The notes beneath the pieces are model-generated. The model was not told the DNA's origin, made no database searches, and worked only from the letters and a program-made list of their open reading frames with translations. From positions 163,783-227,782 of the forward strand of contig PLNT01000007.1 of the NCBI GenBank assembly GCA_003141895.1: DNA of 64,000 nt, in the 5' to 3' direction. The translations under genes and the position numbers were made by a program. Positions 1 to 64,000 of this stretch are shown in pieces. This DNA is from Bacteroidales bacterium (lineage in GTDB: Bacteria > Bacteroidota > Bacteroidia > Bacteroidales > VadinHA17). How positions within the stretch are numbered: position 1 is the stretch's first letter; every line of letters begins with the position of its first letter.

Positions 1-1270
1 ACAGAGGGTACGATGACATCATTTTAATAACCTTCTCTCCTACTCTTGCTATAACAGTTTCATTTTCAATATTTGAAATAACCTCATCAATAAGTTCCAC
101 AATTAACCCCATGTGTTCTTCTTTAAGTCCCCTTGTAGTTATAGCGGGTGTCCCAACCCTTAATCCTGAAGTCAGAAATGGAGATCGGCTGTCAAAAGGT
201 ACCATATTTTTGTTAACAGTAATATGCGATAAAACCAGTGTATTTTCAACCTTTTTCCCTGAGATTTCCGGAAATTTTGTTCTCAGATCTATAAGCATAA
301 GATGATTATCAGTACCGTCAGAAACGACTTTGTAACCCTTATCCATAAAGGCTTTTGCCATAACCACAGCATTTTTCTTAACCCTCGACTGATATTCGTT
401 GAATTCAGGCGAGAGCGCCTCACTGAATGAAACGGCTTTTGATGCAATAACATGCTCAAGCGGGCCGCCCTGAATTCCGGGAAATACGGCAGAGTTCAAA
501 AGAGCTGACATCATTTTTATTTCACCTTTTGGAGTTTTAATACCCCATGGATTAACAAAATCCTTACCCATCAGTATGATTCCACCTCTTGGTCCGCGAA
601 GCGTTTTATGAGTAGTTGAAGTAACCACATGAGCATATTTCAGCGGATTATTGAGTAACCTGGCTGCAATTAAACCGGCAGGATGTGCCATGTCAATCAT
701 CAGAATAGCCCCGATCATGTCAGCAATTTTCCTCATCCGCTCATAATCCCATTCACGTGAATAAGCTGAAGCACCACCAACGATCAACTTTGGTTTCTCC
801 TGCAGAGCGATCTTTTCCATCATATCATAATCAACCAATCCGTCATCCTCTTTAACACTGTAAGCTACAGGTCTGTATAAGATGCCTGACGAGTTTACAG
901 GAGACCCGTGAGAGAGATGTCCTCCATGCGCAAGATTCAACCCCATGAATGTATCGCCTGGTTTCAGCACTGTCATAAAAACGGCCATATTAGCCTGAGC
1001 ACCGGAATGTGGCTGAACATTCGCATATTCAGCATCAAAAAGCTTTTTAAGCCTGTCAATGGCAATTTGTTCTGACTGGTCAACAATCTCGCAACCCCCA
1101 TAATATCTATTTCCCGGATATCCTTCTGCATATTTATTTGTCATTACTGATCCCATAGCTTCAAGTACCTGCGGACTTACAAAATTTTCTGAAGCAATCA
1201 GCTCAATACCATTTATCTCACGTTGCCGTTCTTTTTCAATAAGGTCAAAAATTAAAGCATCTCTTTTCAT
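1..1270 (-). CDS. glyA: Serine hydroxymethyltransferase (3' end cut by window edge)
   Basis: PLP enzyme that interconverts serine and glycine while loading the one-carbon unit on tetrahydrofolate; cytosolic. Reading down from the ATG at 1268-1270 gives an open frame of 423 codons to the window edge with no stop. It starts [15 protein letters not shown] and carries the family's [11 protein letters not shown] segment, the [10 protein letters not shown] motif and the PLP-lysine motif [12 protein letters not shown]. Bacterial GlyA is about 420-430 residues, so only a few C-terminal residues are missing. It lies 21 bases downstream of the ClC gene on the same strand and may be cotranscribed with it. 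The identification is secure; only the stop lies outside the window. Confidence 0.96.
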
Positions 1271-1291
1271 ATAATATTATTTTTAAAACAT

Positions 1292-3067
1292 TTATTCTTC
1301 TGAAAATTCAACCAGCATTTCGCGGTATGTTGAAAAAATCCTTGATTTGGAGATAAAACCAACATAATATCCCTTATCAAGAACAGGTAAATTCCATGCT
1401 CCCGTATTTCTGAAGGCTTCCATTACAGATTCGATATTTTCCTTTTTATCTATATACGAAGGCGGAATCGTCATCAGATCCCTGACAAGTGTAGTATCAT
1501 ATAGTTCCTGCTTAAACATAATCTCCCTTACATCATCAAGATAAACCACTCCTTCCAGTATATTAAATTCGTCCACTACCGGAAAAATATTCCTTTTTGA
1601 CCTGGTTATCACATTCACCAGCCTTTTCAGGCTATCTGACGGTTTAACACTTAAAAGATCTGTTTCAATTTCTTTTCTCCAGTTCATCCTCATTAAGACA
1701 GCCTTATCTTTATCGTGGGTTATCAGATCGCCTTGCTTTGCGAGTTGAACATGATAAATTGAATGTTTTTCAAAACTTCGGGTAGTGATAAATGCTGCTG
1801 TAGAGGTAATTATAAGCGGAATAAGAAGGTTATACCCTCCAGTTATTTCTGCTATCAGGAAAATGGCGGTAAGAGGCGCATGCATAACTCCTGCCATCAT
1901 ACCGGCCATTCCGACAAGAACAAACCTGTTATCAGGAAGGTCAATATGAACGAATTTTTTTAATATGCTGGCAACAAGATATCCGTTTATACCTCCTAAA
2001 AATAATGTCGGTGCGAATATTCCCCCTACACCTCCTGCACCATTTGTCGAGCTGCTGGCAATAACTTTTAGCAATACCAAACAAGCCATGAACAAGGTAA
2101 TAACGACAAAACTTCCTGAAAAATGACTGAAAACACTATTATTTAACATTATATCAGAATTCCCCTGAAGCAAAGTCATTATGGTGTCATAACCCTCTCC
2201 ATATAAGGGAGGGAAAAGATATATCAGTCCTCCAAGAATAGTTCCCCCGAGAATAAGTTTTATATAAGAATTCTTTATTTTATCATAGTTTCCTTCCAGG
2301 AATAAGGTCATTTTTGAAAAATAAAGAGAAATTAAACCGGAAATAACGCCAAGAACAAGGTACCAGGGAATATTTGAAATATTAAATCCTCCTATAATGT
2401 TAAAAGTGAAAAGGACTTTATTACCCATCAGGAAATATGCCACAGTGGCAGCTGTCACAGAAGATATCATCAGGGGAACAATTGATGATGTTGTAAGATC
2501 AAGCATAAGGATCTCAAGAGTGAAGACAATTCCGGTAACAGGAGCCTTGAAAATCCCTGATATGGCCCCTGCGGCTCCGCATCCGATTAAAAGAGTTATA
2601 TTCTTATAATTGAGCTTGAAAAATCTTCCAATTACTGAACCTATTGAAGAACCTGTCAGAACTATTGGTGCTTCCGCTCCTACCGATCCTCCGAATCCGA
2701 TTGTAAGAGTGCTCGCAACAATTGAGCTCCATGTATTATGTGAACTGAGCAGACTTTTCTTCCTGGAAATGGAAAAAAGTATTCTGCTTATACCATGGCT
2801 GATATTATCCCTGACAACATACCTGACAAAAAGGTAAGTTAATAACATCCCTGTCAAGGGATAAGCAAGGTATAGAATCCGGCCAGATTCCGTCGTAATT
2901 CCATCTGCCAGTACCTGATGAATATAATGAATCGAATATTTGAGCAGTGCTGCAGCAAGAGCACTTAGTAACCCGACAACCAAACTAAGGAGGTACACTA
3001 ATTTAACCTGATCAATTGCCAGGAGGTTTTTTTGAAATGCCTTGCTTAAAAAACGATTTCCGAACAT
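1292..3067 (-). CDS. ClC-family chloride channel/antiporter with C-terminal CBS pair
   Basis: Polytopic inner-membrane protein for Cl- or similar anions. The ClC pore domain covers residues 20-430 and two CBS domains about 470-585. The gating-glutamate segment reads GSVGAEAPIV (E132 in place of the usual GREGP), the GGIFAP motif is at 349-354, and the anion-coordinating Tyr is Y412 (GGYNL). The first selectivity motif is SHGIS (90-94) rather than GSGIP. At the position of the inner proton glutamate of exchangers (E203 of E. coli ClC) I read Ile185 (VFTLEIL). That is compatible with a channel or an uncoupled transporter, but this is inference. The 591-residue length fits CBS-bearing bacterial ClCs. 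It is divergent from the M16 peptidase gene across 81 bases. Confidence 0.9.
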   Translation of the reverse strand: MFGNRFLSKAFQKNLLAIDQVKLVYLLSLVVGLLSALAAALLKYSIHYIHQVLADGITTESGRILYLAYPLTGMLLTYLFVRYVVRDNISHGISRILFSISRKKSLLSSHNTWSSIVASTLTIGFGGSVGAEAPIVLTGSSIGSVIGRFFKLNYKNITLLIGCGAAGAISGIFKAPVTGIVFTLEILMLDLTTSSIVPLMISSVTAATVAYFLMGNKVLFTFNIIGGFNISNIPWYLVLGVISGLISLYFSKMTLFLEGNYDKIKNSYIKLILGGTILGGLIYLFPPLYGEGYDTIMTLLQGNSDIMLNNSVFSHFSGSFVVITLFMACLVLLKVIASSSTNGAGGVGGIFAPTLFLGGINGYLVASILKKFVHIDLPDNRFVLVGMAGMMAGVMHAPLTAIFLIAEITGGYNLLIPLIITSTAAFITTRSFEKHSIYHVQLAKQGDLITHDKDKAVLMRMNWRKEIETDLLSVKPSDSLKRLVNVITRSKRNIFPVVDEFNILEGVVYLDDVREIMFKQELYDTTLVRDLMTIPPSYIDKKENIESVMEAFRNTGAWNLPVLDKGYYVGFISKSRIFSTYREMLVEFSEE

Positions 3068-3074
3068 AATTATG

Positions 3075-3082
3075 CAAATATA
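3075..3082 (-). promoter_or_regulatory. Bacteroidetes -7 promoter element (TATATTTG) before the ClC gene
   Basis: Read on the minus strand this octamer matches the Bacteroidetes housekeeping -7 consensus TAnnTTTG. It lies only 7 bases before the ATG, so transcription from it would give an almost leaderless mRNA. I see no clear -33 TTTG partner, so this is tentative. Confidence 0.35.
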
Positions 3083-3114
3083 AAAACAATACTAAACCTT
3101 CCCTGTTTTTTAAG

Positions 3115-3122
3115 TAAGTTTG
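3115..3122 (+). promoter_or_regulatory. Bacteroidetes -7 promoter element (TAAGTTTG) before the M16 operon
   Basis: Matches TAnnTTTG, ending 26 bases before the ATG of the first M16 peptidase gene, in the 81-base divergent gap with the ClC gene. No convincing -33 element is visible. Confidence 0.4.
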
Positions 3123-3148
3123 TCACCAGGCAGATTTTATGAATATCG

Positions 3149-4399
3149 ATGATAAATTATAAACGATTCACTCTTGAAAACGGATTAAAGGTTCTGGTTC
3201 ACGAGGATAGATCAACTCCCCTTGTTGCAATGAATATACTTTATGACGTTGGCTCAAGGGATGAGGATCCTGAGATGACCGGTCTGGCACATCTCTTTGA
3301 ACATCTCATGTTTGGGGGATCAAAGAATATTCCTGACTATGATACGCCGCTGCAACTGGTAGGAGGTGAAAATAATGCCTATACAAACAACGACATTACC
3401 AATTATTATCTGACAATCCCATCGGAAAACATTGAAACAGGATTCTGGCTTGAATCCGACAGAATGCTTGAACTTGATTTTTCACAAAAAAACCTCGACA
3501 CTCAGAAGAACGTTGTTACAGAGGAGTATAATCAACGTTACCTTAATCAGCCTTATGGCGATGCTATCTTAAAATTACGGCCTCTGGCATATAAGGTTCA
3601 CCCATACAGATGGCCGACTATAGGAATGGATATCGCTCATATAAAGAATGTCGAACTTGAACAGGTAAAAACTTTTTTCTTTTCACATTATGCGCCCAAT
3701 AATGCAATACTGACTCTTACAGGCAATATTAATAATTACAGCGCATTTAAATTATCACAGAAATGGTTTGGTCCGATAGAAAGCAGGGCTATTAAACCAA
3801 GAAATCTGCCTGAAGAACCTGCGCAAACAAATGAAAGAATTCTGAATTTTGAGAGAGATGTTCCTTCAGACGCTTTATATAAATTCTGGCATATCGGTCC
3901 AAGGATCAGCAAAGATTTTTATACCATAGATCTTATTACTGACCTTCTTGCCGGTGGGGAATCAGGAAGGTTACATACCAAACTCGTAAGGGAGAAGAAA
4001 CTATTCAGCGAAATAAACGCATACATGACTGCAGATATCGACCCGGGACTTATGGTTGTGCAGGGAAAACTAATGAATGGAGTTGAGTTGCAACAGGCAG
4101 ATAATATGATAAATGATGTAATAACTGGTTTATTAAACCAAAAGGATATCGGGGAAGAAATGGAAAAAGTGAAAAATAAATTCGAGTCTTCAACCGTTTT
4201 TTCAAGAACGAGTATTCTGAATAAGGCTGCAAATCTTTCATTTTTTGAACTCCTGGGTAACCCTGAATTGATAAATAATGAGGTTGATACCTTCAGAAGT
4301 GTTACACCTGAGATGGTTTCCGAGACGGTCAGCAGGTACCTTGTACCATCCAACTGCAGTACATTAAATTATATTTCAACCCGAAAAGACCGAAAATGA
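3149..4399 (+). CDS. M16 zinc metallopeptidase, catalytic subunit
   Basis: Insulinase/processing-peptidase-like protease. The inverted zinc motif HLFEH is at residues 48-52, with the downstream glutamate in VVTEEYNQ (125-126), so the active site is intact. At 416 residues it is a half-size M16B subunit: a catalytic domain of about 210 residues followed by the inactive-type partner domain. No signal peptide is visible, so a cytoplasmic site is likely. Its last four bases (ATGA) overlap the start of the next gene, which encodes an M16 protein lacking the zinc motif. The two probably form a heterodimer, as known for bacterial M16B pairs. Start chosen at ATG 3149. Confidence 0.92.
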   Translation: MINYKRFTLENGLKVLVHEDRSTPLVAMNILYDVGSRDEDPEMTGLAHLFEHLMFGGSKNIPDYDTPLQLVGGENNAYTNNDITNYYLTIPSENIETGFWLESDRMLELDFSQKNLDTQKNVVTEEYNQRYLNQPYGDAILKLRPLAYKVHPYRWPTIGMDIAHIKNVELEQVKTFFFSHYAPNNAILTLTGNINNYSAFKLSQKWFGPIESRAIKPRNLPEEPAQTNERILNFERDVPSDALYKFWHIGPRISKDFYTIDLITDLLAGGESGRLHTKLVREKKLFSEINAYMTADIDPGLMVVQGKLMNGVELQQADNMINDVITGLLNQKDIGEEMEKVKNKFESSTVFSRTSILNKAANLSFFELLGNPELINNEVDTFRSVTPEMVSETVSRYLVPSNCSTLNYISTRKDRK

Positions 4400-5676
4400 A
4401 TAACCTGCAAAGAGTACAGCCACCTGTATTTCCAGTGGAAAAAGTAGTTATTCCGGAAGCGAAATCCCTGAAACTGGATAATGGCATACCCGTTTTTCTG
4501 ATCGAAGCAGGCACAGAGGATATTATGCGCCTTGAATTTGTTTTCAAAGCCGGTCAGATAAAAGAGACCTTGCCTCTCCTTGCATCAACATGCAATATGA
4601 TGCTATCAGAAGGATCACAGAATTACACATCTGAAGAACTAAACAGGATCCTCGATTTCTATGGCATTTTTATGAACCAGTCTGCTGAGCGCGATAGTGC
4701 AAATATCACCCTCTTTTTTCTTAATAAACATATTGAAAAAGCACTGGAACTGAGCCATGAGGTATTGTTCCAGCCAGCATTTCCGGAACCGGAACTAAAT
4801 TCGTTAATGAAAAAACGGGTTCTATGGTATCTGGTTAACATGGAAAAAGTACAGAACCTGGCAATGGATCAGTTTTTTGAATCCCTTTTTGGGAAACATC
4901 ACCCATACGGTTACCATATTGTTGAAAAGGATTTCGAGAATATAACTCCTTCAATTCTGACAGATTTCCATTCCCGGTATTATACTCTTTCAAATTTGGC
5001 AGTAATAATCTCAGGTAAAATTCATGAGAAAACAATTGAGTTTCTGAATGCGTTATTTGGAAATACTTCTTTAAAGAAACTTAATAACGATGGTTCAGAT
5101 GTTCTTCTGAAAGGTGAGAAACAAAAAAAAGTTCATATTCATAAATCCGGTGCCGTTCAGACTTCAATAAAAATAGGCTCAACAACAATAAATAAACGGT
5201 CTCCCGATTACCCCGGACTGAAGATTCTTGATTCTATACTTGGCGGATACTTTGGTTCACGACTTATGAAGAATTTAAGGGAAGAAAAAGGCTATACTTA
5301 TGGTATCAGTTCCTCTGTTTCATCATTTGATCTTTCCGGATACAAAGTAATATCAACTGAAGTTGGCAGCAAATATTCTCAGAAATCTATTGATGAGATT
5401 TATAAAGAAATCAAAATGCTGCAAAACGTTGCAGTTACAAAAGAAGAAATGTCAATTGTCCGTAATTATATGTCGGGCGAGATGGTACGAATGTTTGATG
5501 GACCCTTTGCTCTGGCTGAAAGTTTCAGATCAGCCTGGGAATTCGGACTAGACAATTCCTATTACCACCGTTTATCTGAAAAAATAAGAACAATAGAACC
5601 TGACGAAATAATAGAACTCGCAAAGAAGTATTACAATATTGATGAACTTTATGAGATAACTGCCGGCTCTGAATGA
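4396..5676 (+). CDS. M16 peptidase-like protein, non-catalytic partner subunit
   Basis: 426-residue M16 family protein with no HxxEH motif in the N-terminal half (SEGSQNYTSEELNRIL is in that region). It keeps the C-terminal substrate-positioning Arg/Tyr motif, LREEKGYTYG, with R295 and Y302. This split of labour (zinc site in one chain, R/Y in the other) is the known arrangement of heterodimeric M16B peptidases, so it is likely the obligate partner of the upstream gene. Both ends use ATGA overlaps (with the gene before and the gene after), indicating translational coupling in a three-gene operon. Confidence 0.9.
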   Translation: MNNLQRVQPPVFPVEKVVIPEAKSLKLDNGIPVFLIEAGTEDIMRLEFVFKAGQIKETLPLLASTCNMMLSEGSQNYTSEELNRILDFYGIFMNQSAERDSANITLFFLNKHIEKALELSHEVLFQPAFPEPELNSLMKKRVLWYLVNMEKVQNLAMDQFFESLFGKHHPYGYHIVEKDFENITPSILTDFHSRYYTLSNLAVIISGKIHEKTIEFLNALFGNTSLKKLNNDGSDVLLKGEKQKKVHIHKSGAVQTSIKIGSTTINKRSPDYPGLKILDSILGGYFGSRLMKNLREEKGYTYGISSSVSSFDLSGYKVISTEVGSKYSQKSIDEIYKEIKMLQNVAVTKEEMSIVRNYMSGEMVRMFDGPFALAESFRSAWEFGLDNSYYHRLSEKIRTIEPDEIIELAKKYYNIDELYEITAGSE

Positions 5677-7166
5677 AAAACCGCTTTATTATTGTTATCA
5701 TTATTTTATTGATTTGTTGGTCAAAAGATGCTTTTTCTCAGGTCAACTGCGTTACGGATCCTCCATTACCGCCTGTTCTCACATCAATCTCGGTACAACC
5801 AGAAACCGGGAAAACAGTGTTTACCTGGACATTAAGTCCAACTTCAGATATTGCTGCCTATATCCTCTACTCATATAAAAACGGGGATGGAACAGCAATC
5901 GATACTATTTGGGATCCTTCAGTTTCAAGTTATGTACTTACGAGCACGTCCACAAAATATTTCAGTGTATCGTATGTAATTGCTGCTATGAGATTACCAA
6001 GGTGTACCAGTATCTTTTCAAATGTTTTAAATACAGTATTTGAAGAAGCTTCTATTGATACCTGCCTGCAAAAAATTGTGGTAAAATGGAACAACTACGC
6101 CTCTGTACCGGTAAAAGTAGCAGACTATTCGGTGCTGATGTCCTTAGGTGGAGGTAGTTACATTGAGACTGGTAAAACAGATGCACAAACAACAAGTTTC
6201 ACAGTGAATGATTTCACACTCAATACTGATTACTGTTTTGTAATACGGGCAAACCTTGAGAACGGAGCTTTTTCAACTTCAAATAAATCATGCATACTAA
6301 CGAAGATGCAACGTCCTCCGATGTGGATAAATGCCGACCAGTCAACTATAAATTCCGATGGGAAAGTTGCTGTCTCATTTACAATCGATCCTCTGTCGGA
6401 AATAGTCCATTTCAGTCTCGAAAGGAAAACCGGGTTAACTGGAGTTGCTCAGGAAATTTCTAAGCCTGTTTCTGTAAACGGATCAGTGGATTATATTGAT
6501 AACCAGGCGAAAACGGATATCGTAAATTATTACAGGTTATCTGCAATAAATAGCTGCAATCTCCCTGTGACCGTTTCAAATGTAGCTTCAAACATTGTTC
6601 TGTCACTCCAAAGTACAGATAACAATGTCATACTTTCATGGAACCAGTATAAAGAATGGCTGGGAATAGTATCTGCCTATAAAATACATGTCAATACAGG
6701 AAATGGGTTTGAAGAGAAAGCAGTTGTCTCAGCTGCTGATTCAGTTTTTATTCTCGATTATCAGCAATTAATGTATCAAGTCTCAGGAGCCAAAGTTTGT
6801 TTCTATGTCAGTGCATCCGAAGCTTCTAATCCTTATGGTATTCAGGGTGAGAGTATATCTTCAGAAATTTGTTCTTCACCGGTAGAAATAATTACTGTTC
6901 CGAATGTATTTACTCCTAATAATGATCTTGAAAATGACCTTTTCAAACCTGTACTGACATTCACTCCGGTTGATTATCACATCATAATCTCCGACAGGCA
7001 GGGAAATGTCCTTTTTGAATCACGGGATTATCTTGAAGAATGGGATGGTTCAAAAAACGGAAGTCCTCAGCCCCAGGGTGTGTATCTGTGGTTTTTAAAA
7101 TTGACTACACCTTCTGGTAAGTCTATTTCAAGAACCGGAACTATTACCATAATAAATAAGAAGTAA
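5673..7166 (+). CDS. Secreted protein with type B T9SS (gliding-motility) sorting domain
   Basis: A 497-residue exported protein. The N-terminus is a signal peptide (hydrophobic IIVIIILLICW core, likely cleavage after DAFS). Fibronectin-III/Ig-like beta repeats fill residues about 30-400. Residues about 405-497 form the CHU-type C-terminal sorting domain, starting VPNVFTPNNDLENDLFKP and ending in the WDGSKNGSPQPQGVYLW and GTITIINKK segments. Such domains direct type IX secretion and attachment in Bacteroidetes. The start codon overlaps the stop of the M16 partner gene (ATGA). I see no enzymatic domain, so adhesion or a surface role is a guess. Confidence 0.88.
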   Translation: MKNRFIIVIIILLICWSKDAFSQVNCVTDPPLPPVLTSISVQPETGKTVFTWTLSPTSDIAAYILYSYKNGDGTAIDTIWDPSVSSYVLTSTSTKYFSVSYVIAAMRLPRCTSIFSNVLNTVFEEASIDTCLQKIVVKWNNYASVPVKVADYSVLMSLGGGSYIETGKTDAQTTSFTVNDFTLNTDYCFVIRANLENGAFSTSNKSCILTKMQRPPMWINADQSTINSDGKVAVSFTIDPLSEIVHFSLERKTGLTGVAQEISKPVSVNGSVDYIDNQAKTDIVNYYRLSAINSCNLPVTVSNVASNIVLSLQSTDNNVILSWNQYKEWLGIVSAYKIHVNTGNGFEEKAVVSAADSVFILDYQQLMYQVSGAKVCFYVSASEASNPYGIQGESISSEICSSPVEIITVPNVFTPNNDLENDLFKPVLTFTPVDYHIIISDRQGNVLFESRDYLEEWDGSKNGSPQPQGVYLWFLKLTTPSGKSISRTGTITIINKK

Positions 7167-7223
7167 CCGGAGAAGGGGCAAGGTTCAGGTTACAAACCAC
7201 TAGCAATTTTGAACGGGAATGGC

Positions 7224-7231
7224 TACATTTG
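7224..7231 (+). promoter_or_regulatory. Bacteroidetes -7 promoter element (TACATTTG) before rel
   Basis: Exact match to TAnnTTTG in the 100-base gap before the Rel gene. A TTTG at 7208-7211 lies too close (12-base gap, where about 19-21 is expected) to be a canonical -33 box. Confidence 0.4.
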
Positions 7232-7266
7232 TACCTTGGTAAAGAATATTGCGCTCGAATCATTTT

Positions 7267-9513
7267 ATGGGTAACAAGGATATTTTTGATGAGGAAGACA
7301 GAAACCGTATTCAGGTTGAATATGATGAATTAATAGGTCATCTTCTCAGATGTAACAAGCCTGGGGACAAGGAACTTATTGAAAAAGCATTCAATAAAGC
7401 AAACGAAGCTCACTGGAACATGCGGAGAAAATCCGGTGAGCCATACATAATCCACCCTATTTCAGTAGCTAAGATTGTCAATCGCGAAATTGGTCTTGGA
7501 GCCAAGTCGATCGCTGTTGCACTTCTTCACGATGTTGTAGAGGACACAGAATATACTCTTGAAGATGTCGAGAGGGATTTCGGATCGAAGATTGCATCTC
7601 TGATAGATGGTCTGACAAAAATATCAGGAACTTACAATAAAGAAAATTCATCTTCCTTACAGGCGGAAAATTTCAGAAAGATGTTGCTGACTCTTTCCGA
7701 TGATCTACGGGTCATCCTCATAAAAATAGCAGACCGTCTTCATAATATGAGAACTCTTGACTCGCTTCCGGAACATAAAAAAATGAAAGTAGCGGGAGAA
7801 ACAATCTTCCTTTACGCTCCCCTTGCACACCGACTTGGATTATATGCAATTAAAAGTGAACTGGAAGATCTGAGCTTTAAATTCCGCCAACCTCAGATCT
7901 ATGAAGAGATTTCTTCAAAACTGAAACATACTGAAAAAAAGAACATTGCACTTATAAACAAGTTTTCCTTACCCATAATTGAAAAACTATCTCAGACCGG
8001 ACTGCAATTTGACATAAGTGGCAGGCCAAAATCAATCTTCTCAATATGGAAGAAGATGCAGGCTAAAAATGTTCCCTTTGAAGAAATTTATGATGTATTA
8101 GCCATAAGGATAGTTTTTGAACCGGCGCCGGGAATTCCTGAAAAAACACAGTGCTGGAATATTTACTCCACTATTACTGATTCTTACCTGCCTAAACCCG
8201 ACAGGCTTCGCGATTGGGTAAGCAGGCCTAAACCTAACGGATATGAAGCATTGCATGTTACTGTTATGGGTCCCGAAGGTCAATGGATTGAAGTTCAGAT
8301 AAGAAGCAAAAGGATGGATGAGATTGCGGAAAGAGGATATGCTGCACACTGGAAATACAAAGGTGATGACTCACAGGAAAGCGAGCTGGATAAATGGATA
8401 AAAAAGGTACGGATAATGCTTGAGAACCCGCATGAAGATCCAATGGAGTTTCTTGATGAATTTAAGATGAATCTGTTTTCTTCGGAAATTATGGTTTTTA
8501 CTCCAAAAGGGTTCCTTGTTAGTCTGCCCAAAGGAGCTTCAGCCCTGGATTTTGCCTATGAAATTCATACTGAAATCGGGAACAAGGCTATTGGTGCCAA
8601 AATAAACTATAAACTCAATCCGATAAATTCTATCCTGATGAGTGGCGATCAGGTGGAAATAATCACTTCCGATATTGCCAAACCCGACAATGAATGGCTT
8701 TCATTTGTAAGAACCTCAAAAGCAAAAGATGCAATAAAAAATGCACTCCGTAATGATTCGAAAGACAGCATTCAGAAAGGTATGGAAATACTTGACTCAA
8801 AACTAAAGGAAAACGATATTACGAATAATAACGAGGTTCTGAAATCCCTCATCCTGTCATTTGAAGTCCAAAATAAAGAAGAACTGTATTCAGGGATCGG
8901 TATGGGCAGGCTTAATCTAGATAATCTTAAAAAAAGAATCAAAAAGAAACCCCAGAATAATGTCATCAAATACTGGGAATTAAAACTTATAGGATCAAAG
9001 AAAGAGAAAAAAGAACAGGAGGCTGTTCAGGAGAATATCGATAAAAATGTTCCTTTCCTGTTAAGAGAAAATGTCGATAATGCAGAACAATCGTATGAGA
9101 TAGCAAAATGTTGTAATCCTATCCCGGGAGATGAAGTAATCGGGTATCATTCTCCGGAAGGAACGATAATAATTCATAAACCTAAATGTCCTGTGGCTAT
9201 CAGGATCATGTCAAATGAAGGGAACAGGATCATTGCGGTAAAATGGGCCATTCATAAACTGGTTTCATTTCTGGCCAGGATAAGCATGACTGGCATTGAC
9301 AGAATAGGACTTGTAAACGATATTACAACTATTATATCAGCCGAACTGAAGGTAAACATGACAAAAATTAATATCTCTGTTAATAATGGAATTTTTGAAG
9401 GAACAATCGACTTATTCGTTCATCATACAAAGGACCTGAACAATCTTATACTTAAAATTTCAAATATCAACGGAATAGAAAACGTAAAAAGAGTAGAAGA
9501 TTTCTCTAATTAA
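7267..9513 (+). CDS. rel: Bifunctional (p)ppGpp synthetase/hydrolase, RelA/SpoT family
   Basis: Makes and degrades the stringent-response alarmone (p)ppGpp. Domain order: HD hydrolase (residues about 20-200, intact LLHDVVEDT with H88-D89), synthetase (about 240-350, with GRPKSIFSIWKKM and RPKPNGYEALHV), TGS (about 400-460, VFTPKGFLVSLPKGASALDFAYEIHTEIGNKA region), a helical linker and a C-terminal ACT domain (about 670-748). With an intact HD site it should be the single bifunctional Rel rather than a synthetase-only RelA. An in-frame TTG at 7249 would add six residues; I prefer ATG 7267, giving 748 residues. It is followed by a Fur-like regulator and purA in the same direction. Confidence 0.95.
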   Translation: MGNKDIFDEEDRNRIQVEYDELIGHLLRCNKPGDKELIEKAFNKANEAHWNMRRKSGEPYIIHPISVAKIVNREIGLGAKSIAVALLHDVVEDTEYTLEDVERDFGSKIASLIDGLTKISGTYNKENSSSLQAENFRKMLLTLSDDLRVILIKIADRLHNMRTLDSLPEHKKMKVAGETIFLYAPLAHRLGLYAIKSELEDLSFKFRQPQIYEEISSKLKHTEKKNIALINKFSLPIIEKLSQTGLQFDISGRPKSIFSIWKKMQAKNVPFEEIYDVLAIRIVFEPAPGIPEKTQCWNIYSTITDSYLPKPDRLRDWVSRPKPNGYEALHVTVMGPEGQWIEVQIRSKRMDEIAERGYAAHWKYKGDDSQESELDKWIKKVRIMLENPHEDPMEFLDEFKMNLFSSEIMVFTPKGFLVSLPKGASALDFAYEIHTEIGNKAIGAKINYKLNPINSILMSGDQVEIITSDIAKPDNEWLSFVRTSKAKDAIKNALRNDSKDSIQKGMEILDSKLKENDITNNNEVLKSLILSFEVQNKEELYSGIGMGRLNLDNLKKRIKKKPQNNVIKYWELKLIGSKKEKKEQEAVQENIDKNVPFLLRENVDNAEQSYEIAKCCNPIPGDEVIGYHSPEGTIIIHKPKCPVAIRIMSNEGNRIIAVKWAIHKLVSFLARISMTGIDRIGLVNDITTIISAELKVNMTKINISVNNGIFEGTIDLFVHHTKDLNNLILKISNINGIENVKRVEDFSN

Positions 9514-9548
9514 TTATTGCCGGAGCCCCGATATCCGGTAAAATTACA

Positions 9549-9556
9549 TACTTTTG
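9549..9556 (+). promoter_or_regulatory. Bacteroidetes -7 promoter element (TACTTTTG) before the Fur-like gene
   Basis: Matches TAnnTTTG and ends 24 bases before the ATG at 9581, a distance shared with several other genes here. No clear -33 partner. Confidence 0.4.
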
Positions 9557-9580
9557 TTATTATTTTAAATTAGACCAGAT

Positions 9581-10030
9581 ATGATTAGTGATGATACCAG
9601 GTTAACCGTAAAGAAGATCTTCACTGAGTATCTCGAAAAGAGGGGGCATCGCAAAACACCTGAGCGATATGCAATTCTTGATGAGATTTATTCACGATCG
9701 GGACACTTCGACATTGAATCTCTATATATTTTTATGAAGAATAAAAATTATCGGGTGAGCAGGGCCACGTTATACAATACTATTGAGTTGTTGCTCGATT
9801 GCAATCTGGTCATTAAACATCAGTTCGGAAAGAACATTGCACAATTTGAACGAGCATATCAGTGCGGACAGCACGATCATCTGATTGATATTGAAACCGG
9901 TAAAGTAATTGAATTTTGCGACCCGAGAATCCATGAGATTATTAATACTGCAAGTGAAATGCACAACTTCACTCCGCAATATCACTCGTTATATATTTAC
10001 GGAACTTATAAGGGTAAGGAAAAATCCTGA
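9581..10030 (+). CDS. Fur-family metal-responsive transcriptional repressor
   Basis: 149-residue regulator. The N-terminal winged helix (about 10-85) contains the recognition segment [16 protein letters not shown]. The C-terminal dimerisation and metal domain has the [16 protein letters not shown] segment, equivalent to HHDHxxCxxCG. The histidines of the regulatory site are present, but the first structural-zinc CxxC is replaced by DIET and no second CxxC follows. It may therefore not carry the stabilising zinc of E. coli Fur. Whether it senses iron, zinc, manganese or peroxide cannot be decided from sequence. It sits between rel and purA with its own candidate promoter. Confidence 0.88.
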
Positions 10031-10194
10031 AAAGATACCTCACGGAACCTAACCCAGTGATAGTCTTAGCCGTTCCCCCGATATCGTTTATCTACTTATT
10101 GCCATTTATCAACAATCTGTAACCGGGCTACCCGAAAATTGAATTAATTCGTACCTTGTAAAGCTTTTAAATTTTATTACATATAATATATAAT

Positions 10195-11460
10195 ATGAAC
10201 ATTGACATACTGTTAGGACTGCAGTGGGGAGATGAAGGAAAGGGAAAAATTGTTGATTCCTTAAGTCCGGTTTATGATGTTATTGCCCGTTTTCAGGGCG
10301 GTCCCAACGCCGGACATTCTCTCGAATTTAATAATGTTAAACACGTTCTTCACCTCATACCTTCTGGTATATTCCATGCCGATAAACTGAACATAATAGG
10401 AAATGGAGTAGTAATCGATCCTGCTGTATTTAAAAAGGAAATTGAAGAATTGGGACCCTCTGTCAATGAACTCATTAAACGGCTCATCATTTCAAATAAA
10501 GCAAATCTTATTTTACCCACTCACAGAATACTTGATGCCGCTTACGAAGGACTTAAGGGTGATTCCAAAATAGGTTCAACACTTAAGGGAATCGGTCCTG
10601 CCTATACTGACAAAACCGGCCGCAATGGCTTAAGAGCTGGTGATATTCTTCGGAATGATTTCCAGCAGCTATACAATGACCATACAAAAGGTCACATGAT
10701 GATACTCAAAAATTATGATTTCAAATTTGACCTTAAAGAATATGAAAAAGGCTGGTTTGAAGGAATTGAATTGTTGAAAAAATTTTCTGTCACCAATACC
10801 GAATATCTGGTTAATGAACTTGCAGGAAAAGGTAAGAAGATATTGGCCGAAGGTGCACAGGGAACAATGCTTGATGTTGACTTTGGTTCTTATCCTTTCG
10901 TGACATCTTCAAATACAATCAGCGCCGGGGCCTGCACTGGTCTGGGTATCTCACCTAAAAGGATAGGTGATATTTTTGGCATTTTCAAGGCGTATTGCAC
11001 AAGGGTTGGATGCGGTCCATTTCCAACAGAACTTCATGATGAAACAGGAGCAAATTTAAGGAATCTTGGTAATGAGTTTGGCTCAACAACTGGCAGACCA
11101 AGGCGTTGCGGATGGCTCGATCTGCCTGCGATGAAATATTCCATAATGATAAATGGTATTACCAAACTTTTTATGACAAAAGCTGATGTTATGTCAGGTT
11201 TCAAAACAATCAAAATTTGTACTTCATACAAGGTTAATGGCAAAATATGCAATGAACTGCCATTTAACAATGATTGCGAAATAGAAACGGTTTATACTGA
11301 GATAGATGGTTGGAATGAAGTAATTACCAAATATAGAGAGTTCAGCGAACTGCCCTCAGCACTCAAAAAATACATTGAGTTCATAGAGACTCAAACAGGG
11401 GTGCCCGTTACTATAGTTTCCGTTGGTCCTGACAGGAAAGAGACTATCTTCAGAAACTAA
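10195..11460 (+). CDS. purA: Adenylosuccinate synthetase
   Basis: GTP-dependent ligation of IMP and aspartate, the first committed step to AMP; cytosolic homodimer. The GTP loop WGDEGKGK is at residues 11-18, followed by GGPNAGHSL, the IMP-binding GIGPAYTDKTGRNGLR region and the C-terminal TTGRPRRCGWLDLPAMKYS segment. The 421-residue length is normal. The 164-base gap from the Fur-like gene holds no recognisable gene; a TACCTTG box at about 10152 is a weak promoter candidate. Convergent with the SPOR lipoprotein gene. Confidence 0.97.
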   Translation: MNIDILLGLQWGDEGKGKIVDSLSPVYDVIARFQGGPNAGHSLEFNNVKHVLHLIPSGIFHADKLNIIGNGVVIDPAVFKKEIEELGPSVNELIKRLIISNKANLILPTHRILDAAYEGLKGDSKIGSTLKGIGPAYTDKTGRNGLRAGDILRNDFQQLYNDHTKGHMMILKNYDFKFDLKEYEKGWFEGIELLKKFSVTNTEYLVNELAGKGKKILAEGAQGTMLDVDFGSYPFVTSSNTISAGACTGLGISPKRIGDIFGIFKAYCTRVGCGPFPTELHDETGANLRNLGNEFGSTTGRPRRCGWLDLPAMKYSIMINGITKLFMTKADVMSGFKTIKICTSYKVNGKICNELPFNNDCEIETVYTEIDGWNEVITKYREFSELPSALKKYIEFIETQTGVPVTIVSVGPDRKETIFRN

Positions 11461-11486
11461 AGAATATACTACGCACTCGAAGCTGG

Positions 11487-11939
11487 TTATTTTTTAACAT
11501 ACAACCATGCTTCAAGCTGAACAGTATCCTGGTACTGCTTCAACCTGGCAAATGCCTTTTTGAAACTGTCGAATGCTTCAACTGAGACAAATTCAAATTT
11601 GCTTCCCTCCTTTTTCAATATTTGGGAATCATAACCTTTTTTTCTGTATTCCACTGATAGTCCTTTTGCATATTCAGGAGTTAAAAAACTTCCTACGATA
11701 ATATTGTACCTATGCGCAGCTTCGAACTCTAATCTTTCCGCATCAGCTTTTCGTGCTGAATCAAGTCTTGCATTCATTATCTGATCCTGTATTTTCTTCA
11801 GAGAATCTGCAACCCTTATACTATCTGCCTGAGCTTTAATTATTGCCATTGTTTTTGCCTTGTTGTCCTTTTTAAAATATTTGCACGATGGCATGGCAAT
11901 CAGAAATACTATTAATAAAATAGCTGATAAATGTCTCAT
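11487..11939 (-). CDS. SPOR-domain lipoprotein
   Basis: 150-residue predicted lipoprotein. The signal peptide MRHLSAILLIVFLIAMPSC has a lipobox cysteine at 19. A charged helical segment (about 25-75) follows, then a C-terminal SPOR-like fold, from HRYNIIVGSF to LEAWLYVKK. SPOR domains bind glycan strands lacking stem peptides at division or remodelling sites, so a cell-envelope role is likely. An upstream in-frame ATG at 12026 would put 29 charged residues before the signal peptide; I chose the ATG at 11939 because it gives a clean lipoprotein signal. Confidence 0.82.
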   Translation of the reverse strand: MRHLSAILLIVFLIAMPSCKYFKKDNKAKTMAIIKAQADSIRVADSLKKIQDQIMNARLDSARKADAERLEFEAAHRYNIIVGSFLTPEYAKGLSVEYRKKGYDSQILKKEGSKFEFVSVEAFDSFKKAFARLKQYQDTVQLEAWLYVKK

Positions 11940-12126
11940 AATAACAGTTTTAGGGTTAGTACTAAAAATTCTATCAAAAATGGTTCTGAATGATGCTAAC
12001 CAAAGATACAAAATAATGAATGCCAAACCAAAAGGATATATTTATAATTGCCTGATACTAAAGTAAAGTGGATTTTGTATATTCGGGGCGTATAAATTTT
12101 TTGGCTTAATTATTAAAACCAACCTG

Positions 12127-14040
12127 ATGAAATCTTTAATTCAATTTTTTGAAGAAAGTGTAGAATTGTATAGCAATAATGTTTATCTCTGGGAGAAACC
12201 CAATGATAAATATGAAGGGACAACATACGGTGAAACAAGAAGGCAGGTTGGTGAATTTGCGGCCGGTCTCATAAAACTAGGGATAAAAAAAGGCGAAAGA
12301 CTATCCCTTATCTCAGAAGGAAGAAACAGCTGGGTAATTGGCGAAATGGGTATTCTGTATGCCGGAGCAGTTAACGTTCCTTTGTCAGTAAAGCTGAACC
12401 CTGAGGAAATAAAATTCAGGATCAACCATTCAGGATCAAGAATGATCCTTGTGTCCTCTATCCAGGCTCAGAAACTTAAAGTTATATTGCATGAGTGCCC
12501 TACAATTGAAAAAATAATTCATTTCGATACTCAGGAAGAGTATGCAAATAACGAAATCCATTTCAATGAAGTAAGAAAGATTGGCAGAGAATGGCTTGAA
12601 TCTACGGAAAATCAGGCAAAGTTTGAAGAAATATATAAAAGTCTCACTCCCGACAGTTTTGCAAATATTTGTTATACCTCTGGAACTACTGCAGATCCGA
12701 AAGGCATTATTCTGACTCATGGCAATTATGTGACAAATGTTTACCAGGCATATAGTCTGATGGATATTCCTTCATTTTATAAGACCTTACTTATTCTTCC
12801 ATGGGATCATTCCTTTGGTCATACCGGAGGAATCTTTGCATTTATGGGAAAGGGCGCAAGTATAGCGTCGGTAAAAACCGGAAAAACTCCTATAGAAACA
12901 CTTCGGAATCTACCATTGTGCCTTAGAGAGATTAAACCTAATCTGCTAATGAGTGTTCCGGCAATTGCTAAGAACTTCAGAAAAAATATTGAAAAAGGAA
13001 TTAAGGAAAAAGGAAAAGCCACTGAGCTTTTGTTCAATCATGCGCTTAAGATCTCTTATGAATATAATAAGGAAGGGTGGAATAAGGGAAGAGGATTGCA
13101 ACGATTTAAAAAACCTTTATTGAGATTTTATGACCGACTTCTTTTCAGTAAAATCAGGGAAGCATATGGAGGAGAACTTGACTACTTTGTTGGCGGAGGA
13201 GCCCTTCTCGATATTGAATTGCAGAGATTTTTCTACGCCCTCGGAATTCCTATGTACCAGGGTTATGGATTAAGCGAGGCCTCCCCCGTCATCTCATCTA
13301 ACTCAACTGGCAGGCATAAACTGGGATCTTCAGGAGCACTGGTCAATAATATGGATCTGAAGATTTGCAATGACAATGGCGATGAAGTACTGGTAGGTCA
13401 AAAAGGAGAGATCGTTATCAGAGGCGGCAACGTTATGTATGGTTATTGGAAAAATGAAGCTGCTACAAAAGAGGCGGTAAGGGACGGGTGGTTATATACA
13501 GGCGATATGGGATATATGTCAGTAGATGGATTCCTTTATGTCCTCGGGAGATTCAAAAGCCTCCTCATCGCTGATGATGGCGAAAAATTCAGTCCTGAAG
13601 GAATTGAAGAAGCTATGTCTGAACAATCAAAATATATCGATCAGTGTATGCTCTACAACAATCAGAAACCATATACAGTGGTTCTCATTGTGCCTAACCA
13701 GCATGCCCTGAAATTATTTCTGGAGGAAAAAAATCTTACTGCTGATTCCGACGAAGGAAAAAGAGCTGTAATCACATTGATCGAAAGTGAAGTAAATGAA
13801 TATCGTACTAATGGAAAATTTGGAAGTATGTTCCCTCAAAGATGGCTTCCTGTTGCAATTGGGATACTGGAAGAAAGCTTTACAGAAGATAATGGCCTTA
13901 TGAACTCTACCATGAAGATCGTAAGAGGAAAAGTGATGGATAAATATCAGGATCTCATTGATTATCTGTATACTCCTGATGCGAAAGCAGTTACGAATGA
14001 AAGAAATATCGAGGAAGTTGAGAAAATGATGCTGGGATAG
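12127..14040 (+). CDS. Long-chain acyl-CoA synthetase (AMP-forming)
   Basis: Adenylates a fatty acid and transfers it to CoA. The P-loop-like AMP-binding motif is YTSGTTADPKGIILTH (about 180-195). Further motifs are YQGYGLSEASPV (about 375-390) and the adenylate-binding WLYTGDMGYMSVDGFLYVLGR segment (about 455-475), then a C-terminal domain to residue 637. The length fits FadD/FAA-type synthetases. Substrate chain length cannot be read from sequence. It stands alone, with short gaps to both neighbours and no obvious operon partner. Confidence 0.92.
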   Translation: MKSLIQFFEESVELYSNNVYLWEKPNDKYEGTTYGETRRQVGEFAAGLIKLGIKKGERLSLISEGRNSWVIGEMGILYAGAVNVPLSVKLNPEEIKFRINHSGSRMILVSSIQAQKLKVILHECPTIEKIIHFDTQEEYANNEIHFNEVRKIGREWLESTENQAKFEEIYKSLTPDSFANICYTSGTTADPKGIILTHGNYVTNVYQAYSLMDIPSFYKTLLILPWDHSFGHTGGIFAFMGKGASIASVKTGKTPIETLRNLPLCLREIKPNLLMSVPAIAKNFRKNIEKGIKEKGKATELLFNHALKISYEYNKEGWNKGRGLQRFKKPLLRFYDRLLFSKIREAYGGELDYFVGGGALLDIELQRFFYALGIPMYQGYGLSEASPVISSNSTGRHKLGSSGALVNNMDLKICNDNGDEVLVGQKGEIVIRGGNVMYGYWKNEAATKEAVRDGWLYTGDMGYMSVDGFLYVLGRFKSLLIADDGEKFSPEGIEEAMSEQSKYIDQCMLYNNQKPYTVVLIVPNQHALKLFLEEKNLTADSDEGKRAVITLIESEVNEYRTNGKFGSMFPQRWLPVAIGILEESFTEDNGLMNSTMKIVRGKVMDKYQDLIDYLYTPDAKAVTNERNIEEVEKMMLG

Positions 14041-14089
14041 GCATGGGGTGAAAATAAACCTGAACAGAGATTAACATAACCAAAATAAT

Positions 14090-16555
14090 ATGAGAACATT
14101 TCTTATCAATTTAACATTTTTATTATTCTTAAGTGTGTCCTGTACACATAAAGAAGAAATAAACTGGAAAATTGCAGAAAATCCGATCCTGACAAAATGG
14201 TCAACTGATGTTGATCCATTAAAACCATGGCTAAAATATCCTCGTCCCGATATGGTCAGAAATGAATGGATGGACCTTAACGGATTATGGAATTATGCAA
14301 TAACACCCAAAGGAGTCAAACCCGAAAAATGGGATGGTTCAATTCTCGTCCCCTACCCTGTTGAATCAGCACTGTCGGGAGTTAAAAAGAAAGTTACTGA
14401 AAAGGAAAATCTCTGGTATAAAAGAACTTTCACAATTCCTAATGTATGGAAAAAGAAACATCTTCTCTTAAATTTTGAAGCATGTGATTGGGAAACAAGA
14501 GTATGGGTAGATGGTAAAGAAGCTGGTGTCCATCGTGGAGGATATGATCCGTTCACTTTTGATATTACAGGTTTACCCGGGAAAACAAAACTTCATGAAT
14601 TACTGGTGTGTGTATGGGATCCAACCGACAAGGGAGCGCAACCTCGCGGCAAACAGGTCTCTGCCCCTGGAAGTATCTGGTATACTTCAACTACTGGTAT
14701 CTGGCAAACAGTCTGGATTGAGCCTGTAAATGAATCGTGGATATCTTCTTTCAGAACTGTTACAAATGCCGATAATGGAACAATATCATTTAAAACTGAA
14801 GTTAAAAATGCCGATGCCGGGACTCTTTTTTTCAAAATAAAAAAAGAAGGAAAGACAGTTGCCACAGCCAGTGGAAACGCGAATTCTGAAATTACAGCTC
14901 AGATTAAAGATCCGGTTTTGTGGTCACCAGATAAGCCTTTTCTTTATGATATCTCTGTTGAATTAAAAAATGACAACAAAACCGTAGATAAGGTAAATTC
15001 ATATACTGGTATTAGAAAGATATCAATCGGTAAAACTCCTGATGGTTTTACAAGAATGCTACTGAATAATGAATTTGTGTATCAGAACGGACCACTCGAT
15101 CAGGGATTCTGGCCGGATGGTATTTACACACCTCCCACTGAAGCGGCAATGGTTTACGATCTTCAAATGACAAAAAAGATGGGGTTCAATATGCTACGAA
15201 AGCATGTGAAGGTTGAAAACAGGATCTTCTATTATTGGTGTGATAAGCTGGGAATTCTTGTCTGGCAGGATATGCCCAGTGGTGATCAGTCGATCTGGGG
15301 AAATATGCCTGATATAAATAAATCAAAAGAAGCAACCGAACAATACGAATTTGAGTTGAAAAGAATGATTGAAACAAAATATAATCATCCTTCCATAATA
15401 ATGTGGGTTCCATTTAACGAGGGTTGGGGTCAGTTTGAAACAGGAAGGATAACCCAACTTATTGCCGACTATGATCATACAAGGCTTGTCAACAGCTCCT
15501 CAGGATGGACTGACAGAGGAACCGGAAACATTAGTGATATTCATCATTACCCTGATCCTGCAGTTCAACCCGCTGAAGAAAAAAGAGCAATAGTTCTTGG
15601 AGAATTCGGAGGTCTTGGTCTTCCACTCCAGGGGCATACATGGGAGAAAAAAAACTGGGGTTACCGGAACATGGCAGACACTCTTCAGCTTCTTTCAAAA
15701 TATGAATCATATCTCGATATGGTCCACAGATTTGTAAAGGAAAATGGTTTAAGTGCCTCTATATACACTCAGACGACAGATTGTGAAACAGAAACCAATG
15801 GTTTGATGACTTATGACAGGAAGGTTAATAAAATGGGTGTTAAAAATGTATATAACGCAAATAATGATTTTGTTCCACCTTCGCTAGCTTCACAGATGAG
15901 GATATTCACCGATAATTATTCAGCTGAACTGGTAAATTTCAAAGCTGGCGGAAAGATTTTTTACACCACGGATGGTACTGAACCTACAGAAAAATCCACC
16001 CAGTATTCAGCTCCATTTAATATATCGGAAACAACTACAATTAAGGCCTTTACAAAATGGGACGAAGCTAAAAGCCGTACAATTTCTTATTTGATTGAAA
16101 AGAAAAGTACAATGCCGGCTATCGAAACAGGCAATTTAAAACCAGGATTAAAAGCGAGGATATATACTGGAAATTTTAGTGCATTACCTGATTTTTCGAC
16201 TTTAAAACCTGTTACAACAAAAATAGTGACTTCGGTTTCTCATTCTGTGGCTGGCAGGGATTCATTATACAGTATTGAATTTGAAGGATATATTCTCATA
16301 CCATCTGATGGTGCATATGGGCTTTATATCCGTTCTGACGATGGTAGTAAGCTCGTTTTAGATGGAACAGAACCTGTAATGAATGACAGTGTTCATGGTA
16401 TGGTAGAGGAAGGAAGAGCATTTCCGCTTGCAAAGGGATATCATAAACTTAAAATTGATTACTTCCAACAGGTGGGTGGAAAAGGACTTGAATTCCTTGT
16501 AGAGGCTCCGGGGGAGAAGAAAGCAATCGTGCCAGCTGGTTGGCTGTTTAACTGA
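14090..16555 (+). CDS. Secreted glycoside hydrolase family 2 lipoprotein with PA14-like C-terminus
   Basis: 821-residue exported beta-glycosidase-type protein. The lipobox Cys is at 18 (FLSVSC). Residues about 45-215 are the sugar-binding jelly roll, about 215-310 the Ig-like linker and about 320-590 the TIM barrel. The acid/base is E444 (VPFNEGWGQFE) and the nucleophile E505 (VLGEFGG). Residues about 605-660 form a chitobiase/hexosaminidase-type C-terminal module (IFYTTDGTEPTEKST) and about 695-815 resemble a PA14 carbohydrate module (LYIRSDDGSKLVLDG). Specificity is open: galactosidase, glucuronidase and mannosidase are all possible in GH2. No SusC/SusD pair flanks it, so it is not in a typical polysaccharide utilisation locus. 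Confidence 0.88.
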   Translation: MRTFLINLTFLLFLSVSCTHKEEINWKIAENPILTKWSTDVDPLKPWLKYPRPDMVRNEWMDLNGLWNYAITPKGVKPEKWDGSILVPYPVESALSGVKKKVTEKENLWYKRTFTIPNVWKKKHLLLNFEACDWETRVWVDGKEAGVHRGGYDPFTFDITGLPGKTKLHELLVCVWDPTDKGAQPRGKQVSAPGSIWYTSTTGIWQTVWIEPVNESWISSFRTVTNADNGTISFKTEVKNADAGTLFFKIKKEGKTVATASGNANSEITAQIKDPVLWSPDKPFLYDISVELKNDNKTVDKVNSYTGIRKISIGKTPDGFTRMLLNNEFVYQNGPLDQGFWPDGIYTPPTEAAMVYDLQMTKKMGFNMLRKHVKVENRIFYYWCDKLGILVWQDMPSGDQSIWGNMPDINKSKEATEQYEFELKRMIETKYNHPSIIMWVPFNEGWGQFETGRITQLIADYDHTRLVNSSSGWTDRGTGNISDIHHYPDPAVQPAEEKRAIVLGEFGGLGLPLQGHTWEKKNWGYRNMADTLQLLSKYESYLDMVHRFVKENGLSASIYTQTTDCETETNGLMTYDRKVNKMGVKNVYNANNDFVPPSLASQMRIFTDNYSAELVNFKAGGKIFYTTDGTEPTEKSTQYSAPFNISETTTIKAFTKWDEAKSRTISYLIEKKSTMPAIETGNLKPGLKARIYTGNFSALPDFSTLKPVTTKIVTSVSHSVAGRDSLYSIEFEGYILIPSDGAYGLYIRSDDGSKLVLDGTEPVMNDSVHGMVEEGRAFPLAKGYHKLKIDYFQQVGGKGLEFLVEAPGEKKAIVPAGWLFN

Positions 16556-16567
16556 TATAAATAATGC

Positions 16568-17119
16568 TTAAATTATCAACCTGCTCTTAAAAGGCAGGAA
16601 AGTCATGAAATCGGCATGATGTACAATATATGCCTCGGTTGTTCTTTTAACCAGATCACCTTCATGTGCATGAGCAGCAATAATATGACACACTTCGGGA
16701 GGAATTCCGCACTCTTCAGCTAATGAGACTCCTGAAAATGGATGTCTCAGGTACTGACCATATTTCCCCTGAACAACTTTTTTGGCATCATCCAGCTCAT
16801 ATTCAAGTAATTTACCCACATCTGCCAGTATAGCACCTGAAATAAGGACATCCATGTTAACAGGCAGATCATCACCAAAAAACTCATTCATCTTCTCACC
16901 ACTCGCTTTTGCAACATGAACAACGCATCTCTTATGAGACATAAAGCTTACCTTCAGTTCTGGTCCGCACAAAAGAGTAAACGGGATTTTCTCCAGGTCT
17001 TCCGGTTTCAGAACACTTCTCTCGAGAGCAATCTCCCATGTTTTAGCAGTTTTTTCTCTTAATGTTTTATCTTTGATCCAGTCAAGCTCCGGCCAAAGTT
17101 TTTTTACCTGTTCATTCAT
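16568..17119 (-). CDS. HD-domain protein with substituted catalytic histidine
   Basis: 183-residue protein with an HD/HDIG-like helical core: H68 (VVHVAKASG), ILADVGKLLEY at 97-107, H126 (RHPFSG), H150 (IIAAHAHEGD) and the final HHADFM at 167-172. In the signature dipeptide the histidine is replaced by alanine (A99-D100; codons GCA GAT), while the other candidate metal ligands remain. It may be a phosphohydrolase with altered metal use or a degenerate binding protein. The start is 15 bases downstream of the isocitrate dehydrogenase stop on the same strand, so the pair is probably cotranscribed. Substrate unknown. Confidence 0.75.
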   Translation of the reverse strand: MNEQVKKLWPELDWIKDKTLREKTAKTWEIALERSVLKPEDLEKIPFTLLCGPELKVSFMSHKRCVVHVAKASGEKMNEFFGDDLPVNMDVLISGAILADVGKLLEYELDDAKKVVQGKYGQYLRHPFSGVSLAEECGIPPEVCHIIAAHAHEGDLVKRTTEAYIVHHADFMTFLPFKSRLII

Positions 17120-17134
17120 AAGAAATGGTTTAAA

Positions 17135-18331
17135 TTATTTCAAACCTGCAATTATAGCATCAGTCATCTGCGTTGTTGAAGCGGCCCCGTTCATTATTAC
17201 TTCCGGCCTTCCGGTCATCTTCATCATGTCGTATGTTCTCACCTTGCCTTCAATTATAACGTCAGCTATTGCTTTACGGATTTTAGATGAAATTTTCTTC
17301 TCATCCAGATAATCAAGCATCATACAAGCCGATTCAATCATTGCAATCGGGTTTACTATTGAAACTGCGTAACCTGCATATTTTGGAGCAGATCCATGAG
17401 TGGGCTCAAAAACTGCAATTCCATCGGATGAAAACTGTGCACTGCAGGCAAATCCCAGACCACCAATAAGACCCGCAAATGCATCTGAAGCAATGTCTCC
17501 GAACATATTCCCGGCAACAATCACTCCGTAGTCTTCCGGATTCTTGGTAAGCCACATCATTTGTGCGTCTATATTAGTATTCAGAAGTTTTATATCCGGA
17601 AAAGAATTTCTCTGAATTTCTTTTGCCAGTTTCCACATAAGCCCTGAAGTTTCTCTTATTACATTAGGTTTCTCGCATACTGTAACTGATTTATATCCAA
17701 ATTTTTTCGCGTGCTCAAATGCAGCAATAAGTATTCTGATCGTAGCTTTTCTGGTGAAAATTCTTGTGGATATTGAAAGTTCTTCAACAGGCACTGATCC
17801 AAAATTCGCGGCGAATTTAGGATGTGTCATAAAAGCCTCATAAACCTTTGAGGGTGGGTTTGTCCATTCTACACCCGAATATAAACATTCAGTGTTCTGC
17901 CTGAAAATTACCACATCAACCATCGGTTCATCAATAGTATTGCCTTTACCTCTTCTGACAAAATTGAGTGGATTACCTTTGTATGATTTGCACGGACGAA
18001 CGCAAATATCCAGGTTAAAAAGCTGTCTTAAACTAACTATCGGACTTGAGTATGTAAATCCTATACCCTGAAGATCGGGAGAGAGTTCAGCTTTTGCTTC
18101 ATCAATTGGCTTGGAGGTGATAGCTCCAAAGAGAGCAATTTTGTACTTTTCAATCAGTTTAATAGTTCTTTGCGGTAATGGATTTCCTTCTTTGCACCAG
18201 AATTCCCATCCAATATCGCCATGTATATAATCTGCTTTAAATCCTGCTGCTACAAGTACTCTGATAGATTCATTCAATACTACGGCACCAATTCCATCGC
18301 CAGGTAAAGTAACTATTGTTGGTTTCGACAT
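17135..18331 (-). CDS. Isocitrate/isopropylmalate dehydrogenase family protein, probably isocitrate dehydrogenase
   Basis: 398-residue beta-decarboxylating dehydrogenase. It has the N-terminal LPGDGIG motif, the substrate-binding segments SLRQLFNLDICVRPC and RQNTECLYSGVEW, and GNMFGDIASDAFAGLIGGLG. The cofactor loop HGSAPKYAG carries K317-Y318, the pair that marks NADP+-linked isocitrate dehydrogenases in the E. coli enzyme, where NAD+-linked members have Asp-Ile. So NADP+-dependent isocitrate to 2-oxoglutarate conversion is the best guess. Homoisocitrate or 3-isopropylmalate activity is not excluded, but no leu or lysine-pathway genes are nearby. The HD-domain gene follows on the same strand. 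Confidence 0.85.
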   Translation of the reverse strand: MSKPTIVTLPGDGIGAVVLNESIRVLVAAGFKADYIHGDIGWEFWCKEGNPLPQRTIKLIEKYKIALFGAITSKPIDEAKAELSPDLQGIGFTYSSPIVSLRQLFNLDICVRPCKSYKGNPLNFVRRGKGNTIDEPMVDVVIFRQNTECLYSGVEWTNPPSKVYEAFMTHPKFAANFGSVPVEELSISTRIFTRKATIRILIAAFEHAKKFGYKSVTVCEKPNVIRETSGLMWKLAKEIQRNSFPDIKLLNTNIDAQMMWLTKNPEDYGVIVAGNMFGDIASDAFAGLIGGLGFACSAQFSSDGIAVFEPTHGSAPKYAGYAVSIVNPIAMIESACMMLDYLDEKKISSKIRKAIADVIIEGKVRTYDMMKMTGRPEVIMNGAASTTQMTDAIIAGLK

Positions 18332-18437
18332 ATGATTAATTATTGTTTTGTTTCAAATCCGACTACTATTCGTAAAAATAGTTAATTTTTGCCAACTTAA
18401 AACCTCGAATTTATGCATCTAAAATTAAAATTAATAC

Positions 18438-18445
18438 TACTTTTG
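18438..18445 (+). promoter_or_regulatory. Bacteroidetes -7 promoter element (TACTTTTG) before pepD
   Basis: TAnnTTTG match ending 20 bases before the pepD ATG. The surrounding ATTAATACTACTTTTG recurs exactly at 23463-23478, which suggests a shared promoter core. Confidence 0.45.
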
Positions 18446-18465
18446 CGCCCAATCAGCTACAATAT

Positions 18466-19929
18466 ATGGGTATTTTAAGTCAACTAAGTCCGGAGTCAAT
18501 CTGGATATATTTTGAAGAGATTTGCAGGATTCCCCGTCTATCGACGAATGAGGGTAAAATAAGACAGTACCTGTTGGAATTTGCTAAAAATCATAGTTTC
18601 AAATCTAAAGAAGATGAAGTAGGAAATATATTAATTATCAAACCACCTCACAAAGGAATGGAGAACAGAAAAACAGTTGTTCTTCAGAGTCATATGGACA
18701 TGGTTGGAGAAAAAAATGCTGATTATCCACATGACTGGACTACTGATCCGATAATACCCACTATTAAAGAAGGATGGGTAACTGCAACCGGGACAACTCT
18801 TGGTGCAGATGATGGGGTTGGAATTGCTGCACAGTTAGCGATCCTTTCGGATAAAAAACTGAAAGCTGGGAAAATTGAGTGTCTGTTTACTGTTGATGAG
18901 GAATCAGGAATGACGGGTGCAATCAACCTTAAGTCTGATTTTTTCACTGGAAAAACTCTTATCAATCTCGATTCGGAAGACGAAGGTATACTCTTTATCG
19001 GTTGCGCAGGAGGCATGGACACTGTTGGGACAATGAACTATCAAACAGTTCCGGTGCCAGCCGATGCAGATGCAATTAGCATATCAATTACTGGTCTGCA
19101 TGGTGGTCATTCCGGTGATGAAATTCATAAAGGCTACGGGAATGCCGTTAAAATAATGAACAGGTTACTATGGAATATTTCCAATCAATTGAATATTTCA
19201 GTCGCCTGGTTCGATGGAGGAAACCTCAGGAATGCAATTCCAAGGGAAGCTTTTTCAACTATTGTTTTCAATAAAAAAGATAGTGAATCAGTGAAAAGCT
19301 GGATTAACAATTTCTATTCAACATTGATAAATGAATTTGGAGATCTGGAGAAGGACATGAAGGTTTTTGTAAAGGAAGCTGATCTTCCTGCTGTCGTTAT
19401 GGATGCAGAAAGCCAGAAGAGATTTCTTAATTGTCTCACATGTTGTCCTCATGGGGTAATAGCCTGGTCAAAAGATATGGATGATCTTGTTGAAACATCA
19501 ACAAATCTCGCTTCAGCTAAGTTTGGCGATAGCAATACCATTAGAATAATTACCACTCAGCGGAGTTCAGTTGAATCGTCAAAGCACGAGGCAGGCTCAA
19601 TGGTAGGGTCGTGTCTAAGGCTCGCAGGTGCTGAAGTGGTACATTCCGATGGTTATCCCGGATGGAAACCAAATTTAACTTCAGAAATTCTTAAGATTAC
19701 CCGTGAATCTTATTATGCTCTGTTTGGAAAGGAGCCTTCTGTAAGGGCCATCCATGCAGGTCTGGAATGCGGTCTTGTATATGAAAAGATAAAAGGGATT
19801 GACATGATTTCATTTGGACCCACAATCAGAGGAGCGCATACTACTGAAGAGATGATTGAAATTAATACGGCTCAGATGTTCTGGGATCTTCTTCTTGATG
19901 TAGTAGGGAAAATGCCGGTGGAAAAATAG
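18466..19929 (+). CDS. pepD: Aminoacyl-histidine dipeptidase, M20 family
   Basis: Cytosolic zinc dipeptidase (Xaa-His and other dipeptides). Metal and catalytic motifs of M20C are present: VVLQSHMDMVGEKN (about 70-83), TTLGADDGVGIA (about 117-128), DEESGMTGA (about 145-153), the dimerisation-domain LHGGHSGDEIHKGYGNA segment, and the final metal histidine in GPTIRGAHTTEE. The 487-residue length is typical. Convergent with the rubredoxin gene, only 6 bases apart. Confidence 0.95.
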   Translation: MGILSQLSPESIWIYFEEICRIPRLSTNEGKIRQYLLEFAKNHSFKSKEDEVGNILIIKPPHKGMENRKTVVLQSHMDMVGEKNADYPHDWTTDPIIPTIKEGWVTATGTTLGADDGVGIAAQLAILSDKKLKAGKIECLFTVDEESGMTGAINLKSDFFTGKTLINLDSEDEGILFIGCAGGMDTVGTMNYQTVPVPADADAISISITGLHGGHSGDEIHKGYGNAVKIMNRLLWNISNQLNISVAWFDGGNLRNAIPREAFSTIVFNKKDSESVKSWINNFYSTLINEFGDLEKDMKVFVKEADLPAVVMDAESQKRFLNCLTCCPHGVIAWSKDMDDLVETSTNLASAKFGDSNTIRIITTQRSSVESSKHEAGSMVGSCLRLAGAEVVHSDGYPGWKPNLTSEILKITRESYYALFGKEPSVRAIHAGLECGLVYEKIKGIDMISFGPTIRGAHTTEEMIEINTAQMFWDLLLDVVGKMPVEK

Positions 19930-19935
19930 CTTTTT

Positions 19936-20097
19936 CTATTCATATTTTTCGAATTCGTCTTTGCCGGCACCACAAACCGGGCAGATATAGTCTGCCGGAA
20001 GATCATTGAAAGAGGTACCCGGTGAAATGCCGCCATCTGGATCGCCCTCGTCAGGATCATATATATATCCGCATACTATGCATTTATATTTTTCCAT
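19936..20097 (-). CDS. Rubredoxin
   Basis: A 53-residue rubredoxin starting [19 protein letters not shown] and ending [15 protein letters not shown]. Two CxxC pairs (KCIVCG at 6-9, ICPVCG at 39-42) bind one Fe, and the conserved Tyr/Asp/Pro core ([14 protein letters not shown]) is intact. It is a small cytosolic one-electron carrier, commonly the donor for rubrerythrin or oxygen reductases in anaerobes. It starts 13 bases after citF on the same strand, so it is probably cotranscribed with citrate lyase. Rubrerythrin is encoded at 61760 in this window. The stop is 6 bases from the convergent pepD stop. Confidence 0.95.
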
Positions 20098-20110
20098 AAA
20101 GTGATCTACT

Positions 20111-21664
20111 TTATTTTAATTTTCTCACAACATCAATAACAGTTCCGTCAACCCATTTTATTGCGGCAACAATATCATCCTCAAACTGAGGCTTCTGCGG
20201 CACTCCACAAATCAATTCAGCTTCATCTTTAAGCTCCTTAAGAGTTTTCAACGGCAAGCCTTTGCCCTGAACACTTTCAATAAGGTCCTTTCTGAGCGGA
20301 TTAACAGCAATTCCTCTTTCCGTTATAACAACATCAATCATCTCTCCCGGTCCGCACAAAGTTGTTACTTCATCCACGATGACAGGAATGCGATCGCGAA
20401 AAAGAGGAATCGGAAGGATTACATTTCGCGCATGCAGGCAGTTTTGCCAGCCCCCGATACCGTGAAGCAGGTAGCCATCAGAATGAGTAACCACATTCCC
20501 ATTAAAATTCAGGTCAATCTCAGTGGCACCCAGAATCATAATATCCATCATGCTTGTGAGATTGCCTTTTGAATGATAGTTATAAGCATTGAATACGGAA
20601 TATGGAACATGATTTTGATTATTCTCAATTGATTTCACCGCTTCAAGATCAAACACCTGTGCATCGAGGATAAAATTCATCAACCCGTCTTCAAGCATCT
20701 TTACCATATATTTAGTGCTGCCACCGAATCCGAACTTCGATTTCCATCCCTTGTTTTTAAGGATTTCGCTTATAAATACAGCGATTGCAAGTGATGTTCC
20801 TCCCGCTCCTGCCTGCATGGATACACCATCTTTAAGGATGCCTGATTTTTCGAGAAATGCTGCGGTTAATTCCGCAATCAAAAGTCTGTCGGGACTTTTT
20901 GTTATCTGGGTCGTTCCTGAAATGATTTTTTCAGGAATTCCAATTTTGTCAACAACAACTACATAGTCCACATAATTACCTTCAATTTCCATTGGAAAGC
21001 AGGGAAGATCGATAAGATTGTCAGTTACCACAATAACCTTATCAGCATACATATAATCAGCCTTAGCATATCCCAGGACACCGCATGCTGATGGACCGGA
21101 TGTGCCTTTTGCATTTCCGAAGGAATCGGCTGTCGGAGCAGCAAGAACTGCAATGTCAATTCTCACTTCTCCATCCTGTATCGCCTGCACTCTGCCTCCG
21201 TGTGACCTGAGAACTGCAGTGCCTTTCATTTTTCCTTCGGAAACATATCGACCTAGCGGACCATTCATGCTTCCTTCTATCCTGTTTATTGTACCATCAT
21301 CAAGAAACTTGATAAGTGGTTCGTGGCAGGGAAATGATGCAGAGGGAAACCAGATCAGGTCCTTCACTCCCATAGCCGATGCTAATTCAAATATATGATT
21401 GCTGACAAGATCTCCATCTCTGAGGTGATGGTGGGTCGATATTGTCATCCCGTCACGCAAACCACATTTTCGCAGAGCTTCTTCAAGAGAACTTAGAACT
21501 TTATTGCCGTCATCAGGGAAATCAGCACAGGTTGGTATAACGGGTGAATATTTTCTGCCTTCAGGTTTATGCTTCCCGATTCCTTTAAAAGGGATAACGG
21601 GCTGACCATTAATTTCCAAAGGCACTGATCTGCCTGCCGCATTTTTCACAGTTTTCATCACCAT
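20111..21664 (-). CDS. citF: Citrate lyase alpha subunit (citrate CoA-transferase)
   Basis: Alpha subunit of citrate lyase: swaps acetyl for citryl on the acyl-carrier subunit's thiol. At 517 residues it covers the full family length. Typical features are the [11 protein letters not shown] region, the segment around [46 protein letters not shown], the Gly-rich [13 protein letters not shown] and a C-terminal [10 protein letters not shown] motif. It lies 20 bases downstream of the fused gamma-beta gene and 13 bases upstream of rubredoxin, all minus strand. A second in-frame ATG at 21658 is an alternative start. Confidence 0.95.
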
Positions 21665-21684
21665 GCTTTCTCATTTAATGCTTA

Positions 21685-22899
21685 CTATTCATCTTTTACC
21701 CAGTCAGGAGACAACCGGTTCAAACAAACTGCAAGATCAATTACTCTTTGTGCCCGTGCAACTACCGGAGGATCAATCATTTTTGATCCTAAAGCAACTA
21801 CGCCGAGACCCTTTTGCTTTGCTTCTTCAAAAGCAAGTACTATTTTTTTCGACTTTTCTATTTCAGTTGTGTCAGGAGCAAATCCATCTCTGATCAGAGG
21901 TATCTGCCGAGGATGAATACATCCCATTCCTTCAAATCCAAGAGATTTTGATTCCTTTACTGTAAGTTTTAATGCTTCCATGTCAGCAACGTCAGAAAAA
22001 ACTGAATCTATAGGCTGAATACCCGCAGCTCTTGCCGTAATAATGAGCCGTTGTCGTGCATATAACGATTCCTTACCATCCACAGTTCTTTGAACCCCAA
22101 GATCAGCAGTGAAATCTTCCAAACCTATTGCAATGGCTACAATGCTTCTTGATGAATATGCAATCTTAAATGAGTTCTCAAGTCCAAGTGCACTTTCAAT
22201 AATAGGCATAAGATAAACATCATTGGTCAGATTGAATTTCATTTTAATGCTTTCAATCATTTTTTCTACCTGAAGTATATCTTCTGCATCCTCGCATTTC
22301 GGGATTAAGACCAAATTAACATTATGAGGAATAACAAAATGAAGATCTTCAAGTCCCCTTTTGCCCTGGTTTATTCTAACCATCCTTTCAGCACCATAGA
22401 AATTTATCTGCCTCAATGCATTCCTGACCAGAAGCCTTGCTTCATCTTTCTTTTCAGGCGCGACCGAGTCTTCAAGGTCAAGAATAATTCCATCGGCAGA
22501 ATGAAGACCTGAATTGATCATTAGTCCGGGAGTGTTCCCGGGAAGATATAGTCTGGAAAAACGAAATCTGTGCCGTTCAGTTGAATAATTGTTTTCTTTG
22601 AGAAAAGGTGGAAGGTATTCCTGCTGCGTACTAATCAATTGTTTAACAACTGATTCCAAACGGGCTTCAATTACAAAAGGAAGAGCGCCTGAATCAGTTA
22701 TCTTCACAAATGCATGTTTAATACCAAAAAAATCAAGGACTTCTTTAATCAGGCCTACAATTGAATCGCCATATAGTGATTTGACTTTAGAAATAAGGTC
22801 GATGGATATTCCTCCATCATATCTTAATTCCAGTGCAATTTCGCAATCTGATCTAACCTTGGGTCCGGAATTGCCTGAGATTGCAGCGGAATTTTTCAT
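21685..22899 (-). CDS. citDE: Fused citrate lyase gamma (acyl carrier) and beta subunits, CitD-CitE
   Basis: 404 residues, about 100 longer than ordinary CitE. Residues 1-95 look like CitD, the acyl-carrier subunit: EIALELRYDGGISIDL, a GDSIVGLIKEVL helix, then KITDSGALPFVIEARLES, which matches the CitD signature (T/D-D-x-GAL...ARxE). Ser17 in VRSDCEIA sits where CitD carries the phosphoribosyl-dephospho-CoA group. Residues about 110-404 are CitE (HpcH/HpcI aldolase fold), with RFRFSRLYLPGNTP, GIILDLEDSVAP, MPIIESALGLEN, DFTADLG and GCIHPRQIPLI. CitE cleaves citryl-thioester to oxaloacetate and acetyl-thioester. The accessory genes citC, citX and citG are not in the window. Start ATG 22899. 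Confidence 0.88.
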   Translation of the reverse strand: MKNSAAISGNSGPKVRSDCEIALELRYDGGISIDLISKVKSLYGDSIVGLIKEVLDFFGIKHAFVKITDSGALPFVIEARLESVVKQLISTQQEYLPPFLKENNYSTERHRFRFSRLYLPGNTPGLMINSGLHSADGIILDLEDSVAPEKKDEARLLVRNALRQINFYGAERMVRINQGKRGLEDLHFVIPHNVNLVLIPKCEDAEDILQVEKMIESIKMKFNLTNDVYLMPIIESALGLENSFKIAYSSRSIVAIAIGLEDFTADLGVQRTVDGKESLYARQRLIITARAAGIQPIDSVFSDVADMEALKLTVKESKSLGFEGMGCIHPRQIPLIRDGFAPDTTEIEKSKKIVLAFEEAKQKGLGVVALGSKMIDPPVVARAQRVIDLAVCLNRLSPDWVKDE

Positions 22900-22925
22900 T
22901 TTGTTTCAAACTTAGTATTGTTATA

Positions 22926-22933
22926 CAAACCTA
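22926..22933 (-). promoter_or_regulatory. Bacteroidetes -7 promoter element (TAGGTTTG) before citDE-citF-rubredoxin
   Basis: On the minus strand this matches TAnnTTTG, 26 bases before the citDE ATG in the 67-base gap after the epimerase gene. It would let the citrate lyase-rubredoxin unit be transcribed apart from the epimerase gene. The nearest TTTG (22944-22947) is too close for a standard -33 box. Confidence 0.35.
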
Positions 22934-22966
22934 CTAAATTTTTCAAACATAAAGCCCATCGGCTTT

Positions 22967-23377
22967 TTACGTAGTTTTGTTTTCGCAAAGTTCGATTAAA
23001 ACGCCTGAAGTGGCTTTAGGATGCAAAAAAGCTATATCGAGACCTTCTGCACCCTTCCTGGGTTTGCAGTCAATTAGCCGGATACCCATTTCGGCGGCAT
23101 GTGCCAATTGATCTTCAATCTTTTCCACGGAAAAGGCAATATGATGTATCCCCTCACCCTTTTTTTCAATGAATTTACCAATAGGACCTTCAGGGTCAGT
23201 CGACTCAAGGAGTTCAATTTTTGTCTGTCCTACCTTGAAGAAGGCTGTCCGTACCTTCTGATCAGGAACTTCCTCAATGTTATAGCATTTCAGTCCCATT
23301 ACCTTTTCATAAAAAGCAATAGCTCCTTCAAGGTTTGTAACGGCAATTCCAATATGTTCAATATGAGATGGTTTCAT
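22967..23377 (-). CDS. mce: Methylmalonyl-CoA epimerase
   Basis: 136-residue vicinal-oxygen-chelate enzyme that interconverts (R)- and (S)-methylmalonyl-CoA in the succinate-propionate pathway. It has two beta-alpha-beta-beta-beta modules. Metal ligands are visible as His in IEHIGIAV (about 8), the middle GIHHIAFSV histidine and the C-terminal Glu in GVLIELCE. Length and spacing match the family. It is followed 67 bases later by the citrate lyase genes on the same strand; mutase and carboxylase genes are not in the window. Confidence 0.93.
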   Translation of the reverse strand: MKPSHIEHIGIAVTNLEGAIAFYEKVMGLKCYNIEEVPDQKVRTAFFKVGQTKIELLESTDPEGPIGKFIEKKGEGIHHIAFSVEKIEDQLAHAAEMGIRLIDCKPRKGAEGLDIAFLHPKATSGVLIELCENKTT

Positions 23378-23414
23378 GTAATCATTAAATTTTAATTTTG
23401 TAACGCTTTTGACA

Positions 23415-23451
23415 CCCCCTCCCGCTTTGCGGGATCCCCATGAAGGGGGAG
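23415..23451. repeat. GC-rich two-hairpin repeat, copy 1
   Basis: Two adjacent hairpins: CCCGC-TTT-GCGGG at 23421-23433, then TCCCC...GGGGA at 23435-23450, preceded by CCCCCT. In reverse complement it is nearly identical to the copy at 39531-39566. This copy lies between two minus-strand genes (polyferredoxin stop and epimerase start) rather than between convergent genes. Confidence 0.75.
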
Positions 23452-23542
23452 AAAATCTGACTATTAATACTACTTTTGTCCCGCTTAGAAGGATACGGGT
23501 GCCATTATATCGATTGTGACCGTTGGGATTATATGATTAATT

Positions 23543-25102
23543 TTAAAATGGAAATTCCACAGGAGTCTTCATATCAGATTCAATGTTTGCCGGTTTTTTT
23601 GCAGCGACATGTACCTCGTTTCCATTTACAAAGATTGCTTTGTAAGGAACTGTAGGACAGGCAAATTCACAATGTCCGCAACCTATACAAATATCCTCGG
23701 TAACTTCAGGAATGACTAGGTTCCCTTCAAACGGAATCATATGAACTGCCTTTGTCGGACAACTTTCCGAACAAGCTCCGCATGATGTTCGCTCGGTATT
23801 AACAATACAGTTATCTTTTATGAAATTTGCTTTCCCAAGTTGTGTGAGTTTTTTTGCTTCAAGAACCAGGGGATGAAGAGCATTAGTAGGGCAGATCTCA
23901 GTACATTTTGTACAATTATAAGTGCAAAAGCTTTTATGGTAATCCATAACCGGCTGCATCATGCCTGCTATTCCATATTGTTTATAGGAAGGCTGAAGAA
24001 CACCATTAGGACAAATATTAATACATAAAGAACAAGCAATACAATCAATATTAAAATCAGCTATGCTAACTCCTCCCGGAGGACAGACAGGATGGGTTTT
24101 TTTCTCCTTTACTGTTGAGTCTTTCTTTGGTTTTGGAGCAGTTTTATTCTGTCCACTCGCAACTCTTGATAAACCAAAAAGAAGCAGAAGAGATCCTATA
24201 ATTATCTTGCGCTTGCTTTCATCAGTTTCATGAACTTTCTTTTTAGTACCTGCAATCCCGTAGGACATGGCTTTTTCAGGGCAAGTATGAATACAATTGA
24301 AACAACTTACACATCTTGAAATATCAACATTTGGTTTAAGAAAATCAATGCATGAAGATTTACATCTGATTGCACATCTACCGCACCTGGTACAAGTTGC
24401 TTCATCGAATTTTATACGGAAAAGTGATATTTTGGAAATCAGACCTAATAATGTTCCTACCGGACAGAACATATTACAATAAAGACGTCCTTTTGTCAAT
24501 GACAGCCCGCCTACGAGAAGGAAAAAGGCCGCAGGAATTGAATATACTATAAGAGGAAAACTTTTTACGGGAACATTACTCAGAGTATATACATCGAATT
24601 TACCAAGGATTCCGGCAATAAAATTATTTAAATAAATAACAACCGGTTTGATAAAATAAGTCATTGACCTCGCAAATACACTATAGGGGTCGAGTAATGT
24701 GATCATGTAGATACCCCACACTAATGTCACAATAACTGTGATTGCGAGTATGGAATACCTTAAAATGGTAAAGGGTTTTTTGAAACCGTATCTCCTGAAC
24801 TTCTTCTTGATCCTTCCTCCTATCCTGCTTGTCACATCCTGGGCAATTCCAAGAGGACAGAGAAAGGAACAGTAAGTCCGACCTGTGATCAACGTAAGTA
24901 AAAGAATACCAATAAAACCGCCGGTTGCAAGGGTCCTGAGATCAAAAAACTTCATGATTGAAGGAATGAATTGCAGAGAAGTCAGGATATTAAGATATTT
25001 TACAGGAAACAGCGACTTGAAGTCAACAAAAGCAAGGAAGAAAAAGATAAAGATGATAGTTGAAAAAACAATACGGAATCTCCTGAGTAGTGGTGAAGTC
25101 AT
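23543..25102 (-). CDS. Membrane-bound polyferredoxin (NapH/CcoG-like 4Fe-4S protein)
   Basis: 519-residue inner-membrane iron-sulfur protein. About five hydrophobic helices lie in residues 10-200, with two membrane-edge motifs, YCSFLCPLG and YCNMFCPVG, typical of NapH/NosR-type electron carriers. A first ferredoxin block (CTRCGRCAIRCKSSC and CVSCFNCIHTCP) is followed by a sixth hydrophobic helix (IIIGSLLLLFGLSRVASG) and a Lys/Pro-rich linker. The second block has four cluster motifs: CIACSLCINICP, CTYNCTKCTEICP, CGACSESCP and CIGCGHCEFACP. Quinone or ferredoxin-linked electron transfer is likely; the acceptor is unknown. The DUF362 gene lies 6 bases upstream, so the two are surely cotranscribed. 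Confidence 0.88.
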   Translation of the reverse strand: MTSPLLRRFRIVFSTIIFIFFFLAFVDFKSLFPVKYLNILTSLQFIPSIMKFFDLRTLATGGFIGILLLTLITGRTYCSFLCPLGIAQDVTSRIGGRIKKKFRRYGFKKPFTILRYSILAITVIVTLVWGIYMITLLDPYSVFARSMTYFIKPVVIYLNNFIAGILGKFDVYTLSNVPVKSFPLIVYSIPAAFFLLVGGLSLTKGRLYCNMFCPVGTLLGLISKISLFRIKFDEATCTRCGRCAIRCKSSCIDFLKPNVDISRCVSCFNCIHTCPEKAMSYGIAGTKKKVHETDESKRKIIIGSLLLLFGLSRVASGQNKTAPKPKKDSTVKEKKTHPVCPPGGVSIADFNIDCIACSLCINICPNGVLQPSYKQYGIAGMMQPVMDYHKSFCTYNCTKCTEICPTNALHPLVLEAKKLTQLGKANFIKDNCIVNTERTSCGACSESCPTKAVHMIPFEGNLVIPEVTEDICIGCGHCEFACPTVPYKAIFVNGNEVHVAAKKPANIESDMKTPVEFPF

Positions 25103-25108
25103 TAAAAA

Positions 25109-26029
25109 TTACATTTTAATTCTTTTAATATTAAGGGCATCAAGGTTCATATTGCCAAGTCCCATTTTATTTGCTATGGGAATATATTCGATCTTTTCGA
25201 CCGGAACTCCCAGCATTTTTGCAGCTGCAGCATCTCCTGCAACCCAATCGGTGGTTAATATCTGGGATTTCATAGACACTATGTCTTCTTTCGATACTCC
25301 CTGGGGACCGTGTTTCACCATAACATTATAACAGTCGATAACGTTTAGAGCAGGTTTCTTTTCATAAAGAGCGTAATCTGCAATGCATTGGTTAAGATTG
25401 TTGGAATGCCAGTAACCTCTGTCCCAGACAAGACCCATCGAATTTTTAAGGCAACATGTCATCCGTGTTGAACTATGATCTTTAAGAACCGGAACATTAA
25501 TAAAAACATCAGCTTCAAGCAAAAGCTGATGGACCTTGGCTTTCTGAAGCTTAATACCACCAGGGATTTCAATTTCCTGATAATAACTTTCAGAATTACC
25601 CGATACTACTTTTGCACCAGCAGATTTTGCTGCTTTTTCAATACCGGAATTACTGTAGCAGTTAACCCAGTTATCGCATGTATGATCAAATACATAAACT
25701 TCTTTGGCACCTGCCTTAAAACAATGTTCGATAATCCTTTTTACCAGGAGGGGATTTGTGTTAGCCGCAAGTTCAGGAATAACATCCCACCCGATATTAG
25801 GTTTTATCAATACTTTTTGTCCTTTCTGAACAAATGTTCCCATACCTCCCAGTTCCTGTATGCCCAGATCAAACATTGCATCAGGGTTCCCTCCCATAAC
25901 CGCAACCATATCGTACTTTGCTCCTGCCGCCGGGGCTTTCCAGAGTTTTTCAAATCCACCCATCTTTATTGCTGCACCAGCTGCAAGTCCTCCGCCGATT
26001 GATGTTCTAAAAAAATCCCGTCTTTTCAT
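25109..26029 (-). CDS. DUF362 protein with Tat-type signal
   Basis: 306 residues. The N-terminus MKRRDFFRTSIGGGLAAGAAIKMGG is a twin-arginine-type signal, with RRDFFR followed by a Gly/Ala-rich hydrophobic stretch. The rest is a DUF362 domain: VLIKPNIGWDVIPELAANTNP, YVFDHTCDNWVNCYSNSGI, INVPVLKDHSSTRMTCCLKNSMG and the conserved C-terminal GVPVEKIEYI. DUF362 proteins have no established activity and often occur with ferredoxin domains; here the iron-sulfur part is the next gene. The Tat signal suggests folding, perhaps with a cofactor, before export. First gene of a two-gene unit with the polyferredoxin. Confidence 0.85.
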   Translation of the reverse strand: MKRRDFFRTSIGGGLAAGAAIKMGGFEKLWKAPAAGAKYDMVAVMGGNPDAMFDLGIQELGGMGTFVQKGQKVLIKPNIGWDVIPELAANTNPLLVKRIIEHCFKAGAKEVYVFDHTCDNWVNCYSNSGIEKAAKSAGAKVVSGNSESYYQEIEIPGGIKLQKAKVHQLLLEADVFINVPVLKDHSSTRMTCCLKNSMGLVWDRGYWHSNNLNQCIADYALYEKKPALNVIDCYNVMVKHGPQGVSKEDIVSMKSQILTTDWVAGDAAAAKMLGVPVEKIEYIPIANKMGLGNMNLDALNIKRIKM

Positions 26030-26210
26030 AATATGAATAAAATGGTTAATTAAATGATTCGAGGAATAAGTGCCGAAAATACAATTTTTTTTTATTATTC
26101 GGTAAAGATTGTAAATAGTATATTAGCAAAGTCAAATTCAGGGTTATGTTGTAACTGCGTTTTTAACATTCCTGTAATATAATTGTTGCACTTTATACCT
26201 CTCCATAAAA

Positions 26211-27398
26211 ATGAAAATAATCAGTTACGATTGTTTCTCCGGTATCAGCGGAGATATGAATCTGGGGGCAATGATAGATCTTGGTGTCGATCAGGTATTT
26301 CTCACAGGTGAATTAAAAAAACTTAATCTCCCGGGCTGGGAACTAATCGTGTCGAAGGACCAAAGACATGGGATTGTTGGAACCAAGGTCACAGTGAAAC
26401 AAACGAGACATGAACATGCTCACCGTCATCTTTCCGATATTGAAAAGATCATAAATGAATCTTCTCTTGACTTTCCGACAAAAGAGTTAAGCATGAAAAT
26501 ATTCATGAAAATTGCCAGGGCTGAAGCTTCCGTACATGGAATCTCTGTTGATCATGTTCACTTTCACGAGGTGGGAGCAGTCGATTCAATTATTGATGTG
26601 GTGGGTGCTGCAATATGTTTTAATGCTTTAAATGTTGAGGGAGTACATGTTTCCGCTGTAGAACTCGGGGAAGGTTTTGTAATTTGTGATCATGGAAAAC
26701 TTCCTGTTCCGGCTCCTGCGACAGCTGAAATCATAAAGGGAATTCCTGTAAAAAAGGGAGGAGTGGATTTTGAAGCTACAACCCCAACCGGAGCTGCAAT
26801 TCTTGCCACTTTGGGAACTAACTTTAATCCTGATCTGAAAATTAAAATTGAAAAAACCGCCTATGGTGTTGGTCAAAAAGAACATGAGAAAGTTCCAAAT
26901 CTGCTCAGAGTATTCCTTGGTGAAGTATTGACAGATACTTCAGGACACGATGCAATACAGATTGAATGTAATATTGATGATATGAATCCTGAATTCTTTG
27001 AATATATCTCTGAAAGACTTTTTAAAGCCGGGGTCTCCGATGTTTTCTGCTCAAATATAATTATGAAGAAAGGACGTCCGGGTGTACTTCTCAATGTCAT
27101 ATGTGAAAATGAATCAGCTGATGCAGTTAAAAGCATAATTTTCACTGAATCAACATCATTGGGAATAAGAACGTTTCCTTTCAGAAAGGATACCCTCGCA
27201 AGGAAATTTGAAACAGTACCGACCATTTATGGTGATGTTACGGTTAAAAGATCATATTATGACGGAAAAGAGGTTTCATGCAAGCCAGAATATGAAGAAT
27301 GTAAAAAAATAGCCTCAGGCAAAGGAATTCCTGTTAAAGAGGTCTACAATAATATTATGGCAGTGATAAATAATAAAATTATAAAAAAAGATATATGA
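26211..27398 (+). CDS. larC: Nickel-pincer cofactor nickel insertase
   Basis: LarC is the CTP-dependent nickel insertase that completes the pincer cofactor used by lactate racemase and related LarA enzymes. This 395-residue protein starts KIISYDCFSGISGDMNLGA, the family signature. It has a His-rich stretch (HEHAHRHLSD, about 64-73) and VDHVHFHEVGAVDSIIDVVGA (about 117-137). The C-terminal part includes NIDDMNPEFFEYISERLF and MKKGRPGVLLNV. It is one uninterrupted frame, unlike the frameshift-split larC of Lactobacillus plantarum. Its stop overlaps the larB start (ATGA). larA and larE are not in the window. Confidence 0.93.
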   Translation: MKIISYDCFSGISGDMNLGAMIDLGVDQVFLTGELKKLNLPGWELIVSKDQRHGIVGTKVTVKQTRHEHAHRHLSDIEKIINESSLDFPTKELSMKIFMKIARAEASVHGISVDHVHFHEVGAVDSIIDVVGAAICFNALNVEGVHVSAVELGEGFVICDHGKLPVPAPATAEIIKGIPVKKGGVDFEATTPTGAAILATLGTNFNPDLKIKIEKTAYGVGQKEHEKVPNLLRVFLGEVLTDTSGHDAIQIECNIDDMNPEFFEYISERLFKAGVSDVFCSNIIMKKGRPGVLLNVICENESADAVKSIIFTESTSLGIRTFPFRKDTLARKFETVPTIYGDVTVKRSYYDGKEVSCKPEYEECKKIASGKGIPVKEVYNNIMAVINNKIIKKDI

Positions 27399-28141
27399 AT
27401 GCAAAGGAAGTAGAGAAACTGCTTAAAAATGTAAAAAAAGGAGAGACAAGCATCGAGGAGGCTTTGGAAGTGCTAAAAAACTTCCCTTATACCGATCTGG
27501 GTTTTGCCAGAATAGATCATCACCGGGAAATGAGAACCGGTTATCCTGAAATAATCTATTGCGCCGGTAAATCTAAAGAGCAGGTAAGTGAAATTTTCAG
27601 AGTAATGTCGGAGAAAGAAAATAATGTCATTGGTACCAGGGCAAATGAAGAAATGTACGAAGCTGTCAGGAGTATTTTATCGGAAGCTGTATATTACCCC
27701 ATTGCCCGGATTATTTCTTTACAAAAAGTAAAACCTGCAGTTTCAGAAAGTAAAATTGCTATTATCACCGCTGGAACTTCTGATATGCCCGTGGCCGAAG
27801 AGGCTGCAATAACGGCTGAACTTCTTGGGAACAAAGTACTTAGAATCTATGATGCCGGAGTTGCAGGGATTCACAGGCTTGTAGATAAACTTCCTGAGAT
27901 CAGGAACTGCCGTGTCGTTGTGGTTATTGCCGGAATGGAGGGAGCTCTGGCTAGTGTTGTCGGAGGGCTCGTTGATAAACCTGTAATAGCCGTCCCTACC
28001 AGTATTGGATACGGCGCAAATTTCGGAGGTGTTTCAGCTTTACTGGCGATGTTGACCAGTTGTTCTACCGGTGTTACAGTGGTGAATATTGATAACGGAT
28101 TCGGTGCCGGTTTCGCAGCCAGTATGATCAACAAAATGTAG
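27395..28141 (+). CDS. larB: Nickel-pincer cofactor biosynthesis carboxylase/hydrolase
   Basis: LarB carboxylates nicotinic acid adenine dinucleotide and hydrolyses it, the first step of pincer cofactor synthesis. This 248-residue protein has a helical N-terminal part, then an AIR-carboxylase-like domain (about 115-248) with AIITAGTSDMPVAEEAA, VVVIAGMEGALASVVGGL and VPTSIGYGANFGGVSALLAML. Its ATG overlaps the larC stop and its stop shares one base with the GTG of the next gene, so the three are translationally coupled. Confidence 0.93.
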   Translation: MNAKEVEKLLKNVKKGETSIEEALEVLKNFPYTDLGFARIDHHREMRTGYPEIIYCAGKSKEQVSEIFRVMSEKENNVIGTRANEEMYEAVRSILSEAVYYPIARIISLQKVKPAVSESKIAIITAGTSDMPVAEEAAITAELLGNKVLRIYDAGVAGIHRLVDKLPEIRNCRVVVVIAGMEGALASVVGGLVDKPVIAVPTSIGYGANFGGVSALLAMLTSCSTGVTVVNIDNGFGAGFAASMINKM

Positions 28142-28761
28142 TGAATATTTCAATAATGGCTGGAAAAATACTTGTTTCAACGGCTTACTTACCACCCGTT
28201 GAATATTTTTCTCTTCTTTCCAGGGCAGAAGAAGTATTAATCGAAAGAGAGGAAAACTACCTTAAGCAGTCGTTCCGTAACAGATGTTATATACTTTCCG
28301 CTCATGGACCCCAGCTTCTATCTGTACCAGTTTACCTCGGGAGTCTGCACAAAACTCAACTGAAAGATATAAGGATCGATTATTCAAAACGATGGCAGCA
28401 GGTTCACATTGGTGCGATTAAAGCTTCATACAGTGCCTCCCCCTATTTTCAATTCTACTTTGAAAATATTGAAAAAGTGATATCAAAAAAAACTGTCTTT
28501 CTGATTGATCTTAACACCGAACTAACAGAGACAGTAATTAATATGCTTAAGATGAAAACACAACTCAGATTTACGTCTCAATTTGAAACTCCGGCAGAAT
28601 CTGAGAATGACTTCAGATACAGAATATCTCCAAAGAAAGAATCGGGCTTCCGAGTAAAAGAATATTTACAGGTTTTCAATAACGTTAACGGGTTTGTTCA
28701 TGGCCTGAGCATTATTGATCTGATATTCAATATGGGGCCTGAAGCGGTGGATTATCTTTGA
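28141..28761 (+). CDS. WbqC-like family protein
   Basis: 206 residues (201 if the ATG at 28156 is used). The opening LVSTAYLPPVEYFSLLSRAEEVLIE and the later LSVPVYLG and YSKRWQQVHIGAIKASYSASPYFQFYF segments match the WbqC-like family, first noted in O-antigen clusters and common in Bacteroidetes. No biochemical function is established. The GTG at 28141 overlaps the larB stop by one base, so translation by coupling is possible; ATG 28156 is the conventional alternative. A link to nickel cofactor work is suggested only by position. Confidence 0.8.
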   Translation: MNISIMAGKILVSTAYLPPVEYFSLLSRAEEVLIEREENYLKQSFRNRCYILSAHGPQLLSVPVYLGSLHKTQLKDIRIDYSKRWQQVHIGAIKASYSASPYFQFYFENIEKVISKKTVFLIDLNTELTETVINMLKMKTQLRFTSQFETPAESENDFRYRISPKKESGFRVKEYLQVFNNVNGFVHGLSIIDLIFNMGPEAVDYL

Positions 28762-28764
28762 GGT

Positions 28765-28784
28765 GGCCATGCCATGGCATGGCC
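28765..28784. repeat. Perfect 20-base palindrome
   Basis: Perfect two-fold symmetric sequence (GGCCATGCCATGGCATGGCC) starting 4 bases after the WbqC-like stop codon and followed by AAAAAA. The T run that a plus-strand intrinsic terminator needs is absent. It could be a processing hairpin or a protein-binding site. Confidence 0.7.
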
Positions 28785-28804
28785 AAAAAAGAGGCTGTCG
28801 CACA

Positions 28805-28833
28805 TAAAAAAGCCGTTTCCCTGGGGAAACGGC
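28805..28833 (-). terminator. Intrinsic terminator of the FadL-type gene
   Basis: Read on the minus strand: stem GCCGTTTCC (28825-28833) with GGAAACGGC (28812-28820), loop of four, followed directly by CTTTTTTATG. It lies 27 bases beyond the stop of the minus-strand porin gene. Confidence 0.8.
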
Positions 28834-28859
28834 CTCAAATCAAATCAGTCATCAAAGTA

Positions 28860-30359
28860 TTAAATCCCAAATCTGTAACCTAAGGTTAAAGTGAAAACGT
28901 TCTTCGATGTACCCAGGTTCGCAGTTGCCGGATCAATGCCAGTTGCTACCGGATACAGCAAATAATTTTCCGAATAATTAAAGTTGGTATAACTGAAATC
29001 TATAGAAAAGTTTTGTTCTCTTATTCCTACTCCTGCAGATATTGAAGTATAGTGAAGATTTGAATTGGCATCACCTGCAGTGAATGGTATACCGTAATAG
29101 CCGTAACCTGTCCGAAGATAAACATTACTAAGTCTGAGCTCTCCTCCAAGTCTGAAGTTGCTTGTTGGTTTAAGACTGTTTTTTATTTCATCATTTTTAT
29201 TAGTATAATCATAACCATCGCCGGTTTGCGAGAATTTAGCAGTGCTGTAATCAACAAACTCATAATCAGCGCTGAGAAGCGCAATTTTCTGTATCTGTAC
29301 ACCGATCCCGGCTAATACCCTGAAAGGAGTAGCCAAAGCGTAGTTAAATCTCGATGGATCACTGGAAAACTCATAATGACCACCATCAGTAAAATTTGCA
29401 GTTACGTCATTATAATAATATTCATCGATCTTGTACCATGTAGGTGTATGAAATGCCAAACCTAAACGTACAGCATCAACCGGTTTGTAAATAGCGCCGA
29501 ATTTAACTGAGTATCCGGTTCCTTTATCTTCGTAATGATCAATATATGTGAAATTCTTGAAGGCAGTGGGAAGAGCGTTATCTGTTGACTCGAGATGCTC
29601 ATAATCGCTTGTGTATCTTAATTGTGTAATTCCGAATGTTGCACCAAAAAAGAATTTGTCCGAATAATTTCCTCCTATTGAGAAGGAATGTTCACCTATA
29701 TATCCGTCATTTGCAATTAGCCGGCGGATTGTCTGACCATATGCAGATGAGGCATTATCTCCGTAATTGTTAAAAACTGTACCATATTTTTTACCACCGG
29801 ATCCTGTGACAGTATCCATTACCCATGCATCAAAGGCAAGACCTTCAGCACCCTGCAGATCATGAAAGTTGGTGCCGGCACCATTATTCCCGCTATTCCC
29901 CAGTCCTGCCCAGTAATCTGCCATTGAACTTGAATTGCTGACTCCCTGTATTCTTGCACTTTGGCTAAGGTTATTCATCTTATTATAAGAGTACGCAATA
30001 TTCAGAGATATCAGACCTGATTCGTGAGATATTATATTGCCAACAAATCCAATCTGATTAATATTAAAATTGTAGAGATTATCAGTAAATTTTCCATTGA
30101 AATCCGCAGTTGTTCTGGTATTGTATAGTTGCGGTGACAATGTGATCTCGGAAGATCTGAAAACTCCAAGACCTGCCGGGTTTTGATTCAGAGTGGAAAT
30201 ATCACCGCCTAAAGCAGTGAATGCACCTCCCATGGAGTTAAACCTGGCACTTCCTCCATAAAATATCTGGGAATATCTTAAAGCATCGTCAACGTTCTGC
30301 GCTTTAATCCCTGTTGCTATAATTAAAATCACGAATATTATTAAACAAATCCTTTTCAT
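28860..30359 (-). CDS. FadL/OmpP1-type outer-membrane transport protein
   Basis: 499-residue beta-barrel. The signal peptide (IIFVILIIATGIKA) is cleaved before QNVDDALRYS. The mature N-terminus has the family's FYGGSARFNSMGGAFTALGG and ISTLNQNPAGLGVFRSSE motif, the hatch region of FadL/TodX porins. Alternating amphipathic strands run to a final VFTLTLGYRFGI ending in an aromatic-rich strand. It probably admits hydrophobic compounds through the outer membrane; the substrate is unknown. The minus-strand neighbours upstream are the two low-complexity secreted proteins, with a 95-base gap. Confidence 0.85.
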   Translation of the reverse strand: MKRICLIIFVILIIATGIKAQNVDDALRYSQIFYGGSARFNSMGGAFTALGGDISTLNQNPAGLGVFRSSEITLSPQLYNTRTTADFNGKFTDNLYNFNINQIGFVGNIISHESGLISLNIAYSYNKMNNLSQSARIQGVSNSSSMADYWAGLGNSGNNGAGTNFHDLQGAEGLAFDAWVMDTVTGSGGKKYGTVFNNYGDNASSAYGQTIRRLIANDGYIGEHSFSIGGNYSDKFFFGATFGITQLRYTSDYEHLESTDNALPTAFKNFTYIDHYEDKGTGYSVKFGAIYKPVDAVRLGLAFHTPTWYKIDEYYYNDVTANFTDGGHYEFSSDPSRFNYALATPFRVLAGIGVQIQKIALLSADYEFVDYSTAKFSQTGDGYDYTNKNDEIKNSLKPTSNFRLGGELRLSNVYLRTGYGYYGIPFTAGDANSNLHYTSISAGVGIREQNFSIDFSYTNFNYSENYLLYPVATGIDPATANLGTSKNVFTLTLGYRFGI

Positions 30360-30454
30360 AAGATTATGTATTTAGTAAGATTATCCCTGCACTCTTATAT
30401 TTAGAATGAACGTTATTTAATCATTATTTATTTTACTGTTAACTTACTATCTTC

Positions 30455-31780
30455 CTATCTTCTTCCGGAAGATGATCCGCCACCACCACCGCCACCCGAC
30501 GATCCGCTTGAAGACCTTGACGAACCGGATGATACAGATCCTGAAGAGTAAGATCTTGATTCACCTCCGCCGCCAGAGGATCTGCTGGTTCCTGAATATG
30601 ATGGAGATGAATATCTTTCCACGCTGCTTCTTGAAGGTACAGAATAGCTCCCTGAATTCCTGAATGAATTTGATCTGACCTGGTTAGCCGGAGAAGATAC
30701 TTCCCGACTCCTTTGTATAGCGTTGCTGTTAGAGTAAGTATTCTGATTTGAATAGCTTCTTGCGTTGTTATTTGAATTGCTTCTGTAAAAGGAATTCGAA
30801 CCTTGAGTTACTCTGCTATTATTATAAGATGGACGTGTACTCATTCTTGGATTGTTATAACTCGGAGTATACGACCTGCTGTTGCTGTTGTATGTTGGTC
30901 TTGTATTAGCAGGTGTCCTTTGAACAGAACCTGACCGGGTGTTTGACTGACTCTGAACAGTCCTGCCGCTGCGGACGACCTGTTGTGAATTAACACTTGT
31001 TGAAGAGGTCCTTCTTTGATCGGTAGCCAGAGCCTGCGAACCAGATCTGCTTCCAGTTCTTGAAGTTGACCCCGATAGGTATGAGTCTCTCCTGGAAGAT
31101 CCGGAAGTACCTCCGACGTTAGTGTTCCATTTGGATGACATATTGCTGGGACGTTCATTTCTGCGATAAGGTGTTGAGTAATCACGTAATCCGTAACCAC
31201 CAGTGCTGTAAAGGCCTCCGTAATAGCCCCCAAATCCATATAAACCACCGCCGTAAAATCCGCCATAATAGCCACCATAACCAAACCCATATCCACCATA
31301 ATAGTCTGGATAACCATAACCGTAGTCACCATAAAATCCTCCGTAACTATACGGATTGTAACCAGAATAAGGGAAACCGCCGTAGCCCATCCCATATCCG
31401 AATCCCATATAAAAAGGATCTCTCCAGTAAGGATCGAAGTAGTTTCCGTAAAACCTGTTCAACCTGCTTGCATAGGATGAATTATCGTAATAATCATATC
31501 CCCCGTTATTATTGCTCTCAGTATTTGAATTTGCCTCATAATCAACTGCATCATTGTATTTATCTGTAATAAGAGTATCTGCTGCATACTTATTATCAAA
31601 GTACTCATTGTTACTATTGTTATCTTTGGTTGTGCGGTCATTTTCAGGAAGCTTGTTCTTAACCTGTTGATCTGAAGATGAATAATACAGATCATCATAC
31701 TCGCCTCCCGTGTAAAGACTTGAGGTACAAGAGCCAAGAGTAAGAAGAGCAAAGATTAATATTTGAGATAAAATTTTCAT
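30455..31780 (-). CDS. Low-complexity Gly/Tyr/Ser-rich lipoprotein
   Basis: 441 residues, not recognised as a named family. The lipobox Cys is at 18 (LLTLGSC). Next come an Asp/Asn-rich segment (about 25-105), the motif ASRLNRFYGNYFDPYW, a Gly/Tyr/Phe-rich core with many YGGFYG-like units (about 130-205), and a long Ser/Arg/Asn/Tyr-rich basic tail ending in poly-Gly and SSSGRR. It shares the SR(L/I)NRF motif, the aromatic core and the GRR end with the neighbouring 31904-32833 gene, so the two are paralogues. Outer-membrane anchoring is predicted. The composition resembles structural or adhesive surface proteins, but that is only a guess. Confidence 0.75.
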   Translation of the reverse strand: MKILSQILIFALLTLGSCTSSLYTGGEYDDLYYSSSDQQVKNKLPENDRTTKDNNSNNEYFDNKYAADTLITDKYNDAVDYEANSNTESNNNGGYDYYDNSSYASRLNRFYGNYFDPYWRDPFYMGFGYGMGYGGFPYSGYNPYSYGGFYGDYGYGYPDYYGGYGFGYGGYYGGFYGGGLYGFGGYYGGLYSTGGYGLRDYSTPYRRNERPSNMSSKWNTNVGGTSGSSRRDSYLSGSTSRTGSRSGSQALATDQRRTSSTSVNSQQVVRSGRTVQSQSNTRSGSVQRTPANTRPTYNSNSRSYTPSYNNPRMSTRPSYNNSRVTQGSNSFYRSNSNNNARSYSNQNTYSNSNAIQRSREVSSPANQVRSNSFRNSGSYSVPSRSSVERYSSPSYSGTSRSSGGGGESRSYSSGSVSSGSSRSSSGSSGGGGGGGSSSGRR

Positions 31781-31903
31781 TTTGGTTTCCCTCCTATTTT
31801 TCTAAATAACACGCAAATATTGTACCAAAGAAACAAATTTTATTAACTAACTGTCACTTCCCGAATAATATTATTTTTTCCACATTTATAAATTGACATT
31901 TTT

Positions 31904-32833
31904 CTACCTTCTCCCGGATGATTTTCTGCCCGAAGATTTTAAGGAGCTATGAGTGGAACTGCTTCTTACAGACGATCCTGGATTCATAGATCTTGGTGAA
32001 GATGACCGTATATTTGCTGAACCCATAATTCTTGGAGATGATGACCTTATATTTGCAGAGCTCATCGATCTCGTAGAATGTGAAGTAATACCTGCACCCG
32101 ATCTGCTACCTGATCCCTGGCTGACATTAGGATAGGAACGGTAATTACTTGCTGTAAGATTTCCTGAACCGGAAGCATTTCTAAAAGAGTTGCTCTTGGA
32201 CCGGACGTTTCCACTGAACCCGTTAGTTCTATTTGTGCCATTCGAACCATTCGAGCCGGGTCTCCTGGAAAATCCTGAACCAGAGTTTCTTCGTGACATG
32301 TTCGAATAACTGTTATGATAGTCATTATGAGAATAGTAGCCAGACCTGTAATCATAGCGATTATGATTGTAATAATTGTTATTCCATCCGTAATAGTTGT
32401 TATGCCATCTGTTCCCAAAGCTAAAATTGAAAATCAAAGGTGAATACCAGCTATTATAGAACGGATTATAGTAATAAGGATCATAACCCCAGTAGCTTCC
32501 GTAATATTGATCGTAACTATTATAACTGCCATCATAATTAAATCCTAAACCAAATCCCAGACCCCCGTAAATACCTAACCCCAATGAAAAAGGCCGGTAA
32601 TCATACCAGTAAGAATCTGTGAAAACAGGTGAGTAATAATCAAATGCAGCATATGATCTATGGAACCTGTTGATTCTCGATGTAAAATAATAATCATAAT
32701 CATTATGATAATTATTTACAACCACTCTGGCATTATCATGTCTTACATCGCTTAAACCACCTCTCTGGGCATTAGCTGCAGCAAAGGTGAGAAGTGCTAA
32801 TGATAAGATTCCGATGCACATTTTTGCTTTCAT
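31904..32833 (-). CDS. Low-complexity aromatic/Ser/Arg-rich secreted protein
   Basis: 309 residues from the ATG at 32833. An upstream start at 32920 would add 29 Lys-rich residues before a clear signal peptide and is less likely. The signal peptide [22 protein letters not shown] is cleaved before QRGG. The motif [17 protein letters not shown] is followed by a Tyr/Gly/Trp/Asn-rich core (about 65-190) and a Ser/Arg-rich tail with a duplicated 13-residue unit ([10 protein letters not shown]), ending SSGRR. Paralogue of the lipoprotein gene downstream (123-base gap), but with an ordinary signal rather than a lipobox. Function unknown. Divergent from proS. Confidence 0.72.
31985..32062. repeat. 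39-base tandem duplication inside the secreted-protein gene
   Basis: Two in-frame 39-base units (31985-32023 and 32024-32062) encode 13-residue copies around [10 protein letters not shown]. They differ at several, partly synonymous positions, so the duplication is not recent. Confidence 0.75.
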
Positions 32834-32929
32834 GATGAACCTCCGATTCTTTTTAGAGTAATAACTGATCTTTTTATTTATTTTTACGCAATCTATTTTC
32901 TTAATATTAACAAATACCATACCAAAAAA

Positions 32930-34405
32930 ATGGCGAAGTTTTTATCGAACAGGGAGGAGAATTATTCACAATGGTATAACGATCTTGTTATCAAGGCCGA
33001 TCTGGCAGAAAATTCGGCTGTCCGCGGATGCATGGTTATTAAACCCTACGGATACGCAATCTGGGAAAAGATCCAGGCTGAACTCGACAGGCTATTTAAG
33101 GCTACCGGTCATGTTAATGCATATTTCCCTTTATTTATTCCCAAATCGTTCTTTAGTAAAGAAGCAGCCCATGTTGAAGCTTTCGCCAAAGAATGTGCAG
33201 TTGTGACTCATTACCGTCTGAAAAATGATGAAAATGGAAAGGGGATCGTTGTTGACCCGACTGCAAAACTTGAAGAAGAACTGATCATCCGTCCTACTTC
33301 AGAAACAATAATATGGCATTCATACAAAAACTGGATTCATTCATACAGGGACTTGCCTATCCTTATAAATCAATGGGCGAATGTTGTAAGGTGGGAAATG
33401 AGGACAAGGCTTTTTCTTAGAACAACTGAATTCCTATGGCAGGAGGGTCATACAGCTCATGCGACCCGTGAAGAGGCAGTTGAGGAAACCGAGAAAATGA
33501 TAAATGTTTATGCTGGTTTTGCTGAGAATTCAATGGCTCTCCCGGTAATAAAAGGCTATAAAACTGAAAATGAACGATTTGCAGGAGCACTTGATACGTA
33601 TGCAATAGAAGCTCTTATGCAGGATGGGAAGGCTCTGCAGGCAGGAACAAGTCATTTCCTGGGCCAGAATTTTGCAAAAGCATTTGATGTTCAGTTTACA
33701 GATAAAACGGGAAAACTTGATTATGTCTGGGCCACATCATGGGGTGTTTCAACCAGACTTATGGGAGCTATTATTATGGGACATGCTGATAATAATGGAC
33801 TTGTTTTGCCTCCTAAACTTGCTCCAATCCAGGTCGTAATTATCCCAATATATAAAAACATTGATCAGATTGGTGCCTTATCAGAAGTTTCTCTGAAAAT
33901 CAAAGCCGGATTAGAAGCTTTAGGAATCTCTGTGAAATATGATGACAGGGATAATAATAAACCGGGGTGGAAATTTGCAGATTATGAGCTGAAAGGGGTT
34001 CCTGTCCGTCTGGCTATCGGTCCGCGAGACTTGGAAAACAACACCATTGAAGTTGCCAGAAGGGATAATCTGACAAAAGAAACAATCAGTGTTGACAAGG
34101 TATACGAGTATATCCCAAAACTTCTTGATGATATCCAGGTAAATATTTATAATAAAGCTCTTAATTTCAGAAAAGAAAATACATTCTATGTTGACAGATG
34201 GGAAGACTTCCTGAAAGTTCTTGATAATCAGGGAGGTTTTATCATGGCGCACTGGGATGGCACTGTTGAAACTGAAGAAAAAATTAAGGAGGAGACCAAA
34301 GCAACTATCAGATGTATTCCATTCGATAGTCCTGAAGAATCTGGCAAATGCATTTATTCAGGCAAACCTTCGAACCGAAGAGTTCTTTTTGCAAGGTCAT
34401 ACTAA
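32930..34405 (+). CDS. proS: Prolyl-tRNA synthetase, archaeal/eukaryal type
   Basis: Class II aminoacyl-tRNA synthetase charging tRNA-Pro; cytosolic. The 491-residue form lacks the bacterial insertion domain. It has motif 1 in the [16 protein letters not shown] region, motif 2 [27 protein letters not shown] and motif 3 [15 protein letters not shown]. The anticodon domain runs from about 290 to 390 and the zinc-like C-terminal extension ends [14 protein letters not shown] with the characteristic terminal Tyr. This ProS type is normal in Bacteroidetes. Divergent from the low-complexity secreted protein gene. Confidence 0.96.
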
Positions 34406-34515
34406 CCAGATAGTTGCATATTTAATTTGATGTTAAAATCCTTTGGTAAAGAGGTAAGAAAAAGATTCATGTAGATTTTCATATCCGATGGTTTTGTAAG
34501 ACCGGATGAAAAACT

Positions 34516-34540
34516 AATTAAAACCAGTCTGGTTTTAATT
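34516..34540. repeat. Perfect 12-base inverted repeat downstream of proS
   Basis: Arms AATTAAAACCAG (34516-34527) and CTGGTTTTAATT (34529-34540) around one central base, continuing into TTTAG. It could be an AU-rich terminator of proS (loop AGTCT) or an operator for the downstream unknown gene, whose ATG is 55 bases away. Confidence 0.65.
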
Positions 34541-34594
34541 TTAGTGAATAATTCTTACTTTAGATGTCTGTTTTTCATAATTAATATATTTGCC

Positions 34595-35305
34595 ATGACC
34601 GATCAGAACGATAAAAAGGTGGCCATAATAGCTACACTCAAAGAAAAATCTATTCTGAAACAAAAGGTATTCGATAATACTCTTGAATCTTTCTGCAATA
34701 TCAAGGAGGTACTGAAAAACTTATCGAAAGAGGTAAATACCAGTCTGGGTAATATCGATTCCAGGATACGGCTTGAGTATACTGACAGAAGTAATTTTGA
34801 TGCCCAGCTAAAGGTCGCAGGTGATGTTTTGCTTTTCAGTATGCACTCCAATATATTTCAGTTCGACCGGGAGCATCCTGCATGGAAAACTGCTTATATA
34901 CAGAAAAATAAATATAATGCATATTCGGGCATGATAAATATTTATAATTACCTCAGCGATTCGTTCAAATATTCCCGACTTGATGATCTTGGTTATCTTA
35001 TCGCAAGGATATTCATAAACCATGAACGGCAATATTTTGTTGAAGGTAAAAGGCAAATGGGAATGTTATTCACGAATTATGGAAATGAAGAGATCAGTAA
35101 GCAGTCATTACAGCTAATCATTTCAACTGCAATTCAATATGCACTGGAATTCGATCTTCTTGTGCCACCTTACGATGCTGTGAAAATATCTACAGTGGGA
35201 CAGGCTGAAGCCAAGATCCAGCATTCAAGAGTTATTACAGGTAAACGTCTGGGATTTCAGTTTAACTCTGATGATGTTTTGATTAGCAACTATCAGAAAA
35301 CCTGA
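34595..35305 (+). CDS. Conserved-looking protein of unknown function
   Basis: 236 residues from the ATG at 34595 (MTDQNDKKVAII). The longer frame from 34544 adds a hydrophobic stretch (YFRCLFFIINIFA) and is a possible but less likely start. I do not recognise the family. It is soluble-looking and mostly helical, with an early heptad-like stretch (KEKSILKQKVFDNTLESFCNIKEVL), a central NIFQFDREHPAWKT segment and a C-terminal GKRLGFQFNSDDVLIS. No signal peptide and no cofactor motif. Its TGA shares one base with the ATG of the Omp85-like gene, so translation is coupled. A role linked to that outer-membrane protein is only inference from position. Confidence 0.7.
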   Translation: MTDQNDKKVAIIATLKEKSILKQKVFDNTLESFCNIKEVLKNLSKEVNTSLGNIDSRIRLEYTDRSNFDAQLKVAGDVLLFSMHSNIFQFDREHPAWKTAYIQKNKYNAYSGMINIYNYLSDSFKYSRLDDLGYLIARIFINHERQYFVEGKRQMGMLFTNYGNEEISKQSLQLIISTAIQYALEFDLLVPPYDAVKISTVGQAEAKIQHSRVITGKRLGFQFNSDDVLISNYQKT

Positions 35306-37242
35306 TGTGCAAGGACCGGTTAAGATGCATCAATTTTCCAGGACCAACCTTATTTTTGGTCCTGTTATTGTCATGTAACATTGCATATACTCAGGTCCGT
35401 CGAATAAGAACACCTATCAGCAATGATTCAGAAAATGTCATTATCAGACTCAAACAAGACATTCCTCCTCTCTTAAATGATTCCATTCGAGAAGCAAATT
35501 CCAGGTTAAGACCGGTAGCTCGCCGAAGTGACAAAAACACTCTTTTTTACAGCACACTTAAAGCAAGAGCTTCAAAAAACAGGTTTACAAAAAGAATATT
35601 CAATTTTTTAATTGTAAACACTGATACAAGTTATAAAAAGCGTTTCGCTTCAACCAGCGATGCCAATTATAAGAAATACATTGGGGTAAGGATCAGAAAA
35701 ATTGTGATACGAAGATTGAATGTTTTCGGAACAGATATTAATTATCCATACCTGGACAATCCTAAAAATTATGAGAAGATATTAAATAAGACACACTTCA
35801 ACACAACAGAAAACATTGTCAGGAAAAATTTACTTTTTAAAGAGGGTGATGAAATTTCACCGCTGAAATTAAGTGATAATGAGCGTTTTTTACGTGAACT
35901 TCCATTTATAGGAGATGCCAGGATACTGGTAGTTCCGGTTTCCGATCAGGAGGCCGATATTGTAGTATTCACCAAAGATATATATTCCCTGGGAGGCGAT
36001 TACTTTTACAGAGGGCTAAGCAGAGGTTCAGTCTCTGTCTTCGACAAGAACATACTTGGCTGGGGCCACGAATTAGGGATAGATGTACCTTTTGATAATC
36101 GTGTTCCTAACTCGCCAGGATTAGGAGGGCATTATTATGCAAATAATATCCAGAAAACATTTATTGATCTTAGTGTATTTTATCTTAATGGACTGGGTAA
36201 CGATACATATGGTTTTGCTTTTAGCCGCAAACTTATCAGTTCAAGTACAAAATATGCCGGAGGCATCGCTTTCCGTCATATGTATTCCACTTTCGATCTT
36301 AGTCCTGTTCCGCTTCCTGTTCCGTATAAGTACAATCTACAGGATTACTGGATTGCACGATCATTCCTTTTAAACAGAGAATCTGTATCCAGGTTAATCA
36401 TAGGTACACGTTATATAAATAATAATGTGTACAGTCATCCCTTGATTTCATCTGATTCATATCTGAACCTTCAGCGATACAAACTTTTCCTGGGATCTGC
36501 TGCTCTTTCAATCCAGAAATATACAAAAACCAATCTTTTATATAGTTATGGCCGCACCGAGGACGTGCCATATGGTGCCCTGTTTAAAATCACCGCAGGA
36601 AGTGAATATAACGAATTCAAAAACCGGACATATATGGCAGGTGAAGCCTCTTTCGGCAACAAGATTGGTGATCTGGGTTATTCCTATTTCTATTCAGGAT
36701 TATCAACTTATATCAATAAAGACAAAACCGAACAGGGGCTCCTCGCACTTCGGCTGAATTACTTTTCCAACCTTATTGGGTTTGGAAATTTCAGAATGAG
36801 AAACTTCGTTTATCTGAACTACACCAGAGGATTCGGAAGATATACAAATGAAAATCTCAGATTCAGCACTGAAAATGGCTTTTCAGGTTTCAGAAATGAT
36901 TCAATAAACGGGAATCAAAGATTATCATTAAGTCTTGAATCTGTTGTATTCAGTCCGTTAAATATTTATGGCTTCCGGTTTGCTTTTTTTGGTTTTGCCG
37001 ATTTCGCTCTCCTGTCAGGAGCAACTGAAGGTCTTAGTTACGGTTTTGCGCTTTCGAGTATAGGTCTTGGTATGAGAATAAGAAACGATAATCTTATATT
37101 TAACACAATCCAGATAAGATTTGCATTTTTCCCAAATACTCCCTCATTTTCAAATATCTCCAACATTACCGTTTCAGGGGAACAACTCCTTCATCCTGAC
37201 AATTTCGAACCGGGGCAACCTGCTATTATTCCCTATCAATAA
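35305..37242 (+). CDS. Omp85/BamA-like outer-membrane protein with a single visible POTRA-like domain
   Basis: 645 residues. A hydrophobic signal (PTLFLVLLLSCNIAYTQ) is followed by about 100 residues of basic linker. Residues about 125-215 look like a POTRA domain: the first strand contains IVIRRLNVFGTD, then NIVRKNLLFKEGDEISPLKLSDNERFLRELPFIGDARI and VVPVSDQEADIVVFTKD. From about 225 to the end is a beta-barrel of alternating strands (GHELGIDVPFD, TYGFAFSRKLI, and so on). It may insert or export proteins or lipids in the outer membrane, like the TamA and BamA relatives; the substrate is unknown. Coupled to the unknown gene upstream by a one-base overlap. Confidence 0.72.
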   Translation: MCKDRLRCINFPGPTLFLVLLLSCNIAYTQVRRIRTPISNDSENVIIRLKQDIPPLLNDSIREANSRLRPVARRSDKNTLFYSTLKARASKNRFTKRIFNFLIVNTDTSYKKRFASTSDANYKKYIGVRIRKIVIRRLNVFGTDINYPYLDNPKNYEKILNKTHFNTTENIVRKNLLFKEGDEISPLKLSDNERFLRELPFIGDARILVVPVSDQEADIVVFTKDIYSLGGDYFYRGLSRGSVSVFDKNILGWGHELGIDVPFDNRVPNSPGLGGHYYANNIQKTFIDLSVFYLNGLGNDTYGFAFSRKLISSSTKYAGGIAFRHMYSTFDLSPVPLPVPYKYNLQDYWIARSFLLNRESVSRLIIGTRYINNNVYSHPLISSDSYLNLQRYKLFLGSAALSIQKYTKTNLLYSYGRTEDVPYGALFKITAGSEYNEFKNRTYMAGEASFGNKIGDLGYSYFYSGLSTYINKDKTEQGLLALRLNYFSNLIGFGNFRMRNFVYLNYTRGFGRYTNENLRFSTENGFSGFRNDSINGNQRLSLSLESVVFSPLNIYGFRFAFFGFADFALLSGATEGLSYGFALSSIGLGMRIRNDNLIFNTIQIRFAFFPNTPSFSNISNITVSGEQLLHPDNFEPGQPAIIPYQ

Positions 37243-37312
37243 TGAACAAAAACTTCACAGGATTGTAATCCCTTAATGATCGAGAATTATTAACTTTAAA
37301 TTTAATCAGAAA

Positions 37313-37945
37313 ATGGCTGTATTAGTTGGAAAAAAAGCACCTTCTTTTTCTGCACCTGCAGTTATAAATGGCGGTGAAATTGTCGAAGGATTCTCAATTG
37401 AGCAATACATTGGTAAAAAATATGTTGTTTTCTTTTTTTACCCTGCGGATTTCACTTTTGTTTGTCCTACCGAATTACTTGGCTTTCAGGAAAGGTTGGA
37501 GGAATTTAACGAAAGAAATGTAGCGATAGTTGGTTGTTCGGTAGATTCAAAGTATTCACACTGGAAATGGCTTCAGACAGAATTAAAAGATGGAGGAATT
37601 AAAAGTGTTAAATATCCTATCGTTTCTGATCTCTCAAAAACCATTTCAGAGAATTATGATGTTCTTGCCGGCACATACGATTATTCTGAAGATGGGGATA
37701 TTACATTCAAAGGTGATCCAATGGCTTACCTTGGATTATTTCTCATCGACAAGAAAGGAGTTGTGCGTCACCAGGTTGTGAATGACATGCCACTGGGAAG
37801 AAGTGTGGCTGAAACATTGAGAATAGTGGATGCCCTCCAGTTTTTTGAGGAAAACGGAGAAGTATGCCCTGCTGACTGGCATAAAGGAGATAAAGCCATG
37901 AAGGAGACTCAGGAAAGTGTGGCTGAATACCTCTCGAATCAGTGA
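37313..37945 (+). CDS. ahpC: Peroxiredoxin, AhpC type (2-Cys)
   Basis: 210-residue thiol peroxidase reducing H2O2 and organic peroxides. The peroxidatic cysteine lies in YPADFTFVCPTELLGFQ (about 43-59) and the resolving cysteine in the C-terminal GEVCPADWHKGDKAM. The GCSVDSKYSHWKW segment is typical of 2-Cys Prx1/AhpC. No ahpF neighbour, so the reductant is probably thioredoxin or an AhpF elsewhere. It ends just before a strong terminator at 38029-38058. Confidence 0.95.
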   Translation: MAVLVGKKAPSFSAPAVINGGEIVEGFSIEQYIGKKYVVFFFYPADFTFVCPTELLGFQERLEEFNERNVAIVGCSVDSKYSHWKWLQTELKDGGIKSVKYPIVSDLSKTISENYDVLAGTYDYSEDGDITFKGDPMAYLGLFLIDKKGVVRHQVVNDMPLGRSVAETLRIVDALQFFEENGEVCPADWHKGDKAMKETQESVAEYLSNQ

Positions 37946-38028
37946 AACTAAAAGTCGGAGTATCGGTTGTCTTATTTTAGAAATAGGATTCTGACCTGTC
38001 TCTACAAACTACATAATTTTATTTATTG

Positions 38029-38058
38029 AAAAGGTATCCATCAAAAGGATACCTTTTT
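38029..38058 (+). terminator. Intrinsic terminator of ahpC
   Basis: Stem AAAAGGTATCC (38029-38039) with GGATACCTTTT (38047-38057), a seven-base loop and a T run. It is followed immediately by the tilS promoter element. Confidence 0.85.
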
Positions 38059-38059
38059 C

Positions 38060-38067
38060 TATTTTTG
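38060..38067 (+). promoter_or_regulatory. Bacteroidetes -7 promoter element (TATTTTTG) before tilS
   Basis: TAnnTTTG match ending 19 bases before the tilS ATG and directly after the ahpC terminator, which would place the -33 region inside the terminator stem. Confidence 0.42.
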
Positions 38068-38086
38068 CATATCAATAAATCTAAAG

Positions 38087-39439
38087 ATGATTAATGAATT
38101 CAAAAAGTTCATTTCTGAAAATAACCTGATAAAACCCGGTGAAAAATTTCTTCTGGCGGTTAGTGGCGGAATTGATTCAATGGTGATGGCTCATCTTTTC
38201 CATCATCAAAAATACAGTATTGGTGTTGCGCATTGCAATTTCTCATTGAGGGACGGGGAATCTGACAAAGATGAGGAACTGGTACGTCAGTTTGCTGATG
38301 CAAATAATATCCCATTTTATACAACCAGGTTTGATACAAAAAAATTTGCCAGAGAGAATAAATTATCGGTTCAGATGGCCGCAAGGGAATTGAGATACAA
38401 GTGGTTTGAGGAATTAAGAAATGAATATGGTTATGATTCAATTGCTGTCGCACATAATCTCAATGATAATATCGAAACTCTGCTGATAAACCTGATAAGG
38501 GGCACCGGTTTGGCCGGGCTGACAGGAATGAAACCAGTCAGCAACAAAATCATAAGGCCATTGTTATTTGCAACCAGAAACAACATTATTTCTTATCGCG
38601 ATCAGTATAATATTGTATTCCGTGAAGACAAATCAAATAATGATACCAAATACATCAGGAATAAAATAAGACATCTTGTTATTCCGGTGCTCAAAGAAAT
38701 AAATCCATCAATTGAAATTACTCTCAATGAGGCAGCAGAAAGATTCTCAGGATTTAATGAGATCGTGTCAGATCACATAACATCACTTAGAGAATGCATA
38801 AAAGAGGAAAGAGAACAATTCATCACATTTAATATAATCCTGTTAAAGAAATATTCACACAATAAAGCGGTATTATTTGAACTGTTTAAACCTTATGGAA
38901 TAACCGGAGCACTGTTAACCGACCTTATGAAGATAATTGAAGGAAAAACAGGGGGTCAGGTAATTACCGATACTCACAGGATAATCAAGAACAGAAAGGA
39001 ATTAATAGTATCAGATGAAAAAAAACAAATTGAAAAATCATATACTATAGACAGCGTTGAAGATCTGACAATGTTTGCGGGGATATCAACGGCAAAAATC
39101 GTCACAATAAACCCGACATACGAAATTCCAAATGATCCGCATATTGCTTGTATTGATTCACAGAAAGTGACATTTCCTTTGATTATAAGGAAATGGAGAG
39201 TCGGCGACTATTTTTATCCGCTCGGAATGAGACAGAAGAAGAAGCTCAGTGATTATTTTATCGATAAAAAATATTCAATTTTTGACAAGGAGAATATTTT
39301 TATTCTTGAATCAGGTGGAAAAATTTTATGGATCATCGGTGACAGGATTGATGACAGGTTTAAAATAACCAATTCAACAAAAACAGGTCTTCTGATAAGA
39401 TCAAAAAGGAAGGAACTGGTGATCAAACCGATAAAATAG
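38087..39439 (+). CDS. tilS: tRNA(Ile)-lysidine synthetase
   Basis: Converts C34 of the CAU-anticodon tRNA-Ile to lysidine, using ATP and lysine. The PP-loop motif AVSGGIDSMVMAHLF (about 24-38) is intact. It is followed by HCNFSLRDGESDKDE, the AARELRYKWFEEL segment and the HNLNDNIETLLINLIRGTGLAGLTGM motif. The C-terminal domain includes RKWRVGDYFYPLGMRQKKKLSDYFID (about 365-390), the TilS C-terminal signature. 450 residues, normal length. Convergent with aroC across a region of GC-rich repeats. Confidence 0.96.
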   Translation: MINEFKKFISENNLIKPGEKFLLAVSGGIDSMVMAHLFHHQKYSIGVAHCNFSLRDGESDKDEELVRQFADANNIPFYTTRFDTKKFARENKLSVQMAARELRYKWFEELRNEYGYDSIAVAHNLNDNIETLLINLIRGTGLAGLTGMKPVSNKIIRPLLFATRNNIISYRDQYNIVFREDKSNNDTKYIRNKIRHLVIPVLKEINPSIEITLNEAAERFSGFNEIVSDHITSLRECIKEEREQFITFNIILLKKYSHNKAVLFELFKPYGITGALLTDLMKIIEGKTGGQVITDTHRIIKNRKELIVSDEKKQIEKSYTIDSVEDLTMFAGISTAKIVTINPTYEIPNDPHIACIDSQKVTFPLIIRKWRVGDYFYPLGMRQKKKLSDYFIDKKYSIFDKENIFILESGGKILWIIGDRIDDRFKITNSTKTGLLIRSKRKELVIKPIK

Positions 39440-39456
39440 ATTCTGTAATCGCAAAG

Positions 39457-39480
39457 CCCCCCTGCCTCCCTAAAGGGGGG
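39457..39480. repeat. GC-rich hairpin repeat, partial copy 2
   Basis: CCCCCC (39457-39462) pairs with GGGGGG (39475-39480) around CTGCCTCCCTAAA-type sequence. In reverse complement it follows the same CCCCTTTAGGG...GGGGG pattern as the other copies. It faces the copy at 39531-39566 between convergent tilS and aroC. Confidence 0.6.
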
Positions 39481-39526
39481 TTAATGCGCTCATTTATAGT
39501 GAATATTATCTTAGTAAAATACTGAA

Positions 39527-40558
39527 TTATTCCCCCTTTAGGGGGATCCCGCGAAGCGGGAGGGGGCCACTCCTCTCCCCATGAATTCCCCTGTCGATTA
39601 AAATAAGATCTGCCATAACTATTGCAGTTGCAGCTTCAACTATTACAGGCATTCGCAGTGCAATGCAGGTATCATGCCTTCCCTTTACTATAAGGGTAGC
39701 CATCTTCCCTTCCTTAAAGTTAAAAGTAGTCTGATCAACACCTGTAGACGATGTTGGTTTAACAACTATTCTGAATACTATTTCATTGCCATTGGTTATT
39801 CCTCCGTTTATACCTCCGGCGTTGTTTGATGCTGTCCGTCCAAGACTATCCACAAACGGATCGTTATTTTCAGAACCCCTCATCGACGCAGCAGCAAATC
39901 CGGAACCGAATTCGATTCCTTTGATAGCAGGAATTGAAAAGATTATATGGCTGAGAGCTGATTCAAATGAATAAAAGAAAGGTTCGCCGATTGCTTTGGG
40001 AGGTTTTTTTACCCTGCATTCGATAATTCCACCTATAGTATCATTAAGAGCAATCGCCTCATTTATAGCTTTTTCAATATCTTCTGATCCTCCTGCCGAG
40101 ATAAGTTTCGCATTCATTTCCGAAGTTCCCGCAATTTTCTTTGCAACAACACCTGCAGCAACCAATCCCCATGTTATTCTCCCGGAAAAATGCCCGCTTC
40201 CCCTCATATCAGCAAAACCTGAATGCTTTATTCGAGATACAAAATCTGCATGGCCCGGCCGTGGAATATTTTTAAATTCATCATAGTCCGATGAAATTTT
40301 ATCGCTGTTTCTGGTGATCAGGCTCACAGGGGCCCCGGTTGTTACCCCGTCGAAAACCCCGCTCAGGATTTCCGGAAGGTCAGGTTCCTGGCGCTTTGTT
40401 GTGCCCACTCCCCCACTTTGTCGTCTTTTAAGATCTGCAACGAAATCTTCAGGCTTAATGGCTAAACCCGGAGGGCATCCGTCAATTATTACTCCAATTG
40501 CCGGTCCATGTGATTCACCGAATAATGTTAATCTGAAAACTACTCCGAAAGAATTCAT
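39527..40558 (-). CDS. aroC: Chorismate synthase with repeat-derived C-terminal tail
   Basis: Converts EPSP to chorismate using reduced FMN. From ATG 40558 (MNSFGVVFRLTLFGESHGPAIG) the protein has 343 residues; an upstream in-frame start at 40603 would overlap aroB and lacks family support. Motifs include GGVGTTKRQEPD, PRPGHADF, GFADMRGSGHFSGRITWGLVAAG and RHDTCIALRMPVIVEAATA. The last 13 residues (GPLPLRGIPLKGE) and the approach to the stop are encoded by the GC-rich repeat at 39531-39566, so the natural C-terminus has been replaced or extended. aroB ends 4 bases upstream; the two form an operon. Confidence 0.94.
   Translation of the reverse strand: MNSFGVVFRLTLFGESHGPAIGVIIDGCPPGLAIKPEDFVADLKRRQSGGVGTTKRQEPDLPEILSGVFDGVTTGAPVSLITRNSDKISSDYDEFKNIPRPGHADFVSRIKHSGFADMRGSGHFSGRITWGLVAAGVVAKKIAGTSEMNAKLISAGGSEDIEKAINEAIALNDTIGGIIECRVKKPPKAIGEPFFYSFESALSHIIFSIPAIKGIEFGSGFAAASMRGSENNDPFVDSLGRTASNNAGGINGGITNGNEIVFRIVVKPTSSTGVDQTTFNFKEGKMATLIVKGRHDTCIALRMPVIVEAATAIVMADLILIDRGIHGERSGPLPLRGIPLKGE
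39531..39566. repeat. GC-rich two-hairpin repeat, copy 3, inside the aroC 3' end
   Basis: Hairpin 1 is TCCCCC-TTTA-GGGGGA (39531-39546). Hairpin 2 is CCCGC-GAA-GCGGG (39548-39560), followed by AGGGGG. Nearly the reverse complement of the copy at 23415-23451. It lies within the coding sequence of aroC and abuts its stop codon (39527-39529). Confidence 0.8.
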
Positions 40559-40562
40559 AATT

Positions 40563-41600
40563 CTAATTTTTAGCTCTGAATCTTTTATAAAAATCCAGCA
40601 CATCGATCACTGGAACTTTTTCAACTATCCCTTTTCCTATTCCGTTAGTGAAAACAAAATGAATTTCACTCCCCGTTTTCTTTTTATCGTGAAGAACAAG
40701 TTTCTCAAGCTGATCATATGAAATATCAAGTTCCTCAATAAGTTCAAATCTGTTTAATAATCTGATTATTCTGCTCTTTTCTTCATAATTTATTAAACCT
40801 TTTTCGAATGAAAACTCGGTGGCCAGTTCCATTCCCGAAGCCACAGCAAAACCATGTTTCACGCCTTTGTGCATCTCAATTGCGTGGCCATATGTATGTC
40901 CGAAATTCAAAATTCTCCTCAGTCCTGTTTCAAATTCATCTTCTGATACCACTAAACCTTTAAATCTTACCGATTTAGCCACCAGGGAAGTAAGAAGTCC
41001 TGAATTCCTTGATAAAATCTGATCTGAGCTTCTTTCAATATGGTCAAATAATTCTTTATCTCCTATTATTGCTGTTTTTATAAGCTCTGCTAATCCCGAC
41101 AAATATTCCTGTCCGGGAAGCGTTTGAAGCATTTCAGGATCACAAATAACGAACTCAGGCTGCCTGATTGTCCCAAGCATATTTTTTGTATCTCCGAGAT
41201 TTACTCCGTTTTTTCCGCCGGTACTGGCGTCAACCTGCGATAAGAGAGTGGATGATATGTAACCACATCTGATTCCTCTCATATATATTGATGCAAGAAA
41301 TCCTGCAACATCACAAACCACTCCACCACCTGCAGCGAGTATGAACCCCGAACGGTCGATTCCTTCTTCAAGAAGTTTTGCCGCAAGAGATTCTATGACT
41401 TCAAGCTTCTTGCTTGCCTCGCCGGGCTTTATTGAGAAAACCGGAATTTTCTGAAATTTGTTGCCATATAACCGGTTTACATTGTCATCTGTAATAATTA
41501 CCACTCCTTTTTCAGGAAGCATGCCAAATGCAGTTTCCCATTTTTCGCCAACCAGTATCTCAGATCTGCAACAGGATGTATTGATTGTAATTTTTTCCAA
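40563..41600 (-). CDS. aroB: 3-dehydroquinate synthase
   Basis: NAD+ and metal-dependent second step of the shikimate pathway. 345 residues with the family motifs: VIITDDNVNRLYG, KPGEASKKLEVIESL, ILAAGGGVVCDVAGFLASIYMRG, TLLSQVDASTGGKNGVNLG and LNFGHTYGHAIE with its metal histidines. The only start keeping the complete first strand (EKITINTS) is a TTG at 41598-41600; no ATG occurs until well inside the domain. Four bases before aroC, same strand. Confidence 0.94.
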   Translation of the reverse strand: MEKITINTSCCRSEILVGEKWETAFGMLPEKGVVIITDDNVNRLYGNKFQKIPVFSIKPGEASKKLEVIESLAAKLLEEGIDRSGFILAAGGGVVCDVAGFLASIYMRGIRCGYISSTLLSQVDASTGGKNGVNLGDTKNMLGTIRQPEFVICDPEMLQTLPGQEYLSGLAELIKTAIIGDKELFDHIERSSDQILSRNSGLLTSLVAKSVRFKGLVVSEDEFETGLRRILNFGHTYGHAIEMHKGVKHGFAVASGMELATEFSFEKGLINYEEKSRIIRLLNRFELIEELDISYDQLEKLVLHDKKKTGSEIHFVFTNGIGKGIVEKVPVIDVLDFYKRFRAKN

Positions 41601-41680
41601 TAATTCAGCTTATAGATTGTTAAAGTTAAAAAAATCTGCCCTAATTCAAGTCCTTTTAGATTAGAATTGAATAATCCGGA

Positions 41681-43555
41681 TTACTTCTCGCTTAATTCAA
41701 GCCATTTTAACTCCTTTTTATCCAGTATTTTCACAATTTCACCGTGTCTTTTTGACTTCGATAATAATTCTTCATTGTTAATAATCCCATGACTCATTTC
41801 TGTTTCAATCATTTTCTTTTCTGATTCAAGGCTCTCAATTTCAGCGGACAGTACCTCAAATTCCTTCTTTTCTTTAAAAGTCAATCCCTGTTTTTTTTCT
41901 TTCTTCGATACGGTTTCAGGTTGCCCTTCATGATCTGTATTTTTAGAAGGTTTAGCCAACGAAAGTTGCTTTTCATTCGTTTTCTGTTTTTCCCTTAACT
42001 GTGTATAATTACCCGGGAAATCTTTTATGATACCTTCTCCTTTATATTCAAAAATATGATCCACAACTTTATCCATGAAATACCTGTCATGCGATACAAC
42101 TATAACACATCCTCTGAAACCGGCCAGGTACTCCTCAAGAACATTCAGTGTAAGGATGTCCAGATCATTTGTCGGTTCATCAAGTATAAGAAAATTTGGA
42201 TTCTTCATAAGAACAGTCAGAAGATAAAGGCGTCGCTTTTCTCCTCCTGATAATTTTCTTATAAGAGTATGCTGTTTTTCGGGAGGAAACAGAAAATAGT
42301 TCATGAATTGGGTTATTGAAAGCACATTCCCGTCACTAATAGTAACTTTTTCTGCTATATTCTTTACTGCATCAATAACCGTCATATCATCGTCAAATTC
42401 AATTCCCTGCTGTCTGTAATAGCCAAATACGATTGTTTCTCCACGTTCAACAGTTCCTTTATCCGGTTCAACCAGTCCTGTAATGATGTTAAGCAAAGTT
42501 GTTTTTCCCGTTCCATTTCTTCCTATAAGCCCGGCTTTCTCAAACCTGTTAAATAAATAAGTGAAATTGCTGAGAATAACTTTTTCATCATAGGATTTAC
42601 TTACATTTTTTATATCAAGTATCTTACTGCCCATCCTGGAAATATTCACATTTATATTAATGCTTTTATCCTCTGGTCTGCTGGCAGCTCTTTCCTTAAG
42701 ATCATAAAACGATTCAATCCTTGATTTGGCTTTATGACGCCGGGCTTTTGGCATCCTTCTCATCCAGTCGAGTTCTGTTTTTAAGAGGTTCCTGGCTTTC
42801 TCAGAATTCATCCTTGCCGAATATTCCCTGCTTTGCTTCTTCTCAAGAAAATACTCATAATTGCCTTCGTATCTGTAAAGTTCATTATCTGAAAGCTCAA
42901 GTATGACATTGCAGACACGATCGAGAAAATACCTGTCGTGAGTTACCATCATAAAGGTTTTGTTAGACTTGATAAGGTACTCTTCAAGCCATTCAATCAT
43001 ATCAAGATCAAGATGGTTGGTCGGCTCATCGAGAATAAGAAGATCAGCATCTTCCACGAGCACTTTTGCCAGAGCAACTCTCTTCTTTTGTCCTCCCGAC
43101 AAAGTGCCTATCCTGGCATTCAGATCGCTCAATTTAAGTTTGAAAAGGATCTGCTTAACCACTACCTCATAGTCCCAGGCTTTGTGATCATCCATTTTCT
43201 GGATCATATGCTGAAGCATCTCCGGAGTACCGGAAATAACACATTCTTCATATTCCCTGATCACTCTTACCAGCTCGCTGTCGGTACTGAAAAGTTCATC
43301 AATTATCTTATTTGAATCGTTCAGAACCGGAGATTGCTGAAGATATGCAATATGAAGATCACGCTTTATGCTGAGTGAACCCTTATCAGGATTTTCCTTA
43401 CCGGCCAGGATATCGAGCATGGATGATTTGCCTGCTCCGTTTACAGCTATCAGCGCGACCTTATCATCCTTATTTATATTAAAGCTTAATTTTTCGAATA
43501 GAAGATTGTCTCCAATCCGTCTTGAAATATTGTCTGCCTGAAGATAACTTATCAT
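41681..43555 (-). CDS. ABC-F family ATPase (Uup/EttA-like)
   Basis: Soluble protein with two ATP-binding cassettes and no membrane domain. NBD1 has Walker A NGAGKSSM (about 40) and LSGGQKKRVALAKVL...LILDEPTNHLD. NBD2 has IGRNGTGKTTLLN (about 342) and LSGGEKRRLYLL...LILDEPTNDLD. A linker of about 80 residues with WMRRMPKARRHKAKSRIE lies between them. A C-terminal coiled coil (about 545-624) rich in Glu/Lys matches Uup. ABC-F proteins act on the ribosome; Uup-type members also affect DNA stability. Antibiotic-resistance function is unlikely from the sequence but not excluded. Divergent from nth. Confidence 0.92.
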   Translation of the reverse strand: MISYLQADNISRRIGDNLLFEKLSFNINKDDKVALIAVNGAGKSSMLDILAGKENPDKGSLSIKRDLHIAYLQQSPVLNDSNKIIDELFSTDSELVRVIREYEECVISGTPEMLQHMIQKMDDHKAWDYEVVVKQILFKLKLSDLNARIGTLSGGQKKRVALAKVLVEDADLLILDEPTNHLDLDMIEWLEEYLIKSNKTFMMVTHDRYFLDRVCNVILELSDNELYRYEGNYEYFLEKKQSREYSARMNSEKARNLLKTELDWMRRMPKARRHKAKSRIESFYDLKERAASRPEDKSININVNISRMGSKILDIKNVSKSYDEKVILSNFTYLFNRFEKAGLIGRNGTGKTTLLNIITGLVEPDKGTVERGETIVFGYYRQQGIEFDDDMTVIDAVKNIAEKVTISDGNVLSITQFMNYFLFPPEKQHTLIRKLSGGEKRRLYLLTVLMKNPNFLILDEPTNDLDILTLNVLEEYLAGFRGCVIVVSHDRYFMDKVVDHIFEYKGEGIIKDFPGNYTQLREKQKTNEKQLSLAKPSKNTDHEGQPETVSKKEKKQGLTFKEKKEFEVLSAEIESLESEKKMIETEMSHGIINNEELLSKSKRHGEIVKILDKKELKWLELSEK

Positions 43556-43572
43556 AAAAAATCAATATTATG

Positions 43573-43580
43573 CAAAGATA
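43573..43580 (-). promoter_or_regulatory. Bacteroidetes -7 promoter element (TATCTTTG) before the ABC-F gene
   Basis: Minus-strand match to TAnnTTTG, 17 bases before the ATG, in the 59-base divergent gap with nth. Confidence 0.42.
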
Positions 43581-43614
43581 AAAAGTGTTACCTTACCTGC
43601 ACTATTAAAGTACT

Positions 43615-44274
43615 ATGACGATCAGGGAAAGATTCAGGCTTGCTATTGCCTATTTTCAGTCAACCTATCCTGAGGCAAAAACGGAACTGATATACACTAG
43701 TCCTTTTGAGCTGATCGTTGCAGTAATACTTTCTGCACAGTGCACTGATAAGAGGGTCAATATAATAACCCCTTCACTCATAAAAAAGTATCCTGATGCT
43801 GATTCGATGGCTAAAGCCGGGCCAGAGGAGATTTTTGAATTTATTAAGTCGTGTACATATCCAAACAGCAAGGCCAAATATCTTTCAGAGATGTCGCGAA
43901 TGCTGGTTTCAGACTTTGGTGGGATGGTTCCTTCTGAATTAAAATCATTATTGCGTCTTCCCGGAGTGGGCAGGAAAAGTGCAAATGTCATATCATCAGT
44001 TATTTTCAGAAAGCCTGTTATTGCTGTTGATACTCACGTTTTCAGAGTGGCTAACAGGATAGGTCTTGCTAAGAATGCTAAAACTCCTCTTTCGGTTGAG
44101 TTACAGCTGACAAAGTACTTTAATTCCGGAATTATTAACGATGCCCATCATTGGCTGATACTTCACGGGAGGTATGTATGCAAAGCAAGAAATCCACTTT
44201 GCAGTAAATGCGGACTCACTGAAATCTGTAATTACTACAGGAAATTTTATAAGAAACAGATTGAAACAGGTTGA
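43615..44274 (+). CDS. nth: Endonuclease III
   Basis: Base-excision repair glycosylase/AP lyase for oxidised pyrimidines. 219 residues. The helix-hairpin-helix LPGVGRKSANVI carries the catalytic Lys, and the catalytic Asp is in VDTHVFRVANRIGL. The C-terminal cysteine set (CKARNPLCSKCGLTEIC, CxxxxxxCxxCxxxxxC spacing) binds a 4Fe-4S cluster. AQCTDKRVN, near residue 41, is the conserved pocket. Length and motifs are standard. Confidence 0.96.
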   Translation: MTIRERFRLAIAYFQSTYPEAKTELIYTSPFELIVAVILSAQCTDKRVNIITPSLIKKYPDADSMAKAGPEEIFEFIKSCTYPNSKAKYLSEMSRMLVSDFGGMVPSELKSLLRLPGVGRKSANVISSVIFRKPVIAVDTHVFRVANRIGLAKNAKTPLSVELQLTKYFNSGIINDAHHWLILHGRYVCKARNPLCSKCGLTEICNYYRKFYKKQIETG

Positions 44275-44367
44275 AATTATCTGAAACGATTTTATTAAAG
44301 ATCCCTCGAAAGAAGTTAAAGGGTTGATTATTTTGCTATATTTAAGTTGTATTTGAAATCACCATTG

Positions 44368-47300
44368 ATGGATTACAAAGAGAGTTATATAGAGTTGTTG
44401 GAAACAAATAAGAGGTTGGAAAACGAACTTGAATTGATCCGTTCCAAGAGCCTCGAAAAATCTGAGATTATCAGAGAAACAATATTTAAGATCTTTCATT
44501 CTGCGTCCTATCTTATGGCAATAAGTAAGCTGGACACCGGACAGTATGTAGATATAAATGAGGCCTTTAAGAACGCTCTCGGGTACTCAAAAGAAGAGGT
44601 TATCGGACATACCTCAGATGATATACAGCTTTTTGCTGACTTTGAAGAAAGCAATAAATATATAAAACTGATTTCAAAGCTCAGAAGTGTAAAAGATTAC
44701 CCTATCGCATTAAAAACCAAAAAAGGGGAAAAGAGATTTTATCTTTTTTCAGCCGATAGAGTAAATCTCGAAAATGAAGTTTATCTTCTTACTGTTTTTA
44801 CTGAGATGAATTCCAAGGACAGAAAGTTAAAAGACAGTCATGGACGATTGATTGCAGAAATAATAGAAACGGTCAGCAGTTATCTTGCACTCTTCAGTAT
44901 TGACGCTACTAAAAAGTTCTACATTAATGATTTAAACAAAAAAGTAGAAGAAGTAGAACAAATAAAAAGGAAAGATGCAGTTGGGAAATATCTCGAAGAT
45001 ACTCCTCTCATTAACCGCTTAAAACTTGTAGAGCTTCTTAACCATCTTCATCTATCAGGTGATACTCATAAATTAGCTGCTTCACCAAATGGCGATGATT
45101 CGGAAGGGTATTACATGGGATTCCTTCTTTCTTCCGGAAATTTTGCAATAACCTGGGAACCCGGAAATAAGCAAAAGTTTCTTGAAGATTTGAATAAACA
45201 GGGTCTTGCTTTCCGTCAGTTTGCTGATTTGCTGCCTGAAATGGTTTACGAGGTAGACTTAACAGGGAAAGTTGTGTATGCCAATAAGCAGGGACTCAGC
45301 TTTTTCGGATATTCAGAAGAGGATTTGACAACAGGAATAACTATTGCAAATATATTTCCTGATAATTACAAGGAGATGATTAATAATCTCAAAGGATTAA
45401 CTTCACCTGAACAAATATCCAGCAACGAATATTCCGGACTTAAGAAAAACGGAGAACGTGTTCCTGTAGTCACTCATTCCTTCGCAATATTTTATAATGA
45501 AAAAATATTAGGTTACAGAGGCGTGGTAAGAGATATAAGCAAACAAAAAGAATATGAGAATCAGATAATAAGAGAAAAGGCATTTCTTGAGAATTTATAT
45601 AATTCGACACCGGTTGCAATTGCAATAACCAGCCCTTCTGGCATTATTTCAATGATAAACCGTGAATTCACAAATCTTTTTGGATATACTATGGAAGAGG
45701 CTGTGAATAAGAACGTAAACGATCTGGTGGTTCCTGATGAATTAAAGGAAGAAGCTCTGAAAGTAGATAGCCTGGCTTCACTCAATCAGAGAGAAGTAAG
45801 AGAGACAATAAGAAAAGATAAATCAGGAAATAAAATTCATGTCACTCTGGTAGCAACTGCAATAGTCATAAATAATGAAATTGTTGCAAATCTCGTAATC
45901 TACCGGGATATTACAATCGAAAGAAAAAATCAGCTTTTACAGGAAATATTATTTAACATATCAACAGCTGCTCTTAAGCAGTATGATATTAAGGAAATTT
46001 ATCCGATTATTGTGCATGAATTAAGCAAGATATGGGATACAAATAATTTCTTTATAGCACTTTACGATAAGAATTCCGAAACCCTTTCGTTACCATTTTT
46101 TACCGACGAGAAAGACAACTTTTATGAAATTCCCACTAAAAAAACAATTACAGGGTGGGTGATAAATAATAATAAGTCGGTTCTCCTTAAGCAAAAGGAT
46201 CTTAAATATCTCGACGAATCAGGAAATATTGACCTGGTGGGAACACCATGTAAAGTATGGATGGGTGTACCGTTGAAAGTCGAAAGCGAAACAATCGGGG
46301 TGATGTGTCTTCAGGATTACTACAACGAGGACAAGTTCTCACAGGAGGATCTCTATATAATGGATTTTATTGCGAACCAGATTGCTATAGCTCTGCAGCG
46401 AAGGATGATGCTCGATAATATTATTCTTGCAAGGAAGAAGGCTGAAGAAGCTGCCCAGTCGAAGCAATTGTTCATGTCCACAATGAGTCATGAGATCAGA
46501 ACTCCGCTCAATGAAGTTATTGGGATAACAAATCTTTTGCTTCAGGGAAGCCCCCGTGAGGACCAGATGGATTATATCAAAGCTTTGAAATTTTCGGGAA
46601 ATCACCTTCTGACTCTTGTAAATGATGTACTCGATTACAATAAAATGGATTCGGGGAAAATTATATTCGAACAGACACAATTTAATCTCATCGATTTTCT
46701 TGATGAGATAATGAGATCATATTCTTTCAGATCAAAGGCAAAAAATCTGAGTTTCGATATTAAGAAGGAAAATGATCTGCCTGTTGAAGTAATCGGCGAC
46801 CCTATAAGATTAAATCAGATTCTTTCTAATCTTCTTTCGAACGCTCTGAAATTTACTATTCACGGAAGTATTGAAGTGATAGTAAAAGAATTAAGCAGAA
46901 CAGCAAACCAGAGTAACATTGAGTTCTCAGTGATTGATACGGGGATTGGGGTTCCAAGGGAAAAGCATTCGTTAATCTTTGACAGTTTTACTCAGGCTTC
47001 TTCAGATACTACGCGACATTTCGGAGGTACAGGACTGGGTCTGGCTATATGTAAAAAACTGATAGAATTGCAGGGAGGCACAATTGGTATTGACAGTGAA
47101 CCAGAAAGAGGATCAACTTTCAGATTTGAGATAACTTTAGGGATTTCAGAGAAAGGGGCACATCCTGCTGCTGAGGTTCCAGAGAGCTTTTCTGGTCTTG
47201 AAGGCAAAAGAATACTTGTAGCGGAAGACAATAAGATAAATTTCTTTGTTGCCAATAAATTCCTTACCGGATGGGGAATTTATGTTACACACGCTGAAAA

Positions 47301-47571
47301 CGGTCAGCTAGCTCTTGATATTCTTGAAAAAGATGACTTTGATCTCATTCTGATGGATTTACATATGCCGGTCATGGATGGAATTGAAGCTACACGGATT
47401 ATCAGAAAATCTGAGGATCCCAAGATCAAAGATATTCCTATTGTTGCTCTGACAGCGGCAATAATGTCGGAAAACCATGATAAAATTGAGGATCTGAAAA
47501 TTAACGATTATGTCCTTAAACCATTTAAGCCGCATGATCTGTTTGAGAGGATTCTGAAGCACATAAGATAG
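44368..47571 (+). CDS. Cytosolic hybrid sensor histidine kinase/response regulator with PAS and GAF domains
   Basis: 1067 residues from ATG 44368 (a TTG at 44347 would add seven). An N-terminal coiled coil is followed by PAS-like domains at about 35-145, 285-395 and 400-520, with a degenerate one possible at 155-270. A GAF domain spans about 530-690. The HisKA helix has phospho-acceptor H708 in MSHEIRTPLNEVIG. The HATPase_c domain has N-box LSNLLSNALKF and G boxes DTGIGVP and GGTGLGLAI. The receiver domain has VAEDN and D997 (LILMDLHMPVMDG). No membrane segment, so a cytosolic signal is sensed. No regulator or target gene lies beside it, so the output is unknown. Confidence 0.92.
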   Translation: MDYKESYIELLETNKRLENELELIRSKSLEKSEIIRETIFKIFHSASYLMAISKLDTGQYVDINEAFKNALGYSKEEVIGHTSDDIQLFADFEESNKYIKLISKLRSVKDYPIALKTKKGEKRFYLFSADRVNLENEVYLLTVFTEMNSKDRKLKDSHGRLIAEIIETVSSYLALFSIDATKKFYINDLNKKVEEVEQIKRKDAVGKYLEDTPLINRLKLVELLNHLHLSGDTHKLAASPNGDDSEGYYMGFLLSSGNFAITWEPGNKQKFLEDLNKQGLAFRQFADLLPEMVYEVDLTGKVVYANKQGLSFFGYSEEDLTTGITIANIFPDNYKEMINNLKGLTSPEQISSNEYSGLKKNGERVPVVTHSFAIFYNEKILGYRGVVRDISKQKEYENQIIREKAFLENLYNSTPVAIAITSPSGIISMINREFTNLFGYTMEEAVNKNVNDLVVPDELKEEALKVDSLASLNQREVRETIRKDKSGNKIHVTLVATAIVINNEIVANLVIYRDITIERKNQLLQEILFNISTAALKQYDIKEIYPIIVHELSKIWDTNNFFIALYDKNSETLSLPFFTDEKDNFYEIPTKKTITGWVINNNKSVLLKQKDLKYLDESGNIDLVGTPCKVWMGVPLKVESETIGVMCLQDYYNEDKFSQEDLYIMDFIANQIAIALQRRMMLDNIILARKKAEEAAQSKQLFMSTMSHEIRTPLNEVIGITNLLLQGSPREDQMDYIKALKFSGNHLLTLVNDVLDYNKMDSGKIIFEQTQFNLIDFLDEIMRSYSFRSKAKNLSFDIKKENDLPVEVIGDPIRLNQILSNLLSNALKFTIHGSIEVIVKELSRTANQSNIEFSVIDTGIGVPREKHSLIFDSFTQASSDTTRHFGGTGLGLAICKKLIELQGGTIGIDSEPERGSTFRFEITLGISEKGAHPAAEVPESFSGLEGKRILVAEDNKINFFVANKFLTGWGIYVTHAENGQLALDILEKDDFDLILMDLHMPVMDGIEATRIIRKSEDPKIKDIPIVALTAAIMSENHDKIEDLKINDYVLKPFKPHDLFERILKHIR

Positions 47572-47577
47572 GGAGAT

Positions 47578-47599
47578 GACCGCGCAGCGGTCAGGGGGT
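47578..47599. repeat. GC-rich hairpin repeat, copy 4
   Basis: GACCGC-GCA-GCGGTC (47578-47592) followed by AGGGGGT. Together with its flanks it fills the entire 30-base gap between the convergent stops of the histidine kinase and the TPR gene. Same hairpin-plus-AGGGGG layout as copies 1, 3 and 5. Confidence 0.65.
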
Positions 47600-47601
47600 T
47601 A

Positions 47602-48804
47602 CTATTTAATGCAATACTTGCTGATATAATCTGTCACATGTTTATTGCCGAGACTGAAGGATCTTCTGAAATCGTGACAGGCATCTTCAACCTTACCTGA
47701 ATTTAAGAGTGCGATGCCTTTATTAAGCCATGCGTCTGAATTGCCAGGTTTGAGATCGAGCGACATACTATAGTCATTTATCGCCATGTTCCACGATTTT
47801 GACACAAAGTACGCGTCTGCCCTGTCGACATAACATTCTGGATCGTTGGGATGAATCTTCAGATTTTCTGAAAAGTACTGAATAGCCTGAAGATTATCAC
47901 CCGACCTGGCTTCAACTTTCCCGGCCAGACTTAATGCAGCACGATTTTCGGGATATATTTCAATATATCTTTTAATATCACTCAATGCTTTATCTGTTTC
48001 ACCGGTCTTCCTGTAACATTCTGCACGCATCATCAGCAATTCTGCATCTGCTACACCGGAATTTAGGAGCTCTGTATATGTTGCAGACGCTCCTGCCGGA
48101 TCTGATGCTCCGTTCTGGGCCTTTGCCAGTAAACGTAAATATTTTTCATTCCCGGGGTCTGTCTTATTCAGCCCTGTTATCACTTTTATGACCTCAGTGT
48201 ACTTCCCCGAGCCAAGGTTAATCATTGCTTCCGCATAAATTATGTCAGGACTGCTTCCATAATTTTTTTTAAGTTCCGACAGAACTTCTTTTGACTCTTC
48301 TGTTTTTCCGGCTGAGATATAATATTCAATTTCCGAAATGCTTCTTTCAGGAATACTGTACCATTCTTTTTTCCAAAACTGACGCCACTCCTGCCTGTTT
48401 TCGATAGTACTGAAAGCAGGATCTAGCATTACTTCTTTTTCCTGTTTCTTATAATGGGAGTTAAGATTTAATTCAAGATGATAAAGGGCAGTTGATGCAT
48501 CTCCTTTCAATGAGTAAATTCTAGCCAGCCCGTATTCGCCTGAACCAGGAGTTAATTTATTAGCTTCATTCAAATCAGCTATAGCTGCCGAATAATCCCC
48601 CCTCAAGCTGTTTGCTTCTGCTTTTTGTAAATAAATCCGGTACTCATTTTTTTCTGCGAGTGCCCTGTCAAGCATCGTTATGGCCTGCTCAGGTTTTCCA
48701 GCTTCATTAAGTGCTTTTGCCTTAAGAAGATAATCTGCGTCCGGTTGTCCATATATAAAACAGGTGATTAGTAAAACCCAGGAAAATGTTATACTATTCT
48801 TCAT
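47602..48804 (-). CDS. Exported TPR-repeat protein
   Basis: 400 residues. Signal peptide MKNSITFSWVLLITCFIYG, then tetratricopeptide repeats through most of the length (for example ALNEAGKPEQAITMLDRALAE at the start, and AWLNKGIALLNSGKVEDACHDFRRSFSLG at the end). The last repeats with YVDRADAYFVSKSWNMAINDYSMSLDLKPG are the clearest. TPRs mediate protein interactions, so a periplasmic or envelope scaffold role is likely, but no partner is identifiable. The downstream-most gene of a minus-strand pair; the large type IX-secreted protein lies 18 bases upstream and could be its partner. Confidence 0.82.
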   Translation of the reverse strand: MKNSITFSWVLLITCFIYGQPDADYLLKAKALNEAGKPEQAITMLDRALAEKNEYRIYLQKAEANSLRGDYSAAIADLNEANKLTPGSGEYGLARIYSLKGDASTALYHLELNLNSHYKKQEKEVMLDPAFSTIENRQEWRQFWKKEWYSIPERSISEIEYYISAGKTEESKEVLSELKKNYGSSPDIIYAEAMINLGSGKYTEVIKVITGLNKTDPGNEKYLRLLAKAQNGASDPAGASATYTELLNSGVADAELLMMRAECYRKTGETDKALSDIKRYIEIYPENRAALSLAGKVEARSGDNLQAIQYFSENLKIHPNDPECYVDRADAYFVSKSWNMAINDYSMSLDLKPGNSDAWLNKGIALLNSGKVEDACHDFRRSFSLGNKHVTDYISKYCIK

Positions 48805-48822
48805 TTTGCATTTAGATCAGAA

Positions 48823-51432
48823 TCATTTAGTACTTTGCTTATTAATCTTACTGTCAGCTTCAGTGATGACATGCACAAATCCGGAAAGATGGAGCACCTG
48901 AACCCCTGAAACCCCGTTCTCATAAACAACACACTCATAAAAATATACACCCGGAGATACTATCTTTCCATTATATGTGCCATCCCAGTTAATTTTAGGA
49001 TCTGCTGTCATGAACAATAATAAACCATCCCGGTTAAAAAGTTTAAAATCAATTTTCTCAACCAACCCCGATGTTTTTGCAACCAGTTTATCATTAATAT
49101 TATCCCCGTTTGGCGTAAAAACATTCGGGATCTCATAAAAATTGCATGAGTCAACACAAATGACTGAAGATCTAGCACTTTCATTCCCAACGGCATCAAT
49201 GGCAGAAACCGCATAACAAGATGAAATGGTTTCACCGGGAAAATGCTTGTAAGAGAAAACATTTTTATCATTTATTGTCAGCAGCAAAGTGAGACTATCT
49301 GCAGATTTCAGCTTGGAATAAATCTTATAACCTGCTACATCCTGAAAACAGACCGGATCAGTAATCGCCCACGAAAGATTATTGTATAAGCTGTCACATT
49401 TGCTAACAACTTTAAGAGTAGGCGTACAGGGGGCTTCATTATCAACAGGCGTCGTGCAGGTGATTTCAGAAAAATTTATGAGATTCTTTGGCGAATTTAA
49501 GGACTGGTATCCACCAATTGATTTTACGTAATAGCAGTACTGAGTACCATTTGCCAGACCATCATCGATAAATGTAAGCTGATTTGTTGTTCCAATTGAA
49601 TCATAAGCATTTGTTGCATTGTTCAACCTGAAAAAATCATATCTTGAATTGATCCATGGAACGTTGCGGTTTATTGTAAATCGTGCCTTTTTATCTCCCG
49701 GAAGTATTGACAGGAATACAGATGACGCAAAACCAGGGTCCCCGATGAGAAACCGTGTTGCTCCGTTATTATATAAATCAATTCTGTAAATATATCCTGT
49801 TGAAGAAGTATTAATCAGAGTATCGATAAAAACAGTATCATTAAGATTTGCTGTTTGTATAGATTTTATCTGTTCAAAATTTGTTCCTCCAACTCCGGTT
49901 GCCCTGTAAATCAGATATTCATATGGACCTAACGCAGGAATTGTATCCAGCTTGTCAGGTTTTTTCCATGCAAGGAAAATTGAACCGTTTACAGGATCTG
50001 TTTTTCTTACACTTACGTTTTTGATAATGGGTAATCCCGAGACAAGTGTCGACGTAATCTCATTTGAAGCTTTGCTTTCCGCTCCATTTGGGAACACTGC
50101 AACAATCCTGTAAGTATACTCTTTACCGAATTGAAGTCCCTGTCCATTATCATTATCACGATATGTTGTTGTGGAACTGCCGGCAATATTTCCTATTTTG
50201 ACAAAGCCTGTTGATGAAGGGATACCTGCAGTGCAAGAATCGGGTTTGAATGTAGAGGGTCCCTCCCGCCGGTATATATTGAATCCCGTTATTATATTAC
50301 TAATATATCCGTTCCAGGTTAATCTGACAGTCTTACTCTCAGGAACAGCCGTAAGGATATGAGGGGCAGGACCGAGAACGGTAATATTCATATTATTAAT
50401 ATCGGAAAGCTTGACATCAGGATTTGAATCATCCGACTTAAAGATTACATTATATGGTTGTTTCCTGACAGCTTCAAAACAAGGAACCCATGTGAACCTC
50501 CCCGATGCAAATCCGGCGACAGAATCCACCTTTGTAAATGTTGCTTTACAGGCCGGAAGGGTAAAAACACCTGATGTTGCTTTTAATGTTAAAAAATCTT
50601 TGTCAGGATCTGTCGCAGTAAATGTAAAATTTACGGTCTGACCTGCCTCAACACAATAATTATGAAGAGGTCCATTTACCGGAGACTTATTATTGGTATT
50701 GAAAACCTCTATCTGCATGTCGCGTTCCACGATTGCTATTTTCTTTCCGTTTCGCCATTTCGCTATATCCATGGCTACATTAAATTTGCCAGTGTCTGCA
50801 GGTGTATTCCATATTAGATCACCGCTTATAGAGTCTACTCTTATTGAACTGGTTGCAGGTGGTAAAGTGTAACCTTCGATTGCTTTGGCATCCTCACGTG
50901 TACAAACTGCGAGATTATATGACAGGCTGTCTCCGTCAGGATCAAAGGCTGAAGGATTATGAATGAATAAATGATGATAAGCTGCTTTATCATATGGAGG
51001 GTTAAGCAGTACCGGAGTACTCTCGTGCCCCATTGAAGGGTAAACTGTCAAAATCGTCGAAATTGAAAAAACAACATTAACTGAGTTGGGAATGTTTTTT
51101 ACACCTGCATTCCTGTTGGGATCCTGCATCACTATTTTGTATTCCCCCGGACCAGGATAAGTATGATCCCAGATATAAATATTTCTTCTGTAAAAGTTTG
51201 GGAGTGTCAGCATACTGTTTCTGGGTACTGTTGTCATAGATTTGTCTCCCCAATCAATATCAAGTGTAGGCCGGTCCGCATAACTTAGAGTATAGGTGTA
51301 AGTTGTTAATGTGACCCTGAAAGTTAAGTCGGACAATTGAACATAGGTGATTTCACCAGCCCTGTTATGCGTGGCATATAGATTAGCAAAACAAAATGAT
51401 ACCAGTATCAGTAAAATAAATTTCTTTGCCAT
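48823..51432 (-). CDS. Large secreted protein with Fn3/PKD-like repeats and type B T9SS sorting domain
   Basis: 869 residues from ATG 51432 (MAKKFILLILVSFCFANLYA, signal peptide). A TTG at 51465 would add 11 residues. The mature start THNRAGEITYVQLSDLTFRVTLTTYTYT is typical of CHU-type large surface proteins. Several Ig/PKD-like and fibronectin-III modules follow. Residues about 770-869 are the C-terminal sorting domain (IPNVFTPNGDNINDKL, FKLFNRDGLLLF, INWDGTYNGKIVSPGVYFYE). Exported by the type IX system and probably surface-attached; adhesion or gliding is the usual guess. It shares this sorting domain with 5673-7166. Followed 18 bases later by the TPR gene. Confidence 0.9.
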   Translation of the reverse strand: MAKKFILLILVSFCFANLYATHNRAGEITYVQLSDLTFRVTLTTYTYTLSYADRPTLDIDWGDKSMTTVPRNSMLTLPNFYRRNIYIWDHTYPGPGEYKIVMQDPNRNAGVKNIPNSVNVVFSISTILTVYPSMGHESTPVLLNPPYDKAAYHHLFIHNPSAFDPDGDSLSYNLAVCTREDAKAIEGYTLPPATSSIRVDSISGDLIWNTPADTGKFNVAMDIAKWRNGKKIAIVERDMQIEVFNTNNKSPVNGPLHNYCVEAGQTVNFTFTATDPDKDFLTLKATSGVFTLPACKATFTKVDSVAGFASGRFTWVPCFEAVRKQPYNVIFKSDDSNPDVKLSDINNMNITVLGPAPHILTAVPESKTVRLTWNGYISNIITGFNIYRREGPSTFKPDSCTAGIPSSTGFVKIGNIAGSSTTTYRDNDNGQGLQFGKEYTYRIVAVFPNGAESKASNEITSTLVSGLPIIKNVSVRKTDPVNGSIFLAWKKPDKLDTIPALGPYEYLIYRATGVGGTNFEQIKSIQTANLNDTVFIDTLINTSSTGYIYRIDLYNNGATRFLIGDPGFASSVFLSILPGDKKARFTINRNVPWINSRYDFFRLNNATNAYDSIGTTNQLTFIDDGLANGTQYCYYVKSIGGYQSLNSPKNLINFSEITCTTPVDNEAPCTPTLKVVSKCDSLYNNLSWAITDPVCFQDVAGYKIYSKLKSADSLTLLLTINDKNVFSYKHFPGETISSCYAVSAIDAVGNESARSSVICVDSCNFYEIPNVFTPNGDNINDKLVAKTSGLVEKIDFKLFNRDGLLLFMTADPKINWDGTYNGKIVSPGVYFYECVVYENGVSGVQVLHLSGFVHVITEADSKINKQSTK

Positions 51433-51515
51433 AAGATTTTTCACGACTGAAATTATTTTATTCAAAACATTGCATTCCTTTTATAGTTTTTATGGCCTCT
51501 ATAGCCTTTACAGCT

Positions 51516-52946
51516 CTAATCCTTTATACTAACCCGGTCTTTCAAATACTGCACGGATCCAACTTCAATAAATGAGAATCCCCTCCCGGCTGAAAAATTA
51601 CCAGCCAGCACTACAACGATATCATCACTTTCCATATTATGTGATATGCTAAGATTTTTTAAGGCGATATGAATAAATTCATCCATTGATTTTTTCTTCT
51701 CCTGGTAACTTGGATAAACACCATATGATAATGCCAGTTCCCGCATGGTACTTAAGGAATAGCATTGTGCCAATATCAGGTTATTGCCTCTGTAAGAAGC
51801 CATATCCCTGATTGTTCTTCCGCCCATAGTATCGGCAATTATTCCCCTGGCACCTATCCTGAAGGCAGTTTTAACCGCTACTTTTGCCAGATATGCTGAT
51901 ATTTCACCAGTAGCATTAAGATAAGGGACATCAAGAAATTTTTCCTTATTCTTCTCGACTTCAAGAGCCACTTTTGTCATTGTTTTAACAGCCTCCACCG
52001 GGTATTTGCCATTAGCTGTCTCACCGCTCAGCATAATAGCATCAGTCTGAGAATATATAGCATTTGCTATGTCGCTTACCTCTGCCCTGGTCGGCCGCGG
52101 ATTAGTTATCATTGAATGCAGCATCTGTGTTGCAACTATCACCGGCTTTCTGGTGATGATGCATTTTGTAATGATCATTTTTTGTATACCAGGAATCTTC
52201 TCATAAGGTATTTCAATCCCGAGATCTCCCCTTGCCACCATAATACCATAAACATTATCGAGGATATCATCAAGATTCTCAACACCCTCCTGATTTTCGA
52301 TTTTTGCTATTATTTTAATGTTGCTTTTAAAGGAATTCAGGACACCCTGAACATCAATCACATCCTGTTTTGATCTGACAAAAGAATGAGCGATGAAATC
52401 AACATTATTTTTTACAGCCATTTCGATAAATGATCTGTCCTTATCAGTAAGAGACGGAAGCGAGATCTTCACGCCGGGAATATTAACACTTTTTCTGGAT
52501 CCAAGAATACCGTCATTTTCAATGTTACATTCCAGAGAATTTCCTTTCTTTCTTAAAACCCTTAGTTCCAATTCGCCGTCATCCATCAGAATAAGCGATC
52601 CCAATGGAATATCTGAGGAAAAAGAGGAATAGGTAACATAAATGGCTTCAGGTGAACTTATTTTTGTAGGATCTCCGATAATACTTATCATGGCACCCTT
52701 CTTTAAAGGAATCGGAGTGTTGCAGATTGTTGTTCGTATTTCCGGACCTTTTGTGTCGATCAGAATAGCAATTTTATCGGAAACTTCCCGGGTATTTTTA
52801 ATTATCCGAAGGGCACCGTTAATATCAAGATGGGCAGAATTTATTCTTATAACATTCATTCCGGCTTCAAACAACTGTTTGATAAATCCAGGTTCACAGT
52901 TTTTATCCGAAATGGTGGCAACGATCTTGGTTTTTTTGGAATCCAT
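51516..52946 (-). CDS. pyk: Pyruvate kinase
   Basis: PEP + ADP to pyruvate + ATP. 476 residues. The N-terminal KTKIVATISDKN is followed by the active-site arginine motif MNVIRINSAHLD, in which the usual NFSHG is changed to NSAHL. IDTKGPEIRT, the B domain (about 70-165), KIENQEGVENLDDIL and MVARGDLGIEIP follow, then the LSGETANGKYPVEAV region (about 295-310). The C-domain is short. It starts 4 bases downstream of aroQ on the same strand. ppdK, the reverse or PPi-linked enzyme, is encoded 1.8 kb away on the other strand. Confidence 0.95.
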   Translation of the reverse strand: MDSKKTKIVATISDKNCEPGFIKQLFEAGMNVIRINSAHLDINGALRIIKNTREVSDKIAILIDTKGPEIRTTICNTPIPLKKGAMISIIGDPTKISSPEAIYVTYSSFSSDIPLGSLILMDDGELELRVLRKKGNSLECNIENDGILGSRKSVNIPGVKISLPSLTDKDRSFIEMAVKNNVDFIAHSFVRSKQDVIDVQGVLNSFKSNIKIIAKIENQEGVENLDDILDNVYGIMVARGDLGIEIPYEKIPGIQKMIITKCIITRKPVIVATQMLHSMITNPRPTRAEVSDIANAIYSQTDAIMLSGETANGKYPVEAVKTMTKVALEVEKNKEKFLDVPYLNATGEISAYLAKVAVKTAFRIGARGIIADTMGGRTIRDMASYRGNNLILAQCYSLSTMRELALSYGVYPSYQEKKKSMDEFIHIALKNLSISHNMESDDIVVVLAGNFSAGRGFSFIEVGSVQYLKDRVSIKD

Positions 52947-52950
52947 AAAG

Positions 52951-53388
52951 TTATTTTTTCTTAGATTGAATTATCCCTATCAATGCTTCAACAGCAATCC
53001 TGTAACTATCCAGGCCAAATCCGGATATTGTGCCGGCACAGCTTCTTCCAATGAGACTTATATGACGAAATTCTTCCCTCGCCAGGACATTTGTGATATG
53101 AACTTCAATAACAGGTGATGTTACTGCCGCTATCGCATCGGTGATTGATACGGATGTATGAGTATATCCTCCGGCGTTGAGAATTATCCCATCGGCAGAA
53201 AATCCGGTTTTCTGAATCTGATTGATTATTTCACCTTCTATATTTGACTGGAAATAATTAAAAGTTACGCCGGGATAACGAGTTTTAAGCTCACCAAGAC
53301 AATACTCAAATGAAGTATTTCCGTATTTCTCAGGTTCTCTCTTGCCAAGCAGGTTAAGATTAGGACCATTAATAATTTCTACATGCAT
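52951..53388 (-). CDS. aroQ: 3-dehydroquinate dehydratase, type II
   Basis: Third shikimate-pathway step. 145 residues, dodecameric class II fold. Signature motifs: INGPNLNLLGKREPEKYG with the catalytic Tyr, IILNAGGYTHTSVSITDAI, and EVHITNVLAREEFRHISLIG with the catalytic His. The C-terminal GFGLDSYRIAVEAL is standard. Overlap-free, 4-base gap to pyk; divergent from xerD across 251 bases. That gap is AT-rich and holds repeated CACAAAG words but no gene I can support. Confidence 0.95.
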   Translation of the reverse strand: MHVEIINGPNLNLLGKREPEKYGNTSFEYCLGELKTRYPGVTFNYFQSNIEGEIINQIQKTGFSADGIILNAGGYTHTSVSITDAIAAVTSPVIEVHITNVLAREEFRHISLIGRSCAGTISGFGLDSYRIAVEALIGIIQSKKK

Positions 53389-53639
53389 CAGGTTTAAATT
53401 TATAATGGCGAAAAAAATCAGACATGTTCAGGTCATTTTTACAACAAAGAAACACAAAGGATATCATTAAGGTTCACAAAGAATGATTTATTTAAGCCAT
53501 ATTATACTATGGTAAAATTAGGACTTTCTTTGTAATTATTTTATCATTATTTGTTCATAAATGTAACTAAATATCAATCATAATATTGCATTATGTGTTA
53601 CCTTGTATAGTCTATTTAGTAAAATTTTCTACAGAAAAA

Positions 53640-54539
53640 ATGAGCCTCACCTGGAAACAGTCCTTCAGAAATTTTGAAACCTATCTCAGGCTGGAGAAAT
53701 CACTCTCTGACAATAGCATAGAAGCATATCTGAGTGATGTAATAAAACTTGAAAATTATTTCATTGAAGCAGGAATTGATATTTCACCTGTAATTGTAAC
53801 ATATCCTGATCTCAAAGCCTTTCTTGTCTGGTACGCCGATACCAATAAAAATACCCGTACGCAATCGAGAGTTCTTTCGGGAATAAGAGCTTTCTTCAGA
53901 TTTCTTCTGATTGAAGGAGAAATAGAAGAAAATCCGGCCTCGCTGATAGAATCACCAAAAATAGGGCTTAAGCTTCCTGAAGTATTATCTGTGGAAGAGA
54001 TCGACAGAATAATTGAGAAAATAGATCTTAGTAGACCCGAAGGTCACAGGAACAAAGCAATAATAGAAACGCTTTACGGGTGCGGATTGAGGGTTTCGGA
54101 ACTTGTAAACCTGCGTCTTACTGATATCCATTATAAGGAAGAGTTTGTGGTTGTGACAGGCAAAGGGAACAAACAGAGGCTTGTTCCTGTCAGTCAGAAA
54201 GCATTGAAGGAGATTGATATTTATAAACAGGACAGAAACCATCTTACTGTGATCACTGATCAGAACATTCTCTTTCTTAATCGTCGCGGACGACAACTTA
54301 CAAGGGCTATGATTTTCACAATAATAAAAGATCTTGCAGCTAAAGCCGGAATAAAAAAGAACATCCATCCTCATACATTCAGGCATTCATTTGCAACTCA
54401 TATGATTGAAGCAGGGGCTGACCTCAGGGCTGTTCAGGAAATGCTTGGGCACGAATCCATCCTTACAACAGAGATCTATACTCATATTGACAGGAGCTAT
54501 CTTCGCGATACCCTGATCATGTTTCATCCAAGATCATAA
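53640..54539 (+). CDS. xerD: Tyrosine recombinase XerD
   Basis: Chromosome dimer resolution recombinase. 299 residues from ATG 53640 (MSLTWKQSFRNFETYL); a TTG at 53586 would add 18 residues without family support. The N-terminal SAM-like DNA-binding domain covers about 5-90. The catalytic domain has R151 in GCGLRVSELVNL, HTFRHSFATHMIEAGADLRAVQEMLGH, and the nucleophile Y280 in TTEIYTHI. Its length and its setting beside aroQ-pyk mark it as the housekeeping recombinase rather than a mobile-element integrase. Confidence 0.92.
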   Translation: MSLTWKQSFRNFETYLRLEKSLSDNSIEAYLSDVIKLENYFIEAGIDISPVIVTYPDLKAFLVWYADTNKNTRTQSRVLSGIRAFFRFLLIEGEIEENPASLIESPKIGLKLPEVLSVEEIDRIIEKIDLSRPEGHRNKAIIETLYGCGLRVSELVNLRLTDIHYKEEFVVVTGKGNKQRLVPVSQKALKEIDIYKQDRNHLTVITDQNILFLNRRGRQLTRAMIFTIIKDLAAKAGIKKNIHPHTFRHSFATHMIEAGADLRAVQEMLGHESILTTEIYTHIDRSYLRDTLIMFHPRS

Positions 54540-54652
54540 AACATGCTTCGTCTCCATTGTGTGCAGCATAACGGAAGCTTGCCTGTCCCACTAAAAGGTT
54601 AGTAATTCATTTGTATTACCTTGAAGACGAATCGGAAATTCAATTTTAATAT

Positions 54653-54660
54653 TAACTTTG
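54653..54660 (+). promoter_or_regulatory. Bacteroidetes -7 promoter element (TAACTTTG) before ppdK
   Basis: TAnnTTTG match 52 bases before the ATG. Predicts a 5' leader of about 45 bases, longer than for other genes here. Confidence 0.4.
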
Positions 54661-54712
54661 CGACTAATTTTGAAAAAGAATAAATTAAATCTTATCTCAA
54701 ATCAATAAAATT

Positions 54713-57439
54713 ATGTCAAACGTTAAAAGAGTTTACTCCTTTGGAAAGAAAACTGCAGAGGGTAAAACAGACATGAAGAACCTTCTTGGAGGAAAAGGCG
54801 CTAATCTTGCAGAAATGTGTCTATTAGGGTTACCAGTTCCTGCCGGTTTTACTATTACTACAGAAGCTTGCAATGAGTATTACAAAAACAATTGTACGCT
54901 TCCGAAAGATCTTATGCCTGAAGTTTGGGCTGCAATGAAAAAGACTGAAGAGACAATGAATATGAAATATGGTGATGCTCAGAACGCATTACTTGTCTCA
55001 TGTCGTTCAGGTGCCCGTAGTTCAATGCCCGGAATGATGGATACAGTTCTTAATATCGGTCTATGCTCGGCAACGATTCCGGGTTTTCTTAAAAAGACAA
55101 ATAATCCCCGTTTTGTGTGGGATTCATATCGTCGTCTCATTATGATGTATGCCGATGTGGTTATGGAAAAGGCAGAAGGAATTGATCTTGGAGAAGGAAA
55201 AGGAATCCGTAAACAGCTTGATGAGAAACTTGATGAATTTAAGAAACAGAAGGGTTATAAATCTGATACTGAAATAACAGCAGATGAGTTAAAAGTTCTC
55301 TCCGAAGAATTCAAAAAAATAGTGAAAAATGCTCTTGGTAAACCTTTCCCTGATGATGCAAAAGAACAACTCGAAGGCAGTATTAAAGCTGTTTTCAAGA
55401 GCTGGAATGGTAAAAAAGCTGTTTCATACCGCCGTATAGAAGGTATTCCTGATGACTGGGGTACAGCTGTTAACGTACAGGCAATGGTATTCGGCAATAT
55501 GGGTGACACATCTGCTACAGGTGTTGCATTTACGCGTAACCCTGCAACCGGTGAAAACCTGTTTTATGGTGAATGGCTCGTAAACGCCCAGGGAGAAGAT
55601 GTTGTAGCAGGTATCCGCACACCTAGTCCCCTGAATGATGATACAAAGAATGATCAGAACAAGCATCTTCATAGTATGCAGGAAGCAATGCCAGGTACTT
55701 ATAAAGAACTTTGGGATATCCGTAATATACTCGAGAAATCGTTCCACGATATGCTTGATATAGAATTTACTATTCAGGAAGGCACTCTTTATATGCTGCA
55801 GTGCAGAACCGGAAAGAGAACAGGAACAGCTGCTCTCAATATGGCAATGGACATGCTTCATGAAAAACTTATCGACGAAAAAACAGTTGTGATGCGTGTT
55901 GATCCTGCACAGCTTGATGAACTTCTGCATCCTATTTGTGATCCGACAGCTGAAAAGAAAGTAACCCCGATAGTTAAAGGATTACCTGCAGGTCCGGGAG
56001 CTGCAGTCGGAAAAGTAGTTTTCACTGCTGAAGATGCAGTTGCATGGCAACGCAAGGGTGAAAAAATCATTCTTGTTCGTGAAGAAACCAACCCTGAAGA
56101 CGTTGAAGGGATGCGCGCTGCAACAGGTATTCTGACAGCACGTGGAGGTATGACATCTCACGCTGCTCTTGTTGCACGTGGTTGGGGAAAATGCTGTATA
56201 GTAGGTGCAGGTGCTCTCCATGTTGATGCTGCAAAGAAGATTGTTAAAATTACCGGATCAGATATAGTTCTTAAAGAGGGCGATACAATTACCCTTAACG
56301 GAACAAAAGGAGCTGCTTATACAGGCGCCATTACACTTATGGATGCAACTGAGAATCCGCGTTTTAAAGAGTTCATGACTATCGTTGACAAATATCGTAA
56401 GATGGGTGTCCGCACAAATGCTGAAACTCCTGAGGATGCCATTACAGCTCGTAATTATGGTGCAGAGGGTATCGGCCTATTCCGTACAGAACACATGTTT
56501 TATGGCAAAGGTTCAGAGAAACCTTTATTCCTGCTTCGCAAAATGATCCTTAGTGCTAATGAAACTGAACGCCGTAAAGCTCTTGATGAACTATTTGCAT
56601 TTGTTAAAAAGGATATGAAAGAGACTATGCATGCGATGGACGGATTACCTGTAACATTCAGATTACTCGATCCTCCTCTTCATGAATTTGTCCCGCAGGG
56701 AGCTGAAAAACAGGAAGAGCTTGCTAAAGCCCTTGGTATTAAGAAAGAAGATGTTGCAAAACGCGGGGAAGCATTACATGAATCAAACCCGATGATGGGA
56801 CACCGTGGTGTTCGTCTTGGTATTACTTATCCGGAAGTAACTGAGATGCAGATACGCGCTATGTTTGAGTCATCAGTAGAACTCATCAAAGAAGGAAAGA
56901 AACCTTACCCTGAATTAATGGTACCGGTTACCTGCGAGGTTGGAGAACTTGATTATACTAAAAAAGTATTTGACAAAGTATATGCTGAGGTATGCAAAAA
57001 ATTCGGAGTAAAAGAGATCTCATGCAAATATGGAACAATGATTGAAATTCCTCGTGCATGTCTTCTCGCCGATCGTATGGCAAAGAGTGCTGAGTTCTTC
57101 TCATTCGGAACAAACGACCTGACACAGATGACATTTGGGTTCAGTCGCGATGATACAGGCGGCTTCCTTCACGATTATCTTGACAAGAAGATTCTTGCCT
57201 CTGACCCGTTCCAGACAATAGATCAGGATGGAGTTGGCCAGTTAATCAAGATGGCTGTTGAAAAAGGACGTGCAACCAGACCCGAACTTAAAGTAGGTAT
57301 CTGTGGGGAACAGGGCGGTGATCCTGCTTCAGTTGAATTCTGTTTCAAAGCAGGTTTAACTTATGTAAGCTGTTCACCATTCAGAGTTCCGATAGCCCGT
57401 CTGGCAGCTGCCCAGGCTTCTATAAAATTTGGTAAATAA
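54713..57439 (+). CDS. ppdK: Pyruvate, phosphate dikinase
   Basis: Reversible PEP + AMP + PPi to pyruvate + ATP + Pi. 908 residues, typical. The N-terminal ATP-grasp domain (about 1-340) begins with GKKTAEGKTDMKNLLGGKGANLAEM. The central swivelling domain has phospho-His H483 in GGMTSHAALVARGWGK. The C-terminal PEP-binding barrel includes GIGLFRTEHMF, GHRGVRLGITYPE and FSFGTNDLTQMTFGFSRDD. Common in anaerobic Bacteroidetes for PPi-linked glycolysis or gluconeogenesis. Monocistronic by layout: a promoter element is upstream and a strong terminator follows at 57462. Confidence 0.97.
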   Translation: MSNVKRVYSFGKKTAEGKTDMKNLLGGKGANLAEMCLLGLPVPAGFTITTEACNEYYKNNCTLPKDLMPEVWAAMKKTEETMNMKYGDAQNALLVSCRSGARSSMPGMMDTVLNIGLCSATIPGFLKKTNNPRFVWDSYRRLIMMYADVVMEKAEGIDLGEGKGIRKQLDEKLDEFKKQKGYKSDTEITADELKVLSEEFKKIVKNALGKPFPDDAKEQLEGSIKAVFKSWNGKKAVSYRRIEGIPDDWGTAVNVQAMVFGNMGDTSATGVAFTRNPATGENLFYGEWLVNAQGEDVVAGIRTPSPLNDDTKNDQNKHLHSMQEAMPGTYKELWDIRNILEKSFHDMLDIEFTIQEGTLYMLQCRTGKRTGTAALNMAMDMLHEKLIDEKTVVMRVDPAQLDELLHPICDPTAEKKVTPIVKGLPAGPGAAVGKVVFTAEDAVAWQRKGEKIILVREETNPEDVEGMRAATGILTARGGMTSHAALVARGWGKCCIVGAGALHVDAAKKIVKITGSDIVLKEGDTITLNGTKGAAYTGAITLMDATENPRFKEFMTIVDKYRKMGVRTNAETPEDAITARNYGAEGIGLFRTEHMFYGKGSEKPLFLLRKMILSANETERRKALDELFAFVKKDMKETMHAMDGLPVTFRLLDPPLHEFVPQGAEKQEELAKALGIKKEDVAKRGEALHESNPMMGHRGVRLGITYPEVTEMQIRAMFESSVELIKEGKKPYPELMVPVTCEVGELDYTKKVFDKVYAEVCKKFGVKEISCKYGTMIEIPRACLLADRMAKSAEFFSFGTNDLTQMTFGFSRDDTGGFLHDYLDKKILASDPFQTIDQDGVGQLIKMAVEKGRATRPELKVGICGEQGGDPASVEFCFKAGLTYVSCSPFRVPIARLAAAQASIKFGK

Positions 57440-57461
57440 TCCTATATACCAGTTGAATATT

Positions 57462-57493
57462 AAAAGGGACATGCGGAAGCGTGTCCCTTTTTT
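57462..57493 (+). terminator. Intrinsic terminator of ppdK
   Basis: 13-pair stem (57462-57474 with 57479-57491) capped by a GGAA tetraloop (57475-57478) and followed by a T run. A second, weaker GAGGCTG/CAGCCTC hairpin follows at 57502-57526. Confidence 0.92.
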
Positions 57494-57713
57494 CATAGAA
57501 AGAGGCTGCCCTTTTGAGACAGCCTCACTTCCTTCTTTTCATGGAGATTGATCTGACCTGGTAACAAATTCGTAAACCACTGACAAACATATGACCCTTC
57601 TAATGTGTTCTACCCTATTGACAGCCCGATATATATTTAAAAAAATGAGCTATCTTTCGGACTCATTTTTGCTAATACTTTACTAATTAGGAACTTCGTA
57701 ACTATTTTTGAAA

Positions 57714-59333
57714 ATGATTGATCCCCGGGAATTAACGGATTATGGCATTCTCGATACCAAAGAGATTATGTATAATCCATCATATAACTTACTGTTTGCA
57801 GAGGAGACAAAGCCCGGTCTGGATTCAAATGAAAAGGGTTTTATAACCAAAAGTGGTGCTGTCGCTATTGACACCGGTGTTTTTACAGGTCGTTCTCCGA
57901 AAGACAAATATGTAGTGGTTGATGACAAGAGCCGTAATACAGTCTGGTGGAGATCAGAAACTGGAAAAACTTCCGATAATAAACCTATATCACCTGATAT
58001 TTGGAATCATTGCAAGAATATTTCTCTGAAACAGTTATCAGGCAAAAGACTTTTTGTAGTTGACTGTTATTGCGGTACAAATAAAAATACCCGGCTGAGT
58101 GTCAGGTTTATTCTCGAAGTAGCATGGCAGGCGCACTTTGTGAAAAATATGTTTATCAGACCCGAACCGGAAGAACTTGAGAATTTCAAACCCGATTTTG
58201 TTGTACTTAATGCGTCAAGAGCCAAAAATCCCGACTGGAAAGAACAGGGTCTCCATTCCGAAAACTATGTCTTTTTTAATCTGACAGAGGGAATGTTGAT
58301 AATAGGAGGAACATGGTATGGCGGAGAAATGAAAAAAGGAATCTTCTCGGTAATGAATTATTATCTGCCACTAAGCGGAGTAGCATCAATGCACTGCTCA
58401 GCGAATGTTGGTAAAAAAGGTGACACGGCCATATTCTTCGGCCTGTCAGGAACCGGAAAGACAACTCTTTCGGTTGACCCGGAAAGAGCGCTCATTGGAG
58501 ACGATGAACATGGATGGGATGATGAGGGTGTATTCAATTTTGAGGGTGGCTGTTATGCCAAGTGCTTCAAATTAAGCAAAAAAAATGAACCGGATATTTA
58601 TAATGCAATACGTCGTGACGCTCTTCTTGAGAACCTTGTAATTCTTTCCGATGGCACCATTGATTTCAACAACAATTCAAAGACTGAAAACACCCGGGTT
58701 TCCTATCCTATTTATCATATTAAAAATATTGTAAAACCTGTTTCAAAAGCCGGACCAGCAAAAAAAGTTATTTTCCTTACTGCTGATGCATTCGGTGTAT
58801 TACCTCCCGTAAGCAGGCTAACTGAAGATCAGACCAGATACTATTTTCTGAGTGGGTACACCGCCAAGGTTGCCGGTACGGAAAGAGGTATTCTTGAACC
58901 TGTCCCATCATTCTCAGCATGCTTCGGAGCAACATTCCTGATGCTCGATCCTATCATTTATGCGAATGAGCTTACCAGGAAAATGAAAATGAACAACGCT
59001 GAAGCCTGGCTCGTAAATACCGGATGGATGGGTGGTCCATACGGTACCGGAACCAGGATTGAATTATCTCACACACGGCAGATTGTAAATGCGATACTTA
59101 ACAACACAATCTCAGATTGTGAATATATTACCCTCCCCATTTTCAATTTAAATATTCCAGTTATTGTCGATGGAGTTGATCCTGATATCCTTGATCCTTC
59201 AAAAACTTGGGAATCGCAAACAAGGTGGAGAGTTGCAGCAACCGATCTCGCTTTAAAGTTCATAAGTAATTTCAGTAAATTCACATCTAATCCGGAGTCA
59301 GCTAAACTGGTAAATTCCGGTCCAATATACTAA
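57714..59333 (+). CDS. pckA: Phosphoenolpyruvate carboxykinase (ATP)
   Basis: Oxaloacetate + ATP to PEP + CO2 + ADP, reversible in fermenters. 539 residues from ATG 57714; a TTG at 57708 would add two residues. Motifs: [37 protein letters not shown], the kinase-1a P-loop [15 protein letters not shown] and the metal-binding [24 protein letters not shown]. Then come [17 protein letters not shown] and the adenine-binding [14 protein letters not shown]. The ATP-type enzyme is usual where PEP carboxylation feeds succinate formation. The 275-base gap upstream holds the ppdK terminator and the extra hairpin. Confidence 0.96.
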
Positions 59334-59357
59334 AAGCATGTGGCTGGATTAAATTGT

Positions 59358-59365
59358 TATATTTG
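59358..59365 (+). promoter_or_regulatory. Bacteroidetes -7 promoter element (TATATTTG) before plsY
   Basis: TAnnTTTG match ending 20 bases before the plsY ATG, in the 52-base gap after pckA. Confidence 0.42.
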
Positions 59366-59385
59366 CTTCCAGAAATTTTTAAAGC

Positions 59386-60033
59386 ATGAATATTTTTAAT
59401 GCTGTTCTTGCAGGGTTACTGGCTTATATGCTTGGTTCAATACCTTCGGCAATTTGGATCGGAAAACGGTTTCACAACATTGATGTAAGGGAACATGGTA
59501 GTGGAAATGCAGGAGCTACAAATGTTATAAGAGTCCTTGGATGGAAGACCGGCATTCCTGTGCTTCTGATTGATATTGCCAAAGGCTGGCTTGCAGCCAT
59601 GCTCCCTGTTTTCCTGCATCTCGCGGATAAAAACACTGCTCTTCTGACCAACATTCAGATTTTTGCCGGCATTATAGCTATACTGGGTCATATATTCCCT
59701 GTTTTTGCAGGATTCAGAGGTGGAAAAGGTGTCGCTACTGTTTTTGGTGTTTTTCTTGCAATTCAACCTTTGCTGACTATCAGCTCAATTGGAGTTTTTC
59801 TGGCAGTGCTGTTTATAACCGGAATTGTCTCAATCTCATCTATAATTGCCGGGATCTCATTCCCGGTTTTTCTCTTTTTATTTTTCAATACACCCTCTCT
59901 CCTCTTCAAAATATTTGCGATTATTGCAGGAACAGCATTGATTGTTACTCATAGAAAAAATATAGAGAGAATATTGAGAGGAGAAGAGACCAAACTGTTA
60001 AAGTTTAGTCGTAAGGGGCCCAATGTCCATTAA
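59386..60033 (+). CDS. plsY: Acyl-phosphate:glycerol-3-phosphate acyltransferase
   Basis: Integral membrane enzyme that makes 1-acyl-glycerol-3-phosphate from acyl-phosphate, the first step of phospholipid synthesis. 215 residues with about five to seven hydrophobic segments. The three conserved loops are visible: YMLGSIPSAIWIGK, HGSGNAGATNVIRVLGWK and FAGFRGGKGVATVFGVF. A C-terminal HRKNIERILRGEETKL completes the family pattern. Convergent with the HtpX-like gene. Confidence 0.95.
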   Translation: MNIFNAVLAGLLAYMLGSIPSAIWIGKRFHNIDVREHGSGNAGATNVIRVLGWKTGIPVLLIDIAKGWLAAMLPVFLHLADKNTALLTNIQIFAGIIAILGHIFPVFAGFRGGKGVATVFGVFLAIQPLLTISSIGVFLAVLFITGIVSISSIIAGISFPVFLFLFFNTPSLLFKIFAIIAGTALIVTHRKNIERILRGEETKLLKFSRKGPNVH

Positions 60034-60063
60034 AGTGGAATAATTCTCTTCATTTTAGCTTGG

Positions 60064-60104
60064 CCCCTCTGCTCAGGGGACGGGCCGCGAAGCGGCCAGG
60101 GGGT
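60064..60104. repeat. GC-rich two-hairpin repeat, copy 5
   Basis: Hairpin 1 is CCCCT/AGGGG (60064-60068 with 60075-60079). Hairpin 2 is GGCCGC-GAA-GCGGCC (60083-60097), then AGGGGGT. The last T is also part of the stop codon of the minus-strand HtpX-like gene. Lies between convergent genes. Confidence 0.75.
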
Positions 60105-61045
60105 CAGAATTGTTCCAGTATCTGTATTCTTTTATTGAGTGGAGGATGTGTTGCAAACATCGAAGAAATTGCAAATGATTTTTTCCCGGGTATGTCTTGA
60201 GGATTTTCAATAAAAAGCTGTGCAACATCTTTTCTTTTTACTGCTTCGATTGTCGGATCTACAGATATTTTTCTTAGTGCTGAAGCAAGCGCCAGAGGAT
60301 GGTGAGTCAGTTCAGCTGACCCGGCATCGGCAAGGTATTCGCGTTTTCTTGATAATGCAAACCTGAAAAGAGATGAGATAAGTAAACCGACAAGTGCTAA
60401 TAAAAGAGCAATTATTATTGCTGCACTTCCATCCTTCTTACCCCTTCCGATCCTTCCAAATTGCATTGATCTGAATATTGCCTGGGATACAAACGCAAAA
60501 ATTCCCACGAAAATAATTGATATTATTAGCAACCTTACATCGCGGTTTCTTATGTGAGTCAGTTCATGTGCAATAACAGCTTCAAGTTCCTCATCATTAA
60601 GCTTATCAATTATGCCTTTTGATAATGAAATTGAGAATGTTTTTGAATTAAGACCGCTGGCAAATGCATTCAGTGAATCATCGGGAATGATGTTTATTTG
60701 TGGAGTAGTCATCCCTGTTGAAATGCACAGATTTTCAACAAGATTATAGACCCTTTTGTTTTCATTCCTTGAAAGTGGTTTTGAATCGGTTGCCGAGTTG
60801 ATCATCGCAGAATGAGAAAACCACGCTACAGTAAACCATATCATTACCCCTATTATAATAAAAGGAACTATCACCAGGAAGCTATGGTTGACCTGGTAGA
60901 TTGACCATTGCTGGTCCGACTTCAGTGAAAGGAAAAAGAAGAAGAGCCATGTAAGCACGAAAAAAATTACGGGAAACATTACCAGTATCAGCACTGAATT
61001 GGTATTGTTTCTCCAAATCTGGCTCTGCAAACCAAAATACTTCAT
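60104..61045 (-). CDS. M48 family membrane metalloprotease (HtpX-like)
   Basis: 313-residue inner-membrane zinc protease. Two N-terminal helices (about 15-40 and 55-75), then the catalytic region with VIAHELTHIRNRDVRL (HExxH) and a third ligand Glu in SRKREYLADAGSAELT. Two further helices lie between them (about 160-215). The C-terminal FATHPPLNKRIQILEQF is the M48 signature. HtpX-type enzymes degrade misfolded membrane proteins. lemA ends 4 bases upstream on the same strand; this LemA-M48 pairing is common in bacteria. The stop codon touches a GC-rich repeat. Confidence 0.93.
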   Translation of the reverse strand: MKYFGLQSQIWRNNTNSVLILVMFPVIFFVLTWLFFFFLSLKSDQQWSIYQVNHSFLVIVPFIIIGVMIWFTVAWFSHSAMINSATDSKPLSRNENKRVYNLVENLCISTGMTTPQINIIPDDSLNAFASGLNSKTFSISLSKGIIDKLNDEELEAVIAHELTHIRNRDVRLLIISIIFVGIFAFVSQAIFRSMQFGRIGRGKKDGSAAIIIALLLALVGLLISSLFRFALSRKREYLADAGSAELTHHPLALASALRKISVDPTIEAVKRKDVAQLFIENPQDIPGKKSFAISSMFATHPPLNKRIQILEQF

Positions 61046-61049
61046 ACTG

Positions 61050-61610
61050 TCAGAACTGGATTTTAGGCGGTTGCTCGGCTTCGGCCCTTTGAGTTCCTAA
61101 TTCAAACATCGGTTCACGTTTGAAATTAAACAATGTGGCAACCAGGTTTGATGGAAACAGTTCAGTTGAAACATTGTATTCCTTGGTAGCTGAATTAAAG
61201 AATCTCCGTGCTGCAGCTATCTTGTTTTCAATATCTGCAATCTCGTTCTGAAGTTCCATAAAGTTCTGGCTGGCTTTCAGATCAGGATATGCTTCGACAG
61301 ATACTTTCAACCCCTCGAGCGCGGTTGACAACCTGGTTTCCGCTGCAATTTTTTCATTTATTGATGTCGCCTTGATAGCATTGGAACGAGCTTCGGTAAT
61401 CTCAGTTAAAACTCCACGCTCATGTCCCATATAACCTTTAACTGAATCGACGAGCTGAGGTATAAGATCATGCCTTTGTTTCAGCTGTACATCAATGTCA
61501 GCAAATGCCTGTTCCCTATTATTTCTAAGCCTGATAAGCCTGTTATAAATAGACACGAATATCAGGACAACAAGAACGATAATAGCCAGAAAGAGTAGTA
61601 CAATTACCAT
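61050..61610 (-). CDS. LemA family protein
   Basis: 186 residues. One N-terminal membrane anchor (VIVLLFLAIIVLVVLIFVSIYN) precedes the family motif YNRLIRLRNNREQAFADIDVQLKQRHDLIPQLV and a long helical domain (YPDLKASQNFMELQNEIADIENKIAAARRFFNSATKEYN). The C-terminus points outwards or towards the membrane surface. Function is not settled; LemA proteins often sit with M48 peptidases, as here (4-base gap). Confidence 0.94.
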   Translation of the reverse strand: MVIVLLFLAIIVLVVLIFVSIYNRLIRLRNNREQAFADIDVQLKQRHDLIPQLVDSVKGYMGHERGVLTEITEARSNAIKATSINEKIAAETRLSTALEGLKVSVEAYPDLKASQNFMELQNEIADIENKIAAARRFFNSATKEYNVSTELFPSNLVATLFNFKREPMFELGTQRAEAEQPPKIQF

Positions 61611-61759
61611 GTTTGTATTATTTTAAATTAATTTTTATCCAACCGCTTCAAGTAGATTATATTTAAGAATAAAGATAGTTATATTTACAATAATTATCCT
61701 GAGTACTTATATCAATTTATCTGGTAACTCTATTTCTAATTTTATCAAAATAAACTGTC

Positions 61760-62338
61760 ATGGAAAAAAGTTTGAAAGGAACTAAAACAGAAAAAAATCT
61801 GCTGAAGGCTTTTGCCGGAGAATCACAGGCTAAGAACAGGTACGAGTTTGCTGCCAAGGTTGCAAAAGAAGAAGGTTTTGAACAGATTTCAGGGATCTTT
61901 ATGGCTACTGCTTTACAGGAACAACAACACGCTAAAAGATTTTTCAGATTTCTTGAAGGTGGAATGGTTGAAATTACGGCATCATACCCTGCAGGCAAAA
62001 CAGGTACTACAAAAGATAATCTCTATGCAGCCGCTGAAGGTGAACATGAAGAATGGAGTGACCTCTATCCTTCTTTTGCACTTGTAGCAGAAGAAGAAGG
62101 TTTTAAGAACGTTGCCGCAGCATTTAAGGCTATTACGGTCGCTGAGAAGACTCATGAAGAAAGATACAGAAAACTGCTCGCAAACGTCATGCAGGATAGA
62201 GTATTCCAACGTGATGAAAAAGTATTCTGGTACTGCAGGAAATGCGGTTACATTCATTTTGGTACCAAACCTCTTAAAAATTGTCCTGCATGTCTTCATC
62301 CTGAAGCTTATTTTGAACTGCTACCAAATAATTATTAA
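61760..62338 (+). CDS. rbr: Rubrerythrin
   Basis: Non-haem diiron peroxidase of anaerobes. 192 residues. The N-terminal ferritin-like four-helix domain carries Glu/His ligands in FAGESQAKNRYEFAAKVAKEE, ALQEQQHAKRFFRFLEGG, EHEEWSDLYPSFALVAEEEG and AEKTHEERYRKLL. The C-terminal rubredoxin-like domain has YCRKCGYIHFG and NCPACLHPEAYFE. It reduces H2O2 with electrons usually passed from rubredoxin; a rubredoxin gene is at 19936-20097. Nitroreductase follows after 2 bases. Confidence 0.96.
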   Translation: MEKSLKGTKTEKNLLKAFAGESQAKNRYEFAAKVAKEEGFEQISGIFMATALQEQQHAKRFFRFLEGGMVEITASYPAGKTGTTKDNLYAAAEGEHEEWSDLYPSFALVAEEEGFKNVAAAFKAITVAEKTHEERYRKLLANVMQDRVFQRDEKVFWYCRKCGYIHFGTKPLKNCPACLHPEAYFELLPNNY

Positions 62339-62340
62339 TA

Positions 62341-62892
62341 ATGTTTGATTGTAAAGAAATCCTGAGTCTTATTATCAGTCGTCAGAGCGACAGAAAATAT
62401 AGTGACAAAGAAATTGAGAAAGAGAAACTCGGAAGGATAATTGAGGCAGGAAGGATGGCTCCTTCTGCTTGTAATGCCCAGCCCTGGAAATTTATAGTTG
62501 TAACAGAACCCGAACTTATTGCTAAGGTTGCTGAAGCCGCATCTGCTAAACTTATAGGCATGAATAGTTTTGTCGGACAGGCTCAGTCAATTATTGTTGT
62601 AGTAAGAGAAAAACCCAATCTTTCATCAAAAGTCGGTGCTACCATAAAAAATAAAGATTACTCTCTGATTGATATAGGTATAGCCACTGAAAACATTTGT
62701 ATCCAGGCCAAAGCCGAAGGTATCGGATCGTGTATTATAGGCTGGTTTGATGAAAGCGAAATAAGAAGGCTGCTGTCAATACCAAAGTCAAAAAGAGTTG
62801 AATTGTTAATCACATTAGGGTATTCATTGAGTGATCAGAGGGAGAAAAGGAGAAAACCGGCAGAAGAGGTGGTATCGTATAATAAGTACTGA
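62341..62892 (+). CDS. Nitroreductase family flavoprotein
   Basis: 183-residue FMN-dependent oxidoreductase. The FMN phosphate-binding start SRQSDRKYSDKEIEKEKL and APSACNAQPWKF are family signatures. The middle IDIGIATENICIQAKAEGIGSCIIGWF segment packs on the flavin. Likely a NAD(P)H-dependent reductase of nitro compounds, quinones or enones; the substrate cannot be read from sequence. It starts 2 bases after rubrerythrin and is probably part of an oxidative-stress operon. Confidence 0.92.
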   Translation: MFDCKEILSLIISRQSDRKYSDKEIEKEKLGRIIEAGRMAPSACNAQPWKFIVVTEPELIAKVAEAASAKLIGMNSFVGQAQSIIVVVREKPNLSSKVGATIKNKDYSLIDIGIATENICIQAKAEGIGSCIIGWFDESEIRRLLSIPKSKRVELLITLGYSLSDQREKRRKPAEEVVSYNKY

Positions 62893-62897
62893 ACTCA

Positions 62898-63080
62898 GTG
62901 AAATACCAACTTTCAAAAATAGAAAAGATATATCCGATTGAGCCGCCGTGCAAGAAGACTATGTATAGAACTAAGTCCGATGCTCAGGAGGCAATTAAAT
63001 ATGTTAATGAAAACCGGAGGATAGAATTAAGTGCATATCAATGCGAAATATGTGGCTTCTGGCATTTGACATCTAAATAA
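62898..63080 (+). CDS. Small zinc-ribbon-like protein of unknown function
   Basis: 60 residues, GTG start 5 bases after the nitroreductase stop. One cysteine near residue 18 (EPPCKKTMYRTKSDAQEAI) and a C-terminal YQCEICGFWHLTSK with CxxC plus His give a possible Cys/His metal site. Similar small Cys/His proteins with a WHLT end occur in bacteria and phages, but no function is known to me. Position suggests it is the third gene of the rubrerythrin operon. Confidence 0.7.
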   Translation: MKYQLSKIEKIYPIEPPCKKTMYRTKSDAQEAIKYVNENRRIELSAYQCEICGFWHLTSK

Positions 63081-63110
63081 ACCGTTTGAGCTATAGTCTT
63101 TCTTAATTTT

Positions 63111-63296
63111 TTACCCCCTTTCATTTTCCCTCAAGGGAGGGCCAAGCGTATGAAAATTGCCTTGTAGGCAATTTTAGCGAAGGCGCCAGACTGCCGCGTT
63201 AGCCACCTCTCATACTGGCCCCTCCCTAAAATTAGCCAAAGGGCTAATTTCTTAACGGCCGGTCCCCCCCTTGGGGGAAGGTTGGGAAGGGGGTAA
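63111..63296. repeat. Nested inverted-repeat element
   Basis: The outer ends TTACCCCCTT (63111-63120) and AAGGGGGTAA (63287-63296) are exact inverted copies. Inside, AGGGAGGGCCA...GTATGA (about 63134-63153) is answered by TCATAC...TGGCCCCTCCCT (63210-63227). Two perfect 9-base hairpins (63153-63161 with 63167-63175, and 63229-63237 with 63242-63250) fill part of the interior. It occupies most of the 253-base gap between the convergent small zinc-ribbon gene and the aminotransferase gene. No ORF inside. Confidence 0.75.
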
Positions 63297-63333
63297 TCAA
63301 CCTAAAGAACCACTGATATAATCAGAGAAGAAA

Positions 63334-64000
63334 TTATTTTAGTTTTTCCAGAGCTCTCTTTATTCTCTTCACAGCTTCTATGAGAAGATCATCGGAAGTT
63401 GCATATGATATCCTGATGCATTCCGGGGCACCAAATGCATCGCCTCCAACGGTTGCGACCTGGGCTTGATCTAACAGATAAAGTGCAAGCTCATCGGAAT
63501 TGGTGATTTTGGTTACACCATCCGATTTCCCGAAATAATAACTTACATCCGGCATTACATAAAATGCTCCTTCCGGAATTCCAATCTTTATACCTTTCAC
63601 TTCTTTTAGAAGCCCGCATATCAGATCGCGCCTGCGGAGAAATGCGTCCTTCATTATCCTTCGTGAATCTCCTTTACCCTGTATAGCTGCCAGAGCGGCT
63701 CGCTGAGCAATGGAGCAAACACCGGAAGTAAATTGTCCCTGCAGTTTATTACATGCACCGGCTATCCATAATGGAGCACCAATATACCCGATCCTCCATC
63801 CTGTCATTGCATATCCTTTAGATACTCCGTTAACAGTAATCACCCTGTCGTATATAAAATCAAAGGAAGCCATGCTGACATGCTTGCCTGTAAATATAAT
63901 GTGCTCATAGATTTCATCTGATATAATGAAAACACCTTCATGCTTTTCGATAACTCTTGCGATTTTCTCCATTTCCTTACGGCTGTAGACCATCCCGGTA
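63334..64000 (-). CDS. Aspartate aminotransferase family (class I PLP), 5' end beyond window
   Basis: The 3' 222 codons of a class I aminotransferase. The frame continues upstream past 64000 (the in-frame ATG at 63993 is internal, preceded by codons for Thr-Gly as in the family's NPTGMVYS motif). Visible: IISDEIYEHIIF, the PLP-lysine motif NGVSKGYAMTGWRIGYIGAP, GQFTSGVCSIAQRAALAAI and the C-terminal substrate-binding arginine in ECIRISYATSDD. It probably transfers the amino group between aspartate and 2-oxoglutarate; other aromatic or prephenate substrates are possible. Confidence 0.93.
   Translation of the reverse strand, partial: TGMVYSRKEMEKIARVIEKHEGVFIISDEIYEHIIFTGKHVSMASFDFIYDRVITVNGVSKGYAMTGWRIGYIGAPLWIAGACNKLQGQFTSGVCSIAQRAALAAIQGKGDSRRIMKDAFLRRRDLICGLLKEVKGIKIGIPEGAFYVMPDVSYYFGKSDGVTKITNSDELALYLLDQAQVATVGGDAFGAPECIRISYATSDDLLIEAVKRIKRALEKLK

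Follow-up and report, generated by a model that had tools for sequence, protein, structure and literature searches.

A CitD-CitE fusion protein of Bacteroidota with arginine in place of the prosthetic-group serine, in genomes where CitX and CitG were not found

Citrate lyase is a textbook enzyme that needs a dedicated, covalently bound CoA-like arm and three helper proteins. CitF swaps acetate for citrate on this arm and CitE cleaves the citryl-ACP, while the arm itself is provided by CitG and CitX and acetylated by CitC, according to the portions of PMC10798043 that were available. The locus described here, in a window from a Bacteroidales bacterium (the window being the whole stretch of 64,000 nucleotides that was analysed), raises the question of what becomes of such an enzyme when its acyl-carrier and lyase subunits are encoded as one protein. 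A preliminary description of the locus had proposed that citD and citE are fused in one gene. This was borne out: the plus strand of 21685-22899 is stop-rich and the open frame lies on the minus strand, as an ORF that matches PF06857 and PF03328 in one frame. The gene and its two domains are as follows.

21685..22899, minus strand: citDE fusion gene (P0001), 404 aa (ORF and translation; PF06857, PF03328, TIGR01608, TIGR01588)
22600..22899, minus strand: CitD-fold domain, residues 1-100 (PF06857, AF2 model, VIA-align match to 5vit_C)
21730..22569, minus strand: CitE-like lyase domain, residues 111-390 (TIGR01588; Foldseek matches to malyl-CoA lyases and human CLYBL)

The CitD pattern ascribed to the N-terminal part is there, PF06857 matching residues 17-87 (E 3.4e-15, 56.5 bits, cut-off 25.1) and TIGR01608 (citD) matching residues 16-87 with 59.0 bits, slightly below its equivalog cut-off of 63.5. 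The remainder had been called a complete CitE, which holds for its length but not for its class. PF03328 (HpcH/HpaI aldolase/citrate lyase) matches residues 117-330 at 3.6e-50, and TIGR01588 (citE) matches residues 111-390 over positions 1-283 of its 288, with 263.7 bits against a cut-off of 443.4; the CitE part is therefore a full-length CitE homologue that is not a TIGR01588 member by the NCBI threshold. AF2 models, built from alignments of the window protein with 67 of 80 related loci (A1) or 49 of 80 (A2), have a pLDDT of 93.6 and a pTM of 0.90 for the whole protein (68 sequences) and a pLDDT of 92.8 for the CitD domain folded alone. The top VIA-align row for the CitD-domain model is 5vit_C (Z 10.5, rmsd 2.1, 83 aligned; next row Z 8.8), a chain that ranks second in Foldseek and that we take to be the acyl carrier MdcC. 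The rows below it in both searches seem to represent a common arrangement. The 5vit entry is the Pseudomonas malonate decarboxylase hetero-tetramer, whose chain C has 97 residues. Designed beta-trefoils, which are the best PDB-sequence profile matches of the CitD domain, were taken as chance. For the CitE part, the nearest solved structures in Foldseek are malyl-CoA lyases and human CLYBL. A separate complete citD elsewhere in the window's own genome (96% complete), a possibility that the preliminary description had raised together with a loss of Ser17 among homologues, was rejected on the lack of a second PF06857 match there, and Ser17 is conserved in nearly all fusions (see below).

The fusion had also been suggested to be a conserved and distinct architecture, and this view is upheld both by its relatives and by a survey of the phylum. 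The best 80 of 292 relatives were kept, which are the nearest by construction (60-79% identity); blastp recovered the frame in all 80 loci, and both domains lie in one frame in 79 of them, the exception being L015, which matches from residue 38 only. As a check independent of the fusion, PF06857 was searched over 392 genomes drawn from the phylum. It was found in 39 of these, every match lying in a fusion-size frame of 377-455 aa, and a stand-alone CitD-size PF06857 frame was found in none of the 392. Sequences were read for 30 of the 39 genomes, the other nine being known by frame length alone. The domain is uncommon in the phylum (39/392), and the matches besides the window's own genome are all classed as same phylum, i.e. 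outside its class, while at least five survey genomes of its order and at least 15 of its class gave no PF06857 match. Our guess is that the other-class loci are largely Ignavibacteria. Its recurrence in 79 of the 80 loci, and in 39 genomes of the phylum draw, led us to reject a frameshift or an assembly artefact as the origin of the fusion. Phage records gave no CitDE match, and plasmid matches came from 63 records, all below 60% identity, with those listed annotated as citD or citrate lyase ACP/gamma. Six canonical loci were taken from the plasmid matches.

The central observation concerns the site at which the arm would be expected, which we take to be Ser14 of canonical CitD, the first serine of a Ser-x-Asp motif. 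The motif VRSDCEIA with its Ser17, to which the preliminary description had drawn attention, is present as written, but the column of the modified Ser14 is occupied by Arg16, with Ser17 adjoining it.

22852..22854, minus strand: Arg16 codon, in the column of the modified Ser14 of canonical CitD (DNA, alignments)
22849..22851, minus strand: Ser17 codon, adjoining the canonical site (DNA, alignments)

The N-terminal S-x-D of canonical CitDs reads TLESGD in E. coli and TLESSD, TIESSD or SLESSD in the six others, and fusion CitD domains have R-S-D at the same place. This register is given by TIGR01608, in which CitDE residue 16 falls on profile position 14, and by both a MAFFT alignment of seven canonical CitDs with 21 fusions and two-way profiles, which align R16 with the first serine and S17 with x. 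Across 110 fusion rows, from which a second copy of the window's own protein (L001) was removed, position 16 is R in 106, K in one, S in one and a gap in two, i.e. Arg in 106 of 108 readable rows, versus Ser in 7/7 canonical CitDs. Columns 9, 16 and 74 are the only ones in the CitD domain to reach the class-switch threshold, the last being P in 97/110 fusion rows versus D in 7/7 canonical CitDs. Position 17, counted in 111 rows that include the window's own protein twice, is S in 108, Ala in one (L086) and a gap in two, and in the AF2 models Ser17 sits at the end of the loop preceding strand 19-25, one residue off the canonical site. Because it is near-invariant, some role for Ser17 is possible, and its conservation could mean that it is still modified via some other route. 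Individual loci depart from the common pattern. L083 (in G224) reads Ser-Ser-Asp like a canonical CitD, but neither CitX nor CitG is over cut-off in its genome; L086 (in G344) has Arg-Ala-Asp, so that Ser17 is not conserved in every fusion; and L108/L135, in the single-contig genome G188, is a citDE frame without the N-terminal R-S-D stretch, which is a broken or shortened gene.

Genes for making and attaching the arm were sought in 63 fusion-bearing genomes, comprising the 39 from the phylum survey and 24 reached through the loci, and in 14 control genomes. Neither CitX (PF03802) nor CitG (PF01874) was found over cut-off in any of the 63, some of which are MAGs of untold completeness, with weak sub-cut-off matches (E up to 1) in 16 and two genomes, respectively; profile searches of the window's own genome returned neither. 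Among the controls, E. coli is over cut-off for both families and is the sole one of the 14 over cut-off for CitX. In the canonical cit stretches that were fetched, citX is present in six of seven; that of L. fermentum, the exception, has citC and citG. CitC (PF08218) is not found over cut-off in the window's own genome. PF08218 does score over cut-off in 27 of the 63 fusion genomes, but these matches were rejected as evidence of CitC because they all lie in frames of 161-185 aa, covering the first part of the profile, and because the best of them, the one match checked, is CoaD (TIGR01510, 201.5 bits). Control genomes over the PF08218 cut-off include B. subtilis, and by this profile a CitC may still be present in some of the 63. 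We regard the change from serine to arginine and, with it, the lack of CitX and CitG as the strong results of this sequence-based analysis. They argue against the suggestion that Ser17 carries the prosthetic arm and, with the serine of the site replaced by Arg, against that of a fixed 1:1 tether holding the arm beside the lyase; with Arg16 in the Ser14 column and CitX and CitG missing, the supposed tether is probably a fusion whose arm was lost.

The third subunit is encoded next to the fusion.

20111..21664, minus strand: citF, homologue of citrate lyase alpha (CoA/ACP transferase), 517 aa (TIGR01584, PF04223)

Window CitF starts 20 bp downstream of citDE and scores above the equivalog cut-off of TIGR01584 (515.7 bits, cut-off 501.45), with a PF04223 match at 2.9e-140. 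It is the gene right after citDE in 71 of 81 loci (the window and the 80 relatives), with a median gap of 17 bp when starts are set at the first ATG. Of the other ten loci, three end at a contig edge (L024, L025 and L030), L053 continues into a cut frame with a CitF-like beginning, and six (L028, L061, L064, L076, L079 and L082) have no adjoining citF but a CitF in each of their genomes. PF04223 is over cut-off in 68/68 genomes (the 63 fusion genomes and five more), in two of which, G135 and G294, CitF is in pieces. In G294 there are three pieces, one of them with a stop codon. In this genome (L133) and in G342 (L145), citDE and citF are separated by a frame of 860-879 aa. When one CitF longer than 480 aa was taken per locus (81 of 99 loci) and compared with six of the seven canonical records, the L. 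fermentum record being without a listed citF, fusion-type CitFs were found to have H394, L400, H401, W406 and N408 in 80-81 of 81, versus G, R, G, H and D in 5-6 of 6 canonical CitFs. The CitE part likewise has R116 in 110/110 fusions versus M in 7/7 canonical proteins. The residues peculiar to fusion-type CitFs at 394-410 and 504-505 would be consistent with an altered site for the acyl carrier or the substrate.

citDE-citF also has recurring neighbours. Three of those in the window matter here.

17135..18331, minus strand: isocitrate/homoisocitrate-dehydrogenase-like gene, 398 aa (PF00180, active-site residues; conserved near citDE-citF)
16568..17119, minus strand: HDIG-type protein, 183 aa, beside the IDH-like gene (TIGR00277, 2.8e-7, 30.3 bits, cut-off 27.6)
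22967..23377, minus strand: methylmalonyl-CoA epimerase gene (mce), upstream of citDE (TIGR03081, 157.8 bits, cut-off 114.95)

The HDIG-type protein has no Pfam match, and it accompanies the IDH-like gene in two distinct arrangements. In the Bacteroidales-type order, mce is followed by mmdA, oadG, a biotin carrier gene and oadB, then by citDE, citF, an M20 gene in the opposite orientation, the IDH-like gene and the HDIG gene. The block from mmdA to oadB, of the Na+-pumping decarboxylase type, separates mce from citDE in some of the loci, e.g. L034 and L044, and in the window tblastn at 1e-5 gave no match for mmdA, oadB, oadG or the biotin carrier, nor for LarE-like, PrpD-like or homoaconitase-like proteins. 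Among the 81 loci, many of which are short, mce is found in 51, the IDH-like gene in 43, the HDIG gene in 39 and oadB in 21. The 18 other-class loci all have citF; a PrpD-like gene is found in 15 of them, the HDIG gene and an aconitase-like gene in 14 each, and the IDH-like gene in 13. The CitDEF locus is thus tied to an IDH-like gene and an HD protein, and in other classes also to aconitase/PrpD-like dehydratases. One genome, G330, has a single-strand run made of a three-subunit 2-oxoacid:acceptor oxidoreductase, the IDH-like, HDIG, aconitase-like, LeuC-like and LeuD-like genes, CitDE and CitF; the alpha subunit of the oxidoreductase is above the cut-off of the VorB (3-methyl-2-oxobutanoate) subfamily and the beta and gamma subunits are below their cut-offs. 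Dehydratases are paired within one run in L130 (PrpD-like and aconitase-like) and in G330 (two aconitase-family genes), the aconitase-like neighbour in G124 matches the homoaconitase model TIGR00139 with 874.1 bits (cut-off 529.9), and the best models for the IDH-like gene are AksF homoisocitrate dehydrogenases, far under cut-off. Upstream of citDE, two genes at 26211-28141 on the plus strand, which presumably resemble LarC and LarB of lactate racemase maturation, stand back to back with DUF362 and ferredoxin-type genes, an order that recurs in relatives.

The window's own genome has in addition a standard gltA-icd-acn cluster, with citrate synthase (45996-47186), IDH (47346-48536) and aconitase (49432-50763) on contig C45. 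On another contig, C23, it has tandem genes of the aconitase/homoaconitate-hydratase family (179360-182500, L209; 593 and 610 aa), a pair that occurs also in G395, G398, G403 and G408 and is possibly the dehydratase pair of the same pathway as the CitDEF arm. At the residues compared with E. coli Icd, to which we assign catalytic or NADP-site roles, the window IDH-like protein keeps S113, R119, R129, R153, Y160, K230, D283, D307 and D311, as well as H339, K344, Y345, V351 and Y391, whereas Asn115 is replaced by Ile and Arg395 by Lys. In view of the standard gltA-icd-acn set, of these substitutions and of the homoaconitase match in G124, the CitDEF arm may handle citrate in a different direction or act on a homologue of citrate instead. 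Citrate synthase (PF00285) is present in 39/39 phylum-draw fusion genomes (the window's own and the other 38), but was not found in 13 of the 24 loci-derived MAG genomes (G398-G401, G403-G410 and G412), whose completeness is untold. In the four of these 13 that were examined (G398, G403, G407 and G408), the IDH-like gene is the only PF00180 (Iso_dh) match. One of them, G407, has no aconitase-family match at E 1e-20, which makes it a misfit with a complete arm there.

Since the attachment site is lost and the arm-making genes are missing in the genomes examined, CitDE and CitF would probably work with ordinary free coenzyme A. The simplest scheme for an enzyme that has lost the serine, CitG and CitX while retaining CitF and the lyase domain would have free acetyl-CoA as the carrier. 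We infer that CitDE and CitF form a citrate-lyase-type enzyme without the covalent phosphoribosyl-dephospho-CoA arm, a reading to which we give a probability of about 0.5. In such an enzyme, CitF would load citrate (or one of its close homologues) onto CoA in exchange for the acyl group of acetyl-CoA, so that acetate and a free CoA thioester are formed; cleavage of this thioester in the CitE domain would then yield a 2-oxo acid (oxaloacetate in the case of citrate) and regenerate acetyl-CoA. The CitD domain would be retained as a structural adaptor or as a non-covalent CoA-binding piece, and activation by CitC, CitX and CitG would not be needed because the carrier would be ordinary CoA. We would not class CitDE-CitF as a citrate lyase in the strict sense, although it probably acts like one. 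It might also be one end of a second, paralogous arm from citrate to a 2-oxo acid, with the dehydratases and the IDH-like enzyme. That the solved structures nearest to the CitE part, CLYBL and malyl-CoA lyases, act on free CoA esters speaks for the use of free CoA, although this likeness does not discriminate because PMC3832036 (2013), in the parts consulted, notes the lack of a structure for a true CitE. The near-invariance of Ser17 and the serine at position 16 in L083 speak against it.

Free-CoA chemistry could also act on a different substrate, a citrate homologue such as homocitrate (or citramalate), in a route of 2-oxo-acid elongation or shortening. Several of the observations above lean this way, namely the homoaconitase match in G124, the AksF models that come out best for the IDH-like protein (albeit far below cut-off), the two different dehydratases per run in L130 and G330, the VorB-type alpha subunit in G330, which does not pass a 2-oxoglutarate cut-off, the separate gltA-icd-acn cluster and the Ile at Icd Asn115. 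We nevertheless consider a homologue the unlikely substrate, as CitF is over the citrate lyase alpha equivalog cut-off, and the IDH-like protein keeps Ser113, the other catalytic residues compared and four of five NADP-site residues (R395 being Lys), and no other protein matches Iso_dh in the four examined MAGs without citrate synthase. Still more doubtful, in our judgement, is an ordinary citrate lyase in one chain, with the CoA-like arm on Ser17 attached by an unrecognised enzyme. The retained CitD fold, the serine in 108 of 111 rows and its place at the loop end, next to the canonical site, would all suit such a protein, but in the Ser-x-Asp register the site is occupied by Arg, L086 has Ala17 and no CitX or CitG family member is over cut-off in 63 genomes.

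The absence of PF00285 from 13 of the 24 loci-derived fusion MAGs, all 13 of which have CitF, brings up yet another explanation, in which CitDE-CitF runs in the making direction and turns oxaloacetate and acetate into citrate in genomes that lack citrate synthase. This we hold to be very improbable, for citrate synthase is present in 39/39 phylum-draw fusion genomes, the window's own included, G407 is without an aconitase-family match and the MAGs are of untold completeness; the equilibrium of citrate lyase, moreover, favours cleavage at low oxaloacetate. A citramalate lyase, though conceivable, was not chosen, glutamate mutase being absent among the annotated recurring neighbours.

Comparison with known systems sets the fusion apart from each of them. 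It resembles the citrate lyase CitDEF (EC 4.1.3.6, with CitC/CitX/CitG) in having a CitF over the equivalog cut-off, a full-length CitE-like lyase, the CitD fold and the order D-E-F, and it differs in that D and E are one protein with CitD and CitE parts below the NCBI equivalog cut-offs, in that the modified serine is Arg and in that CitX and CitG were not found. The L115 locus of Peptoclostridium acidaminophilum, beside glmS/glmL, we take to be a CitDEF-type citramalate lyase of glutamate fermenters. It shares three homologous activities, and its CitE is marginally the closest of the seven compared to the window CitE domain (43.3%; the other six 35.8-42.5%), but unlike the fusion it has a separate citD bearing the canonical serine, plus citX and citC, and neither glutamate mutase nor methylaspartate ammonia-lyase is among the annotated recurring neighbour families of citDE loci. 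Free-CoA CitE-like lyases, such as human CLYBL, malyl-CoA lyase and RipC/citramalyl-CoA lyase, share the fold and the lyase family, the resemblance being one of fold only, and CitDE is unlike RipC in scoring 152.6 bits with NF038242 against a cut-off of 375. To our knowledge, these lyases have neither a CitD-like domain nor a CitF partner. Dimroth and Eggerer, as cited in PMC6232273, reportedly worked on isolated subunits. Characterised CitE-like enzymes outside citrate lyase use free acyl-CoA, as stated in the available parts of PMC3832036. In Geobacter bemidjiensis, citrate lyase encoded by citCDEFXG has been proposed to serve a reverse TCA cycle with a reversible isocitrate dehydrogenase and a 2-oxoacid oxidoreductase, enzyme types found beside CitDEF in G330, but that organism has all of the maturation genes and encodes CitD separately, as far as the accessible portions of PMC2996986 go. 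Within the open PMC literature, subscription papers being outside its scope, we found no description of a CitD-CitE fusion or of a prosthetic-group-free citrate lyase, and neither is described in the parts consulted of PMC3534657, PMC5460018, PMC10798043, PMC6593406, PMC3832036, PMC4682846, PMC6232273 and PMC2996986.

A wider reading of the locus, which we put forward tentatively, is that the arm was discarded in each lineage of the phylum in which the fusion was found. The fused carrier would have become a non-covalent CoA adaptor, and free citryl-CoA, or a homologue, would pass from CitF to CitE. With the PrpD/aconitase-like and IDH-like enzymes and, in one genome, the 2-oxoacid:ferredoxin oxidoreductase, CitDE-CitF would then form half of a TCA cycle (or of a homologous cycle) that is self-contained, reversible and independent of ATP, beside the standard set. 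If the use of free CoA is correct, the retention of a carrier domain after the loss of its arm and helpers would show how such an arm is dispensable, and it would call for caution in predicting an ordinary citrate lyase in organisms unable to activate one. It would also suggest that central metabolism in Bacteroidota includes an arm for citrate (or a homologue) that has gone unrecognised.
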